Shown here: positions 1-64,000 of the stretch, piece after piece
How the letters are laid out: each line of letters begins with the position of its first letter
Numbering within the stretch: the stretch's first letter is position 1
NCBI GenBank assembly: GCA_026014585.1
Contig: JAOZIA010000010.1
Location: 1 to 64,000 of the forward strand
Source of the DNA: Candidatus Bathyarchaeota archaeon
Lineage (GTDB): Archaea > Thermoproteota > Bathyarchaeia > Bathyarchaeales > Bathycorpusculaceae
Direction: 5' to 3'
DNA length: 64,000 bases
Position numbers and translations under genes: made by a program
The notes under the pieces: generated by a model
What the model was told of the DNA's origin: nothing
Seen by the model: only the letters and a program-made list of their open reading frames with translations
The model's database searches: none

Positions 1-510
1 GATGCCCAAGTCAACAACGTCACCAAAACCCTCTTCAAAAAATACCAAAAACCAGAAGACTACGCCAACGCCGACATAACAGAACTCGAAAAAGACATCC
101 ACTCAACAGGCTTTTATCACAACAAAGCCAAAAACCTAAAGGCATGCTGTCAAATGCTGGTTGAAAAATTCCATTCTCAAGTCCCAAAAACCATGGAAGA
201 ACTGCTGGAACTCCCAGGGGTAGCACGCAAAACCGCCAACATAGTCCTTTTCAACTCATTTGGCATCACCGCAGGTATCGCAGTAGATACACATGTACGT
301 AGACTTTCGCAACGATTGGGCTTAACCCAAACAGATAATCCCCAAAAAATTGAGCAGGACCTGATGACGATTACGCCTAAAGAGAAATGGATGCCGCTCA
401 CAGACTTGCTGATTTATCATGGCAGGGCAGTTTGTAACGCAAAAAAACCCAAATGCGAGATTTGTGTGCTGAATCAGATTTGCCCATCAGCCTTCACGTT
501 TAGCAGTTAA
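1..510 (+). CDS. nth: Endonuclease III (5' end outside window)
   Basis: DNA glycosylase/AP lyase that removes oxidised pyrimidines in base excision repair. The frame is open from base 1 (DAQVNNVTKTLF, the family's early helix), so the N-terminus lies upstream and the first internal ATG at 154 is not the start. Visible are the helix-hairpin-helix LPGVARKTANIV, the catalytic region VDTHVRRL with its aspartate, and a C-terminal 4Fe-4S cluster with spacing C-X6-C-X2-C-X5-C (CNAKKPKCEICVLNQIC). It ends in TAA, 50 bp before the peroxiredoxin gene. Confidence 0.95.
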   Translation, partial: DAQVNNVTKTLFKKYQKPEDYANADITELEKDIHSTGFYHNKAKNLKACCQMLVEKFHSQVPKTMEELLELPGVARKTANIVLFNSFGITAGIAVDTHVRRLSQRLGLTQTDNPQKIEQDLMTITPKEKWMPLTDLLIYHGRAVCNAKKPKCEICVLNQICPSAFTFSS

Positions 511-560
511 TTCGCCAAGTTTTTATGCCTGCAACTTCATAGTTTTCTTGAGGGTTTTTT

Positions 561-1040
561 ATGGTTAAACAAGTTGAAGTGGGCGATAAGGCTCCGGATT
601 TTATTTTACCTGACACTGAAATGAAAATGCGAAGTCTAAAAGAGTTCTTAGGAGAAAAAGTTGTGCTTGCCTTTTTTGTGAGCGCCTTTACCAGCACCTG
701 CACCCAAGAAGCATGCAGCTTTCGTGATTCGATGTCAAGGCTAACCGATATGAAAGCACAGGTTATTGGAATCAGCGTTAATGACCCCTTCTCTAACAAA
801 GCTTTTTCAGAAAAAAACAGGCTGCCTTTTCCGGTGTTAAGTGACCACACTAGGGAAACGATAAGGGCGTATGGGTTGGAAATGCCTGATTTTGCGGGGC
901 TAAAAGGTTACAGTGTTGCTAAACGCAGCATTGTCATCATTGACAAGGATGGGATAGTGCAGTGGATGTGGGTTTCTGAAAACTCGGAAGTTGAACCTGA
1001 CTACGAACAGGTACAAAAGGCGGTAGAGCAAGTAAAATAA
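561..1040 (+). CDS. Peroxiredoxin (AhpC/TSA family)
   Basis: Thiol peroxidase of 159 residues that reduces hydrogen peroxide or organic peroxides in the cytosol. The thioredoxin-fold start GDKAPDFILPD is present. The peroxidatic cysteine is Cys47 in AFTSTCTQEACSFRD, and Cys52 could act as the resolving residue as in BCP/PrxQ enzymes. An AG-rich ribosome site (GAGGG) precedes the ATG. The subfamily (1-Cys or BCP-like) is not settled by reading alone. It is one of several oxygen-defence genes in the window (rubrerythrin, flavodiiron protein). Confidence 0.9.
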   Translation: MVKQVEVGDKAPDFILPDTEMKMRSLKEFLGEKVVLAFFVSAFTSTCTQEACSFRDSMSRLTDMKAQVIGISVNDPFSNKAFSEKNRLPFPVLSDHTRETIRAYGLEMPDFAGLKGYSVAKRSIVIIDKDGIVQWMWVSENSEVEPDYEQVQKAVEQVK

Positions 1041-1135
1041 AGGTCTTTTTTCAAACAAAATCACTAACAAACATATCAGCAGATTTAGTGGTTGTTACTG
1101 AAAATTTTAAATAAACAGTTACCAGTATCTTTGCT

Positions 1136-1798
1136 ATGACCCGCAAGAAAAGGCACACACCAAAATCTAGCCAGAAACATTCTGCTATGAAATTTGATAA
1201 AAAATTGGTGATAACAATTGTGGTGATGGCTGCTGTCGTCATTGTTTCTGTTGCATTTCTTGCAGTCAATTATTTTGGCGATAATTCCCCCAGTGAGTTA
1301 ACAGGTTCAACTAAGGTTTTACTGGAGACCAGCATGGGCGATATCACCATTCAACTACGAACAGACAAGCCCATAACTTCTGAGAACTTCCGCACTCTGG
1401 TTGAGCAGGGAAGATATGACAACACAGTTTTCCACCGAATTATCGAGGGGTTCATGATCCAAGGCGGAATAGTCTCAGGCACAGTTGATAAAATATCCGA
1501 CGAGATAGGACAAAACAACAACAATGATGCCTACACTGTAGCGATGGCAAAAACCAGTGAGCCTAACTCAGCAACAAGCCAGTTCTTCATAAACACCGTG
1601 GATAATGGCGAAAAAGTAGTGGATTATGACGGAACTAAATTTGACCAAGTTTACACTGTGTTCGGAACCGTGATTGAAGGCAAAGACGTAGTTGATGCAA
1701 TATCGCAGGTACCATGTGGACCAAACCCAGATAATACAAGCGAGATTAGTTCACCATTGGAACCAGTGACTCTGATTAAAGCAACCATGATACCTTAA
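1136..1798 (+). CDS. Membrane-anchored cyclophilin-type peptidyl-prolyl isomerase
   Basis: Catalyses proline cis-trans isomerisation, here probably outside the cell. A basic N-terminus is followed by one hydrophobic segment (about residues 24-46, VITIVVMAAVVIVSV), which reads as a signal anchor. The cyclophilin domain follows: VLLETSMGDITIQLR, VFHRIIEGFMIQGG, and SATSQFFINTVD. The domain resembles that of the next gene, so the two look like a tandem duplication of which only this copy gained an anchor. A second in-frame ATG at residue 18 could also start the protein. Confidence 0.92.
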   Translation: MTRKKRHTPKSSQKHSAMKFDKKLVITIVVMAAVVIVSVAFLAVNYFGDNSPSELTGSTKVLLETSMGDITIQLRTDKPITSENFRTLVEQGRYDNTVFHRIIEGFMIQGGIVSGTVDKISDEIGQNNNNDAYTVAMAKTSEPNSATSQFFINTVDNGEKVVDYDGTKFDQVYTVFGTVIEGKDVVDAISQVPCGPNPDNTSEISSPLEPVTLIKATMIP

Positions 1799-1883
1799 TC
1801 AACCATTTATTCTTCGTCTGCAGTGTTTCTGGCGCAATAGGCATAATAAGTAAGATTCCACAATGTTTTCGAGGACACAATTT

Positions 1884-2390
1884 ATGTCAGGACAAAATCA
1901 AACACCTAAACCAGCCTCAGCATACGTAAATGCAACCAAAGTTTTACTCCAAACCAGCATGGGCGACATAACAATCGCGCTACGCAATGATATGCCCATA
2001 ACAACAGGGAACTTCAAAAACCTAATCCAAAATGGCACATATGACGGCACCATCTTTCACCGCGTCATACCAAACTTTATGATTCAAGGTGGCGACCCCA
2101 CAGGGACAGGCTACGGAGACCCCTCAATCCCAGACATCAAAGACGAATTCACAAAAAGCAACCACAACGACAGAGGAACCATCGCCATGGCAAACGCGGG
2201 TCCAAACACGGGAAGTAGCCAATTCTTCATAAATGTAGTTGACAACAATTACCTTGATGCAATGCACCCCGTTTTTGGGGCGGTTATTTCAGGAATGGAT
2301 GTTGCAGACAAGATTTCAAAGGTAAAGCGGAACTCAAACGATAAACCCAAAGAAAACGTGACAATCGTAAAAGCAACAATACAGCAGTAG
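1884..2390 (+). CDS. Cytosolic cyclophilin-type peptidyl-prolyl isomerase
   Basis: Single-domain cyclophilin of 168 residues. Motifs are VLLQTSMGDITIALR, the catalytic FHRVIPNFMIQGGDP, GTIAMANAGPNTGSSQFFI and HPVFGAVISGMDV. I start it at the ATG at 1884 because GAGG at 1871-1874 sits nine bases before it; an upstream ATG at 1863 would add seven residues but lacks a ribosome site. No signal peptide is visible, in contrast to its neighbour. It ends with TAG, which shows that this organism uses TAG as a normal stop. Confidence 0.93.
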   Translation: MSGQNQTPKPASAYVNATKVLLQTSMGDITIALRNDMPITTGNFKNLIQNGTYDGTIFHRVIPNFMIQGGDPTGTGYGDPSIPDIKDEFTKSNHNDRGTIAMANAGPNTGSSQFFINVVDNNYLDAMHPVFGAVISGMDVADKISKVKRNSNDKPKENVTIVKATIQQ

Positions 2391-2414
2391 CAAAAATAGG
2401 AAAAATCAAAAATT

Positions 2415-2441
2415 AAGTAAAAAATTTACTTTTTCTTTTCT
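2415..2441. terminator. Bidirectional terminator between convergent genes
   Basis: A perfect inverted repeat AAGTAAA-AAA-TTTACTT (2415-2431) is followed on the plus strand by a T-rich run and preceded by an A-rich run. It lies between the cyclophilin gene and the convergent minus-strand small gene, whose stop codon is inside it. Archaeal termination needs mainly the U-tract, so function in both directions is plausible. Confidence 0.55.
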
Positions 2442-2701
2442 TCTTTATCTTTAGGCTTAGAACCAATTTCTACCAGTTGGATGTTGACCTGATAGTTTTT
2501 GTCGCCTACTTGCATTTTGCCTTGTCCGTAGAAGCCGCGGCTTCCTGTGCTGAAGTTTTTAGGGTTGATTATGAAGGGTTGTTTTACGCCGTTTAATTTT
2601 ATAGTTGCCATATTGGGTATTTCTTCACTCATTTGAATCATCCAAGTTGGATTATTCTCAGGGTTGCTTTTCACCTTTTCGCTTCCAAAAAACAGCCACA
2701 A
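2426..2701 (-). CDS. Small conserved-looking protein of unknown function
   Basis: Not assigned to a named family. The product is a short soluble protein with a beta-rich centre (GFYGQGKMQVGDKNYQVNI) and a charged Lys/Glu/Asp-rich tail (KPKDKEEKKK). The long form starts with TTG at 2701 without a clear ribosome site. Internal ATGs at 2641, 2632 and 2611 are all possible; a GGATGAT motif just before 2632 and the strongest protein-like region beginning at 2611 (MATIKLNGVKQPF) make a start at one of these more likely. Confidence 0.6.
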   Translation of the reverse strand: MWLFFGSEKVKSNPENNPTWMIQMSEEIPNMATIKLNGVKQPFIINPKNFSTGSRGFYGQGKMQVGDKNYQVNIQLVEIGSKPKDKEEKKK

Positions 2702-2858
2702 ATAATTACATGGTTACCCATTAAGTAAATCACCCATTGCCAGAAATCCACTTTTCTAATGCCATAATCATTTTCACAAGTCTCAAATTAAGGTGCCTGG
2801 ATAGGATAACATGGGTTAAAACTGGACAGACAATAACTGCCCAAATTTTTCTTTCCCA

Positions 2859-4472
2859 TCAACTTTTGCTCAGCACTCGACTAAGCGCTGCAACAACGTT
2901 TTGGTTACCCATCGCAAGCATGTATGGACCAAGCCTTGGACCTTGCTTTGCACCCAACAAAATTTGGTATAGTAGCTTGAAGAATTTGGCTGGTTTGAGG
3001 TTGTTGGTTTTTGCACTGTTGAAGATGGCGTTTTGGATTTTGTCAGGGTCAGATTCAGCTTCCAATGCAGGGATTAGTTCGATGAGAGCTTTTTTCTCCT
3101 CAGCAGTCAACGTGACGTCGGTTTCGGTGATTTCTTCAAAGTCCTGTGTCCAATTAAGAGCGTACTCTATACGTTTAGCTAAGCCAGCGTCTATACCTTG
3201 ACCTTTTTGCAGATAACCATAACTTTGCAGTTTTTCAGCTACAAAATCGTTTAGGCATTCCTTGGGCGCTAGCTTGACAAGGAAAGCCATCAGATTGTAG
3301 GGTACATGAATGCTGGCTTTACTTGGTGGCTTCATGACATAGCAGTATTTTAGCAAGCCAGTGAGGCGGATTTTTTCTTTTTCACTAACCTGTTTTTTGC
3401 CAAAATAAACATCCTCCATCTCGTCAAGCTCGTTCATGTAAGAAGGAATATCAGAAACATCCAAAGTCCTTGTGCCCACAAACCGCTTAAGCATCAACAA
3501 CAGCAACGACTGCGGAGAACCATAACGGAACCACACCTGTGGAGTAAACACGTTACCAGCAGACTTAGAAATCTTTTTGCCGCCCTTGTCAAGGAACATC
3601 TCGTATTTTGCGTGGCTTGGAGGCTCAAACTTTAGAACTTCACGGCAGATGCGGTCATTTATTTTGACTGAATCCGCGATGTCTTTGCCGTAGGCTTCAA
3701 ATCGGATGTCCAGTGCTCGCCATCGGGCTGCAAATTCGCTTTTCCAAGTAAGTTTCCCATTTCCACTTTTAATGTCCACTTCGCCCTCATGACCACAACC
3801 AGGTATGAGTTTGCCGCGGATTTCTAGCCCTTCGCATTTGTAGGTGACTTTGTCGGTTTTGGGGTCAAACTTGTATGCTCGGGTAGTGTAGAGATGCCCA
3901 CATTTTTCGCAAACCGCAAAGAACGGCAATACTTCAGTGTAGGTTTCCTGTCCGACCTCTTCTTTGACAATTTCACCTACTTGCCTTGCGTTAGTAAGGA
4001 TTGTTCGGATTTCGTTTAACAGTAAACCTTTTTTGTAAACTTCGTTGGCTGAGTAATACGTGTACTCTATACCACACGTATCCAGAGCATCCAGCAGTAG
4101 TGAACTCATGTGTTTGCCATAGCTTTCATGACACCCAAACGGGTCAGGTATAGTTGATACCGAGTAACCAAGGTATTTCTCTAGGCTCTGAGCAATGTCT
4201 GAGGGTAACCCAGCGGGAACCTTGCGCAGCCCGTCCTTGTCATCACAGAAAGCAACCAATTCAGAATTACAATCCATATTTTTCAGCGCTAAGGTCACAG
4301 CGTAGCTTCTTGAAGCATCCCCTAAACTGCCAATGTGCGGAAAACCTGAAGCGCCCAAACCCATTTCTGTGCGGACTTTGCTCATGTCGCGCTTTAGGGA
4401 TTGCTCGCGCTCGATTATTTTTTTTGCCATTAGGTCATACCATGTGCCGTGACCGATAATTTCTTCACTCAT
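2859..4472 (-). CDS. lysS: Lysyl-tRNA synthetase, class I
   Basis: Charges tRNA-Lys. This is the archaeal class I type (LysRS1), 537 residues as usual for the family. The Rossmann-fold signature HIGS is in GFPHIGSLGD near residue 48, and the KMSKS loop is KKISKSAGN near residue 300. Between them is a zinc-binding insertion with cysteines (CEKCGHLYTTRAYKF, then CEGLEIRGKLIPGCGHEG). The C-terminal helical domain binds the anticodon. It starts at an ATG and stands alone on the minus strand. Confidence 0.97.
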   Translation of the reverse strand: MSEEIIGHGTWYDLMAKKIIEREQSLKRDMSKVRTEMGLGASGFPHIGSLGDASRSYAVTLALKNMDCNSELVAFCDDKDGLRKVPAGLPSDIAQSLEKYLGYSVSTIPDPFGCHESYGKHMSSLLLDALDTCGIEYTYYSANEVYKKGLLLNEIRTILTNARQVGEIVKEEVGQETYTEVLPFFAVCEKCGHLYTTRAYKFDPKTDKVTYKCEGLEIRGKLIPGCGHEGEVDIKSGNGKLTWKSEFAARWRALDIRFEAYGKDIADSVKINDRICREVLKFEPPSHAKYEMFLDKGGKKISKSAGNVFTPQVWFRYGSPQSLLLLMLKRFVGTRTLDVSDIPSYMNELDEMEDVYFGKKQVSEKEKIRLTGLLKYCYVMKPPSKASIHVPYNLMAFLVKLAPKECLNDFVAEKLQSYGYLQKGQGIDAGLAKRIEYALNWTQDFEEITETDVTLTAEEKKALIELIPALEAESDPDKIQNAIFNSAKTNNLKPAKFFKLLYQILLGAKQGPRLGPYMLAMGNQNVVAALSRVLSKS

Positions 4473-4546
4473 TACGTCTGCCTTCTGTCAAATTGACTGT
4501 ACGTTGATGTAAAAAAATGTATAGGAGCCAAAAAAGGCTTAGGGAT

Positions 4547-4885
4547 TTACTTTCGTTTCAATGCCGCCACTATAGCTAAGACGCCTATTACCAGCAGGAT
4601 AAGCGCAAGCGAGTACACCCAGCCATAGCCAAACAGGAACCAAGCGCCGCCAACCGCGATTGCACACAAACCCATCGCTATGGTACTAAATGCGCTACGC
4701 TCATACTTGACGGGTTTATTTCCTCGTATTGCACCCAGCACTGTTAGCCATAATCCTGCGAACACCAAAAATAGAGGAATCGTCCAAACCCAATCAGCAA
4801 GCACCAATACAGCGAGCAGTATCGCAACTACAAAGGCAACAAAGAAAACACCGATGGTTAAGAGTTGACGATTACTTTCGCTCAT
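4547..4885 (-). CDS. Small multi-spanning membrane protein
   Basis: Unknown function, 112 residues. Four hydrophobic stretches are visible (about residues 9-27, 32-52, 67-86 and 88-108), so it is probably a four-helix integral membrane protein ending in basic AALKRK. It follows the SPFH protein on the same strand after 9 bp and in the same frame, separated by that gene's TAG stop, so the two are probably co-transcribed. Confidence 0.72.
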   Translation of the reverse strand: MSESNRQLLTIGVFFVAFVVAILLAVLVLADWVWTIPLFLVFAGLWLTVLGAIRGNKPVKYERSAFSTIAMGLCAIAVGGAWFLFGYGWVYSLALILLVIGVLAIVAALKRK

Positions 4886-4894
4886 TATGGTTGC

Positions 4895-5875
4895 CTATTC
4901 TATTTTGTTTCCGCATTCAGGACAGAACTTGCTGTTTGCTGGTATGGATTTGTTGCATTTTGGGCAGGTCATTGCTTCATGTGAGGGCGGGGATAGGTTG
5001 GTTCCGCAGTTGGGGCAGAATTTGCTTGTTGCAGGGACTTTTTCGCTGCATTTTGGACAGATAACCAAAGCTGCCGCGGGTGCTGCTTGGGGTGCACCTG
5101 TGGGCGTCATGATTTGTGGGATAAGAACCATGCCTGCTCCGAGTGCTCCTGCGCCGCCGCCTCCTTGCCCGAGGCTTGCTGCTGCGCTTTTGACGGTTTC
5201 CATGCGCAGAACATCACCGGGTGCGGTTTGTCCTGTTTTGAGCCAGAAGAGTCTTTCGCGGTATTCGGGGGTTGTGTCGATGCCTTCAAAGCGTAGGTCA
5301 GTTAGTTCTATGCCGACTCGTTTGAAGTAGTCGCTTAAGCTGTTTTTGACTATGACACTGGTTTCGTCTAGGCGTGTGAATACTGTGATGAGGTCGTAGT
5401 GGCTGAGTTCATCAATAATTTTTTCGTTTAGGAAGCCGCGTAGGAAACTGTTGACTTCGTCGGTTGTGTAAGCTTTTTGTCCACCTACAACTTCGTTAAC
5501 AAACAGTGAAGCCTCCGCGATTTTAAACCAGAACTGCCCATACACTTGAAGCGGTGCAAGTTCGGTGGTTTGTGCTTTGGTTCCCCATTTGCCGGCGAAG
5601 ATTTTTGTGCTGATGAATATGACGGTTGCTTTGAAGGGTTTGTTTCCGCCAAAACCTGCCAGCCGCGTTAGCAATCCTGTTAATAGGGGCAGATTAAGTG
5701 TGGTTAGGGTGTGTCGTCCTGGTCCGAAAACGTCATAGGCTTTTCCATCTCTGAAAAACACTGCCATTTCGTACTCGTGTACGACTAGTTGTGATCCCCA
5801 TGTGATGTCTTCATTTGGGTAACGCCAAACAATTGCTTCGGCACCAACATTGGTCCATTCTATTACTTGTGGCAT
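4895..5875 (-). CDS. SPFH/Band-7 domain protein with two C-terminal zinc ribbons
   Basis: SPFH proteins form ring or cage assemblies at membranes. This one resembles the bacterial YdjI 'virion core' subgroup: no N-terminal membrane segment, an early WRYPNEDITWGSQLVVHEYEMAVFF region, then a long SPFH domain to about residue 235. A Gly/Ala-rich linker leads to two zinc ribbons, CPKCSEKVPATSKFCPNCG and CPKCNKSIPANSKFCPECG. It overlaps the coiled-coil gene upstream by one base, so the two are translationally coupled and may form one complex. The stop is TAG. Confidence 0.85.
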   Translation of the reverse strand: MPQVIEWTNVGAEAIVWRYPNEDITWGSQLVVHEYEMAVFFRDGKAYDVFGPGRHTLTTLNLPLLTGLLTRLAGFGGNKPFKATVIFISTKIFAGKWGTKAQTTELAPLQVYGQFWFKIAEASLFVNEVVGGQKAYTTDEVNSFLRGFLNEKIIDELSHYDLITVFTRLDETSVIVKNSLSDYFKRVGIELTDLRFEGIDTTPEYRERLFWLKTGQTAPGDVLRMETVKSAAASLGQGGGGAGALGAGMVLIPQIMTPTGAPQAAPAAALVICPKCSEKVPATSKFCPNCGTNLSPPSHEAMTCPKCNKSIPANSKFCPECGNKIE

Positions 5876-6414
5876 TATACATTCACTCCCATGATTACTT
5901 CATTTCTTTTACTAAATGTGTCATCTAAAAGTTCAAGCTTATCAGCTATACCTTGAACCTTTTCTTTAAGGTTGGTGTAGTCACCATTTAACAGTTGCAC
6001 TTTGAGCGCGTCCACTTCTGCAGAGAAAACGTTGACGCTGTCTAAGAGTTGATTGTCAAAGGCTATCATGCGGTCAAGATTTTCCTCTTTGATTTTAACT
6101 ATGTCAAAGAAGCCGCTGTACCCATAAGATGCATGGTTAACTTTTGAGGCTACTGCATCTGCTTTTGCGGTTAACCTGTCGATGTCAGTTAAAACATCAA
6201 AGTAACGTCTATCAGCTATTTTTTGTGATATAGCTCGGATGTTATCTTTATCTTTTGAAAGCTTGGCGTAAAGGTGATTTCGAATAAGCTTATCGGATTC
6301 ACGTCGCAACTCTTTCTCTTTGTACCCTCTAAAACCAGGGAGCGCCGCGACGATTTTTTCTGAAAGCCTCATTTGGCTTTTAGATTGAGCATATACATCC
6401 TTATTTTCGGTCAT
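5875..6414 (-). CDS. Helical coiled-coil protein coupled to the SPFH gene
   Basis: Unknown function, 179 residues. The sequence is highly charged and helical (GYKEKELRRESDKLIRNHLYAKL, then long Asp/Lys/Leu heptad-like stretches) without a membrane segment or cysteine. It is the first gene of a minus-strand unit: its stop overlaps the start of the SPFH gene by one base. The pairing suggests it is a partner or adaptor of the SPFH assembly. That role is inferred from gene order only. Confidence 0.75.
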   Translation of the reverse strand: MTENKDVYAQSKSQMRLSEKIVAALPGFRGYKEKELRRESDKLIRNHLYAKLSKDKDNIRAISQKIADRRYFDVLTDIDRLTAKADAVASKVNHASYGYSGFFDIVKIKEENLDRMIAFDNQLLDSVNVFSAEVDALKVQLLNGDYTNLKEKVQGIADKLELLDDTFSKRNEVIMGVNV

Positions 6415-6562
6415 TTTATAATCCGCCTTTTTTCACTTTTTAATAGAAAAATGGTGTGGCTCTTAAAGTTTTTTAATACACGGAAATCAACCTACTTTAC
6501 CCTAATACCTTTAGATAACAGATTTTTTTTTTGAAAAGCTTAAGTGCAGAAAAAAACGGATT

Positions 6563-7489
6563 TTACATCAGCCTTGTATTGCAGTATGGACAAGAATATG
6601 TTCCCGTCCGGACCACTTGTCTGCAGTTGGGGCAAATTTTTGTTCCTCTACTGCTTTGTCCACCTGAACTGTACTGAGTAGTATAGCTGCCTCTTGAGTA
6701 GCCACCATAACTACTTCCCCCATAGCTATAGCCGGCGGGTTGCCCATACTGTGAACCCCCATACGGTCTTGAATATCTTTGACCTTGATACAATGAGGGA
6801 TACGAGCTGGGTTGTTGGTAGGGCTGATATTGCTGGTAATAACCTTGCCCTCCGCTACCGCCATAGCCGTAAGGATCCTGCGGATAATATGGGTCTAACC
6901 CATCATCATAACCTCTACGTCGTTTGCCTCTACCTCCAATTGAACCTCTAAAATACAGCAAAGTAACGGGAATAAGAATCGCCGCTAAAACAGCCGCGAC
7001 TATAGCAACTGTTGTGCCAGTGTTGTCTGTTTCGGTTAGTATTGTGGGTTCATCAATGTAGGGGTTGCCAGTTTCTTGAGGGGAAAGCGTTACAGTTGGT
7101 GTTGATGTTGCTTGAGCGTCTGTAACTGTGAAATCCACGGTAGCGTTAGTTCCTGAGTCACTTTGCACTGCAATTAATTCATAATCATCTGGATCCCAAG
7201 TGTCTTTCACTGTGAAAGTCATGTTAAAAGCTCCGTCACTGTCGGTTATTGTAGTATTGACAAAGTAGTCACCGAGTTCAATTGTAACTGTTGCATCTGA
7301 GCCAAAGCCTGTGCCATTCAAAGTAACAAGTGTATCTTCAGAGGCTGAGTCTGGGTCAACAGTTATTGATGCCCCATCAGCTTTAACCATAGGTGAGGCG
7401 GCTATTAAAAATAAGACCAAGAAAGTAAAAACCGCTAAAACTGTCTTGGCTAAACTATTTCGTGAATTAAACATAGTTTCACCAAACAA
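6563..7489 (-). CDS. Secreted Ig-like domain protein with membrane segment and zinc ribbon
   Basis: Function unknown; the architecture is clear. A signal peptide (residues about 10-37, TVLAVFTFLVLFLIAASPMVKA) precedes an Ig/IPT-like beta domain (SASEDTLVTLNGTGFGSDATVTI). A second membrane helix lies near residues 158-180 (VAIVAAVLAAILIPVTLLYF), followed by a Gly/Tyr/Gln/Ser-rich low-complexity region. A zinc ribbon closes the protein, CPNCRQVVRTGTYSCPYCN. The Ig domain would be outside and the Tyr-rich tail and ribbon inside. It shares a zinc-ribbon tail with the nearby SPFH protein. Confidence 0.8.
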   Translation of the reverse strand: MFGETMFNSRNSLAKTVLAVFTFLVLFLIAASPMVKADGASITVDPDSASEDTLVTLNGTGFGSDATVTIELGDYFVNTTITDSDGAFNMTFTVKDTWDPDDYELIAVQSDSGTNATVDFTVTDAQATSTPTVTLSPQETGNPYIDEPTILTETDNTGTTVAIVAAVLAAILIPVTLLYFRGSIGGRGKRRRGYDDGLDPYYPQDPYGYGGSGGQGYYQQYQPYQQPSSYPSLYQGQRYSRPYGGSQYGQPAGYSYGGSSYGGYSRGSYTTQYSSGGQSSRGTKICPNCRQVVRTGTYSCPYCNTRLM

Positions 7490-7657
7490 ACTATTATAAA
7501 ATTAAGATTTAACATTTTGCTAAATACCCTATCAATCAAGCGATAAAAAGAATGACATAGAAAGAAATAACCAACATTTTTTCGCATATTAAAAATAGTT
7601 TGCTATACATTTCATATTGAATAAAACAAGAGGGCAGCCCAAAAATTTATTGCTAAT

Positions 7658-7675
7658 CCGAAACGCTTATATTTA
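7658..7675 (+). promoter_or_regulatory. Archaeal promoter of the aromatic operon
   Basis: A purine-rich BRE-like CCGAAAC (7658-7664) is followed by the TATA element CTTATATTTA (7666-7675). Transcription should start about 25 bp downstream, near 7695-7700, which leaves only some 10-15 bases before the leader ORF ATG at 7710. The 348-bp gap between the Ig-like gene and lysC holds this promoter, the leader ORF and a hairpin; nothing was recognised in 7490-7655. Confidence 0.65.
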
Positions 7676-7709
7676 AAGGATAAAAACACATTGGCAGGTT
7701 CGAAGCTCA

Positions 7710-7787
7710 ATGTCAAATCTTAAAAACATCAAAACAGGCAACGCGTTTCTTAGCTTCGACTACTGCTTTTATTATTATTTTACTTAA
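7710..7787 (+). CDS. Putative aromatic leader peptide (25 aa)
   Basis: A short ORF starts ATG-TCA-AAT and ends TAA at 7785. Its C-terminal part reads FLSFDYCFYYYFT: eight of the last 13 codons are Phe or Tyr (positions 13, 16, 18, 20-24). It lies directly behind the predicted transcription start and directly before the operon for Phe/Tyr precursors, starting with aspartate kinase 50 bp downstream. This is what leader peptides of attenuated operons look like in bacteria (pheA, for example). Only a weak GGCAGG precedes its ATG, so it may be read nearly leaderless. Function as a regulatory leader is inferred. Confidence 0.6.
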   Translation: MSNLKNIKTGNAFLSFDYCFYYYFT

Positions 7788-7818
7788 GCCCAGGACTAAA
7801 GTAAAGAAAGTTCTGGGC
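7788..7818 (+). promoter_or_regulatory. Hairpin directly after the aromatic leader ORF
   Basis: GCCCAGGAC (7788-7796) can pair with GTTCTGGGC (7810-7818): nine pairs, one of them G-U, around a 13-base A-rich loop. It begins at the base after the leader stop codon. It is followed by six A and then the GGTG ribosome site of lysC. With no U-tract it is not a classical terminator. A ribosome paused on the Phe/Tyr codons would cover its 5' arm. A second inverted repeat, TCGAAGCT (7700-7707) with AGCTTCGA (7752-7759), lies inside the leader. Confidence 0.55.
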
Positions 7819-7837
7819 AAAAAAGGTGTGTGAAGAG

Positions 7838-9070
7838 ATGGCAAACAAAAAAATTGTTGTAAAATTTGGTGGTTCAAGCCTTGCAGATCATGAACGTTTA
7901 CTGAGAGCTGTAAAAGCCGTGGTTAATGAAACTCAAAAAGGCACAAAAATCGCCGTTGTAGTTTCCGCCATGGGCAAAACAACCGATGTACTAATGACCA
8001 CTGCAAAAAACACTTCAAATGGAAAACTGGAAAAGAAAGACTTAGACGACATCCTCTCCATGGGCGAACGGACAAGCGTGAGAATCTTTTCTGCAGCACT
8101 CAAAAACAATGGTGTGGACTCATGCTATTTTGACCCCGTTGACTGTAATTGGCCAATAATCTCTGATGACTCATTCCAAAACGCTAACCCGATACTTTCA
8201 GAATGCGAAAAAAACATCAAAGAAGCAGTCCTGCCTATAGTTGAAAGAGGTGTCGTTCCAGTAATTGCTGGGTTCCTTGGAAAAACCAAAGAGGGAAAAA
8301 CCACAACAATGGGCAGAGGCGGAAGTGACACAACAGCGTTTGTACTGGCAGAATCTTTAGGTGCAGACCAAGTTATCTTGGTAACTGACGCGGACGGCAT
8401 AATGTCAGGTGACCCCAAACTGATTAGTAAGCCTCAGCGACTTAAAGAAATAAACGTGTCATCACTTGTTGGCTTGGCAGATTCAGGCTCCAAGTTCATC
8501 CACAACAAAGCTTTAAAGTACAAACCTAAAAACATCGACGTTAAAGTTATGAACAGCGCGCACGGAGATTTAAGCAAGGAAGGCACCATAATTAAAGGAG
8601 GATTAGCAACGGAACTCGGCGTTGAAATAGCACACCCAAACCCAGTAGCAGAAATAACAGTAGTTGGAAAAGGCATCCCATCAAACCCAGAAATCGTAAT
8701 GGATATGATGCAAAAAGCCAAAGAGCACTCATCACTTCTGGGCATGTCAATGAACATGAACTCAGTCATACTCTACGTTGCCCAAGACCAAAGCTTAGAG
8801 CAGCTAGTAAATAGCATTCATCAGATAACAGTAGGCAACAAAGAAACCCTTGCTATGGCAGTTAAAAAGGACCTTGTGTTTTTGCAAACCAGCGGAGTTG
8901 GGCTGGAAGAAACACATGGAATTATCGGAAAAATCAGCGAGGAACTTCGCAAAAACAACATCAACATTTCGGGTATTTTAACCATAACTTCAAGTATTCT
9001 TCTTTTTGTAGACTGGAACGAACGAGAGAGAACTCTTACATTAGTAAAGGATGCATTAAAAGGTAAATGA
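7838..9070 (+). CDS. lysC: Aspartate kinase
   Basis: Phosphorylates aspartate to aspartyl phosphate. The amino acid kinase domain begins with VVKFGGSSL and contains GRGGSDTTA near residue 165. Two ACT domains follow (about 270-410), so feedback control by an amino acid is likely. I start it at ATG 7838, behind GGTG at 7825-7828; an in-frame GTG at 7826 would add four residues. At the head of the shikimate operon it probably supplies aspartate semialdehyde for ADTH synthase, the next gene, which overlaps it by four bases. Which amino acid binds the ACT domains is unknown. Confidence 0.95.
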   Translation: MANKKIVVKFGGSSLADHERLLRAVKAVVNETQKGTKIAVVVSAMGKTTDVLMTTAKNTSNGKLEKKDLDDILSMGERTSVRIFSAALKNNGVDSCYFDPVDCNWPIISDDSFQNANPILSECEKNIKEAVLPIVERGVVPVIAGFLGKTKEGKTTTMGRGGSDTTAFVLAESLGADQVILVTDADGIMSGDPKLISKPQRLKEINVSSLVGLADSGSKFIHNKALKYKPKNIDVKVMNSAHGDLSKEGTIIKGGLATELGVEIAHPNPVAEITVVGKGIPSNPEIVMDMMQKAKEHSSLLGMSMNMNSVILYVAQDQSLEQLVNSIHQITVGNKETLAMAVKKDLVFLQTSGVGLEETHGIIGKISEELRKNNINISGILTITSSILLFVDWNERERTLTLVKDALKGK

Positions 9071-9864
9071 AAATGAATGTTGGAAAAGAACGCAGACTAA
9101 AAAGAATAATACAGCAAGACAACAAAACCGTAATCGTACCCATGGACCACGGCGTAACCATAGGACCAATCCAAGGCATAACCAACATGCAACAAATAAT
9201 CAACCAACTCATAGCAGGCAAAGCCGACGCAGTATTAGTCCACAAAGGCATCGCAAAACGAGTCAACACAAACGGCACAGGATTAATCGTTATGCTCTCA
9301 GGCGCATCCAACCTAAACCCCAACATGAACAACAAAGTCCAAGTTTGCAGTGTACAAGAAGCCATAAGAATCGGCGCAGACGCAGTATCAGTGCATGTGA
9401 ACGTTGGCGCAACTGATGAAGATAAAATGCTGCGAAACCTTGGAAAAGTAGCAGATGAATGCGAAACATTTGGAATGCCCCTGCTTGCCATGATGTATCC
9501 GCGAGGACCAAAAATCAACGATGAGCACAACGTACATGTAGTAGCTCATGCCGCACGAATAGGCGCTGAGTTAGGTGCAGACATCATCAAAACAAACTTC
9601 ACAGGCAACATAGACACCTTCAAAACCGTGACAGAAAGCTGTCCTGTCCCAGTCGTGATTGCTGGAGGACCAAAATGCAAGACACAACAAGAAATCCTGC
9701 AAACCACCAGTGACGCAATCAAAGCGGGAGCAGTAGGGCTCTCAATTGGCAGAAACATTTTCCAGCATGAAAACCCAACCTTAATAGTTAAAGCACTCTC
9801 AGCAATCGTGCACAAGGAAGCATCTGTTGAGGAAGCCTGTAAGATTTTGGGTGAAAAATGTTGA
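9067..9864 (+). CDS. 2-amino-3,7-dideoxy-D-threo-hept-6-ulosonate (ADTH) synthase
   Basis: First committed step of the archaeal route to dehydroquinate (family of Methanocaldococcus MJ0400): condenses 6-deoxy-5-ketofructose-1-phosphate with aspartate semialdehyde, replacing DAHP synthase. It is a class I aldolase-like TIM barrel with early VPMDHGVTIGP and Schiff-base region GADIIKTNFTG. Length 265 is typical. Starts at 9067 and 9073 are both possible. It overlaps lysC and the DHQ synthase gene. The gene for the ketofructose-phosphate donor is not in the window. Confidence 0.93.
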   Translation: MKMNVGKERRLKRIIQQDNKTVIVPMDHGVTIGPIQGITNMQQIINQLIAGKADAVLVHKGIAKRVNTNGTGLIVMLSGASNLNPNMNNKVQVCSVQEAIRIGADAVSVHVNVGATDEDKMLRNLGKVADECETFGMPLLAMMYPRGPKINDEHNVHVVAHAARIGAELGADIIKTNFTGNIDTFKTVTESCPVPVVIAGGPKCKTQQEILQTTSDAIKAGAVGLSIGRNIFQHENPTLIVKALSAIVHKEASVEEACKILGEKC

Positions 9865-10877
9865 AGGAACTTTGGATAGAAACACCAAAAAAAAACACCG
9901 TAGAGAGCATTGTTAGCCAATATGCTGATTGGGTTGTTGAAGAAAACAAAGCCACACGGCTATCAGATAAAATCACAGCAGATGTTGTTAACCCAAAAAA
10001 AGACGACAAACTCGAAAAAGCCAATGTGCAAAACAAGATTTTACGCATCTGCATCCTCGATAAGGAAACAGAAAACCAAACAGTAGAAGCAGCTGAACTG
10101 GGTGCAAGTTACTTAATTATCAGCACTGCGAACTGGCGGGTTATTCCATTGGAAAACTTGATTGCCCGCACAAAAAACAAAAGCAAACTCATCGCAGAAG
10201 TTACCAACGCAGAAGAAGCCAAAGTAGCCCTTGAAACTCTCGAGTTGGGAACTGATGGTGTTTTACTGAAAAACAGTGACAGCGACGAAATCATAAAAAC
10301 CGTCTCAGTTGTCAAGCCTGAAGCGTTAAAGCTTGAGATGAAAACAGCAAAAATCATCGCCACCAAACCAATCAGTAACGGCGCAAGAGTCTGTGTTGAC
10401 ACTTGTGACTTGATGACGGTTGGTGAGGGCATGTTGGTTGGCAGTCAAAGTGCGGGGCTGTTTTTGGTTGAGGCTGAGGTTAACGAGAACCCCTATGTTG
10501 CGTCGCGTCCCTTCCGTGTTAACGCGGGTTCATGTTCAATGTACACGTTGGGTAATTTGCAGACTACAAGGTACCTGCAGGAGTTCAAAGCAGGCGACGA
10601 AGTTGTACTTGTGAATCGCGAGGGTAAAACGCGTAAGGCTAATGTGGGAAGAATAAAAATTGAAATCCGACCACTCATCCTAGTTGAGGCACAGGTGGAG
10701 GGAAAAATCATCAAAACCATCCTTCAAAACGCCGAAACCATCCGCGTTGTCACACCAGAGGGCTCAAAACCCGTAACGGAATTAAAAGCGGGCGATGAGG
10801 TTGTGGTTCATTTGGCAGCTAAAGGCGGGCGGCACTTTGGAATTTCTGTGCCTGATGAAACGGTGATTGAGAAGTGA
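9858..10877 (+). CDS. aroB': 3-dehydroquinate synthase II (archaeal)
   Basis: Converts ADTH to 3-dehydroquinate by oxidative deamination and cyclisation (family of MJ1249). It is unrelated to bacterial AroB. The N-terminal half is a barrel-like region (ELGASYLIISTANWRVIPLENLIA). The conserved C-terminal half has VCVDTCDLMTVGEGMLVGSQ, then PFRVNAGSCSMYTLGN and a beta-rich end. At 339 residues it is of usual length. It overlaps ADTH synthase by 7 bases and AroD by 4. Confidence 0.93.
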   Translation: MLKELWIETPKKNTVESIVSQYADWVVEENKATRLSDKITADVVNPKKDDKLEKANVQNKILRICILDKETENQTVEAAELGASYLIISTANWRVIPLENLIARTKNKSKLIAEVTNAEEAKVALETLELGTDGVLLKNSDSDEIIKTVSVVKPEALKLEMKTAKIIATKPISNGARVCVDTCDLMTVGEGMLVGSQSAGLFLVEAEVNENPYVASRPFRVNAGSCSMYTLGNLQTTRYLQEFKAGDEVVLVNREGKTRKANVGRIKIEIRPLILVEAQVEGKIIKTILQNAETIRVVTPEGSKPVTELKAGDEVVVHLAAKGGRHFGISVPDETVIEK

Positions 10878-11554
10878 CCGCGAGAATCTGCGTCTCGATT
10901 CTCCCAAAAAACAACCTTGAAGCATTAACCCTAATAAAACAGGCAGAAAACGCAAACGCCGACTTCATCGAAGTCAGATTAGACTGCCTTGAAACCTCCC
11001 GCAACCTAAAAGAACTAACAAACATCACAAAAACCCCTCTTATTGCAACCAACAAACTTGAGCGCGAGCACGGGTTTTTCTCTGGAACCGAAGCTGAGCG
11101 ACAGCAGACGCTTTTGGAATCCGCCAAAAATGGTTTCCAGTACGTTGATGTTGACCTTTCAAGTAGTCTGCATCAAGAGACACTTCTAAAACTCAAAGAA
11201 ACAGGGGTAAAGACGATTGTGTCCTTCCACAAATTTGATGGACCCTTAACCAATTCGGAAATGGAAGAAGTTCTTCAACAGCAACTTGCTCTGGACGCGG
11301 ATGTCTGCAAAATCGTGACCACCGCCAGCACAGTTGAAGATAACCTTGCAATATTGCAGTTTATTGCTAAAAACAAAAAACAAGCCCGACTGGTTTGTTT
11401 CTGCATGGGCGAGAACGGAAAACTTTCCAGATTGTTCTCACCCCTCTTTGGTGCCTTCTTCACCTTTGCCGCCTTAGACACAGGCAGCGAAACCGCAAAG
11501 GGCCAAATGAGCATTGGCGAAATGAAGGCATCCTATGGCATGCTAGGTGTATAA
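10874..11554 (+). CDS. aroD: 3-dehydroquinate dehydratase, type I
   Basis: Dehydrates dehydroquinate to dehydroshikimate through a lysine Schiff base. The type I barrel is seen in ICVSILPKN, ADFIEVRLDCLE, the catalytic His region VSFHKFDGP and the Schiff-base lysine in ADVCKIVTTA. The C-terminal GQMSIGEMKASY is also characteristic. A GTG start at 10874 overlaps the stop of the preceding gene by four bases, so translation is coupled. Length 226. Confidence 0.95.
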   Translation: MTARICVSILPKNNLEALTLIKQAENANADFIEVRLDCLETSRNLKELTNITKTPLIATNKLEREHGFFSGTEAERQQTLLESAKNGFQYVDVDLSSSLHQETLLKLKETGVKTIVSFHKFDGPLTNSEMEEVLQQQLALDADVCKIVTTASTVEDNLAILQFIAKNKKQARLVCFCMGENGKLSRLFSPLFGAFFTFAALDTGSETAKGQMSIGEMKASYGMLGV

Positions 11555-11556
11555 TC

Positions 11557-12417
11557 ATGGATGTTTCGGGAAAAACACGCGTGTACGGAGTCATAGGTGA
11601 CCCCATAGAACACACCCTAAGCCCAACACTGCAAAACGCAGCATTTGAGGCATCAGAGTTAGATTGTGTATTTTTGGCGTTTCCAGTCAAAACAGGACAG
11701 GTCAAAGAGGCGCTAGACGGGATGCGAGCACTTGAGATTTGCGGGTTAAACGTGACTATGCCCCACAAAAACGCCGTTATAGCGTATCTGGATGAAATCC
11801 AAGAAGAAGCCAAATTCCTAAAAGCAGTAAACACCATCCACAACCAAAATGGCAAACTCCAAGGCTACAACACTGACGGAGTCGGCGCAGTCAACGCGCT
11901 AAAAGAAAATGGTGCAGACCCCAAGGGTAAACGTGTTCTTCTTTTGGGTGCGGGTGGTGCTGCAAGAGCAATCGCATTTGCCTTAACTAAGGAGGCATCG
12001 GAAATAGTGGTTTTGAACCGCACTGAATCACAGGCAACAGAATTAGCCAATGCCCTGACCGAAGCAACAAAAAAGAAAATCAGTTCAGACACCCTGTCTT
12101 CAGAATCACTTAAGGGTCACCTGCCAAAAGCAGACATACTAATCAACGCCACCTCAGTTGGCATGAAACCAGCCCTTCAAAGTCCAGCACCAGCAAACCT
12201 GCTAAAACCCGACTCGGCAGTGATGGATATTGTGTACAATCCAGTGGAAACCCAATTGGCAAAAGACGCCAAAGCCACAGGTGCCAAAGTGGTTAGCGGG
12301 GTTGAAATGCTCATTTATCAAGGTGCGGCAGCGTTTGAGATTTGGACAGGACAGAGCGCGCCCGTAGATGTTATGAGGAAGGCCGCGCTTAATCACTTAC
12401 AGAAGGTGCAAATTTGA
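11557..12417 (+). CDS. aroE: Shikimate dehydrogenase
   Basis: NADP-dependent reduction of dehydroshikimate to shikimate. Substrate-binding motifs are VIGDPIEHTLSP and GLNVTMPHK. The Rossmann motif is LLLGAGGAARAIAFAL, and the C-terminal end has DIVYNPVETQL. I start it at ATG 11557, seven bases after AGGTG (11545-11549); the same frame is open upstream inside aroD but that extension has no family similarity. 286 residues, as expected. Confidence 0.95.
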   Translation: MDVSGKTRVYGVIGDPIEHTLSPTLQNAAFEASELDCVFLAFPVKTGQVKEALDGMRALEICGLNVTMPHKNAVIAYLDEIQEEAKFLKAVNTIHNQNGKLQGYNTDGVGAVNALKENGADPKGKRVLLLGAGGAARAIAFALTKEASEIVVLNRTESQATELANALTEATKKKISSDTLSSESLKGHLPKADILINATSVGMKPALQSPAPANLLKPDSAVMDIVYNPVETQLAKDAKATGAKVVSGVEMLIYQGAAAFEIWTGQSAPVDVMRKAALNHLQKVQI

Positions 12418-13289
12418 AGGGTCAAGCAACGGCTTTGGCGCATGGTGCAGCTACAATAGTTAACGCGATAGCTTTGGGGAAGGGTGCCGCGTTTGGTGTG
12501 GACTTGTGGACTAAGGCGCGTGTAGAGTTAACGGATGAACCAGAAATAATCAAGGCTGAAATTACTTCTGACCCAAAAGAGAGCCCATTATTAACCCAAA
12601 GTGCTGCAATTCGAGTTCTCAAACATTTCAAAGCTGACAAACAGTTTGGTGCAAACATCACCTCATGGTCAAGCATTCCCGCTGCAAGAGGACTAAAAAG
12701 TAGCAGTGTAGCCGCAAACGCTGTGGTACTGGCAACTGCAGCCGCACTTGGGCAGAAGCTGGATGATTTGGAAGCTGTGCATCTGGGGGTGCAGGCGGCG
12801 TTTGACGCCAAAGTTACGGTCACCGGCGCTTTTGATGATGCGTCAGCATCCTATTTTGGCGGCGTAGTAATCACTGACAATTCTGCGCAGAAAATCGTGA
12901 AGTGTTTGCCTCTACCTGAAGACGTGGTTGTGCTGTTTCATGTTCCGCCCCAAAAAGCTTACACAATAAACAGTGATGTTCAGAGGCTGAAAACTGTAAA
13001 GCCGCTGGTTGAGCTCGCCTACGAGGAAACTTTGAAGGGCAAAATCTGGGATGCCCTGACGCTTAATGGTCTGGTTTATTCTGCTGCGTCGAATCAGAAC
13101 AGCAAAATCGCAGTTGACGCGTTGGCGGCTGGTGCTGTGGCAGCTGGGCTTTGTGGTAAAGGGCCCTCAACAACCGCAGTGTGTCCCATAGAAAAAGTGG
13201 AAGTGGTTAAAGTTGCTCTTCAAGCCTATGAAGGCGAAATCTTGCAGGCGAACCTGAACAGTGAGAAAGCCAAGGTGATACCGAATTGA
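12414..13289 (+). CDS. aroK: Shikimate kinase, archaeal GHMP type
   Basis: Phosphorylates shikimate. This is the archaeal non-homologous form of the GHMP kinase superfamily, not the P-loop AroK of bacteria. The ATP-binding loop is IPAARGLKSSSVAANAV (near residue 84), and the GHMP C-terminal motif is AAGLCGKGPSTTAV. The start is TTG at 12414, five bases after AAGGTG, overlapping the aroE stop. 291 residues. Confidence 0.94.
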   Translation: MKGQATALAHGAATIVNAIALGKGAAFGVDLWTKARVELTDEPEIIKAEITSDPKESPLLTQSAAIRVLKHFKADKQFGANITSWSSIPAARGLKSSSVAANAVVLATAAALGQKLDDLEAVHLGVQAAFDAKVTVTGAFDDASASYFGGVVITDNSAQKIVKCLPLPEDVVVLFHVPPQKAYTINSDVQRLKTVKPLVELAYEETLKGKIWDALTLNGLVYSAASNQNSKIAVDALAAGAVAAGLCGKGPSTTAVCPIEKVEVVKVALQAYEGEILQANLNSEKAKVIPN

Positions 13290-14590
13290 CAGACGTAACC
13301 ATCAATCGAACCCTCAAACTCAAAGGCAAAGTCTGCACGCCACCCTCAAAATCTTACACTCAACGCATGGTTCTCGCTGCTGCACTTAGTCAGGGCACAT
13401 CAAAAATCTCCAACCCACTAATCGCCCAAGATTCCGAGGCAATATTGCGAGCCATCACAGCTTTTGGTGCAAAAACCAAAATCTCAGAGGATTGCTGGAA
13501 AATCGAAGGTACCAGACAGATAACAACTCCAACTGAACCAGTGGATTGTGGTGAATCAGGTGCGACTTTGCGGTTTATGGTTCCCGTAGCAGCGTTAACG
13601 GAGGGTTCTTCGACTTTGTTGTTTAGGGGTTCTCTTGAGCGTCGCCCAATTGACCCGTTACTGAAAAGCCTCAGTGAGCTTGGAGCCCAAGCAGAGGTTA
13701 CAAAGGTTGGTGATAAGGATGCAGTGAAGGTTTTTGGTGGCGGAATCAAGGGCGGAAAAACCCAGATTGCAGGCAACGTGAGCAGCCAGTTTATTTCGGG
13801 GTTAATGTTTGCGTGCCCAATGGCACAAAATGACACCGAAATCACCTTAACCACACCCCTTGAATCGAAGGATTACGTGAAAATGACGGCGGAAGTGCTT
13901 GCCCAACACAAAATACGTGTTCACATCAAAGAGGACTTTAGCCAAATAATCATACCAGCAAAACAAACCTACAAACCACACAGCAGCAGGGTTCCAGGCG
14001 ATTTCTCCTCAGCAGCCTTTCTTTTAGCAGCTTCCGCCATAACAGATTCAAAAGTGAAAATTGAAAACCTCCCATATCAAACTGCTCAAGGTGACAGGGC
14101 AATTTTGGAGATTCTCAAACGTATGGGTGTAGAAGAAAAAGTCTCCTCGGGTTATGTGGAAATCAGAGGTACAGGCGGCTACCTCAAAGCCACTGACGTT
14201 GATGCCTCAAATATTCCTGACCTTGTTCCAGCATGCGTGGTTCTTGCCTGCTACGCAAGGGGTATCTCAAAAATTTACAATGCAGGCAGACTCAGACTCA
14301 AAGAATCAGACAGACTCACATCACTCTATATTGAGCTAAAAAATATGGGAGCAGACATCGTGATGGATGAGGACAGCTTAACAATTAGGGGTCCATCGAT
14401 GATGTATGGTGCAATGATTGATGCACACAATGACCACCGAATCGCCATGGCCTGCGCAGTCGCAGCTTTACGCGCAGAGGGGGAAACCATCATAAAATAT
14501 GCGCAATGCGTTCGAAAATCTTATCCGCAATTCTTCATTCATCTTAAACAATTAGGAGCAGATGTAGTTGGCGGGAAATTCGATAGGTAA
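13286..14590 (+). CDS. aroA: 3-phosphoshikimate 1-carboxyvinyltransferase (EPSP synthase)
   Basis: Adds enolpyruvate from PEP to shikimate-3-phosphate. Motifs: PPSKSYTQRMVLAAAL at the N-terminus, CGESGATLRFMVPVAAL, the LFRGSLERRPIDPLL loop, and C-terminal NDHRIAMACAVAAL. It begins with TTG at 13286 behind GGTGATA and overlaps aroK by four bases. 434 residues, full length. Confidence 0.96.
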   Translation: MTDVTINRTLKLKGKVCTPPSKSYTQRMVLAAALSQGTSKISNPLIAQDSEAILRAITAFGAKTKISEDCWKIEGTRQITTPTEPVDCGESGATLRFMVPVAALTEGSSTLLFRGSLERRPIDPLLKSLSELGAQAEVTKVGDKDAVKVFGGGIKGGKTQIAGNVSSQFISGLMFACPMAQNDTEITLTTPLESKDYVKMTAEVLAQHKIRVHIKEDFSQIIIPAKQTYKPHSSRVPGDFSSAAFLLAASAITDSKVKIENLPYQTAQGDRAILEILKRMGVEEKVSSGYVEIRGTGGYLKATDVDASNIPDLVPACVVLACYARGISKIYNAGRLRLKESDRLTSLYIELKNMGADIVMDEDSLTIRGPSMMYGAMIDAHNDHRIAMACAVAALRAEGETIIKYAQCVRKSYPQFFIHLKQLGADVVGGKFDR

Positions 14591-15671
14591 AGAATTCACC
14601 ATAACCAGTTTCGGAGAAAGCCACGGCAAAGTCATCGGCGTAGTAGTTGATGGTTGCCCAGCAGGCTTGCCACTATCCGAAGAAGACATCCAAGTTGAAC
14701 TGGACAGGCGCATACCAGCAGAACCCAAAATCAGTTCAGCGCGAAGAGAAAAAGACACAGCAACCATACTATCAGGCGTTTTCAATGGTTACACCACAGG
14801 TGCCCCAATTACAGTTACAGTTCAAAATAAGGAAACCATCTCAAGTGATTACGAATCCATCAAAGACCTGCCGCGACCTGGACACTCTGATTTTCCAGCT
14901 AAAATCAGGTACGGCGGATTTAACGATTACCGAGGCGGCGGACGCTTCTCAGGACGAGTCACCGTCGCATTGATTATGGCTGGTGCGATTGCCAAAAAAC
15001 TGCTCACCCGCTACAACATTGACGTTTTAGCTTACACGCTGTCAATCGGAAACGTGCGGACAGAGAAGCGGTTCTCGGCAGCGATGATTCGTGAAAACAA
15101 GTTTTTGGCTTCAACACGTTGTCCTGACCTTGAATGCGCACAGAAAATGGAGGAAGCCATCATTAACGCACGCAAAGAAGGAGATAGCCTTGGCGGGTTA
15201 GTGGAATGCTTTGTGTTGAATATGCCCGTTGGCATAGGTGAGCCCTTGTTTGATGCGTTGGATGCGGATTTGGCTAAGGCGGTTTTTGTGGTTTCTGCCG
15301 TAAAGGGTGTAGAGTTTGGTGCGGGGTTCGTGGCTGCTGAACTGCGTGGCTCAGAAAACAATGATGAATTTCTGCTAAAGAACGGCAAAGTCGTGTCCAA
15401 CACGGAGAATGCTGGTGGAATTCTTGGGGGAATGTCCACTGGAATGCCCATCACGCTACGGGCAGCAATCAAACCCACACCAAGCATCGGCAAAGAACAA
15501 AAAACCGTGAATTTGTCCTGCATGAAAGAGGAAACCCTAAACATCACAGGCAGACATGACCCATGCGTGGTTCCCAAAGCAGTGCCAGCAATCGAAGCGG
15601 TAGTTGCAGTAACCATAGCTGACCATCTGATTCGAGCAGGATTTATTTCTAAAGTTCTCAAGGAGCACTAA
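14568..15671 (+). CDS. aroC: Chorismate synthase
   Basis: FMN-dependent elimination of phosphate from EPSP to give chorismate. Signatures are SFGESHGKVIGVVVDGCPAGL-type N-terminus, YGGFNDYRGGGRFSGRVT (near residue 117) and C-terminal RHDPCVVPKAVPAIEAV. The start is TTG at 14568 with AGGAG nine bases upstream, overlapping aroA by 23 bases. 367 residues. Confidence 0.96.
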   Translation: MAGNSIGKEFTITSFGESHGKVIGVVVDGCPAGLPLSEEDIQVELDRRIPAEPKISSARREKDTATILSGVFNGYTTGAPITVTVQNKETISSDYESIKDLPRPGHSDFPAKIRYGGFNDYRGGGRFSGRVTVALIMAGAIAKKLLTRYNIDVLAYTLSIGNVRTEKRFSAAMIRENKFLASTRCPDLECAQKMEEAIINARKEGDSLGGLVECFVLNMPVGIGEPLFDALDADLAKAVFVVSAVKGVEFGAGFVAAELRGSENNDEFLLKNGKVVSNTENAGGILGGMSTGMPITLRAAIKPTPSIGKEQKTVNLSCMKEETLNITGRHDPCVVPKAVPAIEAVVAVTIADHLIRAGFISKVLKEH

Positions 15672-15673
15672 AA

Positions 15674-15934
15674 ATGAGCGAACTTGAACAACTAAGGAAA
15701 AAAGTAGATGCCACAGACGAGAAAATTTTGGCTGCGCTCTGTGAGCGGGTGGCTGTTTGCAGAGAGATTGGTGCGGTTAAAAAGAAGAATGGATTAGCGG
15801 TTAGAGATACGGAACGTGAGGAGCAGCTTTTGGAGCGAATTAGCCAGAGGGCTGCTGAATTGGGTTTGGATTCAGATTCTGTTTTGGTGCTTTACCGCGA
15901 AATAGTTAATATGTGCAGTATCGTTCAAAGGTAA
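15674..15934 (+). CDS. aroQ: Chorismate mutase, AroQ type
   Basis: Rearranges chorismate to prephenate. It is a stand-alone 86-residue all-helical AroQ domain: ELEQLRKKVDATDEKILAAL, RVAVCREIGAVKKKNGL and DTEREEQLLERI carry the expected Arg and Lys active-site residues. It sits two bases after aroC. Prephenate is used by tyrA downstream and by pheA at 30545. Confidence 0.93.
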   Translation: MSELEQLRKKVDATDEKILAALCERVAVCREIGAVKKKNGLAVRDTEREEQLLERISQRAAELGLDSDSVLVLYREIVNMCSIVQR

Positions 15935-15962
15935 AGGAACTCTTTACGGAGAGCCAAATGGT

Positions 15963-17042
15963 ATGCTGTATGAAATAAATGAGAAAGCTCTTAGACTGGA
16001 AAGTGAAGGAAAAAAGATTATTCGCTTAAACCTTGGTGACCCTGACATGGCAACTCCACCCGAAATCGTGGAAGCAGCTTATGCGTCAATGAAGGCAGGT
16101 AAAACCAAGTACTCATCCTCTTATGGCGAAGGCAAGCTGAGGGCTAAACTTGCAGAAATTCACAATGTTAAACCTGAAAACATAGTTATCACTCCGGGGT
16201 CTAAATGGGGCATCTTTGCTACCCTGTACTTGATGATGAAGGGCGGCGGAAACGTAATCGTGCCCACACCCTACTGGACCGCTTATGATTTAATCGCTAA
16301 AACCCTTGGCGCCAAAACCAAACTGCTCAAAACTACGCTGGAAGACCAATGGAAAGTTGATTTGGGTCAGCTGGAAGAAATGATTGATGCCGAAACCAAA
16401 ATGATAATTCTCAACAACCCCAACAACCCAACCAGCAAAGTCATCGACGACAGAACGTTGGATGGCATCGTGGAAATCGCCAACAAAAAAGGCATCACCA
16501 TCCTCTCCGATGAAGTTTACGGCGCTATCGCGTTTAACAAAACCAAAAGCATCCTCGACTACGACGGAGAATGCAAACACATACTAAGCAATGGGTTTAG
16601 CAAAACCTTCACCATGACAGGCTGGAGAATCGGATACATCATCGCCGAAAAAATGCTAGTTGACAAAATAACCAAACTCAACCAAATCACCATCAACAAC
16701 GTACCCGTATTCATCCAAGAAGCCGCCATGAAAGGCTTAGAGCTACACGCCCAAATCGCCAGCAACATTAAAGCAAAATACAAAGCACGCGCTGACCTCG
16801 CAAGCAAAAAACTCGCAGACGCAGGCTTCAAATTCACCAAACCCGACGCCCCCTTCTACGTGTTTCCAAAACTGGATGGGTTAGATGGCGAAAAATTCAC
16901 TTTGAATTTGCTGGATAATGGTGTCGCGGTGGCTCCGGGTACAAGTTTTGGTGATTACCGTGAGCACTTCCGCATTAGCTTAACTGCTCCAGACGACCAA
17001 ATTGAGGTTGCACTGGATAAAATCTGTGAGGCTGCCAAATGA
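15963..17042 (+). CDS. PLP-dependent aminotransferase, class I (aromatic/aspartate)
   Basis: Probably transaminates 4-hydroxyphenylpyruvate and phenylpyruvate, as inferred from operon position. Fold-type I motifs: RLNLGDPDMATPPEI, NNPNNPTSKVI, SDEVYGAI, and the PLP lysine in SNGFSKTFTMTGWRIGY. The C-terminal arginine is in EHFRISLTAP. At 359 residues it lacks about 20-30 N-terminal residues found in many relatives, and no start codon exists upstream in frame before a TAG at 15903. GGAG lies 11 bases before the ATG. Confidence 0.9.
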   Translation: MLYEINEKALRLESEGKKIIRLNLGDPDMATPPEIVEAAYASMKAGKTKYSSSYGEGKLRAKLAEIHNVKPENIVITPGSKWGIFATLYLMMKGGGNVIVPTPYWTAYDLIAKTLGAKTKLLKTTLEDQWKVDLGQLEEMIDAETKMIILNNPNNPTSKVIDDRTLDGIVEIANKKGITILSDEVYGAIAFNKTKSILDYDGECKHILSNGFSKTFTMTGWRIGYIIAEKMLVDKITKLNQITINNVPVFIQEAAMKGLELHAQIASNIKAKYKARADLASKKLADAGFKFTKPDAPFYVFPKLDGLDGEKFTLNLLDNGVAVAPGTSFGDYREHFRISLTAPDDQIEVALDKICEAAK

Positions 17043-17911
17043 GAATTGCGGTTATCGGCGCTGGAAAAATGGGCGTATGGTTCGCCAAGTTTTTTCAGAG
17101 CAGGGGCTACAGCGTAGTTCTCGCCGACCGCAAACAAGAAAAACTCGTTCCTCACCAAAATCAATCCTTTTCTTTAACAACCAACTTTTCTGAAGCCGTC
17201 AAAGACGCAGACCAAGTTCTGCTCTGTGTAGCCATTGACGCCATGGAAGAAGTCACCAAAACCATCAGCCCCGCCCTACACAAAGGACAAGTCGTCATGG
17301 ACGTGTGCTCTGTTAAGCAGACACCCGTAGAGGTTATGCACCGCTACATCAAAGACGCCACCGTATTAGGAACGCATCCCGTGTTTGGTCCCGGAAGCAA
17401 TGGCATAGCCCACAAAGCCTACATCCTAACCCCAACCAATTCTGAAGAAGAAAAATTCGCCTCCGAGTTCAAGGCGTGGCTGGAAAAAGAGGAAGCTCAC
17501 GTGTTTGTGATGTCTCCTAAAAAACATGATGAGCTCATCGCGGTTGTGTTGGGTTTGCCGCATTTTCTGGGTTTAGTTGCCTGCGAGACACTTTTGGAGC
17601 AGGAGACTTTGGCTGAAACCAAAAAGGTCTCGGGAACCACGTATCGCATGCTGTACACGCTGGCTGAGGCGACTGCGTTGGAGACGCCTGATTTGTTTGC
17701 GAGTTTGCAGACGAGCCTGCCTGAAGTGGACAAGGTTGAGGGCGTGTTTGTGGCTAAAGCTCAAGAATGGCTTGATTTGATAAAGCGCAAGGATTCTGCG
17801 GCAATCAAGGAGCGCATGGCACAACTTAACAAGAAACTCAAACAATCCGACAGCAACTTCACAGACTCCTACGAAGTAATGTATAAGATGCTGGAATCCA
17901 CAGAAAAATAA
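17039..17911 (+). CDS. tyrA: Prephenate dehydrogenase
   Basis: NAD(P)-dependent oxidative decarboxylation of prephenate to 4-hydroxyphenylpyruvate, the tyrosine branch. The N-terminal Rossmann motif is VIGAGKMGVWFAKFF, and the family signature LGTHPVFGPGSNG lies near residue 117. The C-terminal half is helical, for dimerisation. It overlaps the aminotransferase by four bases and ends the operon. No ACT domain is seen. Confidence 0.92.
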   Translation: MRIAVIGAGKMGVWFAKFFQSRGYSVVLADRKQEKLVPHQNQSFSLTTNFSEAVKDADQVLLCVAIDAMEEVTKTISPALHKGQVVMDVCSVKQTPVEVMHRYIKDATVLGTHPVFGPGSNGIAHKAYILTPTNSEEEKFASEFKAWLEKEEAHVFVMSPKKHDELIAVVLGLPHFLGLVACETLLEQETLAETKKVSGTTYRMLYTLAEATALETPDLFASLQTSLPEVDKVEGVFVAKAQEWLDLIKRKDSAAIKERMAQLNKKLKQSDSNFTDSYEVMYKMLESTEK

Positions 17912-17961
17912 CCCACATTTTTGAGAAACAAATTTTGGTTGAAAAATCAGCTATTAGGGAT

Positions 17962-18025
17962 CTACCCCTCTATGGTTTCTGCATCGAGTTTCTAATAGGC
18001 ACCAAATAGGCTCCAAATATGAAGT
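17962..18025 (+). repeat. Dispersed intergenic repeat, short copy A
   Basis: The stretch containing CCCCTCTATGGTTTCTGCA, then TTCTAATAGGCACCAAATAG and GCTCCAAATATGAA matches the longer copies at 33948-34053 (inverted) and 63426-63532, but lacks their central part. It looks like a copy shortened by recombination between the internal AATAGG-N-CCAAATAG repeats. No ORF covers it. Confidence 0.75.
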
Positions 18026-18086
18026 TGCCAATGAGTAGCATTGAGTACATGTTGGGGAGTTTTCAGGGACAAAAACTATACAAAAA

Positions 18087-18110
18087 GCCTTTTAGGCAAA
18101 TTATTTTTTC
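18087..18110 (+). terminator. Possible terminator of the aromatic operon
   Basis: A short hairpin GCCT-TTT-AGGC (18087-18097) is followed by AAATTATTTTTTC, a U-rich run on the plus strand. It is about 180 bp after tyrA and overlaps the 3' end of the converging ribbon-helix-helix gene. Confidence 0.4.
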
Positions 18111-18247
18111 TTGATTAGGATTTGGATTGCTTTTTCTACTTCTTCAGAGATGACGCCGCCATGGGTTTTTCCGTGTTTTTCGATTAGGTATTTCATGAAT
18201 TGGTCCCAGATGATTGTGTCGACGTATATGGTTGTTCTTTTTTTCAC
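18101..18247 (-). CDS. Ribbon-helix-helix DNA-binding protein (48 aa)
   Basis: A very short gene with a GTG start (18247) and an excellent GAGGAA ribosome site five bases upstream. The product begins MKKRTTIYVDTIIWDQFMKY, the pattern of a CopG/Arc-type beta-strand (TTIYVD) followed by helix A; VISEEVEKAIQIL is helix B. Such proteins bind DNA as dimers and often repress their own promoter. Its upstream region carries two copies of a perfect palindrome (see 18269-18329), the likely operators. An antitoxin role is possible, but no toxin gene is visible beside it. Confidence 0.75.
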   Translation of the reverse strand: MKKRTTIYVDTIIWDQFMKYLIEKHGKTHGGVISEEVEKAIQILIKKK

Positions 18248-18268
18248 TTTGGTTCCTCGTGGGACATA

Positions 18269-18329
18269 ATGACGTCATAACCCTAAATGTTTTATACAAC
18301 ATGACGTCATAACATAATAACATCATAAC
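18269..18329. promoter_or_regulatory. Operator cluster: two ATGACGTCAT palindromes plus a half-matching third
   Basis: ATGACGTCAT occurs at 18269-18278 and 18301-18310, each extended to TGACGTCATAAC. A 10-of-12 match, TAACATCATAAC, lies at 18318-18329. The spacing is 32 and 16 bp. Between the palindromes is TTTTATACAA (18290-18299), which can serve as a TATA box on the minus strand for the RHH gene and on the plus strand for the Gln/Asn-rich gene. The palindromes lie near the expected start sites, ideal for autorepression. Confidence 0.65.
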
Positions 18330-18356
18330 GCTAATTTGTGAAGGTGAGAAACAGGC

Positions 18357-18536
18357 ATGAGCCAACAAAAAACAAAACACCGCAATGTAACCAACATGAC
18401 CCCAAACCAACAACGCGAACTATTCAAAGAATACATGAACCAAAGCGGCTTTTCAGCTTTCATAAAAAACCAAAACAACCAACAAACCCAATACACCTTC
18501 CACTACAAAAACCAACAAACTAATCCTACTTTTTAG
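18357..18536 (+). CDS. Small Gln/Asn-rich protein (59 aa), divergent to the RHH gene
   Basis: Unrecognised. ATG at 18357 has GGTGA nine bases upstream. The product is unusually rich in Gln and Asn (MSQQKTKHRN at the start; NQNNQQTQYTFHYKNQQTN near the end) and lacks a membrane segment. It is transcribed away from the RHH gene across the palindrome cluster, so both are probably controlled together. A shadow frame from 18338 was discarded because it starts inside this ribosome site. The stop is TAG. Confidence 0.55.
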   Translation: MSQQKTKHRNVTNMTPNQQRELFKEYMNQSGFSAFIKNQNNQQTQYTFHYKNQQTNPTF

Positions 18537-18580
18537 CATTGAACTTTTAAAAAATGCTTTAACTCTTTTTGTTACCATAA

Positions 18581-18590
18581 TTTTTATATG
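18581..18590 (+). promoter_or_regulatory. TATA box of cimA
   Basis: TTTTTATATG lies 35-44 bp before the ATG at 18625. Transcription would start near 18610-18614, giving a very short leader; GTGAT (18616-18620) is then a ribosome site four bases from the ATG. Confidence 0.5.
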
Positions 18591-18624
18591 GTTGGTTCAC
18601 CCTGAAACAAGAGATGTGATTTAA

Positions 18625-20158
18625 ATGGGGTATTGCTTTATTCAACCGCTTCCCTAAAACCATAAAATTTTTAGACACCACCCTACGTGATGGTGAACAA
18701 ACTCCCGGAGTATCTCTTGTAGCTGAAAACAAACTGCGCATAGCCCAGCGGCTAGACGAGCTAGGCGTGGACGTGATTGAGGCAGGCTTTGCCGCGGTCA
18801 GCGAGGGCGAGCTTGAAGCAGTCAAACTCATCGCCAAACAGGGTCTTCGTGCTGAGGTTAGCAGTGCAGGCAGAGGCACCAAAGGCGACATTGACGCCGT
18901 AATCAAAAGCGAAGCCTCCACCATGAGCATGATTATACCCACCTCAGATTTGCACATAGAGGCTAAAATGCGCAAGACCCGTGAGCAAGTGCTCAAAGCC
19001 ACCGAAGACTGTGTTTCTTATGCAAAGGCGCATGGCTTAAAGGTGGAGCTTTTGGCTGAGGACGCCACCCGAAGCGATTTTGAGTATCTGACAAAGGTGT
19101 TTCAGACAGCGGAAGCCGCAGGAGTAGACCGAGTAACACCATGCGACACCGTAGGCATCCTAACTCCCGAAAAAACCGTCCAGTTCTTTGGCGACCTATC
19201 CAAGGCGCTTAAGGTTCCCATCGGCGTACACTGCCACAACGACTTTGGAATGGCCGTAGCAAATACAGTCATCGCATTGGGCAATGGCGCAACCGAAGCC
19301 CACGCAACAATCAACGGCTTAGGCGAACGCGCAGGCAACGCTGCGCTTGAGGAAATCGTGATTTCACTGCGTAGTCTCTACAAACTCGACCTAAACATCA
19401 AAACTGAACTCCTATACAGCACCAGCCAGCTGGTTCAACGTCTCTCAGGCGTGCATGTGCAACCCAACAAAGCCGTCGTGGGAGAGAACGCTTTCACGCA
19501 TGAATCGGGTATTCACACTCAGGGCGTCTTAGCTAACCCGCTCACTTACGAACCCATCGCGCCCGAGCTTGTCGGTGGAGTCCGCCGCATAGCGCCGGGC
19601 AAGCACAGTGGAACAAACGCCATCCGCAACGATCTCGCCAACATGGGATTGAACCCCAGTGAGGAACAGTTCAAAGAAATCTTCCAGCGCATCAAAGAGT
19701 TGGGTGACAAAGGCAAAGCCATAATGGATGCTGACGTGCTCGCAATCGCTGAAGCCGTTATGGGTTTGAGTTCTGAGAAGCCTATCTCGCTTGAGGAAAT
19801 GACGTTTGTGGGTGGCGACAAAGTAACGTCTACTGCTTCGGTTCGGCTGTGTCTTTACGGCAAGGACGTGTGGGGCACAGCAGTTGGAGTAGGACCCGTT
19901 GACGCTACAATAAATGCTGTCAAAAACGCCATATCCGAAGTTGAACCCATAGCCCTTGAGCAGTACAACGTCAAAGCCATCACAGGCGGAACTGATGCCA
20001 TGGTTGAGGTCATCGTTAAGGTACGCAAGGGAAGCAGAACCGTGACTGCTATGGGTGTTCGTGAGGACATTGTGAAAGCCAGCATTGAAGCGGTGCTTAG
20101 CGGCATGAACGTTTTGATGGTTGGCAACAGCAACGGTAATGGTAAACCCAAACACTAA
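18625..20158 (+). CDS. cimA: (R)-citramalate synthase, start region frameshifted
   Basis: Condenses pyruvate with acetyl-CoA to citramalate, the threonine-independent route to isoleucine. The catalytic FLDTTLRDGEQTPGVSL, HCHNDFG metal site and NGLGERAGNAALEE are present. DATRSD, CDTVGILTPEK and FGMAVANT resemble archaeal CimA rather than LeuA, and leuA is found at 29025. The essential N-terminus (from about 18656) has no ATG, GTG or TTG in frame. ATG 18625, behind GTGAT, encodes MGYCFIQPLP and meets UAA at 18655. A +1 shift at CCC-U would join it to KTIKFLDTT. It may be programmed recoding, a leader peptide, or a one-base sequence error. Confidence 0.8.
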
Positions 20159-20238
20159 CCCTTCTTTTTTGTTTGAAAAGACTTAACAGCAACATCAACC
20201 AACATATCACAACACACTTATTCAGAGGATAACCCAAA

Positions 20239-21867
20239 ATGAGAAGTGACGAGATTAAACTTGGAACACAAAAAGCCCCGCATAGGGCACTTTTGAAATC
20301 TCTTGGTTTAACTGATGATGACCTGACTAAACCCTTCATCGGAGTAGCCAACAGCTACACCAACATTGTCCCCGGACACATTCACCTACGCGCCATAGGC
20401 GACGCCGTCAAAGAAGGCATCTTAGCCGCAGGCGGCATACCCTTCGAGTTTAACACCATCGCGGTCTGTGACGGCATAGCCATGGGGCACTTGGGCATGC
20501 GGTACTCGCTTCCCAGCCGCGAAATCATCGCCGACTCAGTCGAAATCATGCTGCAAGCCCACAGTCTAGACGGTATGGTCATGGTTTCTAACTGTGACAA
20601 AATCACCCCCGGCATGCTCATGGCAGCCGCCCGCGTTAACATCCCAGCCATTATGGTTACGGGTGGACCAATGCAGGCAGGCAATCTCCGAGGCAGAAAA
20701 CTCAGCTACGCCAACATGCCCGAGGCACTTGGGCAGGTTACTGCAGGAAAACTAACGGAGAAAGAACTTTTTGAGTTAGAGGATGCTTCGTGTCCTAGCT
20801 GTGGCAGCTGTAGTGGCATGTTTACTGCTAACACGATGGCATGTATGACAGAGGCGTTGGGGTTAAGTTTACCTTACTGCGCCACTTCACTGGCTACCAG
20901 CGCCCTTAAAATGCGCATAGCAAAAGAAACAGGCAAACAAATTATTTCCTTAGTAAAACAAGAACTTACACCCTCAAAGATTCTAACCATGCAGGCTTTC
21001 GAGAACGCAATTGCGTTGGACATGGCTTTGGGCGGCTCAACCAACACGGTTCTGCACCTTCCAGCTATTGCTAAAGAGGCAGGGTTGACTTTGCCTTTGT
21101 CGTTGTTTGATGAAATCGGTAAAAAGGTTCCTCACCTTTGCAGTATGATTCCAAGTGGATCTTATGCAGTTGAGGATTTGGATGCTGCTGGCAGTGTTCC
21201 TGCAGTGCTCAATGAAATTCGCGATATGTTGAATTTGGATGCAAAGACGGTTTCGGGAAAAACCTTAGGTGAAAACGTCAAAGATGCCAAAGTGCTCAAC
21301 AGTGAAGTAATCCGTCCACTTGATAATCCTGTGCACAAGGAAGGCGGCATAGCCATCTTAACAGGCAATCTTGCACCCAAAGGCAGTGTTATCAAATCTG
21401 CAGGTGTCTCGCCAAGCATGCTAAAGCACACGGGTCCAGCAAAAATTTATGATTCTGAAAAAGAGGCAATTGCTGCGATACGGGGTCAAGAAATCAAAGC
21501 CGGCGACGTCGTAGTTATCCGTTATGAAGGTCCGAGAGGCGGACCAGGTATGCCCGAGATGCTTTTCCCCACTGCCGCGATTGCAGGTATGGGCTTAGCA
21601 GAATCCGTCGCGCTTATCACTGATGGACGCTTTAGCGGTGCAACCCGCGGCGGCAGTATCGGTCATGTGGCTCCTGAAGCGTTTGATGGTGGTCCAATCG
21701 CTGTTATTCAAAACGGCGATGTCATAACCATTGACATACCTAACCGTGTCCTCAAAGTGGACCTCTCTGAGCAAGAACTCAAAGAGCGCTTAGCCGCGTG
21801 GAAGCCCAGACCGCCCAAATTCAGCAAGGGCATATTGTCCCGCTACACGCCAACACCCATAGAATAA
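20239..21867 (+). CDS. ilvD: Dihydroxy-acid dehydratase
   Basis: Dehydrates 2,3-dihydroxy acids in valine and isoleucine synthesis; Fe-S dependent. The cluster cysteines are in NCDKITPGM and CPSCGSCSGMFTANTM. C-terminal VALITDGRFSGATRGGSIGH is the family signature. 542 residues, full length. It follows cimA by 80 bp with GAGG before the ATG, and is followed by a clear terminator. Confidence 0.96.
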   Translation: MRSDEIKLGTQKAPHRALLKSLGLTDDDLTKPFIGVANSYTNIVPGHIHLRAIGDAVKEGILAAGGIPFEFNTIAVCDGIAMGHLGMRYSLPSREIIADSVEIMLQAHSLDGMVMVSNCDKITPGMLMAAARVNIPAIMVTGGPMQAGNLRGRKLSYANMPEALGQVTAGKLTEKELFELEDASCPSCGSCSGMFTANTMACMTEALGLSLPYCATSLATSALKMRIAKETGKQIISLVKQELTPSKILTMQAFENAIALDMALGGSTNTVLHLPAIAKEAGLTLPLSLFDEIGKKVPHLCSMIPSGSYAVEDLDAAGSVPAVLNEIRDMLNLDAKTVSGKTLGENVKDAKVLNSEVIRPLDNPVHKEGGIAILTGNLAPKGSVIKSAGVSPSMLKHTGPAKIYDSEKEAIAAIRGQEIKAGDVVVIRYEGPRGGPGMPEMLFPTAAIAGMGLAESVALITDGRFSGATRGGSIGHVAPEAFDGGPIAVIQNGDVITIDIPNRVLKVDLSEQELKERLAAWKPRPPKFSKGILSRYTPTPIE

Positions 21868-21875
21868 GCAGATTC

Positions 21876-21906
21876 GAGGGTTTTTAGCCCTCCTCATTTT
21901 TTATTA
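21876..21906 (+). terminator. Terminator after ilvD
   Basis: GAGGG-TTTTTAG-CCCTC (21876-21892) forms a five-pair stem and is followed by CTCATTTTTTATT. It lies nine bases after the ilvD stop and faces the converging PEP carboxylase gene. Confidence 0.6.
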
Positions 21907-21928
21907 AAAAATTGAGAAAAAGTTGTTT

Positions 21929-23518
21929 TTAGCCTAAACATTTTCGGAGTTTTGCTGATTCTACCAACGCTCTTTTGGCTTCTTCATCATCTTTTTGTAG
22001 GTAAGAGAGTAGGAAGTTGTTGGTGTAGTTCTCATGTTTTCTCTGCGGCAACTCTTTAGGTCCAAGCTTTAGTGGTAGTTTGTCTTCTACGGTTTTTAGA
22101 TCCTCTTGTAGCGATATTAGGGCGGTTTTTAGGTCTTCTTCGTTCATGTTTGCTCTTTTCGCGGTTGCTTGGCTCATTTCCATTAGCATGTTTAGGTTTT
22201 GCCAAGAAACAAATCCGCCTACTACTTTGAGGTCATTTTCCAGTTTTAGATAGTTCTTTTCGAGTAGACCCCATTCTCTATCTGTTAGTTTACCCAATGC
22301 TTTTAGTCCTATGAACTCGGGGGGTAACCCGATACTGTACAGGGCAGTGGCAAATGAGATGGCTCGAGGTAGGCATACACCTGCGACGCATCTGCTGTAG
22401 CCGAAGAGTCCAATGTGGAGTTTGCGTGCTCGTCTCGCGGGAACGTACGCTGCGACACTGTTTATGAAGGGTGCTAAGGATTCAATTTGGCATTCGTATT
22501 CTTTTCTACATTTAGCCAGTAACCCCATGATTGTTTCTTCCTCTTCGGGGCTGATGGGTTGTGGGGTGCCGTTTGGTAGTCGATGGTTTAGGGTGTTTAC
22601 GCTTTCTTTAACCTGCTCGATTGGGTAATCGTATCGGAACGCGGACTGAATTGTTACTGTTGAGAGTCCCTTGTACTCATCTAAGAAATTATAGATGTTG
22701 TCTGGGGAGAGGTGTCCTCTGAAAGGCTTTGAGCCTACACCAAGGATTGGATGAATTTCAACATCTGTCTCTTTTTCTAGTTTTTTGAGTTTGTAGAGTC
22801 CTATTTTTGACAGGAGCACCGCGCAGATTAAGCCGTAGTTGAGTGCGGGGTCGCTGCGTGCGATGAATACACGTTGTTTTTTGGGTTTAACGGCTTTAAT
22901 GTAGGGTGTGACGATTTTGTCTACGCAACTTATACTTTCAAAGTCCTCAACAAGGGGTATTACTTTGAGACTTTTGGGTTTGAAATCGCCAATCCACTCT
23001 TTTGCTGTTGTGTCTTCGCAGACTGGAACGTTTTCAGCTTCCACGATGGCTTTTTTGTAGTAGTTAAAAAGCATGATAAGCTCTTTAGCTTCAGTTGTGA
23101 AGGGCAGGATGACTTCAAAGATTGGTTCTACCTCACGTTTGTATGCTAAGGAGGCTACATCGTGGGCTACGGGAATGTTTTGAAGTGTTTCAAGCAGGTA
23201 TTTGCGTTCTGCGCCTTCAATTTTTGGGTTGGGTATACGATAAGTCAGCAGGATGTCTTCGCCGATGGTGTGACCTGCAAAGTAGTCCCAATGTTTCTGC
23301 ATAAGTTTTCGGACTACGCGTGTGTCTGTGTCTTTGCCCTCTGAGTCCCACATTACTTCTTGGCAGCCAAGAATGCTGTAGGCGCGGTAAGCTTCAAAAA
23401 CTTCTAAACTACCGTTAATTATGTCCTGATTGCTCCACTCTGGAACATTGGCGTTATCAGGGTGCTGCGTTGACATGGTGCATGGAATAACTCTTTTTTC
23501 GTCAAAATCTGAGTTCAA
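21929..23518 (-). CDS. ppcA: Phosphoenolpyruvate carboxylase, archaeal type
   Basis: Carboxylates PEP to oxaloacetate, the precursor of aspartate and hence of the aspartate used in the ADTH route. This is the short archaeal PEPC (529 residues) with the N-terminal signature IPCTMSTQHPDNANVPEW. Further conserved pieces are ILGCQEVMWDSEGKDTDTRV, RSDPALNYG, and LGVGSKPFRGHLSP. It stands alone on the minus strand between the cimA-ilvD and ilvB units. Confidence 0.95.
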   Translation of the reverse strand: MNSDFDEKRVIPCTMSTQHPDNANVPEWSNQDIINGSLEVFEAYRAYSILGCQEVMWDSEGKDTDTRVVRKLMQKHWDYFAGHTIGEDILLTYRIPNPKIEGAERKYLLETLQNIPVAHDVASLAYKREVEPIFEVILPFTTEAKELIMLFNYYKKAIVEAENVPVCEDTTAKEWIGDFKPKSLKVIPLVEDFESISCVDKIVTPYIKAVKPKKQRVFIARSDPALNYGLICAVLLSKIGLYKLKKLEKETDVEIHPILGVGSKPFRGHLSPDNIYNFLDEYKGLSTVTIQSAFRYDYPIEQVKESVNTLNHRLPNGTPQPISPEEEETIMGLLAKCRKEYECQIESLAPFINSVAAYVPARRARKLHIGLFGYSRCVAGVCLPRAISFATALYSIGLPPEFIGLKALGKLTDREWGLLEKNYLKLENDLKVVGGFVSWQNLNMLMEMSQATAKRANMNEEDLKTALISLQEDLKTVEDKLPLKLGPKELPQRKHENYTNNFLLSYLQKDDEEAKRALVESAKLRKCLG

Positions 23519-23686
23519 TTTTTAACCCTCTTGGTTGCCTTTTAAAGCTTGGCATGATGTGAGAGAGTTTATTTAAATTTTATCGCCCAAAATTTAGTTA
23601 ATAATCGCTTTTCTACACCGTTCATTTCATTTCTACTATGACCTTGTCAAATGTTTGCTGCCAATAATCCATGAGTCACCACAATC

Positions 23687-23694
23687 TTTTTATG
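23687..23694 (+). promoter_or_regulatory. TATA box of the ilvB unit
   Basis: TTTTTATG at 23687-23694 would place the transcript start near 23715, about 25 bases before the short leader ORF (23741) and 170 bases before ilvB. Such a long untranslated leader is unusual next to the short ones elsewhere in the window. Confidence 0.45.
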
Positions 23695-23740
23695 GTGTTA
23701 GCCATTAGGTTTAGATACTTAATTTCAAGAGGCATTGAAA

Positions 23741-23791
23741 ATGAGGGATCGTCACCTCAATAGCTGGGATCGTCGGGTACTTATTCTCTAA
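23741..23791 (+). CDS. Putative branched-chain leader peptide (16 aa)
   Basis: Short ORF MRDRHLNSWDRRVLIL with a strong AGAGG ribosome site (23728-23732) eight bases before its ATG. It ends Val-Leu-Ile-Leu immediately before UAA, exactly the amino acids made by the operon that follows (ilvB, ilvH, leuCDBA). It lies between a TATA box and ilvB, 95 bp upstream of that gene. The GGGATCGTC motif occurs twice inside it. Function as an attenuation leader is inferred. Confidence 0.6.
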   Translation: MRDRHLNSWDRRVLIL

Positions 23792-23885
23792 TTATTCCAG
23801 TGAAACCTCTAAAAAAGAAGCTTGTAAAACACGATTTTTCTGTTCAGACGACAGTATAAACGTTAATGATAAGGAGCAATGTTAA

Positions 23886-25595
23886 ATGTCCACTAAAATC
23901 TCTGGTGCAAAAGCACTCTTAGAATCTCTTGAACGACAAAACGTAGACGTCATGTTCGGCATCTTAGGCGGAGCCATACTGCCCGTATACGACGCACTTT
24001 GTGGAAACACAAAAATCAGACACATCCTTGCTCGACACGAGCAGGGAGCAGCGCACATGGCAGAAGGCTACGCTAAAGCCTGTGGGCGAGTAGGTGTGTG
24101 CATGGCAACTTCAGGTCCCGGAGCCACCAATCTAGTAACGGGCATAGCTAATGCGTACATGGATTCTTCACCAATGGTTGCCCTAACAGGTCAGGTTCCT
24201 TCCTCAGGCGTTAACACTTCTTACATGATTGGTAGAGATGCTTTCCAAGAAGCAGACATCATCGGCATAACCACTCCAATCACCAAATACAACTTCCAGC
24301 CCCGAACAACCGCTGAAATCCCAGTAACAGTTAACACAGCATTCTACATAGCAGGAACAGGCAGACCTGGACCAGTCTTAATTGATTTGCCAAAGAATGT
24401 GCAGTCCGAATCCGCTGAGGTTCAATTCACAGACAAAATTGATGCTAAAGGCTACAAACCAGCCTCCCAACCCAACTTAGAAAAAGTAAACCAAGCCGTT
24501 GAGTTGCTGCTGAAAGCTGAAAACCCTATATTCTTAGTGGGCGGTGGCGCTATAATTTCAGGCGCATCAGATGAACTGGTGAAAATGTCCGATTTGCTAA
24601 TGGCGCCAGTTGCAACTACCTTTATGGGTAAAGGCGCTTTCCCCGAGGGTCATCCGTTATCGTTGGGCTGCATTGGTATGCATGGTAACCCAGTAGCTAA
24701 TAAGCTGATGAGTGAAGCAGATGTTTTGTTGGCTATTGGAACCCGTTTCTCTGACCGTGCAACCGCGAACTTGGACACTTTCTGTCCTGACGCCAAAAAA
24801 ATCCAAATCGAAATAGACAACGCAGAAATTAACAAAAACATCGAGGTTGATGTGCCAATTGTGGGCGATGCCAAAGTCACCCTGAAAATCATGTACTACG
24901 CCATCTCTGAGAAACTCAAAAAGAAAGATGGACAAGCTTGGCTAAAACGGGTTAAAGAAGTCAAAGAAAAACTAAACCCCATAATGAATGAGCAACCTAA
25001 AGATTTAGTTCCCAAAACCCTACTGATGGAACTACGCAAGTTGCTACCTGAAAACGGCATAATCACAACCGAAGTCGGGCAAAACCAGATGTGGTCAGCA
25101 CTGTACTTTAAAACACTAAAACCCCGAACCTTCCTCAGTTCAGGTGGGCTTGGAACCATGGGCTTTGGTTTTCCAGCAGCAATAGGCGCCAAAGTCGCGT
25201 GCCCAGACAGGCCAGTGGTTGACATTGCAGGAGACGGCAGCTTCCGAATGACTGAAAACGAGCTTGCATGCTCAGTCGCCGAAAATATTCCCGTCACTGT
25301 TATTGTGCTGAATAATTCAGTGCTGGGTATGGTTGCTCAGTGGCAAAGAATCCTCTACAAGCGTCGTTACATGGCAGTTGATTTGGGTAAGACTCCTGAC
25401 TTTGTCAAGTTAGCGGAGGCTTATGGAGCGCAAGGCTTTAGAGTAACTTCCATAGAACAATTCCATAAGGCAGTTAAAACCGCATTAAACAGCAAAGTTT
25501 CAACCGTGATTGATGTGCCAATCGGCTCAGAAGAGGACGTGGTTCCTTTTGTGCCTCCAGGTTGCGGTTTACCTCAACAAAGTGGAGACTACTAA
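23886..25595 (+). CDS. ilvB: Acetolactate synthase, catalytic subunit
   Basis: Thiamine-diphosphate enzyme that makes acetolactate or acetohydroxybutyrate. The ThDP glutamate lies in ARHEQGAAHMAEGYAKA (near residue 49). The three-domain fold ends with the ThDP-binding motif GDGSFRMTENELA and NNSVLGMVAQWQ. 569 residues. GGAG is nine bases before the ATG. A tiny out-of-frame ORF (23879-23896) overlaps the start. Confidence 0.96.
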   Translation: MSTKISGAKALLESLERQNVDVMFGILGGAILPVYDALCGNTKIRHILARHEQGAAHMAEGYAKACGRVGVCMATSGPGATNLVTGIANAYMDSSPMVALTGQVPSSGVNTSYMIGRDAFQEADIIGITTPITKYNFQPRTTAEIPVTVNTAFYIAGTGRPGPVLIDLPKNVQSESAEVQFTDKIDAKGYKPASQPNLEKVNQAVELLLKAENPIFLVGGGAIISGASDELVKMSDLLMAPVATTFMGKGAFPEGHPLSLGCIGMHGNPVANKLMSEADVLLAIGTRFSDRATANLDTFCPDAKKIQIEIDNAEINKNIEVDVPIVGDAKVTLKIMYYAISEKLKKKDGQAWLKRVKEVKEKLNPIMNEQPKDLVPKTLLMELRKLLPENGIITTEVGQNQMWSALYFKTLKPRTFLSSGGLGTMGFGFPAAIGAKVACPDRPVVDIAGDGSFRMTENELACSVAENIPVTVIVLNNSVLGMVAQWQRILYKRRYMAVDLGKTPDFVKLAEAYGAQGFRVTSIEQFHKAVKTALNSKVSTVIDVPIGSEEDVVPFVPPGCGLPQQSGDY

Positions 25596-25597
25596 AT

Positions 25598-26110
25598 ATG
25601 GAAATGGGAAAAACAAAAATCATATCCGTGCTGGTAGAAAACAAGCCCGGTGTACTGCACACCGTAGCTAACCTTTTTCGACGACGAAACTTTAACATTG
25701 AAAGCATAACAGTTGGACCAACAGAAAAGCAAGAACTTGCACGAATGACAATCACCACCAATGGCGATGAGAAAACTGTTGACCAAGTCGTAAAGCAACT
25801 TGCGAAAATGATTGATGTGATTCGAGTTGAGGAACTGGAGATGGGCAACTGCGTGATAAGGGAGCTGTCGCTGATTAAAATTAATGTGCCAACTACTAAG
25901 GAGCGCTCAGACATCATTAATTGCGTAGATGTGTTTCGGGGACGAATTATTGATGTTTCAACTGACAGTTTAACTGTAGAAATCACTGGAACCCCTGATA
26001 AGCTAGACGCATTCCTAAACCTGATGCGCAGCTATGGCATACTAGAACTTGCACGAACAGGCATAACTGCACTGGCACGTGGTTCAAAATCCATAAAGAT
26101 TAACGAATAA
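25598..26110 (+). CDS. ilvH: Acetolactate synthase, regulatory subunit
   Basis: Binds and activates IlvB and confers valine feedback. The N-terminal ACT domain is ISVLVENKPGVLHTVANLF with RRNFNIESITVG; a second ACT-like half follows (residues about 80-160). I start it at ATG 25598, two bases after the ilvB stop and ten after GGAG; ATG 25604 is the alternative. An upstream extension inside ilvB was rejected. Confidence 0.93.
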   Translation: MEMGKTKIISVLVENKPGVLHTVANLFRRRNFNIESITVGPTEKQELARMTITTNGDEKTVDQVVKQLAKMIDVIRVEELEMGNCVIRELSLIKINVPTTKERSDIINCVDVFRGRIIDVSTDSLTVEITGTPDKLDAFLNLMRSYGILELARTGITALARGSKSIKINE

Positions 26111-26122
26111 ACTGTTAATCCA

Positions 26123-26185
26123 ATGGAAAAACTTTATTTGTTTATCCATAAAAAAATGGATGCGTCCTCAAAGTTATCGCAATAG
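26123..26185 (+). CDS. Short ORF before leuC, weak leader candidate
   Basis: A 20-codon ORF, MEKLYLFIHKKMDASSKLSQ, fills the gap between ilvH and leuC. It has three Leu codons of different kinds (CTT, TTG, TTA) and one Ile codon but no clear ribosome site. It contains a perfect hairpin, ATCCAT-A6-ATGGAT (26144-26161). It could be a leucine leader by analogy with 23741, or chance. Confidence 0.25.
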   Translation: MEKLYLFIHKKMDASSKLSQ

Positions 26186-26221
26186 AAATAGGTAGTCAGT
26201 GGACAACAGAGGAAAAAAATC

Positions 26222-27490
26222 ATGAATATCACAGAAAAAATCTTAGCTAAAGCCTCAGGCAAATCTTCTGTTTCACCCGGTGAAATAGTCGACGCCAACG
26301 TGGACAAACTCATGATCCACGATTTAACTGGACCTTTAGCAGTTGAAGCCTTCAAAAAAATAGGCGTAAACAAAGTTTGGGATAACCAAAAAGTAGTGGT
26401 GATACTAGACCATCAGATTCCCGCCGAATCCGTGAAAGCGGCGGAACTGCACAAAACAATGCGGCAATTTGCCAAAGACCAAAACCTCAAAATATACGAC
26501 GTGGGTAGGGGCGGAGTGTGCCATCAAGTCATGCCTGAACAGGGACACGTGGTTCCTGGTGCAGTAATCGTGGGCGCAGACAGCCACACCTGCACATACG
26601 GTGCATTCGGAGCGTTTGCAACCGGAATCGGCTCAACTGAAGCAGCCGCAGTCATGGCAACTGGCAAGATTTGGCTGAAAGTTCCCGAAGCAATCAAAAT
26701 CAACGTAACAGGGAAATTCAAAAAATACGTCACCCCAAAAGACTTGATCTTAGCCATAATCGGCAAGTTAAGCGTGGATGGCGCAATATACAAGAGCGCA
26801 GAATTCACGGGACCCACAATGAAAGAAATGAGCATTGCAGGACGAATGACTGTTTGTAACATGGCAGTTGAAATGGGTGCCAAAAACGGTATCGTAGAAC
26901 CAGACCAAACCACCCAGCAATTCTTGCAAAGCAGAGTAGCTGGTGATTTGCCTGATTTCGCAGCCTTAGCCAGCGATAAAGACGCAAGCTACGAGCAAAT
27001 CGTTGAGTTTGACGTATCCAAGATGCCCTCTCAAGTAGCCTGCCCCTCATCAGTTGACAACATAAAAGTCGCCTCAGAAGTAGGCGATGTCGCAGTTGAC
27101 CAAGCCTTCATTGGTTCCTGCACAAACGGCAGACTGGAAGATTTGCGTTTAGCCGCAGAGGTAATGAAGGGTAAAAAAGTCAAAGATGGCGTACGCGCCC
27201 TAGTAATCCCAGCTTCACAGCAAATTTACATGCAAGCATTAAAAGAAGGCTTAACCGAAATCTTCACCGAAGTCGGTGCAGTGGTCTGCGGTAGCGCTTG
27301 TGGTCCATGTTTAGGTGGTCACATCGGGTTGCTGGCAGCAGATGAGGTTTGCGTGAGCACTTCAAACCGTAACTTTATCGGACGAATGGGTAGCCCCAAA
27401 GCCAGCGTGTATTTAGCCTCACCCGCGACAGTTGCGGCATCAGCGATTACAGGAAAAATAGCTGACCCATCTACACTGGAGGTACACTAA
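26222..27490 (+). CDS. leuC: 3-isopropylmalate dehydratase, large subunit
   Basis: Aconitase-family isomerase of isopropylmalate; in archaea the same enzyme often handles citramalate. Cluster cysteines are in FIGSCTNGRLEDL and CGSACGPCLGGH; VGADSHTCTYGAFGAFATG is also diagnostic. 422 residues. GAGG precedes the ATG. It is two bases upstream of leuD. Confidence 0.95.
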   Translation: MNITEKILAKASGKSSVSPGEIVDANVDKLMIHDLTGPLAVEAFKKIGVNKVWDNQKVVVILDHQIPAESVKAAELHKTMRQFAKDQNLKIYDVGRGGVCHQVMPEQGHVVPGAVIVGADSHTCTYGAFGAFATGIGSTEAAAVMATGKIWLKVPEAIKINVTGKFKKYVTPKDLILAIIGKLSVDGAIYKSAEFTGPTMKEMSIAGRMTVCNMAVEMGAKNGIVEPDQTTQQFLQSRVAGDLPDFAALASDKDASYEQIVEFDVSKMPSQVACPSSVDNIKVASEVGDVAVDQAFIGSCTNGRLEDLRLAAEVMKGKKVKDGVRALVIPASQQIYMQALKEGLTEIFTEVGAVVCGSACGPCLGGHIGLLAADEVCVSTSNRNFIGRMGSPKASVYLASPATVAASAITGKIADPSTLEVH

Positions 27491-27491
27491 A

Positions 27492-27989
27492 TTGAACATG
27501 AAAGTAAAAGGCTCCGCAGTAGTCTTCGGAAACAATATCGACACAGATGTTATCCTACCTGGCAAATACCTAGTACTAGTTGACCCCTACGAGTTGGCTA
27601 AATATGCATTAGCAGGCTTAGACCCAGAGTTTGCCCAGAAAGCCCAAGGCGTCGTCTTGGTGGGCGGCAAAAACTTTGGCTGCGGCAGTAGCCGTGAACA
27701 AGCCCCATTAGCACTAAAGTATGCTGGTGTTCAGTGTGTGTTGGCGGAATCGTTTGCCCGCATCTTCTTCAGAAACGCCATCAACATCGGTTTGCCCGTT
27801 ATTGAATGCAAAGGCATATCAAGCGCGGTCAAAACAGGCGATGTTGTAGCTGTTGACTTTGAAGCAGGTGACATTGAGGTTATTTCAACAAATAAAAGCT
27901 TCCAAGTTCCCAAGCTGCCACCGTTCATCTTAGAAATCCTAAACGATGGCGGATTAATCGAACATTTAAAGAGGAAAATGAAAAAATGA
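27492..27989 (+). CDS. leuD: 3-isopropylmalate dehydratase, small subunit
   Basis: Swivel domain that completes LeuCD. NNIDTDVILPGKYL and FGCGSSREQAPLALK are the family motifs. I choose the TTG at 27492 because GGAGGT (27478-27483) is eight bases upstream; ATG 27498 is possible. It overlaps leuB by four bases. 165 residues. Confidence 0.94.
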   Translation: MNMKVKGSAVVFGNNIDTDVILPGKYLVLVDPYELAKYALAGLDPEFAQKAQGVVLVGGKNFGCGSSREQAPLALKYAGVQCVLAESFARIFFRNAINIGLPVIECKGISSAVKTGDVVAVDFEAGDIEVISTNKSFQVPKLPPFILEILNDGGLIEHLKRKMKK

Positions 27990-29020
27990 CAGAATATAAA
28001 ATATCCCTTGTTCCAGGAGACGGCATCGGACCAGAACTCTCCGAAGCCACATTAGTTGTCCTTGACTCAGTGCAAAAAAACTTCGGCATAAAACTATACA
28101 TTATTGAAGCCCCAGCAGGCGACATTGCACTTGAAACTCTCGGTGCAGCACTGCCCGCTGATTCACTTGAAAAAATCAAGAACAGTCACGCCTGCATGAA
28201 AGGTCCAGTTGGCGAAAGCGCAGCAGACGTTATTGTAAAGTTGCGTTTAATCTTTGATTTGTACGCGAACCTGCGTCCTTTGAAAGCTTACCCCAGTGTT
28301 CCAGTTGCACGCCCAGACATCGATATGATGTTTGTCCGCGAAAACACTGAAGACGTCTACAAAGGCTTAGAACACCAACTAGACCCAGACACAACCATCT
28401 GCATACGCTTAATCACCAGACGTGCATGCGAAAGAATCGCTCACAAAGCCTTCCAAATGGCACGCCTACGCAACAATAAAAAGAAAGTCACCGCTATACA
28501 CAAAGCAAACGTTATGCGCGTAACCGACGGCTTATTCCGTGACGTATGCCGCGGTGTCGCAAAAGAGTACTCAGACATTGCATTTAACGAACTATACGTT
28601 GACGCAGCATCCATGCGCCTAATCAAAGAACCCCACGCCTTCGACGTCCTCTGCACCTGCAACATGTTCGGAGATATCCTCTCTGATGAGGCAGCACAGC
28701 AAATCGGCGGCTTAGGCATGGCACCAGGCGCAAACATCGGTGACAACTTCGCACTCTTCGAACCCATCCACGGTTCTGCACCAAACCGCGCAGGCAAACA
28801 AACCGCAAACCCAATCAGCATGATCCTTTCCGCGAAGATGATGTTTGATTGGTTGGGTGAGAAATATCAGGATCCTAAGTGTATCGAGGCTGGAAAAGCA
28901 ATCGAGAACGGTGTACTGTACGCGTTGCGTAACAAGCAATCTGTTCCAGACTGTGGCGGCACAACTACAACGTTGGGCATGGCCAAAGCTATTGCTGCAG
29001 CCTTAACACAGACTGGCTGA
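27986..29020 (+). CDS. leuB: 3-isopropylmalate dehydrogenase
   Basis: NAD-dependent oxidative decarboxylation of isopropylmalate (and probably methylmalate from the CimA route). VPGDGIGPELSEA is the N-terminal motif; FVRENTEDVYKGLEH and YVDAASMRLIKEP carry substrate residues; NMFGDILSDEAAQQIGGLG is the metal-binding signature. 344 residues. Homoisocitrate or isocitrate dehydrogenase relatives are close, but the leuCD context decides. Confidence 0.93.
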   Translation: MTEYKISLVPGDGIGPELSEATLVVLDSVQKNFGIKLYIIEAPAGDIALETLGAALPADSLEKIKNSHACMKGPVGESAADVIVKLRLIFDLYANLRPLKAYPSVPVARPDIDMMFVRENTEDVYKGLEHQLDPDTTICIRLITRRACERIAHKAFQMARLRNNKKKVTAIHKANVMRVTDGLFRDVCRGVAKEYSDIAFNELYVDAASMRLIKEPHAFDVLCTCNMFGDILSDEAAQQIGGLGMAPGANIGDNFALFEPIHGSAPNRAGKQTANPISMILSAKMMFDWLGEKYQDPKCIEAGKAIENGVLYALRNKQSVPDCGGTTTTLGMAKAIAAALTQTG

Positions 29021-29024
29021 GACA

Positions 29025-30548
29025 ATGACAACCCAAAACCAAAAACAAATCCGCATTTTTGATACAACATTGCGCGACGGGGAACAAACCCCCGGTGTTT
29101 CTTTGACTGCTGACGATAAAATTGAGATAGCCCGCCAATTAGGTATGCTTGGCGTTGACGTTATTGAAGCTGGTTTTCCAAGCAGTTCAGATGGCGAAAA
29201 ACGAATCGTTAAAGACATTGCTAAACTGGGTTTAACCTCCCAAATCTGCGCGTTATCCCGCTGCACAAAAAAAGACATCGACGCCGCACTAGACTGTGAT
29301 GTTGGCTTAATTCACGTGTTTATCCCAACCTCGCCCGTGCAGATGAAGCATGCAGTAAACATGACACCCGAACAAGTCCTGTCTTCCGCTGTTGAATCCA
29401 TTCAGTATGTCAAAAAGCATGGCGTAAAATGCGAGTTCTCACCCATGGATGCCACACGCACAGAACTGCCCTTTCTACGGCAAATCTGCAGCGCCGCACA
29501 GGACGCAGGCATGGACAGCCTAAACGTACCCGACACAGTCGGCTGCATGATACCCAAAACAACCTACAAACTATTCAAAGACTTAGCATCATTCATCAAA
29601 GTGCCAATCAGCGCCCACTGCCACAACGACTTCGGCTTAGCCGTAGCCAACAGCCTCGCAGCGGTGGAAGCAGGTGCCTCTCAAATTCACGTTGCAGTCA
29701 ACGGATTAGGTGAACGCGCAGGCAACGCAGCCCTAGAAGAAATCGTCACCACGCTGCATGTGGTTTATAATTACAAAACCAACATAAACACACGCTTACT
29801 CTACAGCACCAGCCGCATGGTAGCCTCCTTATCAGGTGTTTCCGTGCAAGTAAACAAAGCCATAGTTGGCGAAAACGCGTTTGCCCACGAATCTGGCATT
29901 CATACACGAGGCGTCACTGAGCAGCCTCTTACGTTTGAGCCCATCAGTCCCGAACTGGTCGGCAGAACACGCAAACTGGTCGCGGGTAAACTGGCGGGAA
30001 CACGCGGCATTCAGGCGGAGCTGGAAGAAATAGGTATACACCCAACTGAGGAGCAGCTAAAGCAAATCGTGCAGCGCGTAAAAGACTTGGGGGACAAAGG
30101 TAAAATGGTCACTGACGCGGACTTGCTGGCGTTAACCTCTGCAGTTATAGGTCAAGTGATTGGGGAAGAAAAAATAGTTGACCTCTGTGACATGGCAGTG
30201 ATAACAGGCATAAAAGTCATACCCACCGCTTCTGTACGCTTAACCATTGACGGCAAAGAATACACAGCCGCGGAAACAGGCGTTGGACCAGTGGATTCAG
30301 TGCTTAAAGCCATTCAGAAACTAACCAATAACATTGCAAAAATCCGCCTAAGCGAGTACAGGCTTGAAGCCATCACAGGCGGTTCTAACGCGGTTGCTGA
30401 AGTAATCATCAAAGTTGAAGACGAAAACGGCAACATCGTATCCGCAAGGGCAGCCCGAGAAGACATCGTAATGGCCTCTGTGGAAGCCATGATTAACGGC
30501 ATAAACAAGTGCCTAATAAAAAATCGTAAGCAGGGAAACAAACAGTGA
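29025..30548 (+). CDS. leuA: 2-isopropylmalate synthase
   Basis: Condenses 2-oxoisovalerate with acetyl-CoA, first step of leucine synthesis. Motifs: FDTTLRDGEQTPGVSL, the LeuA-like VFIPTSPVQMKH and NVPDTVGCMIP, HCHNDFGLAVANSLAAVEAG, and a C-terminal regulatory domain (from about residue 390). Compared with the paralogue at 18625 it keeps the LeuA-type VPDTVG and FGLAVANS signatures. It starts normally with ATG and overlaps pheA by four bases. Confidence 0.93.
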   Translation: MTTQNQKQIRIFDTTLRDGEQTPGVSLTADDKIEIARQLGMLGVDVIEAGFPSSSDGEKRIVKDIAKLGLTSQICALSRCTKKDIDAALDCDVGLIHVFIPTSPVQMKHAVNMTPEQVLSSAVESIQYVKKHGVKCEFSPMDATRTELPFLRQICSAAQDAGMDSLNVPDTVGCMIPKTTYKLFKDLASFIKVPISAHCHNDFGLAVANSLAAVEAGASQIHVAVNGLGERAGNAALEEIVTTLHVVYNYKTNINTRLLYSTSRMVASLSGVSVQVNKAIVGENAFAHESGIHTRGVTEQPLTFEPISPELVGRTRKLVAGKLAGTRGIQAELEEIGIHPTEEQLKQIVQRVKDLGDKGKMVTDADLLALTSAVIGQVIGEEKIVDLCDMAVITGIKVIPTASVRLTIDGKEYTAAETGVGPVDSVLKAIQKLTNNIAKIRLSEYRLEAITGGSNAVAEVIIKVEDENGNIVSARAAREDIVMASVEAMINGINKCLIKNRKQGNKQ

Positions 30549-31357
30549 AAGTAGCCTACCAGGGTGAAGCAGGCGCATACAGCGAAATGGCAGTCTACAA
30601 ATTCTTCGGAGCCACAGCTGAGCCGCTACCCTGTAAGGACTTCCGCGGCGTGTTCGAATCTGTAAGCAACAAAACAGTGCCCGCAGGCGTCATCCCAATC
30701 GAAAACAGCATCGAAGGCAGCGTCAATCAGAACTACGACCTCTTTTTATCCTATGACTTGAAAGTGCAAGGAGAAGTAGCCGTAAAACTCGCTCACGTCC
30801 TCATAGGCAACCAACAAACCAAGTTCGAAGATATCGAGAGCGTATACTCCCACCCTCAAGCACTCGCCCAATGCCGAAGTTACCTTGAAAAGCACAAATG
30901 GCAAATCATCCCCGAATACGACACCGCAGGCAGCGTCAAACTCATCAAAGAAAAAGGACTCCTCAACGCCGCCGCAATCGCCAGCGAAAAAGCAGCAGAC
31001 CTCAACAACATGAAAATCATTGCCCGAGACATATCCGACAACCTCACCAACTACACCCGCTTCCTTGTGCTCGCACATCAAGATGCTGCGCCGACAGGCG
31101 ATGACAAAACCAGCATCATCTTTTCAACCAAACACGAACCCGGAGCGCTATACAATGCACTAGGCGAATTTGCATCACGAAACATCAACTTGACCCGCAT
31201 CGAATCGCGCCCAACCAAAAAAACAGCATGGCAATACAACTTCTACCTCGACTTTGAAGGACACAGAACAGAGAAACGCTGCACCGAAGCGCTACAAGCT
31301 ATAGAAAAATACGCAACATTCGTAAAAATTCTAGGGAGTTACCCCAGAGTTATTTAA
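30545..31357 (+). CDS. pheA: Prephenate dehydratase
   Basis: Converts prephenate to phenylpyruvate, the phenylalanine branch. The PDT domain is VAYQGEAGAYSEMAVYKFF through NYTRFLVLAHQ (TRF catalytic motif). An ACT domain, GALYNALGEFASRNINLTRI with ESRPTKK, confers Phe feedback. GTG start at 30545, coupled to leuA by a four-base overlap. Its place in the leucine unit rather than the aromatic operon is unusual. Confidence 0.95.
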   Translation: MKVAYQGEAGAYSEMAVYKFFGATAEPLPCKDFRGVFESVSNKTVPAGVIPIENSIEGSVNQNYDLFLSYDLKVQGEVAVKLAHVLIGNQQTKFEDIESVYSHPQALAQCRSYLEKHKWQIIPEYDTAGSVKLIKEKGLLNAAAIASEKAADLNNMKIIARDISDNLTNYTRFLVLAHQDAAPTGDDKTSIIFSTKHEPGALYNALGEFASRNINLTRIESRPTKKTAWQYNFYLDFEGHRTEKRCTEALQAIEKYATFVKILGSYPRVI

Positions 31358-31400
31358 TTGATAACTTTTCTGAACTACTGGGACGACGTCGCCGTCCACA

Positions 31401-33782
31401 TTAGTCTTTGGCGAATGCGGCACTAGCAAGCTTCTCTAAATCAAGGTATTGTGTTTTTTCCACTGTGACTCCAACGAACTTTATTGTTCCGCCCTTGAAC
31501 GCCGCTGGCGCTTTGTATTCCCGACTGACAGGATCACCGCTATCTCGTCCAATGCAGAGACCATCACCGCACAATGAAAACTTGCCAATCTGTGCATGCA
31601 TAGGACCCTCCGCAACGAGTGTCTCATTAATGTACAGCTTCGTTTTGCCTTCAGATTCTTTGAATTTTCCTGAACCTTCTCTAACGAACTCTACACCTAA
31701 AACGTATTTACCTGGTTTAAGCTCAGGAGAGATAAACTGTTGCTCCGGAGGGATTCCCAAAAAGTTGTAGACATAATAGAGTTTCTTGTTCTTGATGAAG
31801 AGCGCGTGACCGCCAAATCGTGCACCTTGAGCAAAGATAAGTCCTGAACAGTCTGGATCGGTTATTTCGATATCAGCAAGAATCTTGTATGAGCGCCCAG
31901 CAACGTTGACAGCTGCAGACTCGGGAATTTCAGGAATCCCCGGATAGTAGATGTATCGTTCGCGTGGAGGTTCTTCGGTGGGTCGATATGTAGTAAGGAC
32001 AGCAATTGCGCCGCGGTCATCTAGCGGCAGCACAAGGTTTTTGTCCGCTTCTTCGAACCAGGTCTTGATAAGCAACTACAATTTTTCAGGATACTCCTTA
32101 GCAAGATTTTTGGACTCAGAACGGTCTTCATCAGTATTGTAGAGTTCCCATACATCCTTGTCGAAGTGATCCTTATCTACTGGACAAGGGGCATGAATTG
32201 CAGCGGCCTTCCAGCCGTCCTCCCACATTCCCCGAGTACCCAGCATGGCATAATACTGCCGCTTTTTTCTCGTTGGATCATCTGGCTTCGCATCAAATGT
32301 ATAACGCATTGAAACGCCCGAAAGTGGGACCTGTTCCACACCCTTGTAGACATTGGGCATCTCCAACCCACAAATATCAAGAATAGTTGCAACTATGTCA
32401 GTGCAATGATGGTATTGGTTGCGAACACCTCCTTGCGCGTTAATACCCTTTGGCCAAGAAATAACCAGAGGGTCACAAGTGCCACCTGCAAATTCAGAAT
32501 AGCGCTTGAACATTTTGAAGGGAGTCGAGAAGGCGACAGCCCATCCTGTTGGATAGTGCTCGTAGGTATCTGGGCCGCCCAACACGTCGATAAGTTTCAT
32601 GTTCTCAGCAATATCATCTGGGTAGGAATTGAAGAACTTGTTCTCATTGACTGAACCATTGGGGCTACCTTCTCCTGAAGCACCGTTATCCGCTAAGTAA
32701 ATAACTAGTGTATTATCGAGTTGATGAGTCTCCTCAAGATAATCGATGATGCGGCCAATTTGTGCGTCTGTATATTCTGAGTATGCAGCGTAAACCTCTG
32801 CAAGGCGAGAGAACAATTTTTTCTCGTCGGCGTTAAGCGTATTCCATGGACGCACATGGTCTCCTGGGTTTGCTGCATCATCAGGCATTGGATTAATGGG
32901 TGTAAGTTGAGTACCCTCAGGAAGAAGCCCTTTAGCGATCATGCGTGGTAGTACCCACTCACGGTAGGCTTCATAGCCGTCGTCAAACTTGCCCTTGTAC
33001 TTATCAATGTATTCCTGGGGAGCCTGATGTGGAGCGTGGTTGGCGCCTGGACAGAACCACATGTACCATGGCTTTGAGGGATTGGTGGATTGTTGGGCCC
33101 TTAGCATTGCTAGGGCTTGATCCGCAAGGTCTTTGGAGAGATGATAGCCCTCGTCTGGGAGGTAGGGTTGTTCGATGATTTCGTTGTCCCTGACTAGACT
33201 GGGATACCACTGGTTTGTTTCGCCACCTAGGAAGCCGTAGAAACGGTCAAAGCCCAAATTGAGCGGCCACCATTTGCGGGTAGCGCCAGATCCGAGGTCA
33301 TTTTCGGGAACGTTGTGGTTTTTGCCTAACCAGAAGGTGCTCCATCCGTTATCTTGAAGGATGTGGCCGATTGTGGCGCAGCTAGCTGGGATGCGGCAGT
33401 GTTGACCAGGAAACCCGTTTGATGTTTCTGTTATAGACGCAAATCCGTTTAGGTGGTGATTTCGCCCAGTTAGGAGGGTGGAGCGTGTCGGTGCGCAAAG
33501 CGCAGTGGTGTGAAATTGTGAATACATTAACCCGTTGTCGGCCAACTTTTGCAGCGTTGGCATGTTGATCCTGCCGCCCATAGGCGACCAAGCTGCGAGA
33601 CCGGTGTCATCATAGAGAATCAAAAGGATGTTTGGGGCTCCTTTGGGAGCTTTCTTTGGTATGTATGGATTCCAGTCTGGCGTTGAGTCTCGAACGTCCA
33701 GCTTGATAACACCCTTAAACGGTATCGCACTTCTTGAAAAAAATTCTTGAACTGGTTGTTTCTTTACATCGTTTGTTGACAA
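31401..33782 (-). pseudogene. Arylsulfatase interrupted by one in-frame TAG
   Basis: Hydrolyses sulfate esters if active. The 5' part (33782-32076) has ILLILYDDTGLAAWSP metal residues and the formylglycine motif CAPTRSTLLTGRN. It starts with TTG behind GAGGTG. After PEKL a TAG at 32076-32078 stops it; the same frame continues at once with LLIKTWFEEADKNLVLPLDDRG, the expected continuation, to 31401. Together about 790 residues, the length of this sulfatase group. So a single sense codon has become amber. It may be a recent pseudogene or be read through. Flanked by repeat copy B; isolated and probably acquired. Confidence 0.85.
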
Positions 33783-33947
33783 AAAAACACCTCGATTTAA
33801 TCAAAATTACCATTTAACAGACTGCCTTTAGCTACAAATAAACCTGTGTGTACTCATTACAACAACAACCAAAGGTACCTTATTTTTTTTATCGTTTAAC
33901 TGATGTGTAAAAAAATTCTCGATTATCTTTCTTCCAAATGTTTGTGT

Positions 33948-34053
33948 TCATATTTGGAGCCTATTAGTCAAGGTATGCAGAAATGATAGGAAGAGGTCAA
34001 ATAGTCTATTTGGTTCCTATTAGAAATTCTATGCAGAACCTATAGAAGGGGAG
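33948..34053 (-). repeat. Dispersed intergenic repeat, copy B (inverted)
   Basis: On the minus strand this is the same element as 63426-63532. Bases 33951-34029 are identical to the complement of 63451-63529 over 79 positions. The unit holds two related half-units (TTCTGCA...CTAATAGG-N4-CAAATAG), and a palindrome CAAATAG-A-CTATTTG. The 273-bp gap between the sulfatase and PmbA genes otherwise contains only the sulfatase promoter region. Confidence 0.85.
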
Positions 34054-34055
34054 AG

Positions 34056-35420
34056 TTATTGCCCTATAACCCTAACATTCTCAACCATAACCCAAGGCGC
34101 AACCAGCGACCCCACCTGACGCTCATTATTAGCAACCAAACGTATGTTTTTGAGCAACTCAAAGACGTTTCCCGCCAGCATCACGCCGCTGGATGCATCT
34201 GTGATTTTTCCATTCTTAATTTGCCATGCAGGAGTCGCGACAACGGAGAAGTCGCCGCTCATGGGGTTGCTGCTGTGTGCACCCTGCAGATAGTAGGCGA
34301 TTAAGCCATCATCTATTTCTGCCAGAAGGTCTTCGCTGGTTTTGTTTGTGGGCATTATGTGGAAGTTGGTTGGTCCAATGTTTGGCGTGGACAGGTAACC
34401 GCTGCGTAGTGCGTTGCCTGTGCTTTCTTTGCCCTCTTTCTTTGCAGAGTAATTATCATAGAGGAAATTTTGCAGGATGCCGTTTTCGATAATTGGGGTT
34501 TTTTGTTGTGGAGTACCTTCTGCGTCAAAACGCCAACTCCGCATGCCACCGGGCAGTAATCCGTCATCGTAAATGGTGAGAGCCTCTGAGGCGACTTTTG
34601 TGCCGATTTTGTCTTTAAAGGCTGATTGCCCACGCTGCACGCTGTCAGCTTTAACGGCGTTGAGCAAAGTGTATCCTAAAAGTTCACCAAGTGCGAATTG
34701 GGTTAGGATTAGTTTGGTTGTTTTTGTCTTGACAGGTTTAGTTTTTAGAGCTGAAAGGGCAAGTTTGGCGGCTTCTTTGCCAACCCAATAGGGGTCAACT
34801 GTGTGGTTTCTTGAGATGTTAAATTCAAAACATGCAGGTGTTACTTTGTTGCCGTCTTTGGCAATAGTTTCAAGACTGCACTCAACCACTGTACCCTTAT
34901 CAAAAGCCAAAACTCCCTTAGAGTTAGCTATGGCATTTTCAACATAGGCACTTCCCACGCCACCCTCAATTGATAAGACGCGTTTATCCACTTCTCCTGC
35001 GCGGTCTAACATTTGGGCTGCCAAACCCACAAGGTCTTCTGCGTGCAAATCGACGATTTTTTCATCAAAAATTCCTTGCAGAGTTCCGTATGGCTTCTTT
35101 TCTGGGAGACCATGCCAGTTTGGGTCTGGGGGGCTGGCTTTGGCTGCGTTCAACGCGTTGGATACGGCTTTTTGTATGGCTTCTTGGCTACTGATTATGT
35201 TGGTGTAAGCGAATCCGACGGATTTGTTTATTGTTGCCCTTATGCCGATGCCGCGGTCAATGGTTTTTTGGCTTTTGCTTATCTGTCCAAGGTTGATGCC
35301 GATGCTGATTGCTTGATCCTCGTAAACGTAGGCTTCGGCTTCTGAGGCACCAATTTTTAAGGCGTATTTAACAGCGTTTTCCGCTATGATTAGCATTTCG
35401 TTTTCTTTAAGCACTGCCAC
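34056..35420 (-). CDS. pmbA: TldD/PmbA family protein (PmbA-like)
   Basis: Partner of the TldD metalloprotease; the heterodimer cleaves unfolded or leader peptides in bacteria (microcin B17 maturation, CcdA). This member lacks the HExxxH zinc motif, as expected of PmbA. Typical parts are [17 protein letters not shown] near the N-terminus and [18 protein letters not shown] near the end. 454 residues. It overlaps the tldD gene by 14 bases, so the two are co-translated. Confidence 0.92.
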
Positions 35421-36792
35421 CCACCATCACTTTGTTAACTCGAATATGCGGTCCACCATCACCAATAAATGCAGTTTGCCCTTTCCCACATCTACCCATG
35501 TTCAGGGAAAAATCTTTGCCGACAGCATCCACTTTATGCAAGGTTTCCAGCGTGTTGCCGCTGATTGATGCGTCACGCACTGGTTCACCGAGTTCGCCAT
35601 TGATTATTTCGTAGCCTTCTTGAATGCCAACTTGGAATGTGCCATCCAAATTTGCTTGTCCACCACGGAAACTTTTCAGATAAAAGCCTGACTTGACGCC
35701 TTCCAGCAGTTCCTCAAATCTGTGGTCTCTTGACGCCATGTACGTGTTACGCATACGAATTATGGGTTCCACTCGGAAATCCTCGGCGCGCGCGTTTCCT
35801 GTGGGTTTTGTGTTGAATTTTTGGGCGGTTTCACGGCTATGCATCAAACCCGTGACTATACCATCTTTGATTAGTAGGGTTTTCTGGGCAGGTACGCCTT
35901 CATCGTCATATCTAAAAGAGCCAAACGCGCCGGGAATGGTGCCATCATCATAAAAGGTGACCAGTTCTGAGCCGATTTTTTTGCCCATATTACTTGACAG
36001 CACGCCGCCTGACAAAGCCAAATCTGCTTCTGCTAAATGACCAAAGGCTTCATGGACAAATACGCCTACAACGTTTGGCCCCAAAATCACTGGGAAGGTT
36101 CCGCCTTTGATGGGTTTAGCACGTAACTGCTGAACGGCTCGTTTGGCAGCGTTTGTGCCTATTGTTTGCGGCGGGTTTTCTTGGAAAACTTCGTATCCCG
36201 CTGTTGAGCCAAGTTCTTCTCTGCTGTAGGTTAGGATGTTTTGGTATTGAGCTGAAGCGGTTATTCTTGCCCAAACATACAGCTTGTCCATTTCAAGGCT
36301 GGTACCGTCGCTGTTGGCAAACTGACTTGTCCCAGTTAAATCAAGATAGTCGATTGTGCAGCTTTTGATTTTAGCATCAAAGCCCATGGTTGCCTTGTTG
36401 ATTTCCGTGAATGTTTTTATTTTATCTTCCATGCTGATGTCTGCAGGGTTAATTTTGGGTTTTAGCGTCACATGGTCAGTTACGGTTTTTGCAGAGGCAA
36501 GCGAAACGGGTTCTTTAATGCTGGCGCTTGCTGTTTTGGCCATCTTGCAGGCATCCTCAACCGCTGTCAGTAGAATTTGTTCATTTAAAGAGCCAACCGA
36601 CGCAAACCCCCAAGCCCCATTGACTAAAACTCGGATTGCAACACCGTGCTCTAAGCCCTGCTTGGCAGCTTCTACGCGTCCCTCTTTTAGGGTGAGCATG
36701 GTTTTGTTTAGGCTTTGCGCTCGGGCTTCGGAGTATTGGGCTTGGTGTTTTTGGGTGGCTACATTGTTGATTTTTGCTAAAAGGTCCTCCAA
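35407..36792 (-). CDS. tldD: TldD metalloprotease
   Basis: Catalytic subunit of the TldD/PmbA protease. The zinc site HEAFGHLAE (HExxxH form) is near residue 256, with the downstream [16 protein letters not shown] and [16 protein letters not shown] regions of the family. 461 residues. First gene of the pair; its natural substrate in archaea is not known. Confidence 0.94.
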
Positions 36793-36870
36793 AATGGTGT
36801 GCCTTCAGAATGGTAGTAGCTAGTTGCTGCTTGCAGATAAAAACTGTTTGTTTTGCAGAAAAAGATTGGG

Positions 36871-37131
36871 TTATTGGTTTGTGATTTTTAAGCCGTAGAG
36901 GTCGTATAGAATCATGTTTTCTATGGGAATGGCGCCTGTTGTGCTTAAGCAGTCTTTTAGACCTTTAGCAAATAAATCCATCCTTCCTGCGTACTCATGC
37001 GGATGTAGTGAATAATAATTTTCTAGATGTTTGTATATGAGTACAGCGGCTTCTTTACCTAACACTTGCGTTAGAACATTGTCTACAACTTGAAAGAACG
37101 GGTCTTCCTTTTTCCGCTCAGCCATTATCAA
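36871..37131 (-). CDS. Small helical protein of unknown function (86 aa)
   Basis: Not assigned. The sequence is helical and soluble: VVDNVLTQVLGKEAAVLIYKH, then ENYYSLHPHEYAGRMDLFAKGL and GAIPIENMILYDLYGL. The regular, protein-like composition and the isolated position with its own upstream region make it a real gene. The ATG at 37125 (MAERKK) is an alternative start two residues in. Confidence 0.72.
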   Translation of the reverse strand: MIMAERKKEDPFFQVVDNVLTQVLGKEAAVLIYKHLENYYSLHPHEYAGRMDLFAKGLKDCLSTTGAIPIENMILYDLYGLKITNQ

Positions 37132-37241
37132 TATTGTCCCCTAGTGCTCTTGCCCCGCCAATCGCACGTATTTGTACTTAATAAGTATTCTCGGTAAACT
37201 GTTATACACAAAAACAGTTAAAACACCATGCAAGTCCATGC

Positions 37242-38540
37242 CTAAAAGAAATCAGCAATATTCAACTGTTGAACACTTCCACGTGGCGAATTAGGCTTAA
37301 CCTGCACCTCAGACGCGCCCAAATCCAACTGACCATAAACGCCATCATAACCAGGAATCACCTTAACTTTACCTTCACGCACAGCAACAATCACAGATGC
37401 CAACCGCTCATCCACCACGCCAGCCAACGCTTCCTTTTGTGCATCCATAAGCACCGAGTACTCATCGCCGAATCTGCCAACAAGCAAATTGTACTCCTTC
37501 CAAACCGCTTGTGTTGAAGGGGAACTAATTCCTAAAACAGCAGCAATTATCTCAGACAGCGACAAAAGACACAGAAAACTCGGCACGCCCTCACGCTTAA
37601 AACCCACGGGTCTATCCGCCAGTTCCTCAACGCGTTGCTCAACACCGCGGGTTAGTTTTCGGCGGCAAACAGGGCAAATGTTGTTGTATTTTTGGGCAGC
37701 CTGTGGTGAAAGCGAAACTTTGCAGTTGCGATGCCCTGTCCAATGATACTTGCCATAGGCGGGGTCAGTTTCAATAGTCATCTTGAATCGGGAATCATTT
37801 TGGATTATGGCATCAATTACTTCTTTGTATGTGACTGATTCCAGCTCAAACACGTTGGCTTCTCTGCCGATGCGCCAAGGCCAAAAACTGTGGCAGTCAC
37901 TGTTTGAGAGAAGGGTAAAGCGGTCAAGAGCACTTAGGCGATAGTTCATATCTGGGTCTGAAGACAAACCGGTTTCAAGCGCATGAATGTGCCGGGTCAT
38001 GTCTTGGTAGCAGTCCTCGATGTGGTCAAAGCCGCTGAAGCTTCCAAACAAGCTAAACCATGGTGTCCATGCATGCGCAGGAAAAACCATGTTATCAGGG
38101 CTGGTTTCCATTACTTCTTCAACCAGTTGTGGCGCGGCCATATCCAAAATTGGTCTACCATCAGAATCTAAATCACCATGCTTCCTTAAGGCTTCGTTGA
38201 TTTGTTGGGCTACCTCAAGACTTGGGGTTAGGATAACATGGTGAATCTTTTTTGATTCGCCCTTGTAGTCAAAGATCGTACAGACTTCGGTGGTTAGCAT
38301 GAACTTGACAGAAGAATCTTTGGCGTCTGCGATTTTGTATAAGCCTTCAGTGTCAGGTGTTAGAATTTCTTTTATTTCTTGGAGCCAGAGGGGATGTGTG
38401 AAGTCACCTGTTCCGATAAGGTTTAATCCTTTAATTTTTCCAAAGCGGGCTATTTCTTTAAGGTTCATCTGCTCGCTTGTTGCCCTGCTGTATCTGCCGT
38501 GAATGTGAAGATCAGCAATCACTCTCAAGTTTGACGCCAT
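37242..38540 (-). CDS. Endonuclease Q (PHP domain, archaeal DNA repair)
   Basis: Nicks DNA 5' of deaminated bases (uracil, hypoxanthine) and abasic sites. The PHP phosphoesterase domain opens with ADLHIHGRYSRATSEQM and carries metal ligands in SNSDCHSFWPWRIGREAN. A zinc finger follows, CPVCRRKLTRGVEQR with upstream cysteine. The last eight residues, QLNIADFF, are a perfect PCNA-interacting (PIP) box, as known for EndoQ. 432 residues. Confidence 0.92.
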   Translation of the reverse strand: MASNLRVIADLHIHGRYSRATSEQMNLKEIARFGKIKGLNLIGTGDFTHPLWLQEIKEILTPDTEGLYKIADAKDSSVKFMLTTEVCTIFDYKGESKKIHHVILTPSLEVAQQINEALRKHGDLDSDGRPILDMAAPQLVEEVMETSPDNMVFPAHAWTPWFSLFGSFSGFDHIEDCYQDMTRHIHALETGLSSDPDMNYRLSALDRFTLLSNSDCHSFWPWRIGREANVFELESVTYKEVIDAIIQNDSRFKMTIETDPAYGKYHWTGHRNCKVSLSPQAAQKYNNICPVCRRKLTRGVEQRVEELADRPVGFKREGVPSFLCLLSLSEIIAAVLGISSPSTQAVWKEYNLLVGRFGDEYSVLMDAQKEALAGVVDERLASVIVAVREGKVKVIPGYDGVYGQLDLGASEVQVKPNSPRGSVQQLNIADFF

Positions 38541-38618
38541 AAAATAGCATGCCGTAAACGGTTTTAAAGTTACTGTAACTACGTCAGAAAAACCTGCGTA
38601 ACAAAAGCACGAAGGGTA

Positions 38619-39182
38619 TTAAGGTGGATTTTTCAGCTTCACAGTCCATTTTGCCAATTCTTCCAACAGTTGCCTAATTAGCCTTTTTGTGTCCTCATTA
38701 GTCAAGTTTCCCTCTAAGTCAACATGGTCTTTAGCGTTAGAAAGCATGACTTCTGGTCGGTTAACTGGGTGCATGTCAAGAAAAACAAAGGTTTGTCGTA
38801 GATGATACTGGGATCTGGCACCACCCAAGCGCCCCGTTGATGCGCTCATTATGGCTATGGGTTTGCCATCTAGTGGGTTGCCAGTTTTGGGGCGGGAAGC
38901 CCAGTCAAGCGCGTTTTTTAAGACCCCTGGGATGGAATAGTTGTATTCTGGTGTGGCAATTAGTAACGCGTCAGCTTGGCGGATTTTTGTTTTAAACTCG
39001 ATAACCCTTGAAGGCGGCTGAATTTCCAAGTCTTGATTGTAGAGTGAGATGCCTTCAAGGTCAAAAACTTCAATCTCAACATTTTCAGGTTTAACTTCAA
39101 GTGCTGCCCTAACAAGCGCTTTATTAAACGAGCCATGACGCAAGCTTCCCGCAAAAGCAAGAACCCTAAGTGGCTTATCCAT
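38619..39182 (-). CDS. NADPH-dependent FMN reductase family protein
   Basis: Flavodoxin-like oxidoreductase related to chromate/quinone reductases. LAFAGSLRHGSFNKALVRAAL is the FMN-phosphate loop; TPEYNYSIPGVLKNALDWASRP is the family signature. I start it at ATG 39182, eight bases after GGAG; an in-frame ATG at 39215 lacks a ribosome site. 187 residues. Confidence 0.9.
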   Translation of the reverse strand: MDKPLRVLAFAGSLRHGSFNKALVRAALEVKPENVEIEVFDLEGISLYNQDLEIQPPSRVIEFKTKIRQADALLIATPEYNYSIPGVLKNALDWASRPKTGNPLDGKPIAIMSASTGRLGGARSQYHLRQTFVFLDMHPVNRPEVMLSNAKDHVDLEGNLTNEDTKRLIRQLLEELAKWTVKLKNPP

Positions 39183-39241
39183 AAGAAAACTCCAATTAAA
39201 CCTAATGAAAATCAAATATAAAAAGAAAAACAGGACAGGGT

Positions 39242-40027
39242 TTATTCGGGTGAGAGCTGGATTTTGTCACCGGTTTTTACGTGAAGCATTTCTGCGGCGC
39301 TGCCTTGGTTTAAGGCTATTTCCAAAAAGCCGTGGCTTCCGATAAGTGCCAAAAGTTTCTGAGGTTCTGCTTCCCCGTAGGATGAGCAAAAATCGAGGCG
39401 TACTTGATGATGACCTATCTGTACCTTCACCGCGCCTGTGATGCCAATTTGGAGGAGCATTTTTTGGCTGATGTTTGAGATTATGTTACCAAAACTATCC
39501 ACCTGCAAAACCTCCCCAAACACGCAGTCGCCATCCTGTTTAACGTTGGCAAATTCGGGCAGAACAATATTTTGAACTGCTGGACCAAAAGCAGAGGGCT
39601 TTGTACCGCGCTCCAAAAAGGCTGCTGCGGGTGCAAAAATGTCTCTTCCATGGAAAGTTCTGGATATCTGAGGCTGCATATAGCGGGGATTTGATAGTTG
39701 GTAAATACGTTGGATTCCCTGATTTTGGGCGGCTAAAATCAAGACCCCATTGTCAGGTCCAATAAGATAACCCTGTTTTGTTTGAATTAGGATGGGTAAT
39801 CTTTCTGTGCCTACCCCAGGGTCGACAACGGCTACGTGAATGGTGCCTTTGGGAAAGTAGGGTACAACAGAGGCTAAAGCAAATGCACCTTGTTTAATGT
39901 TGAATTTTTCTATTTCATGCGTGACATCCACTATGATGGCGTTTTGGATAATGCTCAAGATTACGCCTTTCATTTCAGCAACGTATGGATCTTTGACTCC
40001 GAAATCGCTTGTCAGTGTGATTGTTAA
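39242..40027 (-). CDS. SAM hydroxide adenosyltransferase (DUF62), no standard start codon
   Basis: Hydrolyses S-adenosylmethionine to adenosine and methionine; relative of fluorinase and chlorinase. The first ordinary start is ATG 39973, but the conserved N-terminus TLTSDFGVKDPYVAEM is encoded upstream without ATG, GTG or TTG. A strong GGAGG (40036-40040) sits eight bases before a TTA codon at 40027; an in-frame stop lies just beyond. Translation probably begins near that TTA, or the base is an error for TTG. DPGVGTERLPIL and HGRDIFAPAAA are further motifs. The GGAGG lies inside the end of the moaD-like gene. Confidence 0.85.
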   Translation of the reverse strand, partial: LTITLTSDFGVKDPYVAEMKGVILSIIQNAIIVDVTHEIEKFNIKQGAFALASVVPYFPKGTIHVAVVDPGVGTERLPILIQTKQGYLIGPDNGVLILAAQNQGIQRIYQLSNPRYMQPQISRTFHGRDIFAPAAAFLERGTKPSAFGPAVQNIVLPEFANVKQDGDCVFGEVLQVDSFGNIISNISQKMLLQIGITGAVKVQIGHHQVRLDFCSSYGEAEPQKLLALIGSHGFLEIALNQGSAAEMLHVKTGDKIQLSPE

Positions 40028-40031
40028 CTTT

Positions 40032-40313
40032 TTAGCCTCCGTGTGTTATTGGGATAAAAACTACTTCGTCGCCATCCTGCAAGGTTGTTTCTAAACCGGC
40101 AAGAACGCTTATTTCTTTTCCGTTAACTAGGATGAGCGCGTGTGGTTTAGGATTTTCCTGCTGGTCTATTAGATTCTTTTTCATTTGGGGATTATCCTGA
40201 CTTATCTGAGCAATCAAACTAAGAAGGGACTGCCCCTCAGTAAAGTTTATGGTAAGGGGGGTTTTTCCAAAGATTTGGCGTAGTGCACCGACGAATTTTA
40301 TGTTAACAGTCAT
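40032..40313 (-). CDS. MoaD/ThiS-like sulfur carrier (ubiquitin fold)
   Basis: Small beta-grasp protein of 93 residues that ends in Gly-Gly (ITHGG), the site of adenylation and thiocarboxylation. KFVGALRQIFGKTPLTINF and LQDGDEVVFIPITHGG match the family. It could serve molybdopterin synthesis, tungsten cofactor or tRNA thiolation; no MoaE or adenylating enzyme is beside it. It directly precedes the SAM hydrolase. Confidence 0.9.
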   Translation of the reverse strand: MTVNIKFVGALRQIFGKTPLTINFTEGQSLLSLIAQISQDNPQMKKNLIDQQENPKPHALILVNGKEISVLAGLETTLQDGDEVVFIPITHGG

Positions 40314-40372
40314 GCTTCACTTGCTCAATATATTGAAGGTAAATTGAAGATTAAAAATTTTGTTTCAGAAAG

Positions 40373-40747
40373 CTAGTTTTCAAGTTTTTCGTCAGTTAAA
40401 GTTTCAACGATGTCTGAGGCAATCTCTACAAGTGAATCCGCCTGCTTAAGGATGGCATCATCATTTACCTCCTCAAGCTGCGAGAGCTGCTGAACCACGC
40501 CTTCAATACCCATCAAAAAACGCAGAACAGAATCGTTTGTTGCAGGGTTTTTCATGACTTCTTCACGGATAAGAATCTCGATAAAAGCAGGTTCGCCAAG
40601 ACTGTAATAGATAGCGTTTCTAGCTTTACGGATTGCCTCCAGCAGAAGCGTAGATGCCATGTACGGCATTTTCTGCGCTGCTTCTAACTCAGCCTTTGCT
40701 TCGCGCAGGTATCTAAGGGCCCACCCTTTTCGGTATTCATCCATCAT
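40373..40747 (-). CDS. Helical protein of unknown function (HEPN-like pattern)
   Basis: 124 residues, nearly all helix. The first half, EYRKGWALRYLREAKAELEAA with TLLLEAIRKARNAIYYSLGEP, resembles the two-helix core of HEPN-type proteins, but no RX4-6H ribonuclease motif is seen. It follows the S17e gene after 16 bp, so it is probably co-expressed with that ribosomal protein. Confidence 0.75.
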   Translation of the reverse strand: MMDEYRKGWALRYLREAKAELEAAQKMPYMASTLLLEAIRKARNAIYYSLGEPAFIEILIREEVMKNPATNDSVLRFLMGIEGVVQQLSQLEEVNDDAILKQADSLVEIASDIVETLTDEKLEN

Positions 40748-40763
40748 GAAGGGTCATCCAGAA

Positions 40764-40994
40764 TTATTCGGATGTGTCTATTTCTTCTTCTTCGATTTCT
40801 TGTCCAGCTTGAGCTAGGGTGACTGTTCTTGTGATGTATCCAGCGACCTTGTTTCGTATTCTTGTAGTTGAACCCCGAGTGAGAGTGTTAACTGCAAGCT
40901 TGTTCTCGTCAAAGTTCGTGGAGAACTTGTCTGGAAACTTTGTCATCAGTTCTTTGCCAAGCCGTTTTACTTGTTCAGTTTTTACTTTTCCCAG
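40764..40994 (-). CDS. rps17e: Ribosomal protein S17e, CTG start
   Basis: Archaeal/eukaryotic small-subunit protein. The conserved body FPDKFSTNFDENK and IRNKVAGYITR is clear. The first ATG (40946) would cut off the conserved N-terminus GKVKTEQVKRLGKEL, which is open upstream in the same frame. The only start that fits is CTG at 40994-40992, seven bases after a perfect GGAGG (41002-41006). 76 residues, the normal archaeal length apart from an acidic tail (EEEEIDTSE). CTG initiation is rare in archaea. Confidence 0.88.
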   Translation of the reverse strand: MGKVKTEQVKRLGKELMTKFPDKFSTNFDENKLAVNTLTRGSTTRIRNKVAGYITRTVTLAQAGQEIEEEEIDTSE

Positions 40995-41131
40995 TGTTAT
41001 TCCTCCGTAGTTAATCTCAGTTTACCTACGCTAAAAGCGCAGAATGCAACTCTCAATAGACAGGGGGTTTAATTTAAGGTTACGCCTTATAATCCAAATT
41101 CTACCTACAAAACCCTAACAGGCTACCCGGC

Positions 41132-41905
41132 TCAAGAAAGTTTTATCCCAAAAAACGCCTCAAAATTGGCGATGATTTGTTCAGAAACCGTTTCCAGAGG
41201 CAGTTTCTTGATTTCAGCCACTGATTCAACTACTGTTTTGATAAATGACGGCTTAGTCAATTGCCCACTGTAGGGACGCTTCCAATACGTTACTGGTCCA
41301 TCAGTTTCAGTCATCAAATTCGTTAAAGGCACACGCTCTACAACTTCACGCAACCCATTAGAGTAAACAATTGGCGGCCCCTCAGTTATGAAGTAACCGT
41401 GCTCAACTGCCTTGTCAAGTGCACTTAGCGGGTGACTAAACCAGTGTAGCAAAACTTTTTTCAGGTTATAGGATGGAAGCATATTTACAATTACGTCGGT
41501 TGTACCGCGTGAGTGAATGATTACGGGCAGGTTAAGTGTTTCAGCTAAATGGAGCATGCGGTCAAAAACTGCCGTCTGCTTTTCCCATAGGGTTTCATAT
41601 TTGTAGTCTAATCCGATTTCGTCAATAGCCACAACACGCTCTTTTTGGGAGGTTATGAATTTTATTATCTCATCTAACTCGCCGTCTTTGAGCACATTAA
41701 CATTCCACGGGTGAACTCCTAGAGCGGGATATACAAGGTCAGGGTATTTTTGAGAAAGGACGATATCGTTTTGGCAGGTGGCTAAGTCCATACTGTTGGT
41801 GACTAATGCTTTTACATCCGCGTCTTTGGCATCCGCGATTATTTCCTCTATGTGACCTTTATATTCGGGATCTGAGAGGTGGACGTGGGCATCAATCAGT
41901 TTCAA
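41132..41905 (-). CDS. tatD: TatD family hydrolase
   Basis: Metal-dependent hydrolase/DNase of the amidohydrolase fold. DAHVHLSDPEY holds the HxH ligands; EIGLDYKYE, IIHSRGTTDV and MTETDGPVTYWKR complete the metal site. 257 residues. It is divergently oriented to the histone gene with about 140 bp between them. The physiological substrate is unknown. Confidence 0.92.
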   Translation of the reverse strand: MKLIDAHVHLSDPEYKGHIEEIIADAKDADVKALVTNSMDLATCQNDIVLSQKYPDLVYPALGVHPWNVNVLKDGELDEIIKFITSQKERVVAIDEIGLDYKYETLWEKQTAVFDRMLHLAETLNLPVIIHSRGTTDVIVNMLPSYNLKKVLLHWFSHPLSALDKAVEHGYFITEGPPIVYSNGLREVVERVPLTNLMTETDGPVTYWKRPYSGQLTKPSFIKTVVESVAEIKKLPLETVSEQIIANFEAFFGIKLS

Positions 41906-42048
41906 GATGATTCGCTTCTCTGGGCGTTTATTTGATTTCTTGTTTAATAAATTGTTCGCTTACTGCTGAAAGCTTAAATAAGGCACTGTGCGAACAAAAA
42001 AGGTTAAATATAGCTTTAAAATGAAAAAGAAGCTGAAGAGATGTCGAT

Positions 42049-42270
42049 ATGACTGAATTAGAAATAGCTGTAGCTCCCATGCACCGTTTATGCAAGAAAG
42101 CTGGAGCAGATAGAGTAAGCGAAGCAGCAGCAAAAGAACTGGCTAAAGCATTAGAGGACATCGGTGTTAAAGTTGCCAAGGAAGCCTTAGACTACGCAAT
42201 GCACGCTGGACGAAAAACCATCAAAGCGGAAGATATCGAAATAGCCGCAAGAAAAGTCATGGGAAAATAA
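42049..42270 (+). CDS. Archaeal histone
   Basis: Minimal histone fold of 73 residues that wraps DNA as dimers and longer filaments. APMHRLCKKAGADRVSEAAA is helix 1, ALDYAMHAGRKTIKAEDIEI spans helix 2 end to loop, and AARKVMGK is the C-terminal helix. No extra tail is present. GAGATG before the ATG serves as ribosome site. A T-rich terminator follows. Confidence 0.96.
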   Translation: MTELEIAVAPMHRLCKKAGADRVSEAAAKELAKALEDIGVKVAKEALDYAMHAGRKTIKAEDIEIAARKVMGK

Positions 42271-42274
42271 ACTC

Positions 42275-42297
42275 ACATTTCTCTCTTTCTTTTTTTG
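42275..42297 (+). terminator. U-tract terminator after the histone gene
   Basis: A pyrimidine-rich run, CATTTCTCTCTTTC followed by seven T, begins a few bases after the histone stop. Archaeal RNA polymerase terminates at such U-tracts without a hairpin. Confidence 0.5.
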
Positions 42298-42377
42298 TTA
42301 ACACAAAAGAGTTTCTTAGCGTTAACTACGAATGCCTTATTATCCCGATTTAAGTTAGTATTTTTTGGTGATTTTAA

Positions 42378-42881
42378 TTGACTAAAACTGAGGAAAACCT
42401 AAAAGCCGCCTTCGCAGGCGAATCCCAAGCAAACAGGCTTTACCTATCTTTTGCAAAAAAAGCTGAACAAGAAGGATTAACACAAATCGCAATGCTGTTT
42501 AAAGCAGCAGCAGAAGCAGAAACCGTGCACGCACACAACCACCTACGCGTGTTAGGTCAAGTAAAAGAAACACAAGACAACCTTGGCACCGCAATCGCAG
42601 GGGAAACTCACGAGTTCAAATCAATGTACCCCCAATTCATTGAAGAAGCAAAAACCGAAGGCAACAAGCAAGCCTTAGTAAGCTTTGATTGGGCAAACAA
42701 AGTAGAACAGATGCATGCAGAACTTTACCAGAAAGCCTTAGATGCACTGAAAAACAAGACGCCTATTGCAAAAGCCGATTATTATGTTTGCCCAGTGTGC
42801 GGCGCCACCTTTGAAGGCACAGCACCTGACAGATGCCCAATTTGCGGAGCACCGCAAAAAAGTTTTAAGAAAATAGAATAA
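42378..42881 (+). CDS. rbr: Rubrerythrin
   Basis: Di-iron peroxidase of anaerobes that reduces hydrogen peroxide. The ferritin-like domain has FAGESQANRLY and AAAEAETVHAHNH, then IAGETHEFKSMYPQF. The C-terminal rubredoxin domain is CPVCGATFEGTAPDRCPICG. TTG start at 42378 behind GGTGAT. 167 residues. It converges with the flavodiiron gene. Confidence 0.95.
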   Translation: MTKTEENLKAAFAGESQANRLYLSFAKKAEQEGLTQIAMLFKAAAEAETVHAHNHLRVLGQVKETQDNLGTAIAGETHEFKSMYPQFIEEAKTEGNKQALVSFDWANKVEQMHAELYQKALDALKNKTPIAKADYYVCPVCGATFEGTAPDRCPICGAPQKSFKKIE

Positions 42882-42885
42882 GAGG

Positions 42886-44076
42886 TTAAGCTTTGATTTT
42901 CTGGGCTATTTTTTGCCCAAATTCAAAGCATTTTTGCATTTCTTCTTTGTTTGGCACGAACTTGACTTCTAAGCCGGACTCAAACACGTCAAAGCCAGCT
43001 GTTTTAGCCATCTCCGTCATCGTACGCACTGCACCACCGCCCCATCCATAGGAGCCAAAGAATGCCCACAGTTTACCCTTCGGCTTAAGCCCAGCAGCAT
43101 AAGTCAAAAACGAACCCAACGTTGGGAACATACCGTTGTTAATGGTTGGAGAACCCACAAGAACTGCTTTTGCATCCAAAATCTCTGCCATTGCTTCCGA
43201 GTTGGGGTAATTGCGAAGTTTCAGGACTCTAACTTCCATGCCTTGACTGATTAAGCCGTCAGCGATGGGTTTAGTCATAATGTCTGTGCTGTGCCACATG
43301 GTATCAAAAACGATAACTGCCTTATTCTTGACTTTAGCGCCGGAGCTCCAATCCATGTACGCGTTAACTATTTTCATGGGGTCTTTGCGCCAGATGATAC
43401 CGTGGCTTGGGGCAATCATGTCAATTGGGATTTTCATGGCGACAACCTCTTGAATCTTGCGGGTTATGAGGCTGCCCAGTGGCATCAAAATGTTAGCGTA
43501 ATAGGTTTCAGCTTCCTCCATGATTACGTGCTCGTCAACTTCATCATCAAAATGCGCAGAACTTGCAAGATGCTGCCCAAAAGCGTCGTTTGGCATCAAA
43601 ACCTTGTCCTCCACAAAATAGCTAAACATGCTATCAGGCCAGTGAAGCATAGGTGCTTCTACAAAGGTAACGGTTTTTTTGCCCAGTGAGATTTTGTCAC
43701 CTGTTTTTACGGTTTCGATGTTTTCAAATTCTTTGCCATAATATTTGATTAGTTCATCTTTGGCGCGTACTGAAGAGATGATTTTAGCATTTTTGGCTAG
43801 TTTAGCAATCATTGGCAAACTGCTGGAGTGGTCCATTTCCACATGGTTAACGATGATGTAGTCAATTTTGTCAAAACTGGTCAATTCTTCAACGTTGCTG
43901 ACAAGTTCATGTACAAAGTCGCTTTTCACAGTGTCTACTAAGGCGGTTTTTTCGTCTTGGATTAGATAGGCGTTGTAGCTGGTTCCCCTGTTAGTGGTGT
44001 ATCCATGAAAATCACGCAGGTTCCAATCAATAGCGCCAACCCAATATATGCCATCTTTTAAAGTAACTTTAACCAT
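42886..44076 (-). CDS. fprA: Flavodiiron protein (FprA type A flavoprotein)
   Basis: Reduces oxygen to water (F420H2 oxidase type) or NO. The metallo-beta-lactamase domain carries the iron ligands NHVEMDHSSS and LHWPDSMFSYF; the C-terminal flavodoxin domain starts at VIVFDTMWHSTDIMTK. 396 residues. Together with rubrerythrin it forms an oxygen-defence pair on opposite strands. Confidence 0.95.
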   Translation of the reverse strand: MVKVTLKDGIYWVGAIDWNLRDFHGYTTNRGTSYNAYLIQDEKTALVDTVKSDFVHELVSNVEELTSFDKIDYIIVNHVEMDHSSSLPMIAKLAKNAKIISSVRAKDELIKYYGKEFENIETVKTGDKISLGKKTVTFVEAPMLHWPDSMFSYFVEDKVLMPNDAFGQHLASSAHFDDEVDEHVIMEEAETYYANILMPLGSLITRKIQEVVAMKIPIDMIAPSHGIIWRKDPMKIVNAYMDWSSGAKVKNKAVIVFDTMWHSTDIMTKPIADGLISQGMEVRVLKLRNYPNSEAMAEILDAKAVLVGSPTINNGMFPTLGSFLTYAAGLKPKGKLWAFFGSYGWGGGAVRTMTEMAKTAGFDVFESGLEVKFVPNKEEMQKCFEFGQKIAQKIKA

Positions 44077-44228
44077 ATTTTAGGTCTCCAAAAATTAATT
44101 ATTACTTAAAAATCATACCTACAACACCTTATATGATTTTCGTTGATGCCAACTAAAGTTATATGTGTGAAACACCAACAATTTAAGTAAGAACGTTAAA
44201 TGTTCGACGAGTTTTTGGAGGCAAAAAA

Positions 44229-44877
44229 GTGAGTTTAATCCCTGACGACAAAAAAGAACTTCTCAAAAACGATTTTAAAGCTAAACTTGTTGACCCCATA
44301 AAAATTTTAATGTTCACACAAGAAATCGAATGCCGCTTTTGCGCTGAAACAAAAAAAAATAGCCCAAGAAATGCCCAGCCTCAGCGACAAAATCACTACT
44401 GAAGTTTACGATTTCATGGCTGACGGCGAAAAAGTCAAACAATACAACATAAAACGAATTCCCGCTTTAGCAATTTTAGGCAAAAAAGATTACGGCGTAA
44501 GAATCTACGGAGTGCCCTATGGCTACGAACTACAAACGCTCATTGAAGCCATCGTTAACGTTTCGAAGGGAACCACAGACTTAACCGAAAAAACCCGAAC
44601 AGTTCTAAAAGACGTTAATGCACCAGTACACATCCAAGTTTTCGTGTCCCTAACTTGCCCACACTGCCCCGGTGCAGCGGCAATAGCACACAAACTCGCC
44701 GTTGAATGCGACAACATAATAGCAGACGTGATTGACGGCAACGAATTCCCAGAGCTAACCCAAAAATACGAGGTCATAGGCGTCCCAAAAATTGTAATTA
44801 ACGAAAAAGTTGAATTTATGGGGGAATTCAACGAGGACCTTTTTGCAGAGCACGTCGTGCTTGGGACACTGCAATAA
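44229..44877 (+). pseudogene. Protein disulfide oxidoreductase (PDO), frameshifted at A9
   Basis: Archaeal PDO has two thioredoxin folds that form or break disulfides in the cytosol. GTG 44229 behind GGAGG opens MSLIPDDKKELL and the first active site, ECRFCAE (Cys35, Cys38). After nine A (44351-44359) the frame runs into a stop, while the second frame continues IAQEMPSLSDKIT with the second site TCPHCP to 44877. Removing one A restores a full protein of about 215 residues. This is a real mutation, polymerase slippage on A9 that restores the frame in part of the transcripts, or a sequencing error. Confidence 0.85.
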
Positions 44878-44895
44878 CAAAAAAAGAAAATGCGG

Positions 44896-45135
44896 TCAGT
44901 GCCCGCCGCAACCACAGCCGCCGCAGCAATGATGGTCATCTTCGCCTTCGTGGTGATGATGGTGCATGTGATGCTGGTCTTCTGAGATTTCAGAGTTTAT
45001 GTACAGTTCAGGTTCTTCATCAAAGGAGTTTTTGCATCCTGGAGCACAGAAATAGTAGGTTCTGCCTTTGTATATTGACTTCCATTTTGCCGTTTTCTCA
45101 TCTACATCCATTCCACAGACTAAATCTTTTGCCAT
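44896..45135 (-). CDS. YHS domain protein with His/Cys-rich tail
   Basis: 79 residues. The YHS domain, DLVCGMDVDEKTAKW with YYFCAPGCKNSF, binds metals through cysteines, here probably copper. The tail HHMHHHHHEGEDDHHCCGGCGCGG is an obvious metal-binding cluster. It lies 37 bp after copA on the same strand and is probably a copper chaperone or buffer for it. Confidence 0.88.
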   Translation of the reverse strand: MAKDLVCGMDVDEKTAKWKSIYKGRTYYFCAPGCKNSFDEEPELYINSEISEDQHHMHHHHHEGEDDHHCCGGCGCGGH

Positions 45136-45172
45136 AAATTATCACCTCTTTACCATTTCTTTTCTGGTGACT

Positions 45173-47593
45173 TTAAAGTTTCGGCTTAAATCGACGCAAC
45201 AATGACGCATTAGTAACTACAGTTACCGAACTGCTCGCCATCGCCGCAGCCGCATACACGGGGTCAAAGAGCACACCAAGCAACGGATAAAACACGCCCG
45301 CCGCCAAGGGTATTAGGATTATGTTGTAGAAGAACGCCCAAAACAGGTTCTGCCGTATCTTACGCATAGTAGCGCGACTGAGTTGAATAGCAACGACTAC
45401 GTCTCGAAGGTCGTTCTTGACGAGTACGATGTCACCTGTTTCAACAGCCACATCCGTTCCGCCGCCCACTGCAATGCCGATGTTTGCCTGCGCCAACGCA
45501 GGTGCATCGTTGATGCCATCACCCACCATTGCCACAACCTTGCCCTCTGACTGCAACCGCTTAATTTCGGAAGCTTTCTCACTGGGCAACACCTCAGACA
45601 GCACGCGGTTAACGCCAACTTGCCCCGCGATGGCTTGCGCTGTGCGTTTGTTATCGCCGGTTATCATTATGACTTCAAGCCCCATCTGCTGAAGAGTTTT
45701 TACCGCGTCGGCAGAGTGCTCCTTTAGGGTGTCGGCTACTGCAATTAGCCCAGCAAGTTGCCCGTCAATAGAGAGAAGCATGGCGGTTTTTCCGGCTTCT
45801 TCCAACGCAGCCATTTTGGGCTCAACAGTGGTGATGGGGACGTCGTTTGTTTCCATGAGTTTTCGGTTTCCCAGCAGAACCCGTGAGCCTTTGGTTTGAA
45901 TTTCAACACCATACCCCGGAAGGGCATTGAAGTCATCGGGCCACTCAACAGCTATGTCACGGCTTTCGGCAGCTTTTACTATAGCTTCACCTAAGGGGTG
46001 CTCAGAGTTTTTCTCTGCCATTGCTGCAAGCTCCAAAAGTTGCGCCTCGCTCAAGGTTGTGTTTGTTTGGATTATATCGGTAACTTCAGGTTCACCCTTT
46101 GTCAGGGTACCTGTTTTGTCAAAAACGACAGCTTTTAGTTTGTGGGCGGTTTCAAGGGCTTCGCCGCTTTTGATTAAGATGCCATTTTCTGCTCCTTTTC
46201 CGACCCCAACCATAATGGCTGTCGGAGTCGCCAAGCCCAAAGCACATGGACAAGCAACGATAACCACGGCTATGAAGACGGTTAAGGAGAACACAAACGT
46301 TTCTCCAATCAAGAAGTACCACACAAACGCGGAGATTGTGGCAGTTAATATGATGGCGGGTACAAAGTATCCTGAGGCTACGTCGGCTATGCGTTGTACT
46401 GGGGCTTTGCTGGTTAAGGCATCTTCTACCAAATCTATGATTTGCGCCAAAACAGTGTCTTTGCCAACTTTAGTAGCTTGGAACCGCAAAACTCCTGTTT
46501 TGTTTATGGTTGCTCCGACAACGCTGTCGCCAACCCGCTTCTCCACTGGGATGCTCTCGCCAGTTATGACTTTCTCATCAACCGCTGAGTAACCTTCAAC
46601 TACTTTGCCGTCGACAGGGATTTTTTCACCTGGACGCACAATCACGACATCACCAACACGCACTTCTTCGACTGGGACAATTTGCTCTATGCCGTCGCGG
46701 ATAATGCGGGCACTTTTGGCTTGAAGCCCCATGATTTTGCGTATGGCTTCTGAAGTTCTGCCTTTAGCGATAGCATCCAACAGTTTGCCTATCAATATGA
46801 AGGTCATTATCATGGTTGCTGTGTCGAAGAATACGCCTGCTCCAGGGAAAGCGTTTGGCATGAAGGTGACGGCGGTGCTGTAGATGTATGCGGTGGAGGT
46901 GCCCATAGCGATTAGGGTGTCCATGTTAGCAGTTTTGTTTTTTAGCCCCTTGTATGCTCCTACGTAAAAGGTCCAGCCGACCACAAACTGTACAGGCGTA
47001 GCAAGCAGAAACATCAAAATGTTATTTTGCGCCATTGGCAAAACGGGGAACCACATCAAAACCATAATGGGAACCGTGAGCAGAATGCTGACGGCTAGGA
47101 GGGTTTTGAGGCGCTGGATGTGGCGTTTACGTGCTTTACCTTCAGCGTCTTCCACGGGTGTTTGCTGCTCTATGGTACCGTAACCTGTGTCTTGGATGAT
47201 CTTTTTAATTGTTACAAGGCTAATCTGCTCGGGGTTGTATTCGATGTTGATGCGTTCGGTAGCGAAGTTGACTGCGGCGTTGTATATGCCTTCGCGGTTG
47301 CCGAGGGCTTTTTCGATGGTTTTGGCGCAGTTTATGCAGGTCATTCCACTGACTTGGAGGCTGATTTTCTCGTGGATTACTTGGTAACCTGCGGCAGTCA
47401 CAGCATCTTCGATGGCTTTCTGACCTACAACGGCGGGGTCATACTCTACGATGGCTTTTTCTGCGGCAAGGTTAACGGTGGCGTGGATTACGCCGTCTAG
47501 TTTGTTGAATTGTTTTTCGATTGTGCGGGCGCAATTGATGCAACTCATGCCGCCTATGTTGAGAATGATTTTTTTTGTTTGGGGGTGAGTCAT
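45173..47593 (-). CDS. copA: Copper-transporting P-type ATPase
   Basis: Exports Cu(I). Two N-terminal HMA domains carry [14 protein letters not shown] and [14 protein letters not shown]. Eight membrane helices follow with the ion-binding CPC in [16 protein letters not shown]; the phosphorylation site is DKTGTLTKG, with SEHPLGEAI and [12 protein letters not shown] in the nucleotide domain. I prefer ATG 47593 to the GTG at 47599. A 16-bp palindrome lies at its promoter. About 806 residues. Confidence 0.95.
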
Positions 47594-47651
47594 AAACACG
47601 CCGTTGTTGTTTAGTATATTTTGGGGTTTGTAACGATATAAGTATTTCTTT

Positions 47652-47667
47652 TAAAGATATATCTTTA
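47652..47667. promoter_or_regulatory. Palindrome over the copA promoter
   Basis: TAAAGATATATCTTTA is a perfect 16-bp palindrome about 60 bp upstream of copA. It contains an AT-rich TATA-like core and sits where the copA TATA box is expected, so a regulator bound here would block TBP. The regulator is not in the neighbourhood. Confidence 0.5.
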
Positions 47668-47771
47668 ATCAACAAAAACAAGTGTCATTAACACATCTTC
47701 AACCAAACCACCAACAGCCAGAGTGTCGGATTTTATGCAAAAATGTCGGAAAGTCAAACAAAAAAGCAGAT

Positions 47772-48047
47772 TTATTCGACACGCTTAATGATGTGATACC
47801 CAAACTGGGTTTTTACTGGTCCAGAAATTTGCCCTTTCTCCAAACTGAAAGCAGCTTTTTCGAATTCCTTAACCATTTTGCCACGGGTAAACGTGCCTAA
47901 ATCCCCGCCCTTTTTACCCGAGGGGCAAAGAGAAACCTGTTTGGCAATGGTTGCGAATTTTTCGCCTTTGTCAAGCCGTGCTTTTACTGCTTTAGCTTCT
48001 GTTTCTGTTTTTACTAGGATATGGGCACAGTGAACTTTGTCTGACAT
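47772..48047 (-). CDS. Parvulin-type peptidyl-prolyl isomerase
   Basis: Single PpiC/rotamase domain of 91 residues without signal peptide. [32 protein letters not shown] and [12 protein letters not shown] are the family's conserved blocks. It is the third prolyl isomerase in the window, and of a different fold from the two cyclophilins. Confidence 0.93.
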
Positions 48048-48203
48048 AAGGAAGAATTCTCATTTTGGCATATATGTTTTACTTGGAATTAAGCAAATTT
48101 AGCCTGTTGCTTTTTGGGTGAAGAAGGATTTTGATGTTGATTTTTTACAGAAACAAGTTTTGAACCGCAACTTTCCCCATGGAATATACATTAAAATGTT
48201 AAA

Positions 48204-48402
48204 ATGCTTAAACCCAAAGCACACACTACTTCGAACTTCGAAGCAATCGACATGGATATTGTTAAATCAAAAGTTGCCACAATTCATTACCATGCAGAAA
48301 GCTAAGCCAATCAGCAACATAGAAGAAACCCAGAAAATCGACAAAGCACTACTTATCCAACTGGCAAAACTACTGGAAAGGCTCCCAAACATAGAAGACT
48401 AA
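48204..48402 (+). other. Two overlapping short ORFs, possibly one broken small gene
   Basis: ORF 48204-48305 reads MLKPKAHTTSNFEAID to YHAES; ORF 48292-48402 reads MQKAKPISNIEETQKIDKAL to NIED and overlaps it by 14 bases. Both compositions look protein-like, and together they could be one gene of about 65 residues split by a frameshift. No good ribosome site was found for either. The rest of 48048-48466 shows nothing recognisable. Confidence 0.25.
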
Positions 48403-48466
48403 AACCGCAGTCGCCCTTTGAATGCTGTTTCTCTTCAGAATAAACCCTAAATAAAAAAAGACAGTA

Positions 48467-49591
48467 CTAACTAGAGAAGGTTTTGGCAGTTACCTTTTTG
48501 AAAGCTTCAGTTAGTTTTTGGTTGTCTTCTGCTGAGCGCACAGTGACCCTAACGTAACTATCATCCAACCCGACAAAGGTGCAGCAGTCACGAATAAGCA
48601 TGCCCTGCTTAGCCATTTGCTCCTTAAGCATTGTTGAGGTGAGTTTTCGGTTCAAAATTTTAACCAGTAAGAAATCAGTTACTGACGGAAAAACTTGTAA
48701 GCCCTCAATTTGGCTGAGGTTTTTGGCGAAGTCTTCACGTTCTTTTTCGATTGTTTCCTTGGTGTTTTGGATGAACTCTTTGTCGCTAAAAGCAGCCAGC
48801 GATGCGTAACCTGCCAAGCTGTTGATGCTCCACGGTTGCCGCACGACCTCCAGCTTTTCGATGAGGTTTTCGGATGCAATCCCATACCCTAGACGGATTC
48901 CGGGCATGCCGTAGAATTTTGTGACGGAACGGATGACAAAAAGGTTCTCGTACTCTTTGACCATGCCAGCCAAAGTTTCATATTCACCCTTCTTGGCAAA
49001 CTCAATGTAGTTCTCGTCAACACTAAAGATAACATCTTTTTTCTGACAATAATCCACCAAGTCCAAAAGGTCCTCTCTACTGTAGAGTGCTCCTGAGGGG
49101 CTGTGGGGGTTGCAGATGCACAAGATTTTTGTGTCATCCGTGATAGCGGCTTTGATTTTGTCGTTTTCCAGCACGAAATTCTCGGGTAACTGCAAAAAGG
49201 TTGTTTCCCCATTCACGCGCAAAGCAGCTTTCTCATATTCGGTGAAGGATGGCACGGGTATGAGGGCTTTGAAGGGGGCAGATAAAATCTCAGTTATCAT
49301 GTAGATGAGTTCGATTGAGCCATTGCCCAATATCACGTTTTCGGGTTCCACGCCATGTCCAACATACTTGGCGATTTCAGTTTTTAGCTCGACAGGATTG
49401 GGGTCGGGATAGAAACGGATTAGTTTAGCGTACTCTTTTACGGCTTCGACGGCTTTGGGTGCTGGACCTAAATAGTTGATTGGTCCGCTGAAGTCAAGCA
49501 CGTTCTCTATTGGGAGGTTGTATTTTCTGCTAAATCCCCAAACGTCTCCGCCGTGGCTTACGAATCTGCGTTTTTTACAGGTGCTTGACAT
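48467..49591 (-). CDS. cobD: Threonine-phosphate decarboxylase / histidinol-phosphate aminotransferase family (CobD-like)
   Basis: PLP enzyme. The N-terminal SHGGDVWGFSRKYNLP and DFSGPINYLGP favour CobD, which makes aminopropanol phosphate for cobalamin, over HisC. PLP contacts are in CNPHSPSGALYSRED and the lysine in SVTKFYGMPGIRLGYG. I start at ATG 49591, eight bases after GGAG; a longer frame to 49636 lacks similarity. The other cobalamin genes lie 8-15 kb downstream. HisC activity cannot be excluded. Confidence 0.82.
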   Translation of the reverse strand: MSSTCKKRRFVSHGGDVWGFSRKYNLPIENVLDFSGPINYLGPAPKAVEAVKEYAKLIRFYPDPNPVELKTEIAKYVGHGVEPENVILGNGSIELIYMITEILSAPFKALIPVPSFTEYEKAALRVNGETTFLQLPENFVLENDKIKAAITDDTKILCICNPHSPSGALYSREDLLDLVDYCQKKDVIFSVDENYIEFAKKGEYETLAGMVKEYENLFVIRSVTKFYGMPGIRLGYGIASENLIEKLEVVRQPWSINSLAGYASLAAFSDKEFIQNTKETIEKEREDFAKNLSQIEGLQVFPSVTDFLLVKILNRKLTSTMLKEQMAKQGMLIRDCCTFVGLDDSYVRVTVRSAEDNQKLTEAFKKVTAKTFSS

Positions 49592-50127
49592 TTTTCTTGC
49601 TCCATGATTTTTTCGATTTCTTTTTCTACATACCACTGTGCCTTGTAGTGGGCGTTGTAGAGGTTAACGAGTTTGTACAGCCAGTATATTCCACCAACGC
49701 CTAAAGTAATTATCGTAAGAACCGCATATTTTTTTATTGGTATCGTCTGGGTCATGAACATACGGTTAGGAAAAGCTTCTGCTAAAAAGGTGTCCATCTG
49801 ATGTTCATGCATAACAAGATCTCTTGAAAGCAAATACATAATGATAAAGGCGGGAACAATCAAAATTATGCTTGCAGCCCAAGCCAAAGCGTTCATATCG
49901 CGATAGCTTTTTGTTGCTTGCGGCGGCTGTTTGCTCTGACTTTTCAGATAACTTGCGATTTGCTGTTCAAGGGCTATTTCGCGGCGGAAATGCTTGTTTC
50001 TACTCTCAACTAGACGATAAAACAAGGGGAAAAATGCTAAGCCAAAGGTTACTATGGCACCTAAAAACCACATGGAAAACCATGTTTTTCGGTCGGCTTG
50101 CTGGTTTTTGGCGTATGCGGTTTCCAT
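49558..50127 (-). CDS. Membrane protein of unknown function
   Basis: About 189 residues with three clear hydrophobic segments: WFSMWFLGAIVTFGLAFFPLF near the start, ALAWAASIILIVPAFIIMYL, and YAVLTIITLGVGGIYWLYKLV. The last resembles DUF4234-type membrane proteins. The frame is open to 50226, but a TATA-like CTTATAAAG near 50180 argues for the ATG at 50127. It overlaps the start of the CobD-like gene by 34 bases. Confidence 0.75.
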   Translation of the reverse strand: METAYAKNQQADRKTWFSMWFLGAIVTFGLAFFPLFYRLVESRNKHFRREIALEQQIASYLKSQSKQPPQATKSYRDMNALAWAASIILIVPAFIIMYLLSRDLVMHEHQMDTFLAEAFPNRMFMTQTIPIKKYAVLTIITLGVGGIYWLYKLVNLYNAHYKAQWYVEKEIEKIMEQEKCQAPVKNADS

Positions 50128-50211
50128 AGGGTTCAGTTGCTCGGTTCGTGGTTGCTTGACAGAGTGGGGTAGCCAAACTTTATAAGTTCTTCCATAAAGC
50201 ATGATAATAAA

Positions 50212-50907
50212 ATGAGCCATTCGCAATTGCTCTCGCTGATTGTTCCAGTTCGGAACGAAGAACTAACCGTAGGAGACATTATTGAACGCATCCAAAACGT
50301 CATGGCTCAGGTTGGCTTAGAATACGAAGTTATAGTTATTGACGACTGCTCCACCGATAAATCACGGCAAAACGCACTCAAACACGAAGTTGCCGTCTGC
50401 ACCCTTAAAGAACACTGTGGGAAAGGGTATGCGTTGCGAGTTGGGTTTAAGCGGGCAAAGGGCAGCATAATCATCACGATTGACTCGGATGGGTCTCATC
50501 GTCCTGAGGAGATTCCGCAATTGCTTGCGCCTGTTCTGCAGGGCAAAGCGGATTTGGTGATTGGTTCACGCTACCTTAATCAGAAAAACGTCAAGGCAAG
50601 ATGCCTCAACGCATTTGGCGTGAGAATCTTTAACATGCTAATTAAACTGTTAACGGGAACCGCCATAACCGATTCCCAGTCAGGCTACCGCGTCATGAAA
50701 CGCGAGGTGCTAAAGCGGCAAAACCTCAAAGCTCAAGAGTACGAAATAGAATCTGAAATGCTTGTCCAAACCGCCAAACAAGGATTCCGAATCTACGAAG
50801 TGCCCATCAGTTTTGAGCAACGCACTTATGGCAGGTCAGGCGTGGACCCCATGGTAGATGGTTTTAAAATTTTGCTTTCGATAATAATTGCGTATTGGAG
50901 GGCTTAA
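50212..50907 (+). CDS. Family 2 glycosyltransferase (dolichyl-phosphate mannosyltransferase type)
   Basis: Transfers a sugar from a nucleotide donor to a lipid phosphate for N-glycosylation. SLIVPVRNEELTVGDIIERI is the GT2 start; DDCSTDKS and TIDSDGSHRPEEIP hold the DxD metal residues; YRVMKREVL and FEQRTYGRSGVDP are DPM-like. No C-terminal membrane segments. 231 residues. First of three glycosyltransferase genes in a row. Confidence 0.92.
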   Translation: MSHSQLLSLIVPVRNEELTVGDIIERIQNVMAQVGLEYEVIVIDDCSTDKSRQNALKHEVAVCTLKEHCGKGYALRVGFKRAKGSIIITIDSDGSHRPEEIPQLLAPVLQGKADLVIGSRYLNQKNVKARCLNAFGVRIFNMLIKLLTGTAITDSQSGYRVMKREVLKRQNLKAQEYEIESEMLVQTAKQGFRIYEVPISFEQRTYGRSGVDPMVDGFKILLSIIIAYWRA

Positions 50908-50911
50908 CAAG

Positions 50912-51901
50912 ATGGCTAAAAACTCTAACCTCAAGGTTTCGGTGATTGTTGCAGCCTACAACAGCCAAGACACAATCGAAGAATGTTTACAGTCCATCCT
51001 CAACCTCAACTACCCAAAGGGCAACGTTGAAGTTATCGTTATGGACGGACAATCAAAAGACCAAACGGTACAGAAAGCCCAGCAGTTCCCAGTCAAAGTC
51101 ATCTCAATCTGCCTAAATGCGCCCGCAGCCTACAACTACGCCCAAAAAATCGCCCAACACCCAATCCTCGGATTCATAGACGCCGACGCAAAAGTCGAGC
51201 CAGAATGGCTAAACAAGCTTGCTCCCCACCTCGCTGAAGAAAAAGTGGCTGGCGTAAGCGGCTCCATTGAAACGTGGAATCAGGAGAATCCATGGGCGCG
51301 GAGCATTGGTTACGAAATCAAAAACCGTTACAGTCGCATTGGCAAGTACACGGGACGCATAGCCACCATGAACCTGCTGCTAAAGAAAACCGTCATTGAG
51401 GAAGCAGGAGGGTGGGATGAGAACCTGCCAAGCCAGTACGATACGGACTTGGGTTTTCGTGTCAGCGCTAAAGGCTACAAAATCGCTTATGAACCTAGCG
51501 CGCTCTGTTACCATTTTAATCGCCCAACCGTGAAAGCGTTCTACCGCCAACAGCAACAGTACGGAAGAAACACGCTAAAACTCTACTTTAAACATGGGCA
51601 CTTGGCGCGGGGTGACGAAATCACTGATGTGGGCATGAATATTCAGCCTGCACTTTTGTTGGCGGTTTTGGTATTTTTCTTTATGGGGCTTGTTCCCTTT
51701 TTGCGTTTGTTGTGGATTGTTTCAGGTGCAATCTTGCTGGCGATGCTGCTCTACTTTGTTATTTCCGCGGCTAAACTTTCCGCCAAGTTTAAAGACAAAA
51801 CCGCCATGCGCCTTGTCGTGCTCTACTTTGTCCGCGCCGTCGCTTGGTCAGTGGGAGCAACAAAAACCACTGTAAACACCGCATTTGGGAGGGGCAAATG
51901 A
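50912..51901 (+). CDS. Family 2 glycosyltransferase with C-terminal membrane segments
   Basis: VSVIVAAYNSQDTIEECLQSI opens a GT-A domain with VMDGQSKDQT and the DxD-like FIDADAKVEPEW. After the catalytic domain (to about residue 240) two hydrophobic helices follow, LLAVLVFFFMGLVPFLRLLW and AILLAMLLYFVISA, which place the enzyme at the membrane. ATG 50912 follows GGAGG by about eleven bases. 329 residues. Probably part of surface glycan synthesis. Confidence 0.9.
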   Translation: MAKNSNLKVSVIVAAYNSQDTIEECLQSILNLNYPKGNVEVIVMDGQSKDQTVQKAQQFPVKVISICLNAPAAYNYAQKIAQHPILGFIDADAKVEPEWLNKLAPHLAEEKVAGVSGSIETWNQENPWARSIGYEIKNRYSRIGKYTGRIATMNLLLKKTVIEEAGGWDENLPSQYDTDLGFRVSAKGYKIAYEPSALCYHFNRPTVKAFYRQQQQYGRNTLKLYFKHGHLARGDEITDVGMNIQPALLLAVLVFFFMGLVPFLRLLWIVSGAILLAMLLYFVISAAKLSAKFKDKTAMRLVVLYFVRAVAWSVGATKTTVNTAFGRGK

Positions 51902-53094
51902 TGCGGCAAGTCTGCTTTATCTCGCCCGAGTTTTGGCCTCTGGCAGGAGGAACAGGCGCATACGTGTATTACTTAGCCAATTCACTTATGAAAAACGGCT
52001 ACGGCATCCGCGTGGTCACGGGCTCAAACCAGACAGCGGACGTGCAGGTTAACCCACAGTTACAAGTTAATTTCCTGAAAATCCCCCGAATGCCCATCGT
52101 CAAATCCTTCATGCTCGCAGAGGCCAGCAACCGCAAACTGACAAAAACCAAAAAATCCGAAGAACCCGACATCACCCACGCGCAGTTGCCCCTGACGCCC
52201 AGTTTTGCCGTGCCCCCTAACTATGGAAAAAGCCTTGTTTGCACAGTACACTCTACATGGAAAGGAGAAGCAGAAGCCATCCGCGGCGAACCCTACAGCC
52301 GATTGAATGCCAATGAGAAGTTTCTGGTGAGTTTTAACTGGTTTTTGCGGTTCTTTGAGGTGGGCATGATTAAACGCGCTGCTCGCGTCATTGCAGTTAG
52401 CGATTTCACACGGCGGGAACTGCGCAATTACTACAACATCCCCGAGAACAGAATCCGCGTAATCCACAACGGCGTCAACACCCAAAAATTCAAACCTGCA
52501 ACAAATAAACGTAAAATTAAAACCCAACTCGGCTTAAACCCTGATGACCTTGCCATCCTCTCCGTGGGCAGACTCTACGCCCGAAAAGGATTATTTACAT
52601 TAATTGAGAGCATGCCCGCCGTCATCAAACGCCACCCAAACGCCAAATTCGTCATCTCCGGCAAAGGACAAAGCACAGAAATGGCAAAATTAAACGCGCA
52701 TGCAGAGCACCTAGGCGTAAAAGACAACATCATCTTTACAGGCTACTATCCCGACAACAAGTTGCCCCTACTCTATCAAGCAGCAGACGTGTTTGCGTTC
52801 TCAACGTTTTATGAGCACCACCCCTTCGCAGTGCTGGAGGCACTCTCGTCTGGGTTACCCGTGGTCACTACCAACGTGGGCGGCATTCCCGAAACAATAG
52901 TTAACGGCAAAAACGGCTATATGGTGCAACCCTTCAACCAGCACGCTTTCTCCGAGAAAATCCTGTATCTTCTTGACCATCCAGCGTTTGCGGCGGAAAT
53001 GGGCGCATCGGCAAGAGAAACCATCGTGAAAGGTTATGATTGGGGGATTCTGGTTAAGGACGCCATAAAAGTCTACAATGAAGCCCTAAACTAA
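51898..53094 (+). CDS. Family 4 glycosyltransferase
   Basis: GT-B fold enzyme using a nucleotide sugar. PEFWPLAGGTGAYVYYLANSL is the N-terminal glycine loop; VIHNGVNTQKFKP and ILSVGRLYARKGLFTLIE begin the C-terminal domain; EHHPFAVLEALSSGLPVV is the EX7E donor site. ATG 51898 is preceded by GGAGG and overlaps the previous gene by four bases. 398 residues. Confidence 0.93.
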   Translation: MMRQVCFISPEFWPLAGGTGAYVYYLANSLMKNGYGIRVVTGSNQTADVQVNPQLQVNFLKIPRMPIVKSFMLAEASNRKLTKTKKSEEPDITHAQLPLTPSFAVPPNYGKSLVCTVHSTWKGEAEAIRGEPYSRLNANEKFLVSFNWFLRFFEVGMIKRAARVIAVSDFTRRELRNYYNIPENRIRVIHNGVNTQKFKPATNKRKIKTQLGLNPDDLAILSVGRLYARKGLFTLIESMPAVIKRHPNAKFVISGKGQSTEMAKLNAHAEHLGVKDNIIFTGYYPDNKLPLLYQAADVFAFSTFYEHHPFAVLEALSSGLPVVTTNVGGIPETIVNGKNGYMVQPFNQHAFSEKILYLLDHPAFAAEMGASARETIVKGYDWGILVKDAIKVYNEALN

Positions 53095-54744
53095 ACAGTT
53101 AACTTATGTTTGCCTCTCCAAACCAGCAGGGTAATTACCGCAATTATGATGGCGGCGATTAGTGCACCTACCCAAACTGCAAAGGAACCCAACTGCTCAG
53201 TTCCTGATAGCGTGTTTAAGCTGATTACTATAGTGTGTGAACTGTGATGATAGGTAAAATAGAGTAACCACTCGTCTTGGTTTGAGGTTATGTTTACACT
53301 TAATTGGTTTCCATCTAAGTACACTTTGACGTTCTGGACGCTTGAAAGCAAGCTTTTAGCAATTCTGTACTGCACGTACCCTGTTGTGCCTTCTGGACCC
53401 GTTACGGTGAAGCTTAATTCAGAATTCGTGCTGTTAAAGTAAAGCTGTGTAATTGTACTGTTTGACTGTATATCCAAGTAACTGTTGTTTTGACTATTGC
53501 TTGGCGTCGTGGTGTCCTGTTGGTCGGGAAGCGTGCTTATGGTCCATGTAGGTGTTGGTAAATCTGGGACAGTCGTGGGGGGCTGACTTGGGGCTTGAGA
53601 GTTTGAAGTATTCAATATTGGGTCAAAATCAACAGCGCCTAAAACAGAATTGTCTGCTTGGTCATAGATTGAACTGCTGATTGCTTCGGTATTGTTTGTT
53701 CCCTACCAATTATACTCCGCATACATACTTGTTGTTCCAAGCAGGTACAGGCTATATTTACTGTAAGAGACAAAGTTATTGCTGGAAAGATGAGGTGAGT
53801 AAACTGGCGAGTTATCATTGACTGTTACTGCTGTTTGACTGTTAATGATTGTGTTATATCGGAATGAACCATAAGCACCAAGTACAAGCCCATAAGTGTT
53901 GTTGGCGATATAGTTTTTCTCAGAAGTAGCCTCCCCTGTTGCAACAACATTTGTGATTGAGGTTTTGCCCAAGTAAAAGGGTCCACCTATTCCAATGTAA
54001 TTGTTGGCTATTGTGTTTTCCTTAACTGTGATGCTGACTTCCTCCAGTTGAATGTCGTCAAAGGATGTGCCAGTTACTTTTCCCAGTCCAATTCCTATTC
54101 CACAATTAATGATGGAGTTACGCTGAATTGATGCTTCACTTGCAGCCCAAATTCCAACTGCAAACCCAGAAATAACATTGCCAGTTATACTGGCGATGCC
54201 CTGTTTAATTATAATGCCATAGCCAACACCGCTATCGCTGAGAATTGTGTTATTGGAAATGATACTGAAACCGCCAATTGCCAGCGCCCCGTTGGAGGCA
54301 TCTTGGGGCGCAATAATTGAACTGCAGTCAATTTTTATGGCATTAGAACAGGATATTGTGGTTTTGTTAAAAGTTATATACTGCATTATACTACCTGAGC
54401 CGCTTTGGTCATCCCACGCAGGGCTGGAAGAAGAAAAAATTAAGTTCCACTGTTAAATTCTATGTCATCCAAACTGCTTCCAATGGCGTGAAGCGTTCCA
54501 TCCACTTTTATACTGTAACCATTCAGGTGTACAACTGTTCCAGCCTCAATTGTCAGGGTTACGCCGTTTGTCACTGTTACGGTTCCTGTAAGAGAAATGG
54601 GACCATCTGTTTTAGTCCAAGTTATGTCTGAAGTGATTGAACCAGATAAATTTGCGGCATTAACATTGCCGATTAAAGGAAAACTCCCAAAATTAATGTA
54701 AAAATAATCGTTAAAGATGAGCTGAGAGAGATTTTTCTTCTCAT
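53091..54744 (-). pseudogene. Surface beta-helix protein with two frameshifts and one in-frame TAG
   Basis: The start MRRKISLSSSLTIIF with GVFL is a signal peptide (ATG 54742-54744). The frame breaks near 54695 and again near 54440-54452. Between and after, the sequence is a right-handed parallel beta-helix: NGVTLTIEAGTVVHLNG, then repeated ISNNTILSDSGVGYGI, ITGNVISGFAVGIW and KENTIANNYIGIGG. At 53703 a TAG replaces the second Trp of the common YNWWGT end motif; the frame continues GTNNTEAISSSIYDQADN, a spacer, and a membrane helix (GALIAAIIIAVITLLVW) with a basic tail. The pieces form one gene of about 550 codons, now probably dead. Confidence 0.8.
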
Positions 54745-54803
54745 AAACACCCCACAACTAACAGGGGCGTTAGATTACATTTAAGCCTTTTCTAACTTTC
54801 CCT

Positions 54804-55760
54804 TTAACCTATTTCTACGGGTTTTCCTCTGTAAGCAACTGTGACTTTTTGGAACAGCTTTACCACGTCAAGTGAGCAGAACAGGAACTTGGTGAGGTAC
54901 TCATGCTGGTAAATTATCATCTGGGCTTTTACGGGCAAGTCAATTCGTGGCGGTTCGAAGCGGCGGGCAACGCTTTCAATGGTTAAGCCTTCGGTTTTTA
55001 TGTCTGTGTCTTGCATGCCTACTTTTTTGGCGACGTATCCAAGGTAGGTTTCTTTCCAGTTGAGTTTCATGATTTTGGTGGCGACAATATCTGTTGCGAA
55101 CGCGTCGTTGCCTGTGAGGATGAGCCCCATTTGGACGGGGTTGCCTTTGGTTGGTCCGTTGCCCTCGATTGCGGTTCGAGCGTCCATGATGGTTAGTGCG
55201 GGTTTAAATGTGGTGTAAAGGCGATAGAAAACCTCAGGCAGATACGGATGCAGGTAGATGCGACGGTTGCTGGGAATGCAACCAAACAAGTTTTTGAGGG
55301 CTCCACTGTAGGCTGCGAACTCATGCGTTTTCATCAGAGGCAAGTCCACGACGGCGTCGGCGTCAAGGATTGTTTTGGGCAGATACAACTCTTTAAGTGC
55401 CGTTGGGTTTGGGAATTTAACTTTGACCACTTTGTCTTCTGAGAGGTTAATGACTGAGCCACCAGCAGATTTCACGGCATCTTCAACGCCAGTTTTCTTA
55501 AATGCTGTCCAGCAGGGATAGTTGAACCCGTTAGATTCCCCAACGATGACTTCACTGTTGCCATCACGGAGAAAACCGATTAAGTCATGCATCAATTCGG
55601 GACTGGTTACGACACCTGGAAGGTATTCGGGGTGGCTTAGGTTGGGTTTAATGTAGATTTTCTTTTTGCCCCACAAGCCCGCGTTTGATACTGCCTCTTT
55701 CAAAATGCCGCTTATGTCCTCGCCTGCACGGTATATCTTGACGGTGTGGTTAGGTGCCAT
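54804..55760 (-). CDS. DUF362 family protein
   Basis: Unknown biochemical role. KIYIKPNLSHPEYLPGVVTSPE, VIVGESNGFNYPCWTAFKKTG and LPLMKTHEFAAYSGALKNLFG are the conserved blocks of DUF362. No ferredoxin domain is attached, unlike some relatives. 318 residues. It overlaps the radical SAM gene by 11 bases, so the two are co-translated and likely act in one process. Confidence 0.88.
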   Translation of the reverse strand: MAPNHTVKIYRAGEDISGILKEAVSNAGLWGKKKIYIKPNLSHPEYLPGVVTSPELMHDLIGFLRDGNSEVIVGESNGFNYPCWTAFKKTGVEDAVKSAGGSVINLSEDKVVKVKFPNPTALKELYLPKTILDADAVVDLPLMKTHEFAAYSGALKNLFGCIPSNRRIYLHPYLPEVFYRLYTTFKPALTIMDARTAIEGNGPTKGNPVQMGLILTGNDAFATDIVATKIMKLNWKETYLGYVAKKVGMQDTDIKTEGLTIESVARRFEPPRIDLPVKAQMIIYQHEYLTKFLFCSLDVVKLFQKVTVAYRGKPVEIG

Positions 55761-57177
55761 TTTGGATTTTCACTCCGTTAAGGCATCCGGGGTCACCATT
55801 TAAGGTGTCTCCGTCATGATAAGCAGCGCTGCGGGCGCGGCATCCTCCGCAAATGTACTTGTATTGGCATTTGCCACATGAGCCTTTAAGGTTAGCTCGG
55901 TTTCGGAAAGCATTAAACAATGGCGCATTGAGCCAGACGTCCCGGAACTTCTCTGCTTTGAGATTGCCAACGCTGACGGGCAGAAACACGCATGGATGCA
56001 CGTCACCTTGCGGGGAAATGCTGCAGTACAATCTACCAGCACCGCATCCGCCAATGAATTCACCTAATGGAACAGCTTTTTTGGTGACCTTGACAGTTTG
56101 TATGTGCGCCAAAGCCAACGTGACTTCACCTGTACCCTCTGGACCCTGACACTGCAACGCGACACGTGCCAGTTGTGGTGCCGTGGCAAGAATTGTGGTT
56201 TTGCAACCTGCTGACATACGATTCATCAGATAGCGCATTACATCTTCACGTTCTTTGGCGGAGAGGTCTTGGTCTTGGTGTTCTTTGCCACGTCCTGTTG
56301 GGATGAAGTTGAAGTACGTGAAGCGCTCCACATGCATTTGCTCAGCCAAGTCAATAATCGCTGGCAACTCGGCCATGTTATTCTTGCCCACTGTGGTAGC
56401 GATGCAGGTGCAGATGTCGGCTTCAACGCAGTTTTTGAGCCCTACAATTGCCTTCTCAAAAGCGCCGGGGACTCCGCGGAAGTCATCGTGGGTTTTGGCT
56501 GTTGCTCCGTCTATGCTTATGTCTATGTAGTTTACTTTGGCGTCTTTGATTTTCTGCACATTCTCTTTTGTGAGCAGGGTGCCGTTTGATGCAAGCGAAA
56601 CGTAGAGCCCCCTGTCAGCTGCGTGCCGTGCAACCTCAAAGAAGTCTTTGCGCGTTAAGGGTTCACCGCCGCTAAACGCTAACGCTGTCACGTGCGCATC
56701 AGCAAGCTGATCCACAACCGCTAATGCCTGCTCCGTTGTCAACTCATTCTCTTCTACGGCGCCGCTGTTACTGGAGCAGTGCTTGCATCGCAAATTGCAT
56801 TTGTGAGTGAAATCCCAAACAACAAGGAAAGGCGCAACCAGCGACATGGGCTTTTTTATGCCAAAATACGTGAAAGACTCAACCAGGTTCAGAACGGCGT
56901 TGCGTGCGTAGCGGTCGGTTAGTAGTTGAGCAACTTTTTGTCGCTTAAAACCCAAAGCACGCCTTAGAAACTCTACCCAGAAACATATAACTTGCGAGTA
57001 AAACTGTTTGCAACTGTCGCAGTGCTTGTCGGTTTTGCCTGCGTAATCGTCCAGTGCTGCTTCAAGAATGGTTCTGCCACAGGTGGGGCACACTTTGAGG
57101 GAGAGCTGGAGCATTTTTTTGGTCATAGGCAACGTTATCACTGCATTCCAAAAGGTATCGTGACTCAGTATACTCAT
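55750..57177 (-). CDS. Radical SAM/SPASM domain protein
   Basis: Iron-sulfur enzyme of the AhbC/NirJ/peptide-maturase type. An N-terminal zinc-ribbon-like part, CPTCGRTILE with CDSCKQF, is unusual. The radical SAM triad is CNLRCKHCSS near residue 132, followed by AFSGGEPLTRKDF. The SPASM domain at the C-terminus has cysteines in GGCGAGRLYCSISPQGDVHPC and CGKCQYKYICGGCRAR. Start 57177 has GGAG nine bases upstream; ATG 57126 is an alternative. The substrate (peptide, tetrapyrrole or other) is unknown. Confidence 0.88.
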   Translation of the reverse strand: MSILSHDTFWNAVITLPMTKKMLQLSLKVCPTCGRTILEAALDDYAGKTDKHCDSCKQFYSQVICFWVEFLRRALGFKRQKVAQLLTDRYARNAVLNLVESFTYFGIKKPMSLVAPFLVVWDFTHKCNLRCKHCSSNSGAVEENELTTEQALAVVDQLADAHVTALAFSGGEPLTRKDFFEVARHAADRGLYVSLASNGTLLTKENVQKIKDAKVNYIDISIDGATAKTHDDFRGVPGAFEKAIVGLKNCVEADICTCIATTVGKNNMAELPAIIDLAEQMHVERFTYFNFIPTGRGKEHQDQDLSAKEREDVMRYLMNRMSAGCKTTILATAPQLARVALQCQGPEGTGEVTLALAHIQTVKVTKKAVPLGEFIGGCGAGRLYCSISPQGDVHPCVFLPVSVGNLKAEKFRDVWLNAPLFNAFRNRANLKGSCGKCQYKYICGGCRARSAAYHDGDTLNGDPGCLNGVKIQNGT

Positions 57178-57253
57178 GCAGATGCGCTCCCTGAAACAGC
57201 TTCAGAAAAAATAATGGCGGCAGGGCGATGTTAAATATTTCTGTTAAACCGCG

Positions 57254-58252
57254 TTAAATCCGCAGTCCAAAAAACCAGCTGGTAACAAGAATAATTGGCA
57301 ATGCCACCAGCAAAATAAACAATAGGACAGATGCGTCACGGATTTTAAGTGCCCGATAAATGTGCGTTTCATTGAGCGGTTCAGAGGCGTCGCCGATGAT
57401 GTAGATGCCTGGTTTTTCCAGTTCAACATTGAGGGCGCCTGCGATTGCTGCCATGGGCCAGCCGTGGTTGGTGCTAGGAACCTTTTTGGCGTCTCGGAAC
57501 ATGATTTTCCAAGTATTTTTTGCGCTACCACCCGCGAACGGCGCGGCAAGCATGATAAAGAACGCGGTTAGCCGCGACAAGGGGTAGTTTACGACTGTGT
57601 CTAGTTTTGCGGAGAACCAGCCAAGATTGATGCGTTCTTTGTCTTTGAACCCGACTGTGCCGTCGAGGATGTTGATGACTTTGAAAACCATCGCGCCTGT
57701 CACACCAAAGAAACTGTAGTAGAAAAGCGGCGACAGTTTGAAGTCGGTGAGGTTTTCCGCCATGGACTCAATTATGCCTGAGGCAATCTGCGGATTGGTT
57801 AAGCCCTCGGTTTTTCGCCGTGAAAACATGCCCACGCATTCCCTGCCCGTGGCTAAATCCCCCTTTTTCATCGCTTCTGCGGCTTGGGTAGCAATTTGGG
57901 TCTCCAGCTTAATACACATGGTCAGTTTTAAGAGGAAGGCACCCAGCAAAATGTAAACCAGAAAACTCAGCGCCAAACAGAAATACAAAACCAAAAACAC
58001 TGGAATGGCAACAACTGCAATCGCAATTAACCCCAGCAATACTCCGTTGAATTGTTCGATTTTGGGGTTTTTGTTTTTGAATGCGGGCATGATTTTGAAG
58101 ACAAACTTGTTTACCCAAACGGTCGGGTGCAGTGGAATGCGCCATTTCCACATGGGCTCGCCAAACGCTAAGTCAATAATCAGCGCCAGAACCATAACCA
58201 TTAGCATTGCCGTTGAGATTTGGGTAAACAGGGAGAGTTCCATAGCAACCAT
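57254..58252 (-). CDS. cbiB: Adenosylcobinamide-phosphate synthase
   Basis: Membrane enzyme that attaches aminopropanol phosphate to adenosylcobyric acid. LIIDLAFGEPMWKWRIPLHPTVW is the N-terminal signature; SGIIESMAENLTDFKLSPLFYY and FRDAKKVPSTNHGWPMAAIAG are the conserved loops; five hydrophobic segments are visible. 332 residues. First cobalamin gene of the minus-strand group in gene order from the left. Confidence 0.93.
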   Translation of the reverse strand: MVAMELSLFTQISTAMLMVMVLALIIDLAFGEPMWKWRIPLHPTVWVNKFVFKIMPAFKNKNPKIEQFNGVLLGLIAIAVVAIPVFLVLYFCLALSFLVYILLGAFLLKLTMCIKLETQIATQAAEAMKKGDLATGRECVGMFSRRKTEGLTNPQIASGIIESMAENLTDFKLSPLFYYSFFGVTGAMVFKVINILDGTVGFKDKERINLGWFSAKLDTVVNYPLSRLTAFFIMLAAPFAGGSAKNTWKIMFRDAKKVPSTNHGWPMAAIAGALNVELEKPGIYIIGDASEPLNETHIYRALKIRDASVLLFILLVALPIILVTSWFFGLRI

Positions 58253-58306
58253 TTCACGTTAAAGGTCAATATTTGGTTTTCCCGAAAAATGGGAACAAAA
58301 AAGAAC

Positions 58307-59481
58307 TCAAGAAATCCGTATAATCATGCCGTCCTCTGAAACTGAGTAAAATGTGTCTTTGCCTGTTTGTATCATTTGAGAGGTGTCAAAATTTTTGTTA
58401 TCAATTATCTTTTGGTTTTGGACCTCGCCATTTTGGTCAATTTGAACAATAATTGTCTGGTTAGCCTCTTGACTGGGCTGTGCAAAGAAAACGAAACCAG
58501 CATTAGCCTTAAAAATAGAATCTATTAAAACACCATTTCCCAAGTTACTGTAAGTTTTATTCCAGATCATTTTACCGTTGAAGTCTGTTTTGCAAGCCCA
58601 AGCTATAGACGGGGAATCCTGAGCGGTTGCACCTGCAAGAATATATCCATCAGAGCAGGAAACAACAGTGTTAATGTCTGTTCGAGAAGCTTTTGGGATG
58701 CTACAGTCTTTTTTCCAAACAAAATTGCCTTCGCTGTCTAATTTTTCAACACAACAAAATCGGGTATACCAAGGAGGATCAAGACTATCTCCACCAAAAA
58801 CCACGTATTCATCGTTGGAAGTTTGAATTATCGAAGTTAGGTAATCACAATCATTTGTTTTATTCCACTGCAATTGTCCTTGACTATCAGTTTTGACAAG
58901 TAACACATGGCTTAAATGATAGTAATAACCGCTACCAGCTAACAGATATCCACCATCTTTTGTTTGCAGTAAACAAGTAAGGGATGCACTTTCTATGTAG
59001 TATTTTTCCTTTTGGTCAAAATTATATTCTTGTTTCCAGAGCATACTTCCTTGAGAGTCAAGTTTGATTAGGAAAAAACGAGTCCTGTTATATCCCGCTA
59101 TTGTGTATCCGCCATCATTATTTTGAAGGGCACACTGTACCCACAAGAATGAGTATGTTTGGCTCCACTCAACATTACCTGAAGCGTCAGTTTTTATTGT
59201 AAATCCCCGATTTTGCGTACCGATAATTAGAAAGCCCCCGTCAGAAGTTTGGATAATGTTGCTACAACCTGAGGCGGGCAATTGTTTTTCCAATGTTACA
59301 TCAAAAGGTTGGTTATCTGAATATTTTGGTTCAGGGATAACGCAAAAAAGAAGGAAAGCACTATTATTGCGGTTAACAAAATAGCTGCCAAATGCTTCTT
59401 TGAAAATCTTTTCGGAGTTTTAGCACTTGGCAATTCATCCATAAGGGTGAAAAGGAGTTTTTTATTCTTAAGGTTTGTCAA
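58307..59481 (-). pseudogene. Anchored repeat (propeller-like) protein, frameshifted at T6
   Basis: The start MTNLKNKKLLFTLMDELPS with a membrane helix, HLAAILLTAIIVLSFFF, is cut from the rest. After six T (near 59340) the frame ends at 59296, whereas the next frame continues PEPKYSDNQPFDVTLEKQLPA into the body. The body has about six repeats of the pattern TSDGGF-IIG-FTIKTDASGNVEW, typical of archaeal secreted propeller-like proteins. One added T restores a protein of about 390 residues. It interrupts the cobalamin genes and may be a pseudogene or a sequencing error. Confidence 0.78.
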
Positions 59482-59515
59482 TAAAACCCTTGGAAGAGTC
59501 TGCTGAGAGCAGAGG

Positions 59516-60142
59516 TTAAGGTTTCTGGGTTATTTTTTGAGACAGTAATTGCTCGGCAAGTTGCAACTCTTTTACGGTGTTGATGTTGACTGCGATTTCT
59601 GGCATGTCCAGCACCAGAATGTCTTGGTCGAGCCATTCGTCGCCGTAGCGTTTTCGTCCATCTATCACATTTATGCCTGTAGGCACGACCTGTTTGCCTT
59701 CGCAGTCAAAAGCGTAATCCTCACGCATCCCCAACTGCTTCTTAACATCCAACGAAACAGCCACCGTCAATGCAGGTTTGCCACAGACTTCATAGCGCTC
59801 AACAATTTTATCAAACACTTCACCCGTTAACAAAGGCAAGTCAGCTGCAACCGCCAAAAAAACGCCCAATCCCAGAGCATTCGCCGCATATCCCATGTCT
59901 GAAACGTAATCTTTGCCAGGGGTTTGAACGATTTTGACTGGATAGTTTTGGAGGTATTGCGCAGTTTTGGGGGTTGTTTGGCTTACGGCAACCACTATGG
60001 CTTCGATTTTTTTGGAGGCTTGCAGGGCTTCAAGCACATATTGGATTACGGGTTTGCCGCAGACATCGATTAGGGGTTTTTCCTGTTTAATTTCCATGCG
60101 GGTGCCTTTGCCGCCTGCCATAACCAGTGCTGTTACGCCCAT
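59516..60142 (-). CDS. cobY: Adenosylcobinamide-phosphate guanylyltransferase (archaeal)
   Basis: Transfers GMP to adenosylcobinamide phosphate; replaces CobU in archaea. The nucleotidyltransferase loop is VMAGGKGTRMEIKQEKPLIDV; FLAVAADLPLLTGEVF binds the metal; C-terminal VPTGINVIDGR is typical. ATG 60142 follows GGTGAT by four bases and overlaps the end of cobS; the longer frame to 60172 was rejected. 208 residues. Confidence 0.92.
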   Translation of the reverse strand: MGVTALVMAGGKGTRMEIKQEKPLIDVCGKPVIQYVLEALQASKKIEAIVVAVSQTTPKTAQYLQNYPVKIVQTPGKDYVSDMGYAANALGLGVFLAVAADLPLLTGEVFDKIVERYEVCGKPALTVAVSLDVKKQLGMREDYAFDCEGKQVVPTGINVIDGRKRYGDEWLDQDILVLDMPEIAVNINTVKELQLAEQLLSQKITQKP

Positions 60143-60888
60143 AATATCACCGCCAGCAAAACCACTATACAAACCATTCTTGTTAGTTCATTGGTTGCGC
60201 CAAACACGTCGCCAGTTACACCGCGGAAATGCTTGTGCGCAATTGCAGTCATAACCAGGCTTGTTATGATTCCTGCGAGCACAACTAAAACACCTGTCCA
60301 CCAAAGCAAAGGAACAGCAATAGCAAAAGAAATCACCAGCGCCGCAATCAAACGCCAACTGCCGCCATTACCATGCATAAACGAAAGAAAAGACGAGTTC
60401 ATACCCTCGTGCACACTTTTTCCAGCCCAAGCCATAACCACCATAGCCAGTTTTGCAGAAACCTCAACAACCACAACCGCACCCACAATAAAGCCTAGCC
60501 GCAGTTGCCCAAAGGCTAAGGCAGAAACAAGAAAAGTCATAATTCCTAAGCATAAGCCGCCTGCGCCTGTGAATTTGTCGTGCATAACCTCGATTTTACG
60601 TTCAGGTGTACCGTGAACCATAACGCCGTCACCAAAATCCAGCAAGCCATCTGCATGATGCAAACCCGTAAGCAAAAGCAACAATCCGAGTACGAGAACA
60701 CCCACCACAATAGCTGGCAAGACGTGAAGTGCAACCCAGCCAAATGCGCCTGCAATTATCCCAAGTAGGGCGCCGATTAGGGGGAATGCCCACATGTTTT
60801 TGGCGCAGTCCTCAAGGAAGTTTTCGTCCATGGATACTGGGAAAACGGTTAGGAACGCTAGGAGGTTTTTGAGTTGTCGAACTACCAA
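60133..60888 (-). CDS. cobS: Adenosylcobinamide-GDP ribazoletransferase (cobalamin synthase)
   Basis: Membrane enzyme joining adenosylcobinamide-GDP and alpha-ribazole. LLAFLTVFPVSMDENFLEDCA opens the protein; HHADGLLDFGDGVMVHGTPERK contains the metal-binding acidic signature; FGATNELTRM is at the end. Five to six hydrophobic segments. 251 residues. It overlaps cobY by ten bases. Confidence 0.95.
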   Translation of the reverse strand: MVVRQLKNLLAFLTVFPVSMDENFLEDCAKNMWAFPLIGALLGIIAGAFGWVALHVLPAIVVGVLVLGLLLLLTGLHHADGLLDFGDGVMVHGTPERKIEVMHDKFTGAGGLCLGIMTFLVSALAFGQLRLGFIVGAVVVVEVSAKLAMVVMAWAGKSVHEGMNSSFLSFMHGNGGSWRLIAALVISFAIAVPLLWWTGVLVVLAGIITSLVMTAIAHKHFRGVTGDVFGATNELTRMVCIVVLLAVILWA

Positions 60889-60894
60889 GCCATG

Positions 60895-61995
60895 TCACTT
60901 TATGCTCATTAATTGAGCATAGTTACGCTCTATCTCCTTAAGAAGTATATCCTTTGTGACTGCCCCGCCAGTTTTTGCCATAGCCGCAATCGAAGAACCA
61001 CCAGCACCCACACCTTCCTTTACCAAGCCAGTCTCGTAAATACGCAAGCCCGGATACTGGGAAGGACCAAAATCAAGATCAGCCGCTATTACGGGAACAT
61101 CGCTGAATTGTTTGATGATTCCGCAAATATCAGAGGTTTTATCCTGAGCCACCCAACGGGTCGTTCCAACCGCGACATTACAGAGGGCTTCGGGAGCTAA
61201 TGCATTGATTACTGCTAATACAGCGGTCATTTGGGTTCCGCCCGCCATCAAAACTGGTCCTTGACGGGCACCGCCGATGACTAAGCCGGCCATGGCTGCC
61301 ATCATGGGGTCACCAACGGCTGAAACTGCTTTGATGGGGTTGTTTTGAAGGCTGCCGAATTTTTCTCCTGCCGCTTTTAAGCCTGCCGCGACGACTTCAG
61401 CTTTGAGGTTGTGGGGATTTTCGGGGAGTGTACTGCTTACTTTGCCCTGTGCCTGCACGCCCAACGCGGTTAAAACGCCCAATGCAGTGGTTGTGCCGCC
61501 GGGTATGCTTTCGCCTATGATGAGGTAGTCTGCGGTTTTGGCGAGGTGTTCACCGATTATTTTTGCGCGTTCTATGACTTCTTCAACGTTGTCAACTGAG
61601 TCGCCGCTTCTGATGTCGCGTCCTGGACTGCCATTAACGTCGATAAAGGGAACTTGAGGTTTTACTTTGACACCACCATTAACAACCACAACAGGAATGT
61701 CCGCTATGTGCAATGCAGAGGTTGTTACGAGCGCGGGAGTTGGGATGCCATCGGGTGTGATTGGGACGCCTTGGATAGATTTGCATTTTCCCAACAGTAG
61801 TAGTTCAGCGTCTGCTGGAGGGGTGAAGTCTGTGAAGTCTGGGTTGGCGCCTGCCGCGGAGAGTCCGGGGATTTTGCCGGTTTCCGTGGTGGCTATTGTG
61901 CAGATGAAAAGAGGTTTTTTTCCGTTTATTTCGTCTAGGAATGCTTCTGCTTTGGGTTTGTTTTGTGCAATAATTATGTCTAGGTTACTTTTCAT
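60895..61995 (-). CDS. cobT: Nicotinate-nucleotide:dimethylbenzimidazole phosphoribosyltransferase-like (archaeal CobT)
   Basis: Activates the lower ligand base for cobalamin. It is the archaeal TIGR00303-type protein: LIIGESIPGGTTTALGVLTALG, SAVGDPMMAAMAGLVIGGA and GPVLMAGGTQMTAVLAVINAL are conserved. 366 residues. It ends six bases before cobS and overlaps the Dph6-like gene by 11 bases. Confidence 0.92.
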   Translation of the reverse strand: MKSNLDIIIAQNKPKAEAFLDEINGKKPLFICTIATTETGKIPGLSAAGANPDFTDFTPPADAELLLLGKCKSIQGVPITPDGIPTPALVTTSALHIADIPVVVVNGGVKVKPQVPFIDVNGSPGRDIRSGDSVDNVEEVIERAKIIGEHLAKTADYLIIGESIPGGTTTALGVLTALGVQAQGKVSSTLPENPHNLKAEVVAAGLKAAGEKFGSLQNNPIKAVSAVGDPMMAAMAGLVIGGARQGPVLMAGGTQMTAVLAVINALAPEALCNVAVGTTRWVAQDKTSDICGIIKQFSDVPVIAADLDFGPSQYPGLRIYETGLVKEGVGAGGSSIAAMAKTGGAVTKDILLKEIERNYAQLMSIK

Positions 61996-62680
61996 TTGTG
62001 GATTGGCCGTCCTTGGGCAATACTTTGAACCCTTTTATGTCCAAATACCCAAATCCGCCGGTAAGTTTGAATTTTTCGGTTCCCAAAATTTCAATGCTTT
62101 CTTTAAAGTTGGGACCATCATACACAAACGTGTGGTACTCACCGCCTTCTCCACAGGGGTCAACGTTGCCCAGTTTTAGGATGTCATCGTAGAATTTTTT
62201 GTCCAAAGTTTTCCCAAGCCATTCAACACCCAAAACGCTCAGGTTCGTGCGGATAACCATGGCTTTGAATCCTGCATTTATGTAGTCTAGGTAAATCTTT
62301 TTTGTGTCACCCAGCCACAGCGGCTTGATGGGTTTTAGGTCGAGTTCTTTGCAGACGCGTTCCAGCCAGCCTTCTTCGTGTCCAGCTACCTCGTATATGT
62401 CGCCTGTGACTAAGCCTTCTACGCCTTCGGTTTTGAGTTTTGTGAGGATTGCTTTGAAGTCTTTTTCGTAGGTTTCAGGTGAGGTTTTTACTTTTATGAG
62501 TGGGATTCCGATGGCGTTGGATTGGGCTTCAAGCATGTCTGCATTTATGAGGTGAAAGTTTGACTTTTCCTCGGTCATCATCATTGTTAAGATGTTAACT
62601 ACTTCGTAACCTTGTTTTTGTGCTAAATATGCGGCAAAGCAACCGTCTTTTCCTCCGCTCCATGAAGCTACAACTTTCAT
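61985..62680 (-). CDS. Diphthine-ammonia ligase family ATP pyrophosphatase (Dph6-like)
   Basis: The N-terminal PP-loop SWSGGKDGCFAAYLA activates a carboxylate with ATP. GDIYEVAGHEEGWLERVC and DPCGEGGEYHTFVYDGP are typical of the MJ0570/Dph6 family that finishes diphthamide on elongation factor 2. Here it is the first gene of the cobT-cobS-cobY unit and overlaps cobT, so a role in cobalamin (for example side-chain amidation or lower-ligand handling) is possible but unproven. 231 residues. Confidence 0.88.
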   Translation of the reverse strand: MKVVASWSGGKDGCFAAYLAQKQGYEVVNILTMMMTEEKSNFHLINADMLEAQSNAIGIPLIKVKTSPETYEKDFKAILTKLKTEGVEGLVTGDIYEVAGHEEGWLERVCKELDLKPIKPLWLGDTKKIYLDYINAGFKAMVIRTNLSVLGVEWLGKTLDKKFYDDILKLGNVDPCGEGGEYHTFVYDGPNFKESIEILGTEKFKLTGGFGYLDIKGFKVLPKDGQSTNEK

Positions 62681-62749
62681 TTGTTTTTCCTCCAGATTAT
62701 TTCTGCAAACGCTTTTTCAGAAAAGAGGCATAAAATTGGCTGAACATCA

Positions 62750-62909
62750 AAAACGTGCGGTTCCCCTTTGATGGTTAGCAGGTTTTTCTGTAATGTTCTG
62801 CAAATCTTTTCACTCTTCCGATGGATGGTTTATCCAGTGTAATTCTAATAAGCCTTACGGTAAACACACGGCAAACCTTAAAACACACATCAGCACTAAA
62901 ACGTGCGGT
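62750..62909. promoter_or_regulatory. Direct repeat AAAACGTGCGGT in the divergent cobalamin promoter region
   Basis: AAAACGTGCGGT occurs at 62750-62761 and again at 62898-62909. The first copy is 70 bp upstream of the dph6-like/cobT/cobS/cobY unit, the second ends eight bases before cobZ on the other strand. A shared 12-mer in the only intergenic region between the two cobalamin units suggests a common operator. The rest of the 236-bp gap has no recognised feature. Confidence 0.45.
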
Positions 62910-62916
62910 AAAAACC

Positions 62917-63393
62917 ATGAAAAAGCCACTACCACCACTACTCATCTACCTTGAAAACAAAGGAATCACACTCCAAAGCCTAATCGACAGCGCACTAGAA
63001 ATGTACGTGCCCCACCCCGGCGTAGAAACCGAACAAAAAGCAACCGAAATGCTAACTGAAGAATTCATTGACATCTGCGAAGACGTAAACATATCCACCC
63101 TCATCGTCGCAGCATTTCAAGCACAACAAGAAGCCGAAAACGAACGCATCCCAGGCCTTACCAAAGAACACTTCATGGGCAGACCAGGATTAGTGGCTGA
63201 CGAACTCATCGGCATCGCAATCGCCAACTACATTGCAGGCGCAAAAGGAACCTTTGAGTTCGTCCGTTTTGACCAAGCTAAACCAGGAATCCTAAAAGAG
63301 TTGCCGCCATTAACTAATGATGCAATCGGTGCATTAGTTGCTGGTGCATCTTCAAACATTTACACAAGAGCAACAAGAAACCTCAAAAAATAA
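62917..63393 (+). CDS. cobZ: Alpha-ribazole phosphatase, archaeal CobZ type (PgpA fold)
   Basis: Removes phosphate from alpha-ribazole-5'-phosphate. The protein belongs to the PgpA-like group used as CobZ in archaea; PHPGVETEQKATEMLTEEF and GRPGLVADELIGIAIANYIAG are conserved. The divergent cob unit supports CobZ over lipid phosphatase. I start it at ATG 62917; the frame is open to 62821 but that stretch overlaps the promoter and lacks similarity. 158 residues. No ribosome site is seen, so it may be leaderless. Confidence 0.82.
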   Translation: MKKPLPPLLIYLENKGITLQSLIDSALEMYVPHPGVETEQKATEMLTEEFIDICEDVNISTLIVAAFQAQQEAENERIPGLTKEHFMGRPGLVADELIGIAIANYIAGAKGTFEFVRFDQAKPGILKELPPLTNDAIGALVAGASSNIYTRATRNLKK

Positions 63394-63425
63394 CCCGTTT
63401 TTGACTGCAAAATTTGTCATTATGG

Positions 63426-63532
63426 ACCTCCCCTCTATGGTTTCTGCAATGAATTTCTAATAGGAACCAAATAGACTATTTGACCTCTTCCTATCATTTC
63501 TGCATACCTTGACTAATAGGCTCCAAATAGGC
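63426..63532 (+). repeat. Dispersed intergenic repeat, copy C
   Basis: Contains the same 79 bases (63451-63529) as copy B in inverted orientation, preceded by CCCCTCTATGGTTTCTGCA, which is shared with copy A. It lies between cobZ and the converging TFB gene. No ORF or tRNA-like fold is seen; a palindrome CAAATAG-A-CTATTTG lies in its centre. Confidence 0.85.
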
Positions 63533-63600
63533 ATGTTGACCAATCAGAAGCCTGTCATCTATCCAGGACACCTTTCTCTAAAAGTAGGTGGGTGTTATGT

Positions 63601-64000
63601 TTAGATGCTGATTTGGAACATCAATCGCTCCACAAGTTCTTTGTAACGGTTTCTAATCGTGACCTCAGTTACCTGTGCTATTTCTGCAATTTCCCGTTGA
63701 GTCTTCCGCTCACCCGTCAGCACTGATGCAACGTAGCTTGCCGCGGCTGCGATTCCTGTTGGTCCGCGTCCAGAGGTGAGTTTGATTTCTTTGGCGGAAA
63801 CTAGGATTTTGTGGGCGATTTCTTCGACTTTTCCTTGCATGGTGAGTTGGTTTGAGAATTTGGTGATGTACTGGCTTGGGCGCAACGGTGGAATGGTGAA
63901 GTTTAATTCTTTTATTAGGAAACGGTAGCTTCTGCCGATTTCTTTTTTGCTAACAGTTGATGCCTGAGAAATCTCATCCAATGTTCTTGGTAAACCGCAT
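63601..64000 (-). CDS. tfb: Transcription initiation factor B, C-terminal part (5' end outside window)
   Basis: TFB recruits RNA polymerase to TBP-bound promoters. The visible frame runs from the window edge: CGLPRTLDEISQASTVSKKE, the second cyclin repeat with GRGPTGIAAAASYVASVL, and the C-terminal EIAQVTEVTIRNRYKELVE, which contacts the BRE. The zinc ribbon and first cyclin repeat lie beyond base 64000. Confidence 0.95.
   Translation of the reverse strand, partial: CGLPRTLDEISQASTVSKKEIGRSYRFLIKELNFTIPPLRPSQYITKFSNQLTMQGKVEEIAHKILVSAKEIKLTSGRGPTGIAAAASYVASVLTGERKTQREIAEIAQVTEVTIRNRYKELVERLMFQISI

Follow-up and report, generated by a model that had tools for sequence, protein, structure and literature searches.

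A conserved Phe/Tyr-rich leader ORF with two flanking hairpins, a likely codon-reading regulator of the aromatic operon in Bathyarchaeia

The locus described here raises the question of whether a very short ORF, which follows an archaeal promoter and precedes the lysC-ADTH synthase-shikimate-tyrA operon, is translated as a sensor of phenylalanine and tyrosine supply. It lies in a 64,000-nucleotide stretch of a Candidatus Bathyarchaeota archaeon (contig JAOZIA010000010.1, positions 1 to 64,000), referred to below as the window. The features on which the argument rests are the following, with the basis of each in brackets.

7658-7665, + strand: BRE-like element, CCGAAACG (sequence).
7667-7674, + strand: TATA box, TTATATTT (sequence).
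About 7693-7698, + strand: predicted transcription start, upstream of the leader ATG (inferred from promoter spacing).
7693-7707 with 7752-7767, + strand: hairpin A (RNA folding and family conservation).
7710-7787, + strand: leader ORF, 25 codons, MSNLKNIKTGNAFLSFDYCFYYYFT and then a stop, proposed codon-reading sensor (frame conserved in relatives).
7755-7781, + strand: control-codon run F-D-Y-C-F-Y-Y-Y-F (codon counts across relatives).
7788-7818, + strand: hairpin B, GCCCAGGACT (7788-7797) with AGTTCTGGGC (7809-7818), its first base directly after the leader stop (RNA folding).
7825-7840, + strand: Shine-Dalgarno-like GGTG (7825-7828) and lysC start ATG (7838-7840) (sequence).
7838-9070, + strand: aspartate kinase of the lysC type, which opens the ADTH-type aromatic operon as its first structural gene (NCBIfam).

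A previous sequence-only reading of this region had reported an ORF of 25 codons with this translation and stop and with eight Phe or Tyr codons among its last 13, a BRE/TATA promoter ahead of it, a spacing of 50 bp to lysC and the identities of the operon genes, and from these it had proposed ribosome-mediated attenuation. All of these observations held. The eight aromatic residues are F13, F16, Y18, F20, Y21, Y22, Y23, and F24; the promoter is supported by its sequence and by family conservation, as the block CCGAAA-CTTATATTT is also present in relatives of the window's family; and 50 nt separate the leader stop from the lysC ATG. The gene identities agree with NCBIfam models, which recognized aspartate kinase, ADTH synthase, DHQ synthase II, aroD, and aroE, as well as archaeal shikimate kinase, aroA, aroC, chorismate mutase, an aminotransferase, and prephenate dehydrogenase, with the operon extending through tyrA to position 17911. 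A transcript starting downstream of 7710 would have refuted the proposal; the predicted start, inferred from promoter spacing, is upstream of the ATG. Hairpins A and B were absent from that reading and were found by RNA folding.

The most basic objection is that the ORF is not a leader at all, and that it encodes a small membrane peptide or one acting in trans, or that a U-rich terminator merely happens to read as an ORF. In its favor, a U-rich run readily yields Phe and Tyr codons, and the window taken alone gives 8 F/Y codons in the tail, where shuffles of its 39 nt lead one to expect 4.0 (p=0.003, for this one sequence). Orthologous lysC genes were collected from numerous genomes at the levels of genus, family, order, and class, and the DNA upstream of them was read. 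In f1, the family of the window, the leaders showed 8.2 F/Y/W per last 13 codons versus 3.1 in shuffled sequences, and the same tail read in other frames gave only 1.4-1.6 per 13 codons. This enrichment was detected in all eleven groups tested, f1 and ten further ones, at similar levels. Among 988 tail codons there were 153 TTT, 122 TTC, 217 TAT, and 83 TAC, together with no Ile ATT and a single TTA; given how common TTT and TAT are, the tail is thus not just U-richness. In addition, an alignment of 36 leaders showed that all indels inside the ORF are of whole codons. The sequence drifts between relatives, but the tail remains F/Y-rich. Significance within a family is overstated by the shuffle controls, because the relatives do not represent independent samples. 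The lack of ATT in 988 codons, the frame-specific enrichment, the whole-codon indels and the hairpin found at the stop in 70 of 73 leaders (below) contradict the objection, which we regard as all but excluded. The alignment in relatives that the sequence-only reading had suggested as a check was thus passed, with the ORF and its F/Y runs kept and drift elsewhere, and neither loss of the ORF nor frameshifts, which would have spoken against it, were found. Phe and Tyr codons of the tail also end preferentially in U (0.70 and 0.78, versus 0.45 and 0.42 in lysC; p ~1e-10 and 1e-18), a preference that may serve to slow decoding or to keep the RNA rich in U.

An equivalent ORF was found ahead of orthologous lysC in about 75 relatives, covering nine families of Bathyarchaeia and probably seven more groups. 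In families f1, f5, f6, f9, f12, f13, f14, f19, and f23, it precedes practically every lysC orthologue. These ORFs have about 20-42 codons and end in an F/Y-rich run, as in MSNCKSKKEDNASQLLSFDYYFYYYYFS (L002), MNSHSTTTLTNSSMFYSFSYFFYN (L035), MVNKGKEKLLSSTAYFKELNTFNPYYYYYYYCFF (L090), and MSDPASLRNFFAHEFFFYYNYF (L108). Outside the class and within the same phylum, seven groups likely carry the leader too (L181-L184, L187, L189-L197); no such leader was seen at L185, L186, and L188, also outside the class. Among public records, the orthologous operon is present in, for example, PLYI01000089.1, JAOZHX010000004.1, and CP070759.1, all of which bear the title Candidatus Bathyarchaeota. A tail with at least 6 F/Y/W within 240 nt upstream was present at 73 of 75 lysC orthologues and in only 2.5% of 2388 random windows; it was found in none of 31 regions upstream of trpE and in none of 7 upstream of paralogous lysC genes of the same organisms, where nothing similar was detected. 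Moreover, a covariance model built on f1 had a single match in 31 of 32 genomes from the genus, and this match invariably preceded lysC. The model recognized the leaders of f6 (G072, G081) too, which had not been used to build it, and one weak match lay elsewhere in a genome (G074, E=0.006). As there is one place per genome, always before lysC, the element is dedicated to the aromatic operon.

The RNA structure around the ORF is conserved as well. The 5' arm of hairpin A is the start of the predicted mRNA (GGCAG at 7693-7697 and TCGAAGCT at 7700-7707), and its 3' arm consists of the SFDY codons (AGCTTCGA at 7752-7759 and CTGCT at 7763-7767), so that the leader ATG is enclosed within it. Its core of 7 bp is kept in nearly all of the 36 f1 sequences, mostly via G-U changes. 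Hairpin B is kept in position, its stem starting within -3 to +5 nt of the leader stop in 70 of 73 distinct leaders, and its stem sequences are unrelated between families. RNAalifold recovered both hairpins unaided on f1, where 99.1% of cells were paired and the covariation score was 0.144, versus 0.110 in shuffled alignments (0/500) and 0.008-0.044 when the pairing was slid. Across 19 groups, the start region of the leader tended to pair with its F/Y or stop region (mean z -1.13, 17 negative).

The conservation of an SF[DEG]Y-x-FYY core in f1 might be taken to favor nascent-chain arrest, in which the aromatic peptide, on sensing free Phe or Tyr, would arrest the ribosome making it. However, F and Y vary freely in order, number, and spacing from family to family, with no invariant residue, and the conservation of the SFDY core is explained by its overlap with hairpin A. 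We thus consider this alternative very unlikely.

The gap between the leader stop and lysC measures 46-74 nt across leaders, and T-runs of at least five were found in it in 35 of 73 cases versus 6.4 expected; neither the window itself nor one clade of its genus has such a run. No conserved pair of terminator and antiterminator like the one in bacterial textbooks was found: pairing of the leader with the 5' arm of B had a mean z of -0.15 in f1, strong pairings with that arm were scattered in other families only (L096, L106, L079), and no antiterminator pairing was conserved across families. Pairing between the 3' arm of B and what lies downstream of it was weak (mean z -0.55 for 11 groups).

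Translation attenuation would rest on the same codon sensing, the position of the ribosome altering access to the lysC Shine-Dalgarno sequence and not transcription. Two observations support it: in group f32, outside the class, leader codons before the F/Y run complement the lysC Shine-Dalgarno (L191, AAAACCTCCT : AGGAGGTTTT), and in f12 its computed access drops from 0.57 with a stalled ribosome to 0.21 with the ribosome at the stop. Against it, computed access in f1 is equal in three states (0.40, 0.39, 0.41), and other families showed no consistent shift, again by computed folding only, so that we regard this output as unlikely. Shine-Dalgarno occlusion of the erm type was rejected for f1 on the lack of difference between ribosome states (computed folding only), and an RF2-type frameshift from the F/Y run into lysC was rejected because the frames after the tail are not consistently open.

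The ORF, the selection on its codons, both hairpins, their position, the single copy per genome, and the wide distribution are shown by these data. Since the reading frame and the RNA hairpins have been kept through evolution, the leader probably senses Phe/Tyr shortage, and it is almost certainly a translated sensor that reads Phe and Tyr codons. We assign a probability of roughly 0.8 to the model set out below, in which it regulates the aromatic operon; translation, stalling, termination, and polarity are inferred. Ribosome-mediated attenuation, as first proposed, is supported as the best reading of this anatomy, its output step and polarity remaining inferences. According to this model, the first ribosome would translate the leader behind the RNA polymerase. 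With charged Phe- or Tyr-tRNA scarce, it would slow or stall in the terminal F/Y run; with both plentiful, it would complete the leader, meet the stop codon, and depart. A ribosome on the F/Y run would open hairpin A, and one on the last codons or the stop would block hairpin B. The position of the ribosome would then set transcription through the 46-74-nt gap into lysC, more of it passing when Phe or Tyr is short.

How ribosome position is converted into expression is not shown, and transcription attenuation in the gap is the output that we favor by inference. In the favored version, slow decoding of the last F/Y codons would leave the ribosome covering the U-rich run or the 5' arm of B during the time that the polymerase spends within the gap, and termination would fail; otherwise, B would close or the U-rich run would be exposed, and the transcript would end. 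Closing of hairpin A behind the first ribosome may keep later ribosomes from overriding the decision. Two outputs thus remain possible, neither of them shown: termination at B or at a T-run, or FttA-dependent termination on the U-rich run, and both are inferred to yield the physiologically expected polarity. For the first one, a ribosome that stopped completely on the first F/Y codon would leave B free, and therefore, if B is the terminator, complete starvation would shut the operon off; the model then needs slow passage and not a complete stop, and it predicts that moderate limitation is more inducing than total starvation. Archaeal intrinsic termination is not known to require hairpins, which counts against the model.

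The second output, shielding from FttA (aCPSF1), is a possible sub-version of the main reading, in which the U-rich F/Y run would be the site of the termination factor and a ribosome held on it would hide that site, allowing readthrough. It would give the expected polarity without an antiterminator, and both the preference of the tail for U-ending codons and the single-stranded state of the F/Y run between two hairpins agree with it. The RNA preferred by FttA is U-rich and lies about 30-36 nt back from the 3' end (PMC11616081), and hence the polymerase would sit in the gap. However, F/Y codons are retained with less U in GC-rich relatives, the U-ending codons were perhaps chosen for slow decoding instead, and there are no FttA data for these archaea.

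Other short leader motifs with a distinctive sixth codon were observed in these genomes. Upstream of trpE, 32 of 34 sampled loci (L128-L137, L199-L222; G000:C23:106443 in the window's genome) carried the motif ATG-RGG-NAT-NNY-NTT-TGG or a near match to it; trpE is open in its +1 frame, often without an in-frame start codon for more than 100 codons. It is likely, as inferred from sequence alone, that trpE needs a +1 frameshift at the Trp codon, apparently an obligatory one. In layout, this motif is similar to the RF2 site, Trp taking the role of the slow codon; RF2 itself has been described (PMC5009743). The leuA-type gene of the window (2-isopropylmalate/citramalate synthase, 18625-20158) lies in the +1 frame of an upstream short ORF, ATG GGG TAT TGC TTT ATT CAA CCG CTT CCC TAA (MGYCFIQPLP and stop), with Ile as codon 6; the Ile motif with a +1 synthase was also found at L152, L154, L167, and L177, and G013 (L161, L168) has two extra MGYCFIQ start motifs with no intact synthase behind. 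About 150 nt upstream of hisG, a start motif with His as codon 6 was detected (MRDCVH..; in G000, MRDYIHTRRLRSLKAIQNRIA; loci L141, L143-L149, L153, L163), and since hisG is not in its +1 frame, the output must differ.

Some lysC genes show related arrangements. In f15 (L085-L088, L092, L094) and f10 (L091, L098-L105), lysC has a motif resembling the trpE type with Tyr/Phe codons, consisting of the modules GGTGATCATCTT-TTC and GGTGATGGCGTT-TAC (Phe and Tyr) or of MGGHLYWH, and lysC is extended in the +1 frame in most of them, which could represent a two-input sensor. In f18 and f21 (L109-L115, L120), short ORFs upstream of lysC have a conserved [VL]F-R-x-x-x-[VFI]Y, with AGGAGG/AGGGGG-like bases before the aromatic codons, and lysC has its own start. 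Both designs occur in one leader at L194 and L198, where GTG AGG GAT TGC CTT TTC (codon 6 Phe) is followed by a YSYYRY run.

The codon-6 motifs at trpE, hisG, and the leuA-type gene, together with the similar motif at lysC of f10 and f15, are independent cases that make codon-based sensing at lysC more credible. A bolder reading, for which the odds are in our judgment somewhat unfavorable, is that these archaea sense tRNA charging generally, without dedicated proteins, via hungry codons in short leaders of two architectures: the F/Y leader, acting on transcription via the archaeal termination machinery, and, where biosynthetic genes begin, +1 frameshifting of the RF2 kind on one Trp, Ile, Phe, or Tyr codon. 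If true, this would be the first transcription attenuation in archaea, by a route unused in bacteria.

Regarding precedents, no mechanism of transcription attenuation or antitermination was known in archaea as of 2021 (PMC8448881), and no later report appeared in the literature searched; the sequence-only reading knew of no established case for the ADTH-type aromatic operon in archaea. A review remarks briefly that attenuation by uORFs occurs in archaea as well, with no example in its text (PMC10219788). Neither archaeal leader-peptide attenuation nor a frameshifted trpE had a precedent in the literature searched, most subscription papers being outside the search. An Rfam search of the leader region gave no T-box or other family, only chance-level matches. 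T-box riboswitches, which also respond to tRNA charging and act in amino-acid operons, differ from the F/Y leader in that the latter is an ORF carrying a control-codon run. The trpE and leuA-type sites resemble the +1 programmed frameshifting of RF2 (prfB) in their Shine-Dalgarno-like bases, NTT, slow codon, and +1 gene. In tna-type attenuation, a stalled ribosome hides a Rho site, and by analogy, a held ribosome could hide an FttA site, although the signal would be hungry codons and not free tryptophan.

The closest likeness is to the bacterial attenuators pheL-pheA, trpL, and pheM-pheST, which likewise have a short first ORF in the transcript, end-product codons clustered near its end, hairpins around the stop, and a site just before the first structural gene. 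In contrast to them, the F/Y leader has an archaeal promoter and an operon of the ADTH route, its control codons run right up to the stop codon and the hairpin that follows, its first hairpin is formed between the 5' end of the mRNA and those codons, Phe and Tyr codons occur together in one leader, and there is no conserved antiterminator and no universal U-run. The element is thus a conserved, predicted case of attenuation in a major uncultured class, probably phylum-wide and at one operon per genome, and it would imply coupled transcription and translation as well as archaeal sensing of tRNA charging. Its logic is that of the bacterial attenuators, whereas the domain, the anatomy, and, likely, the termination machinery differ.
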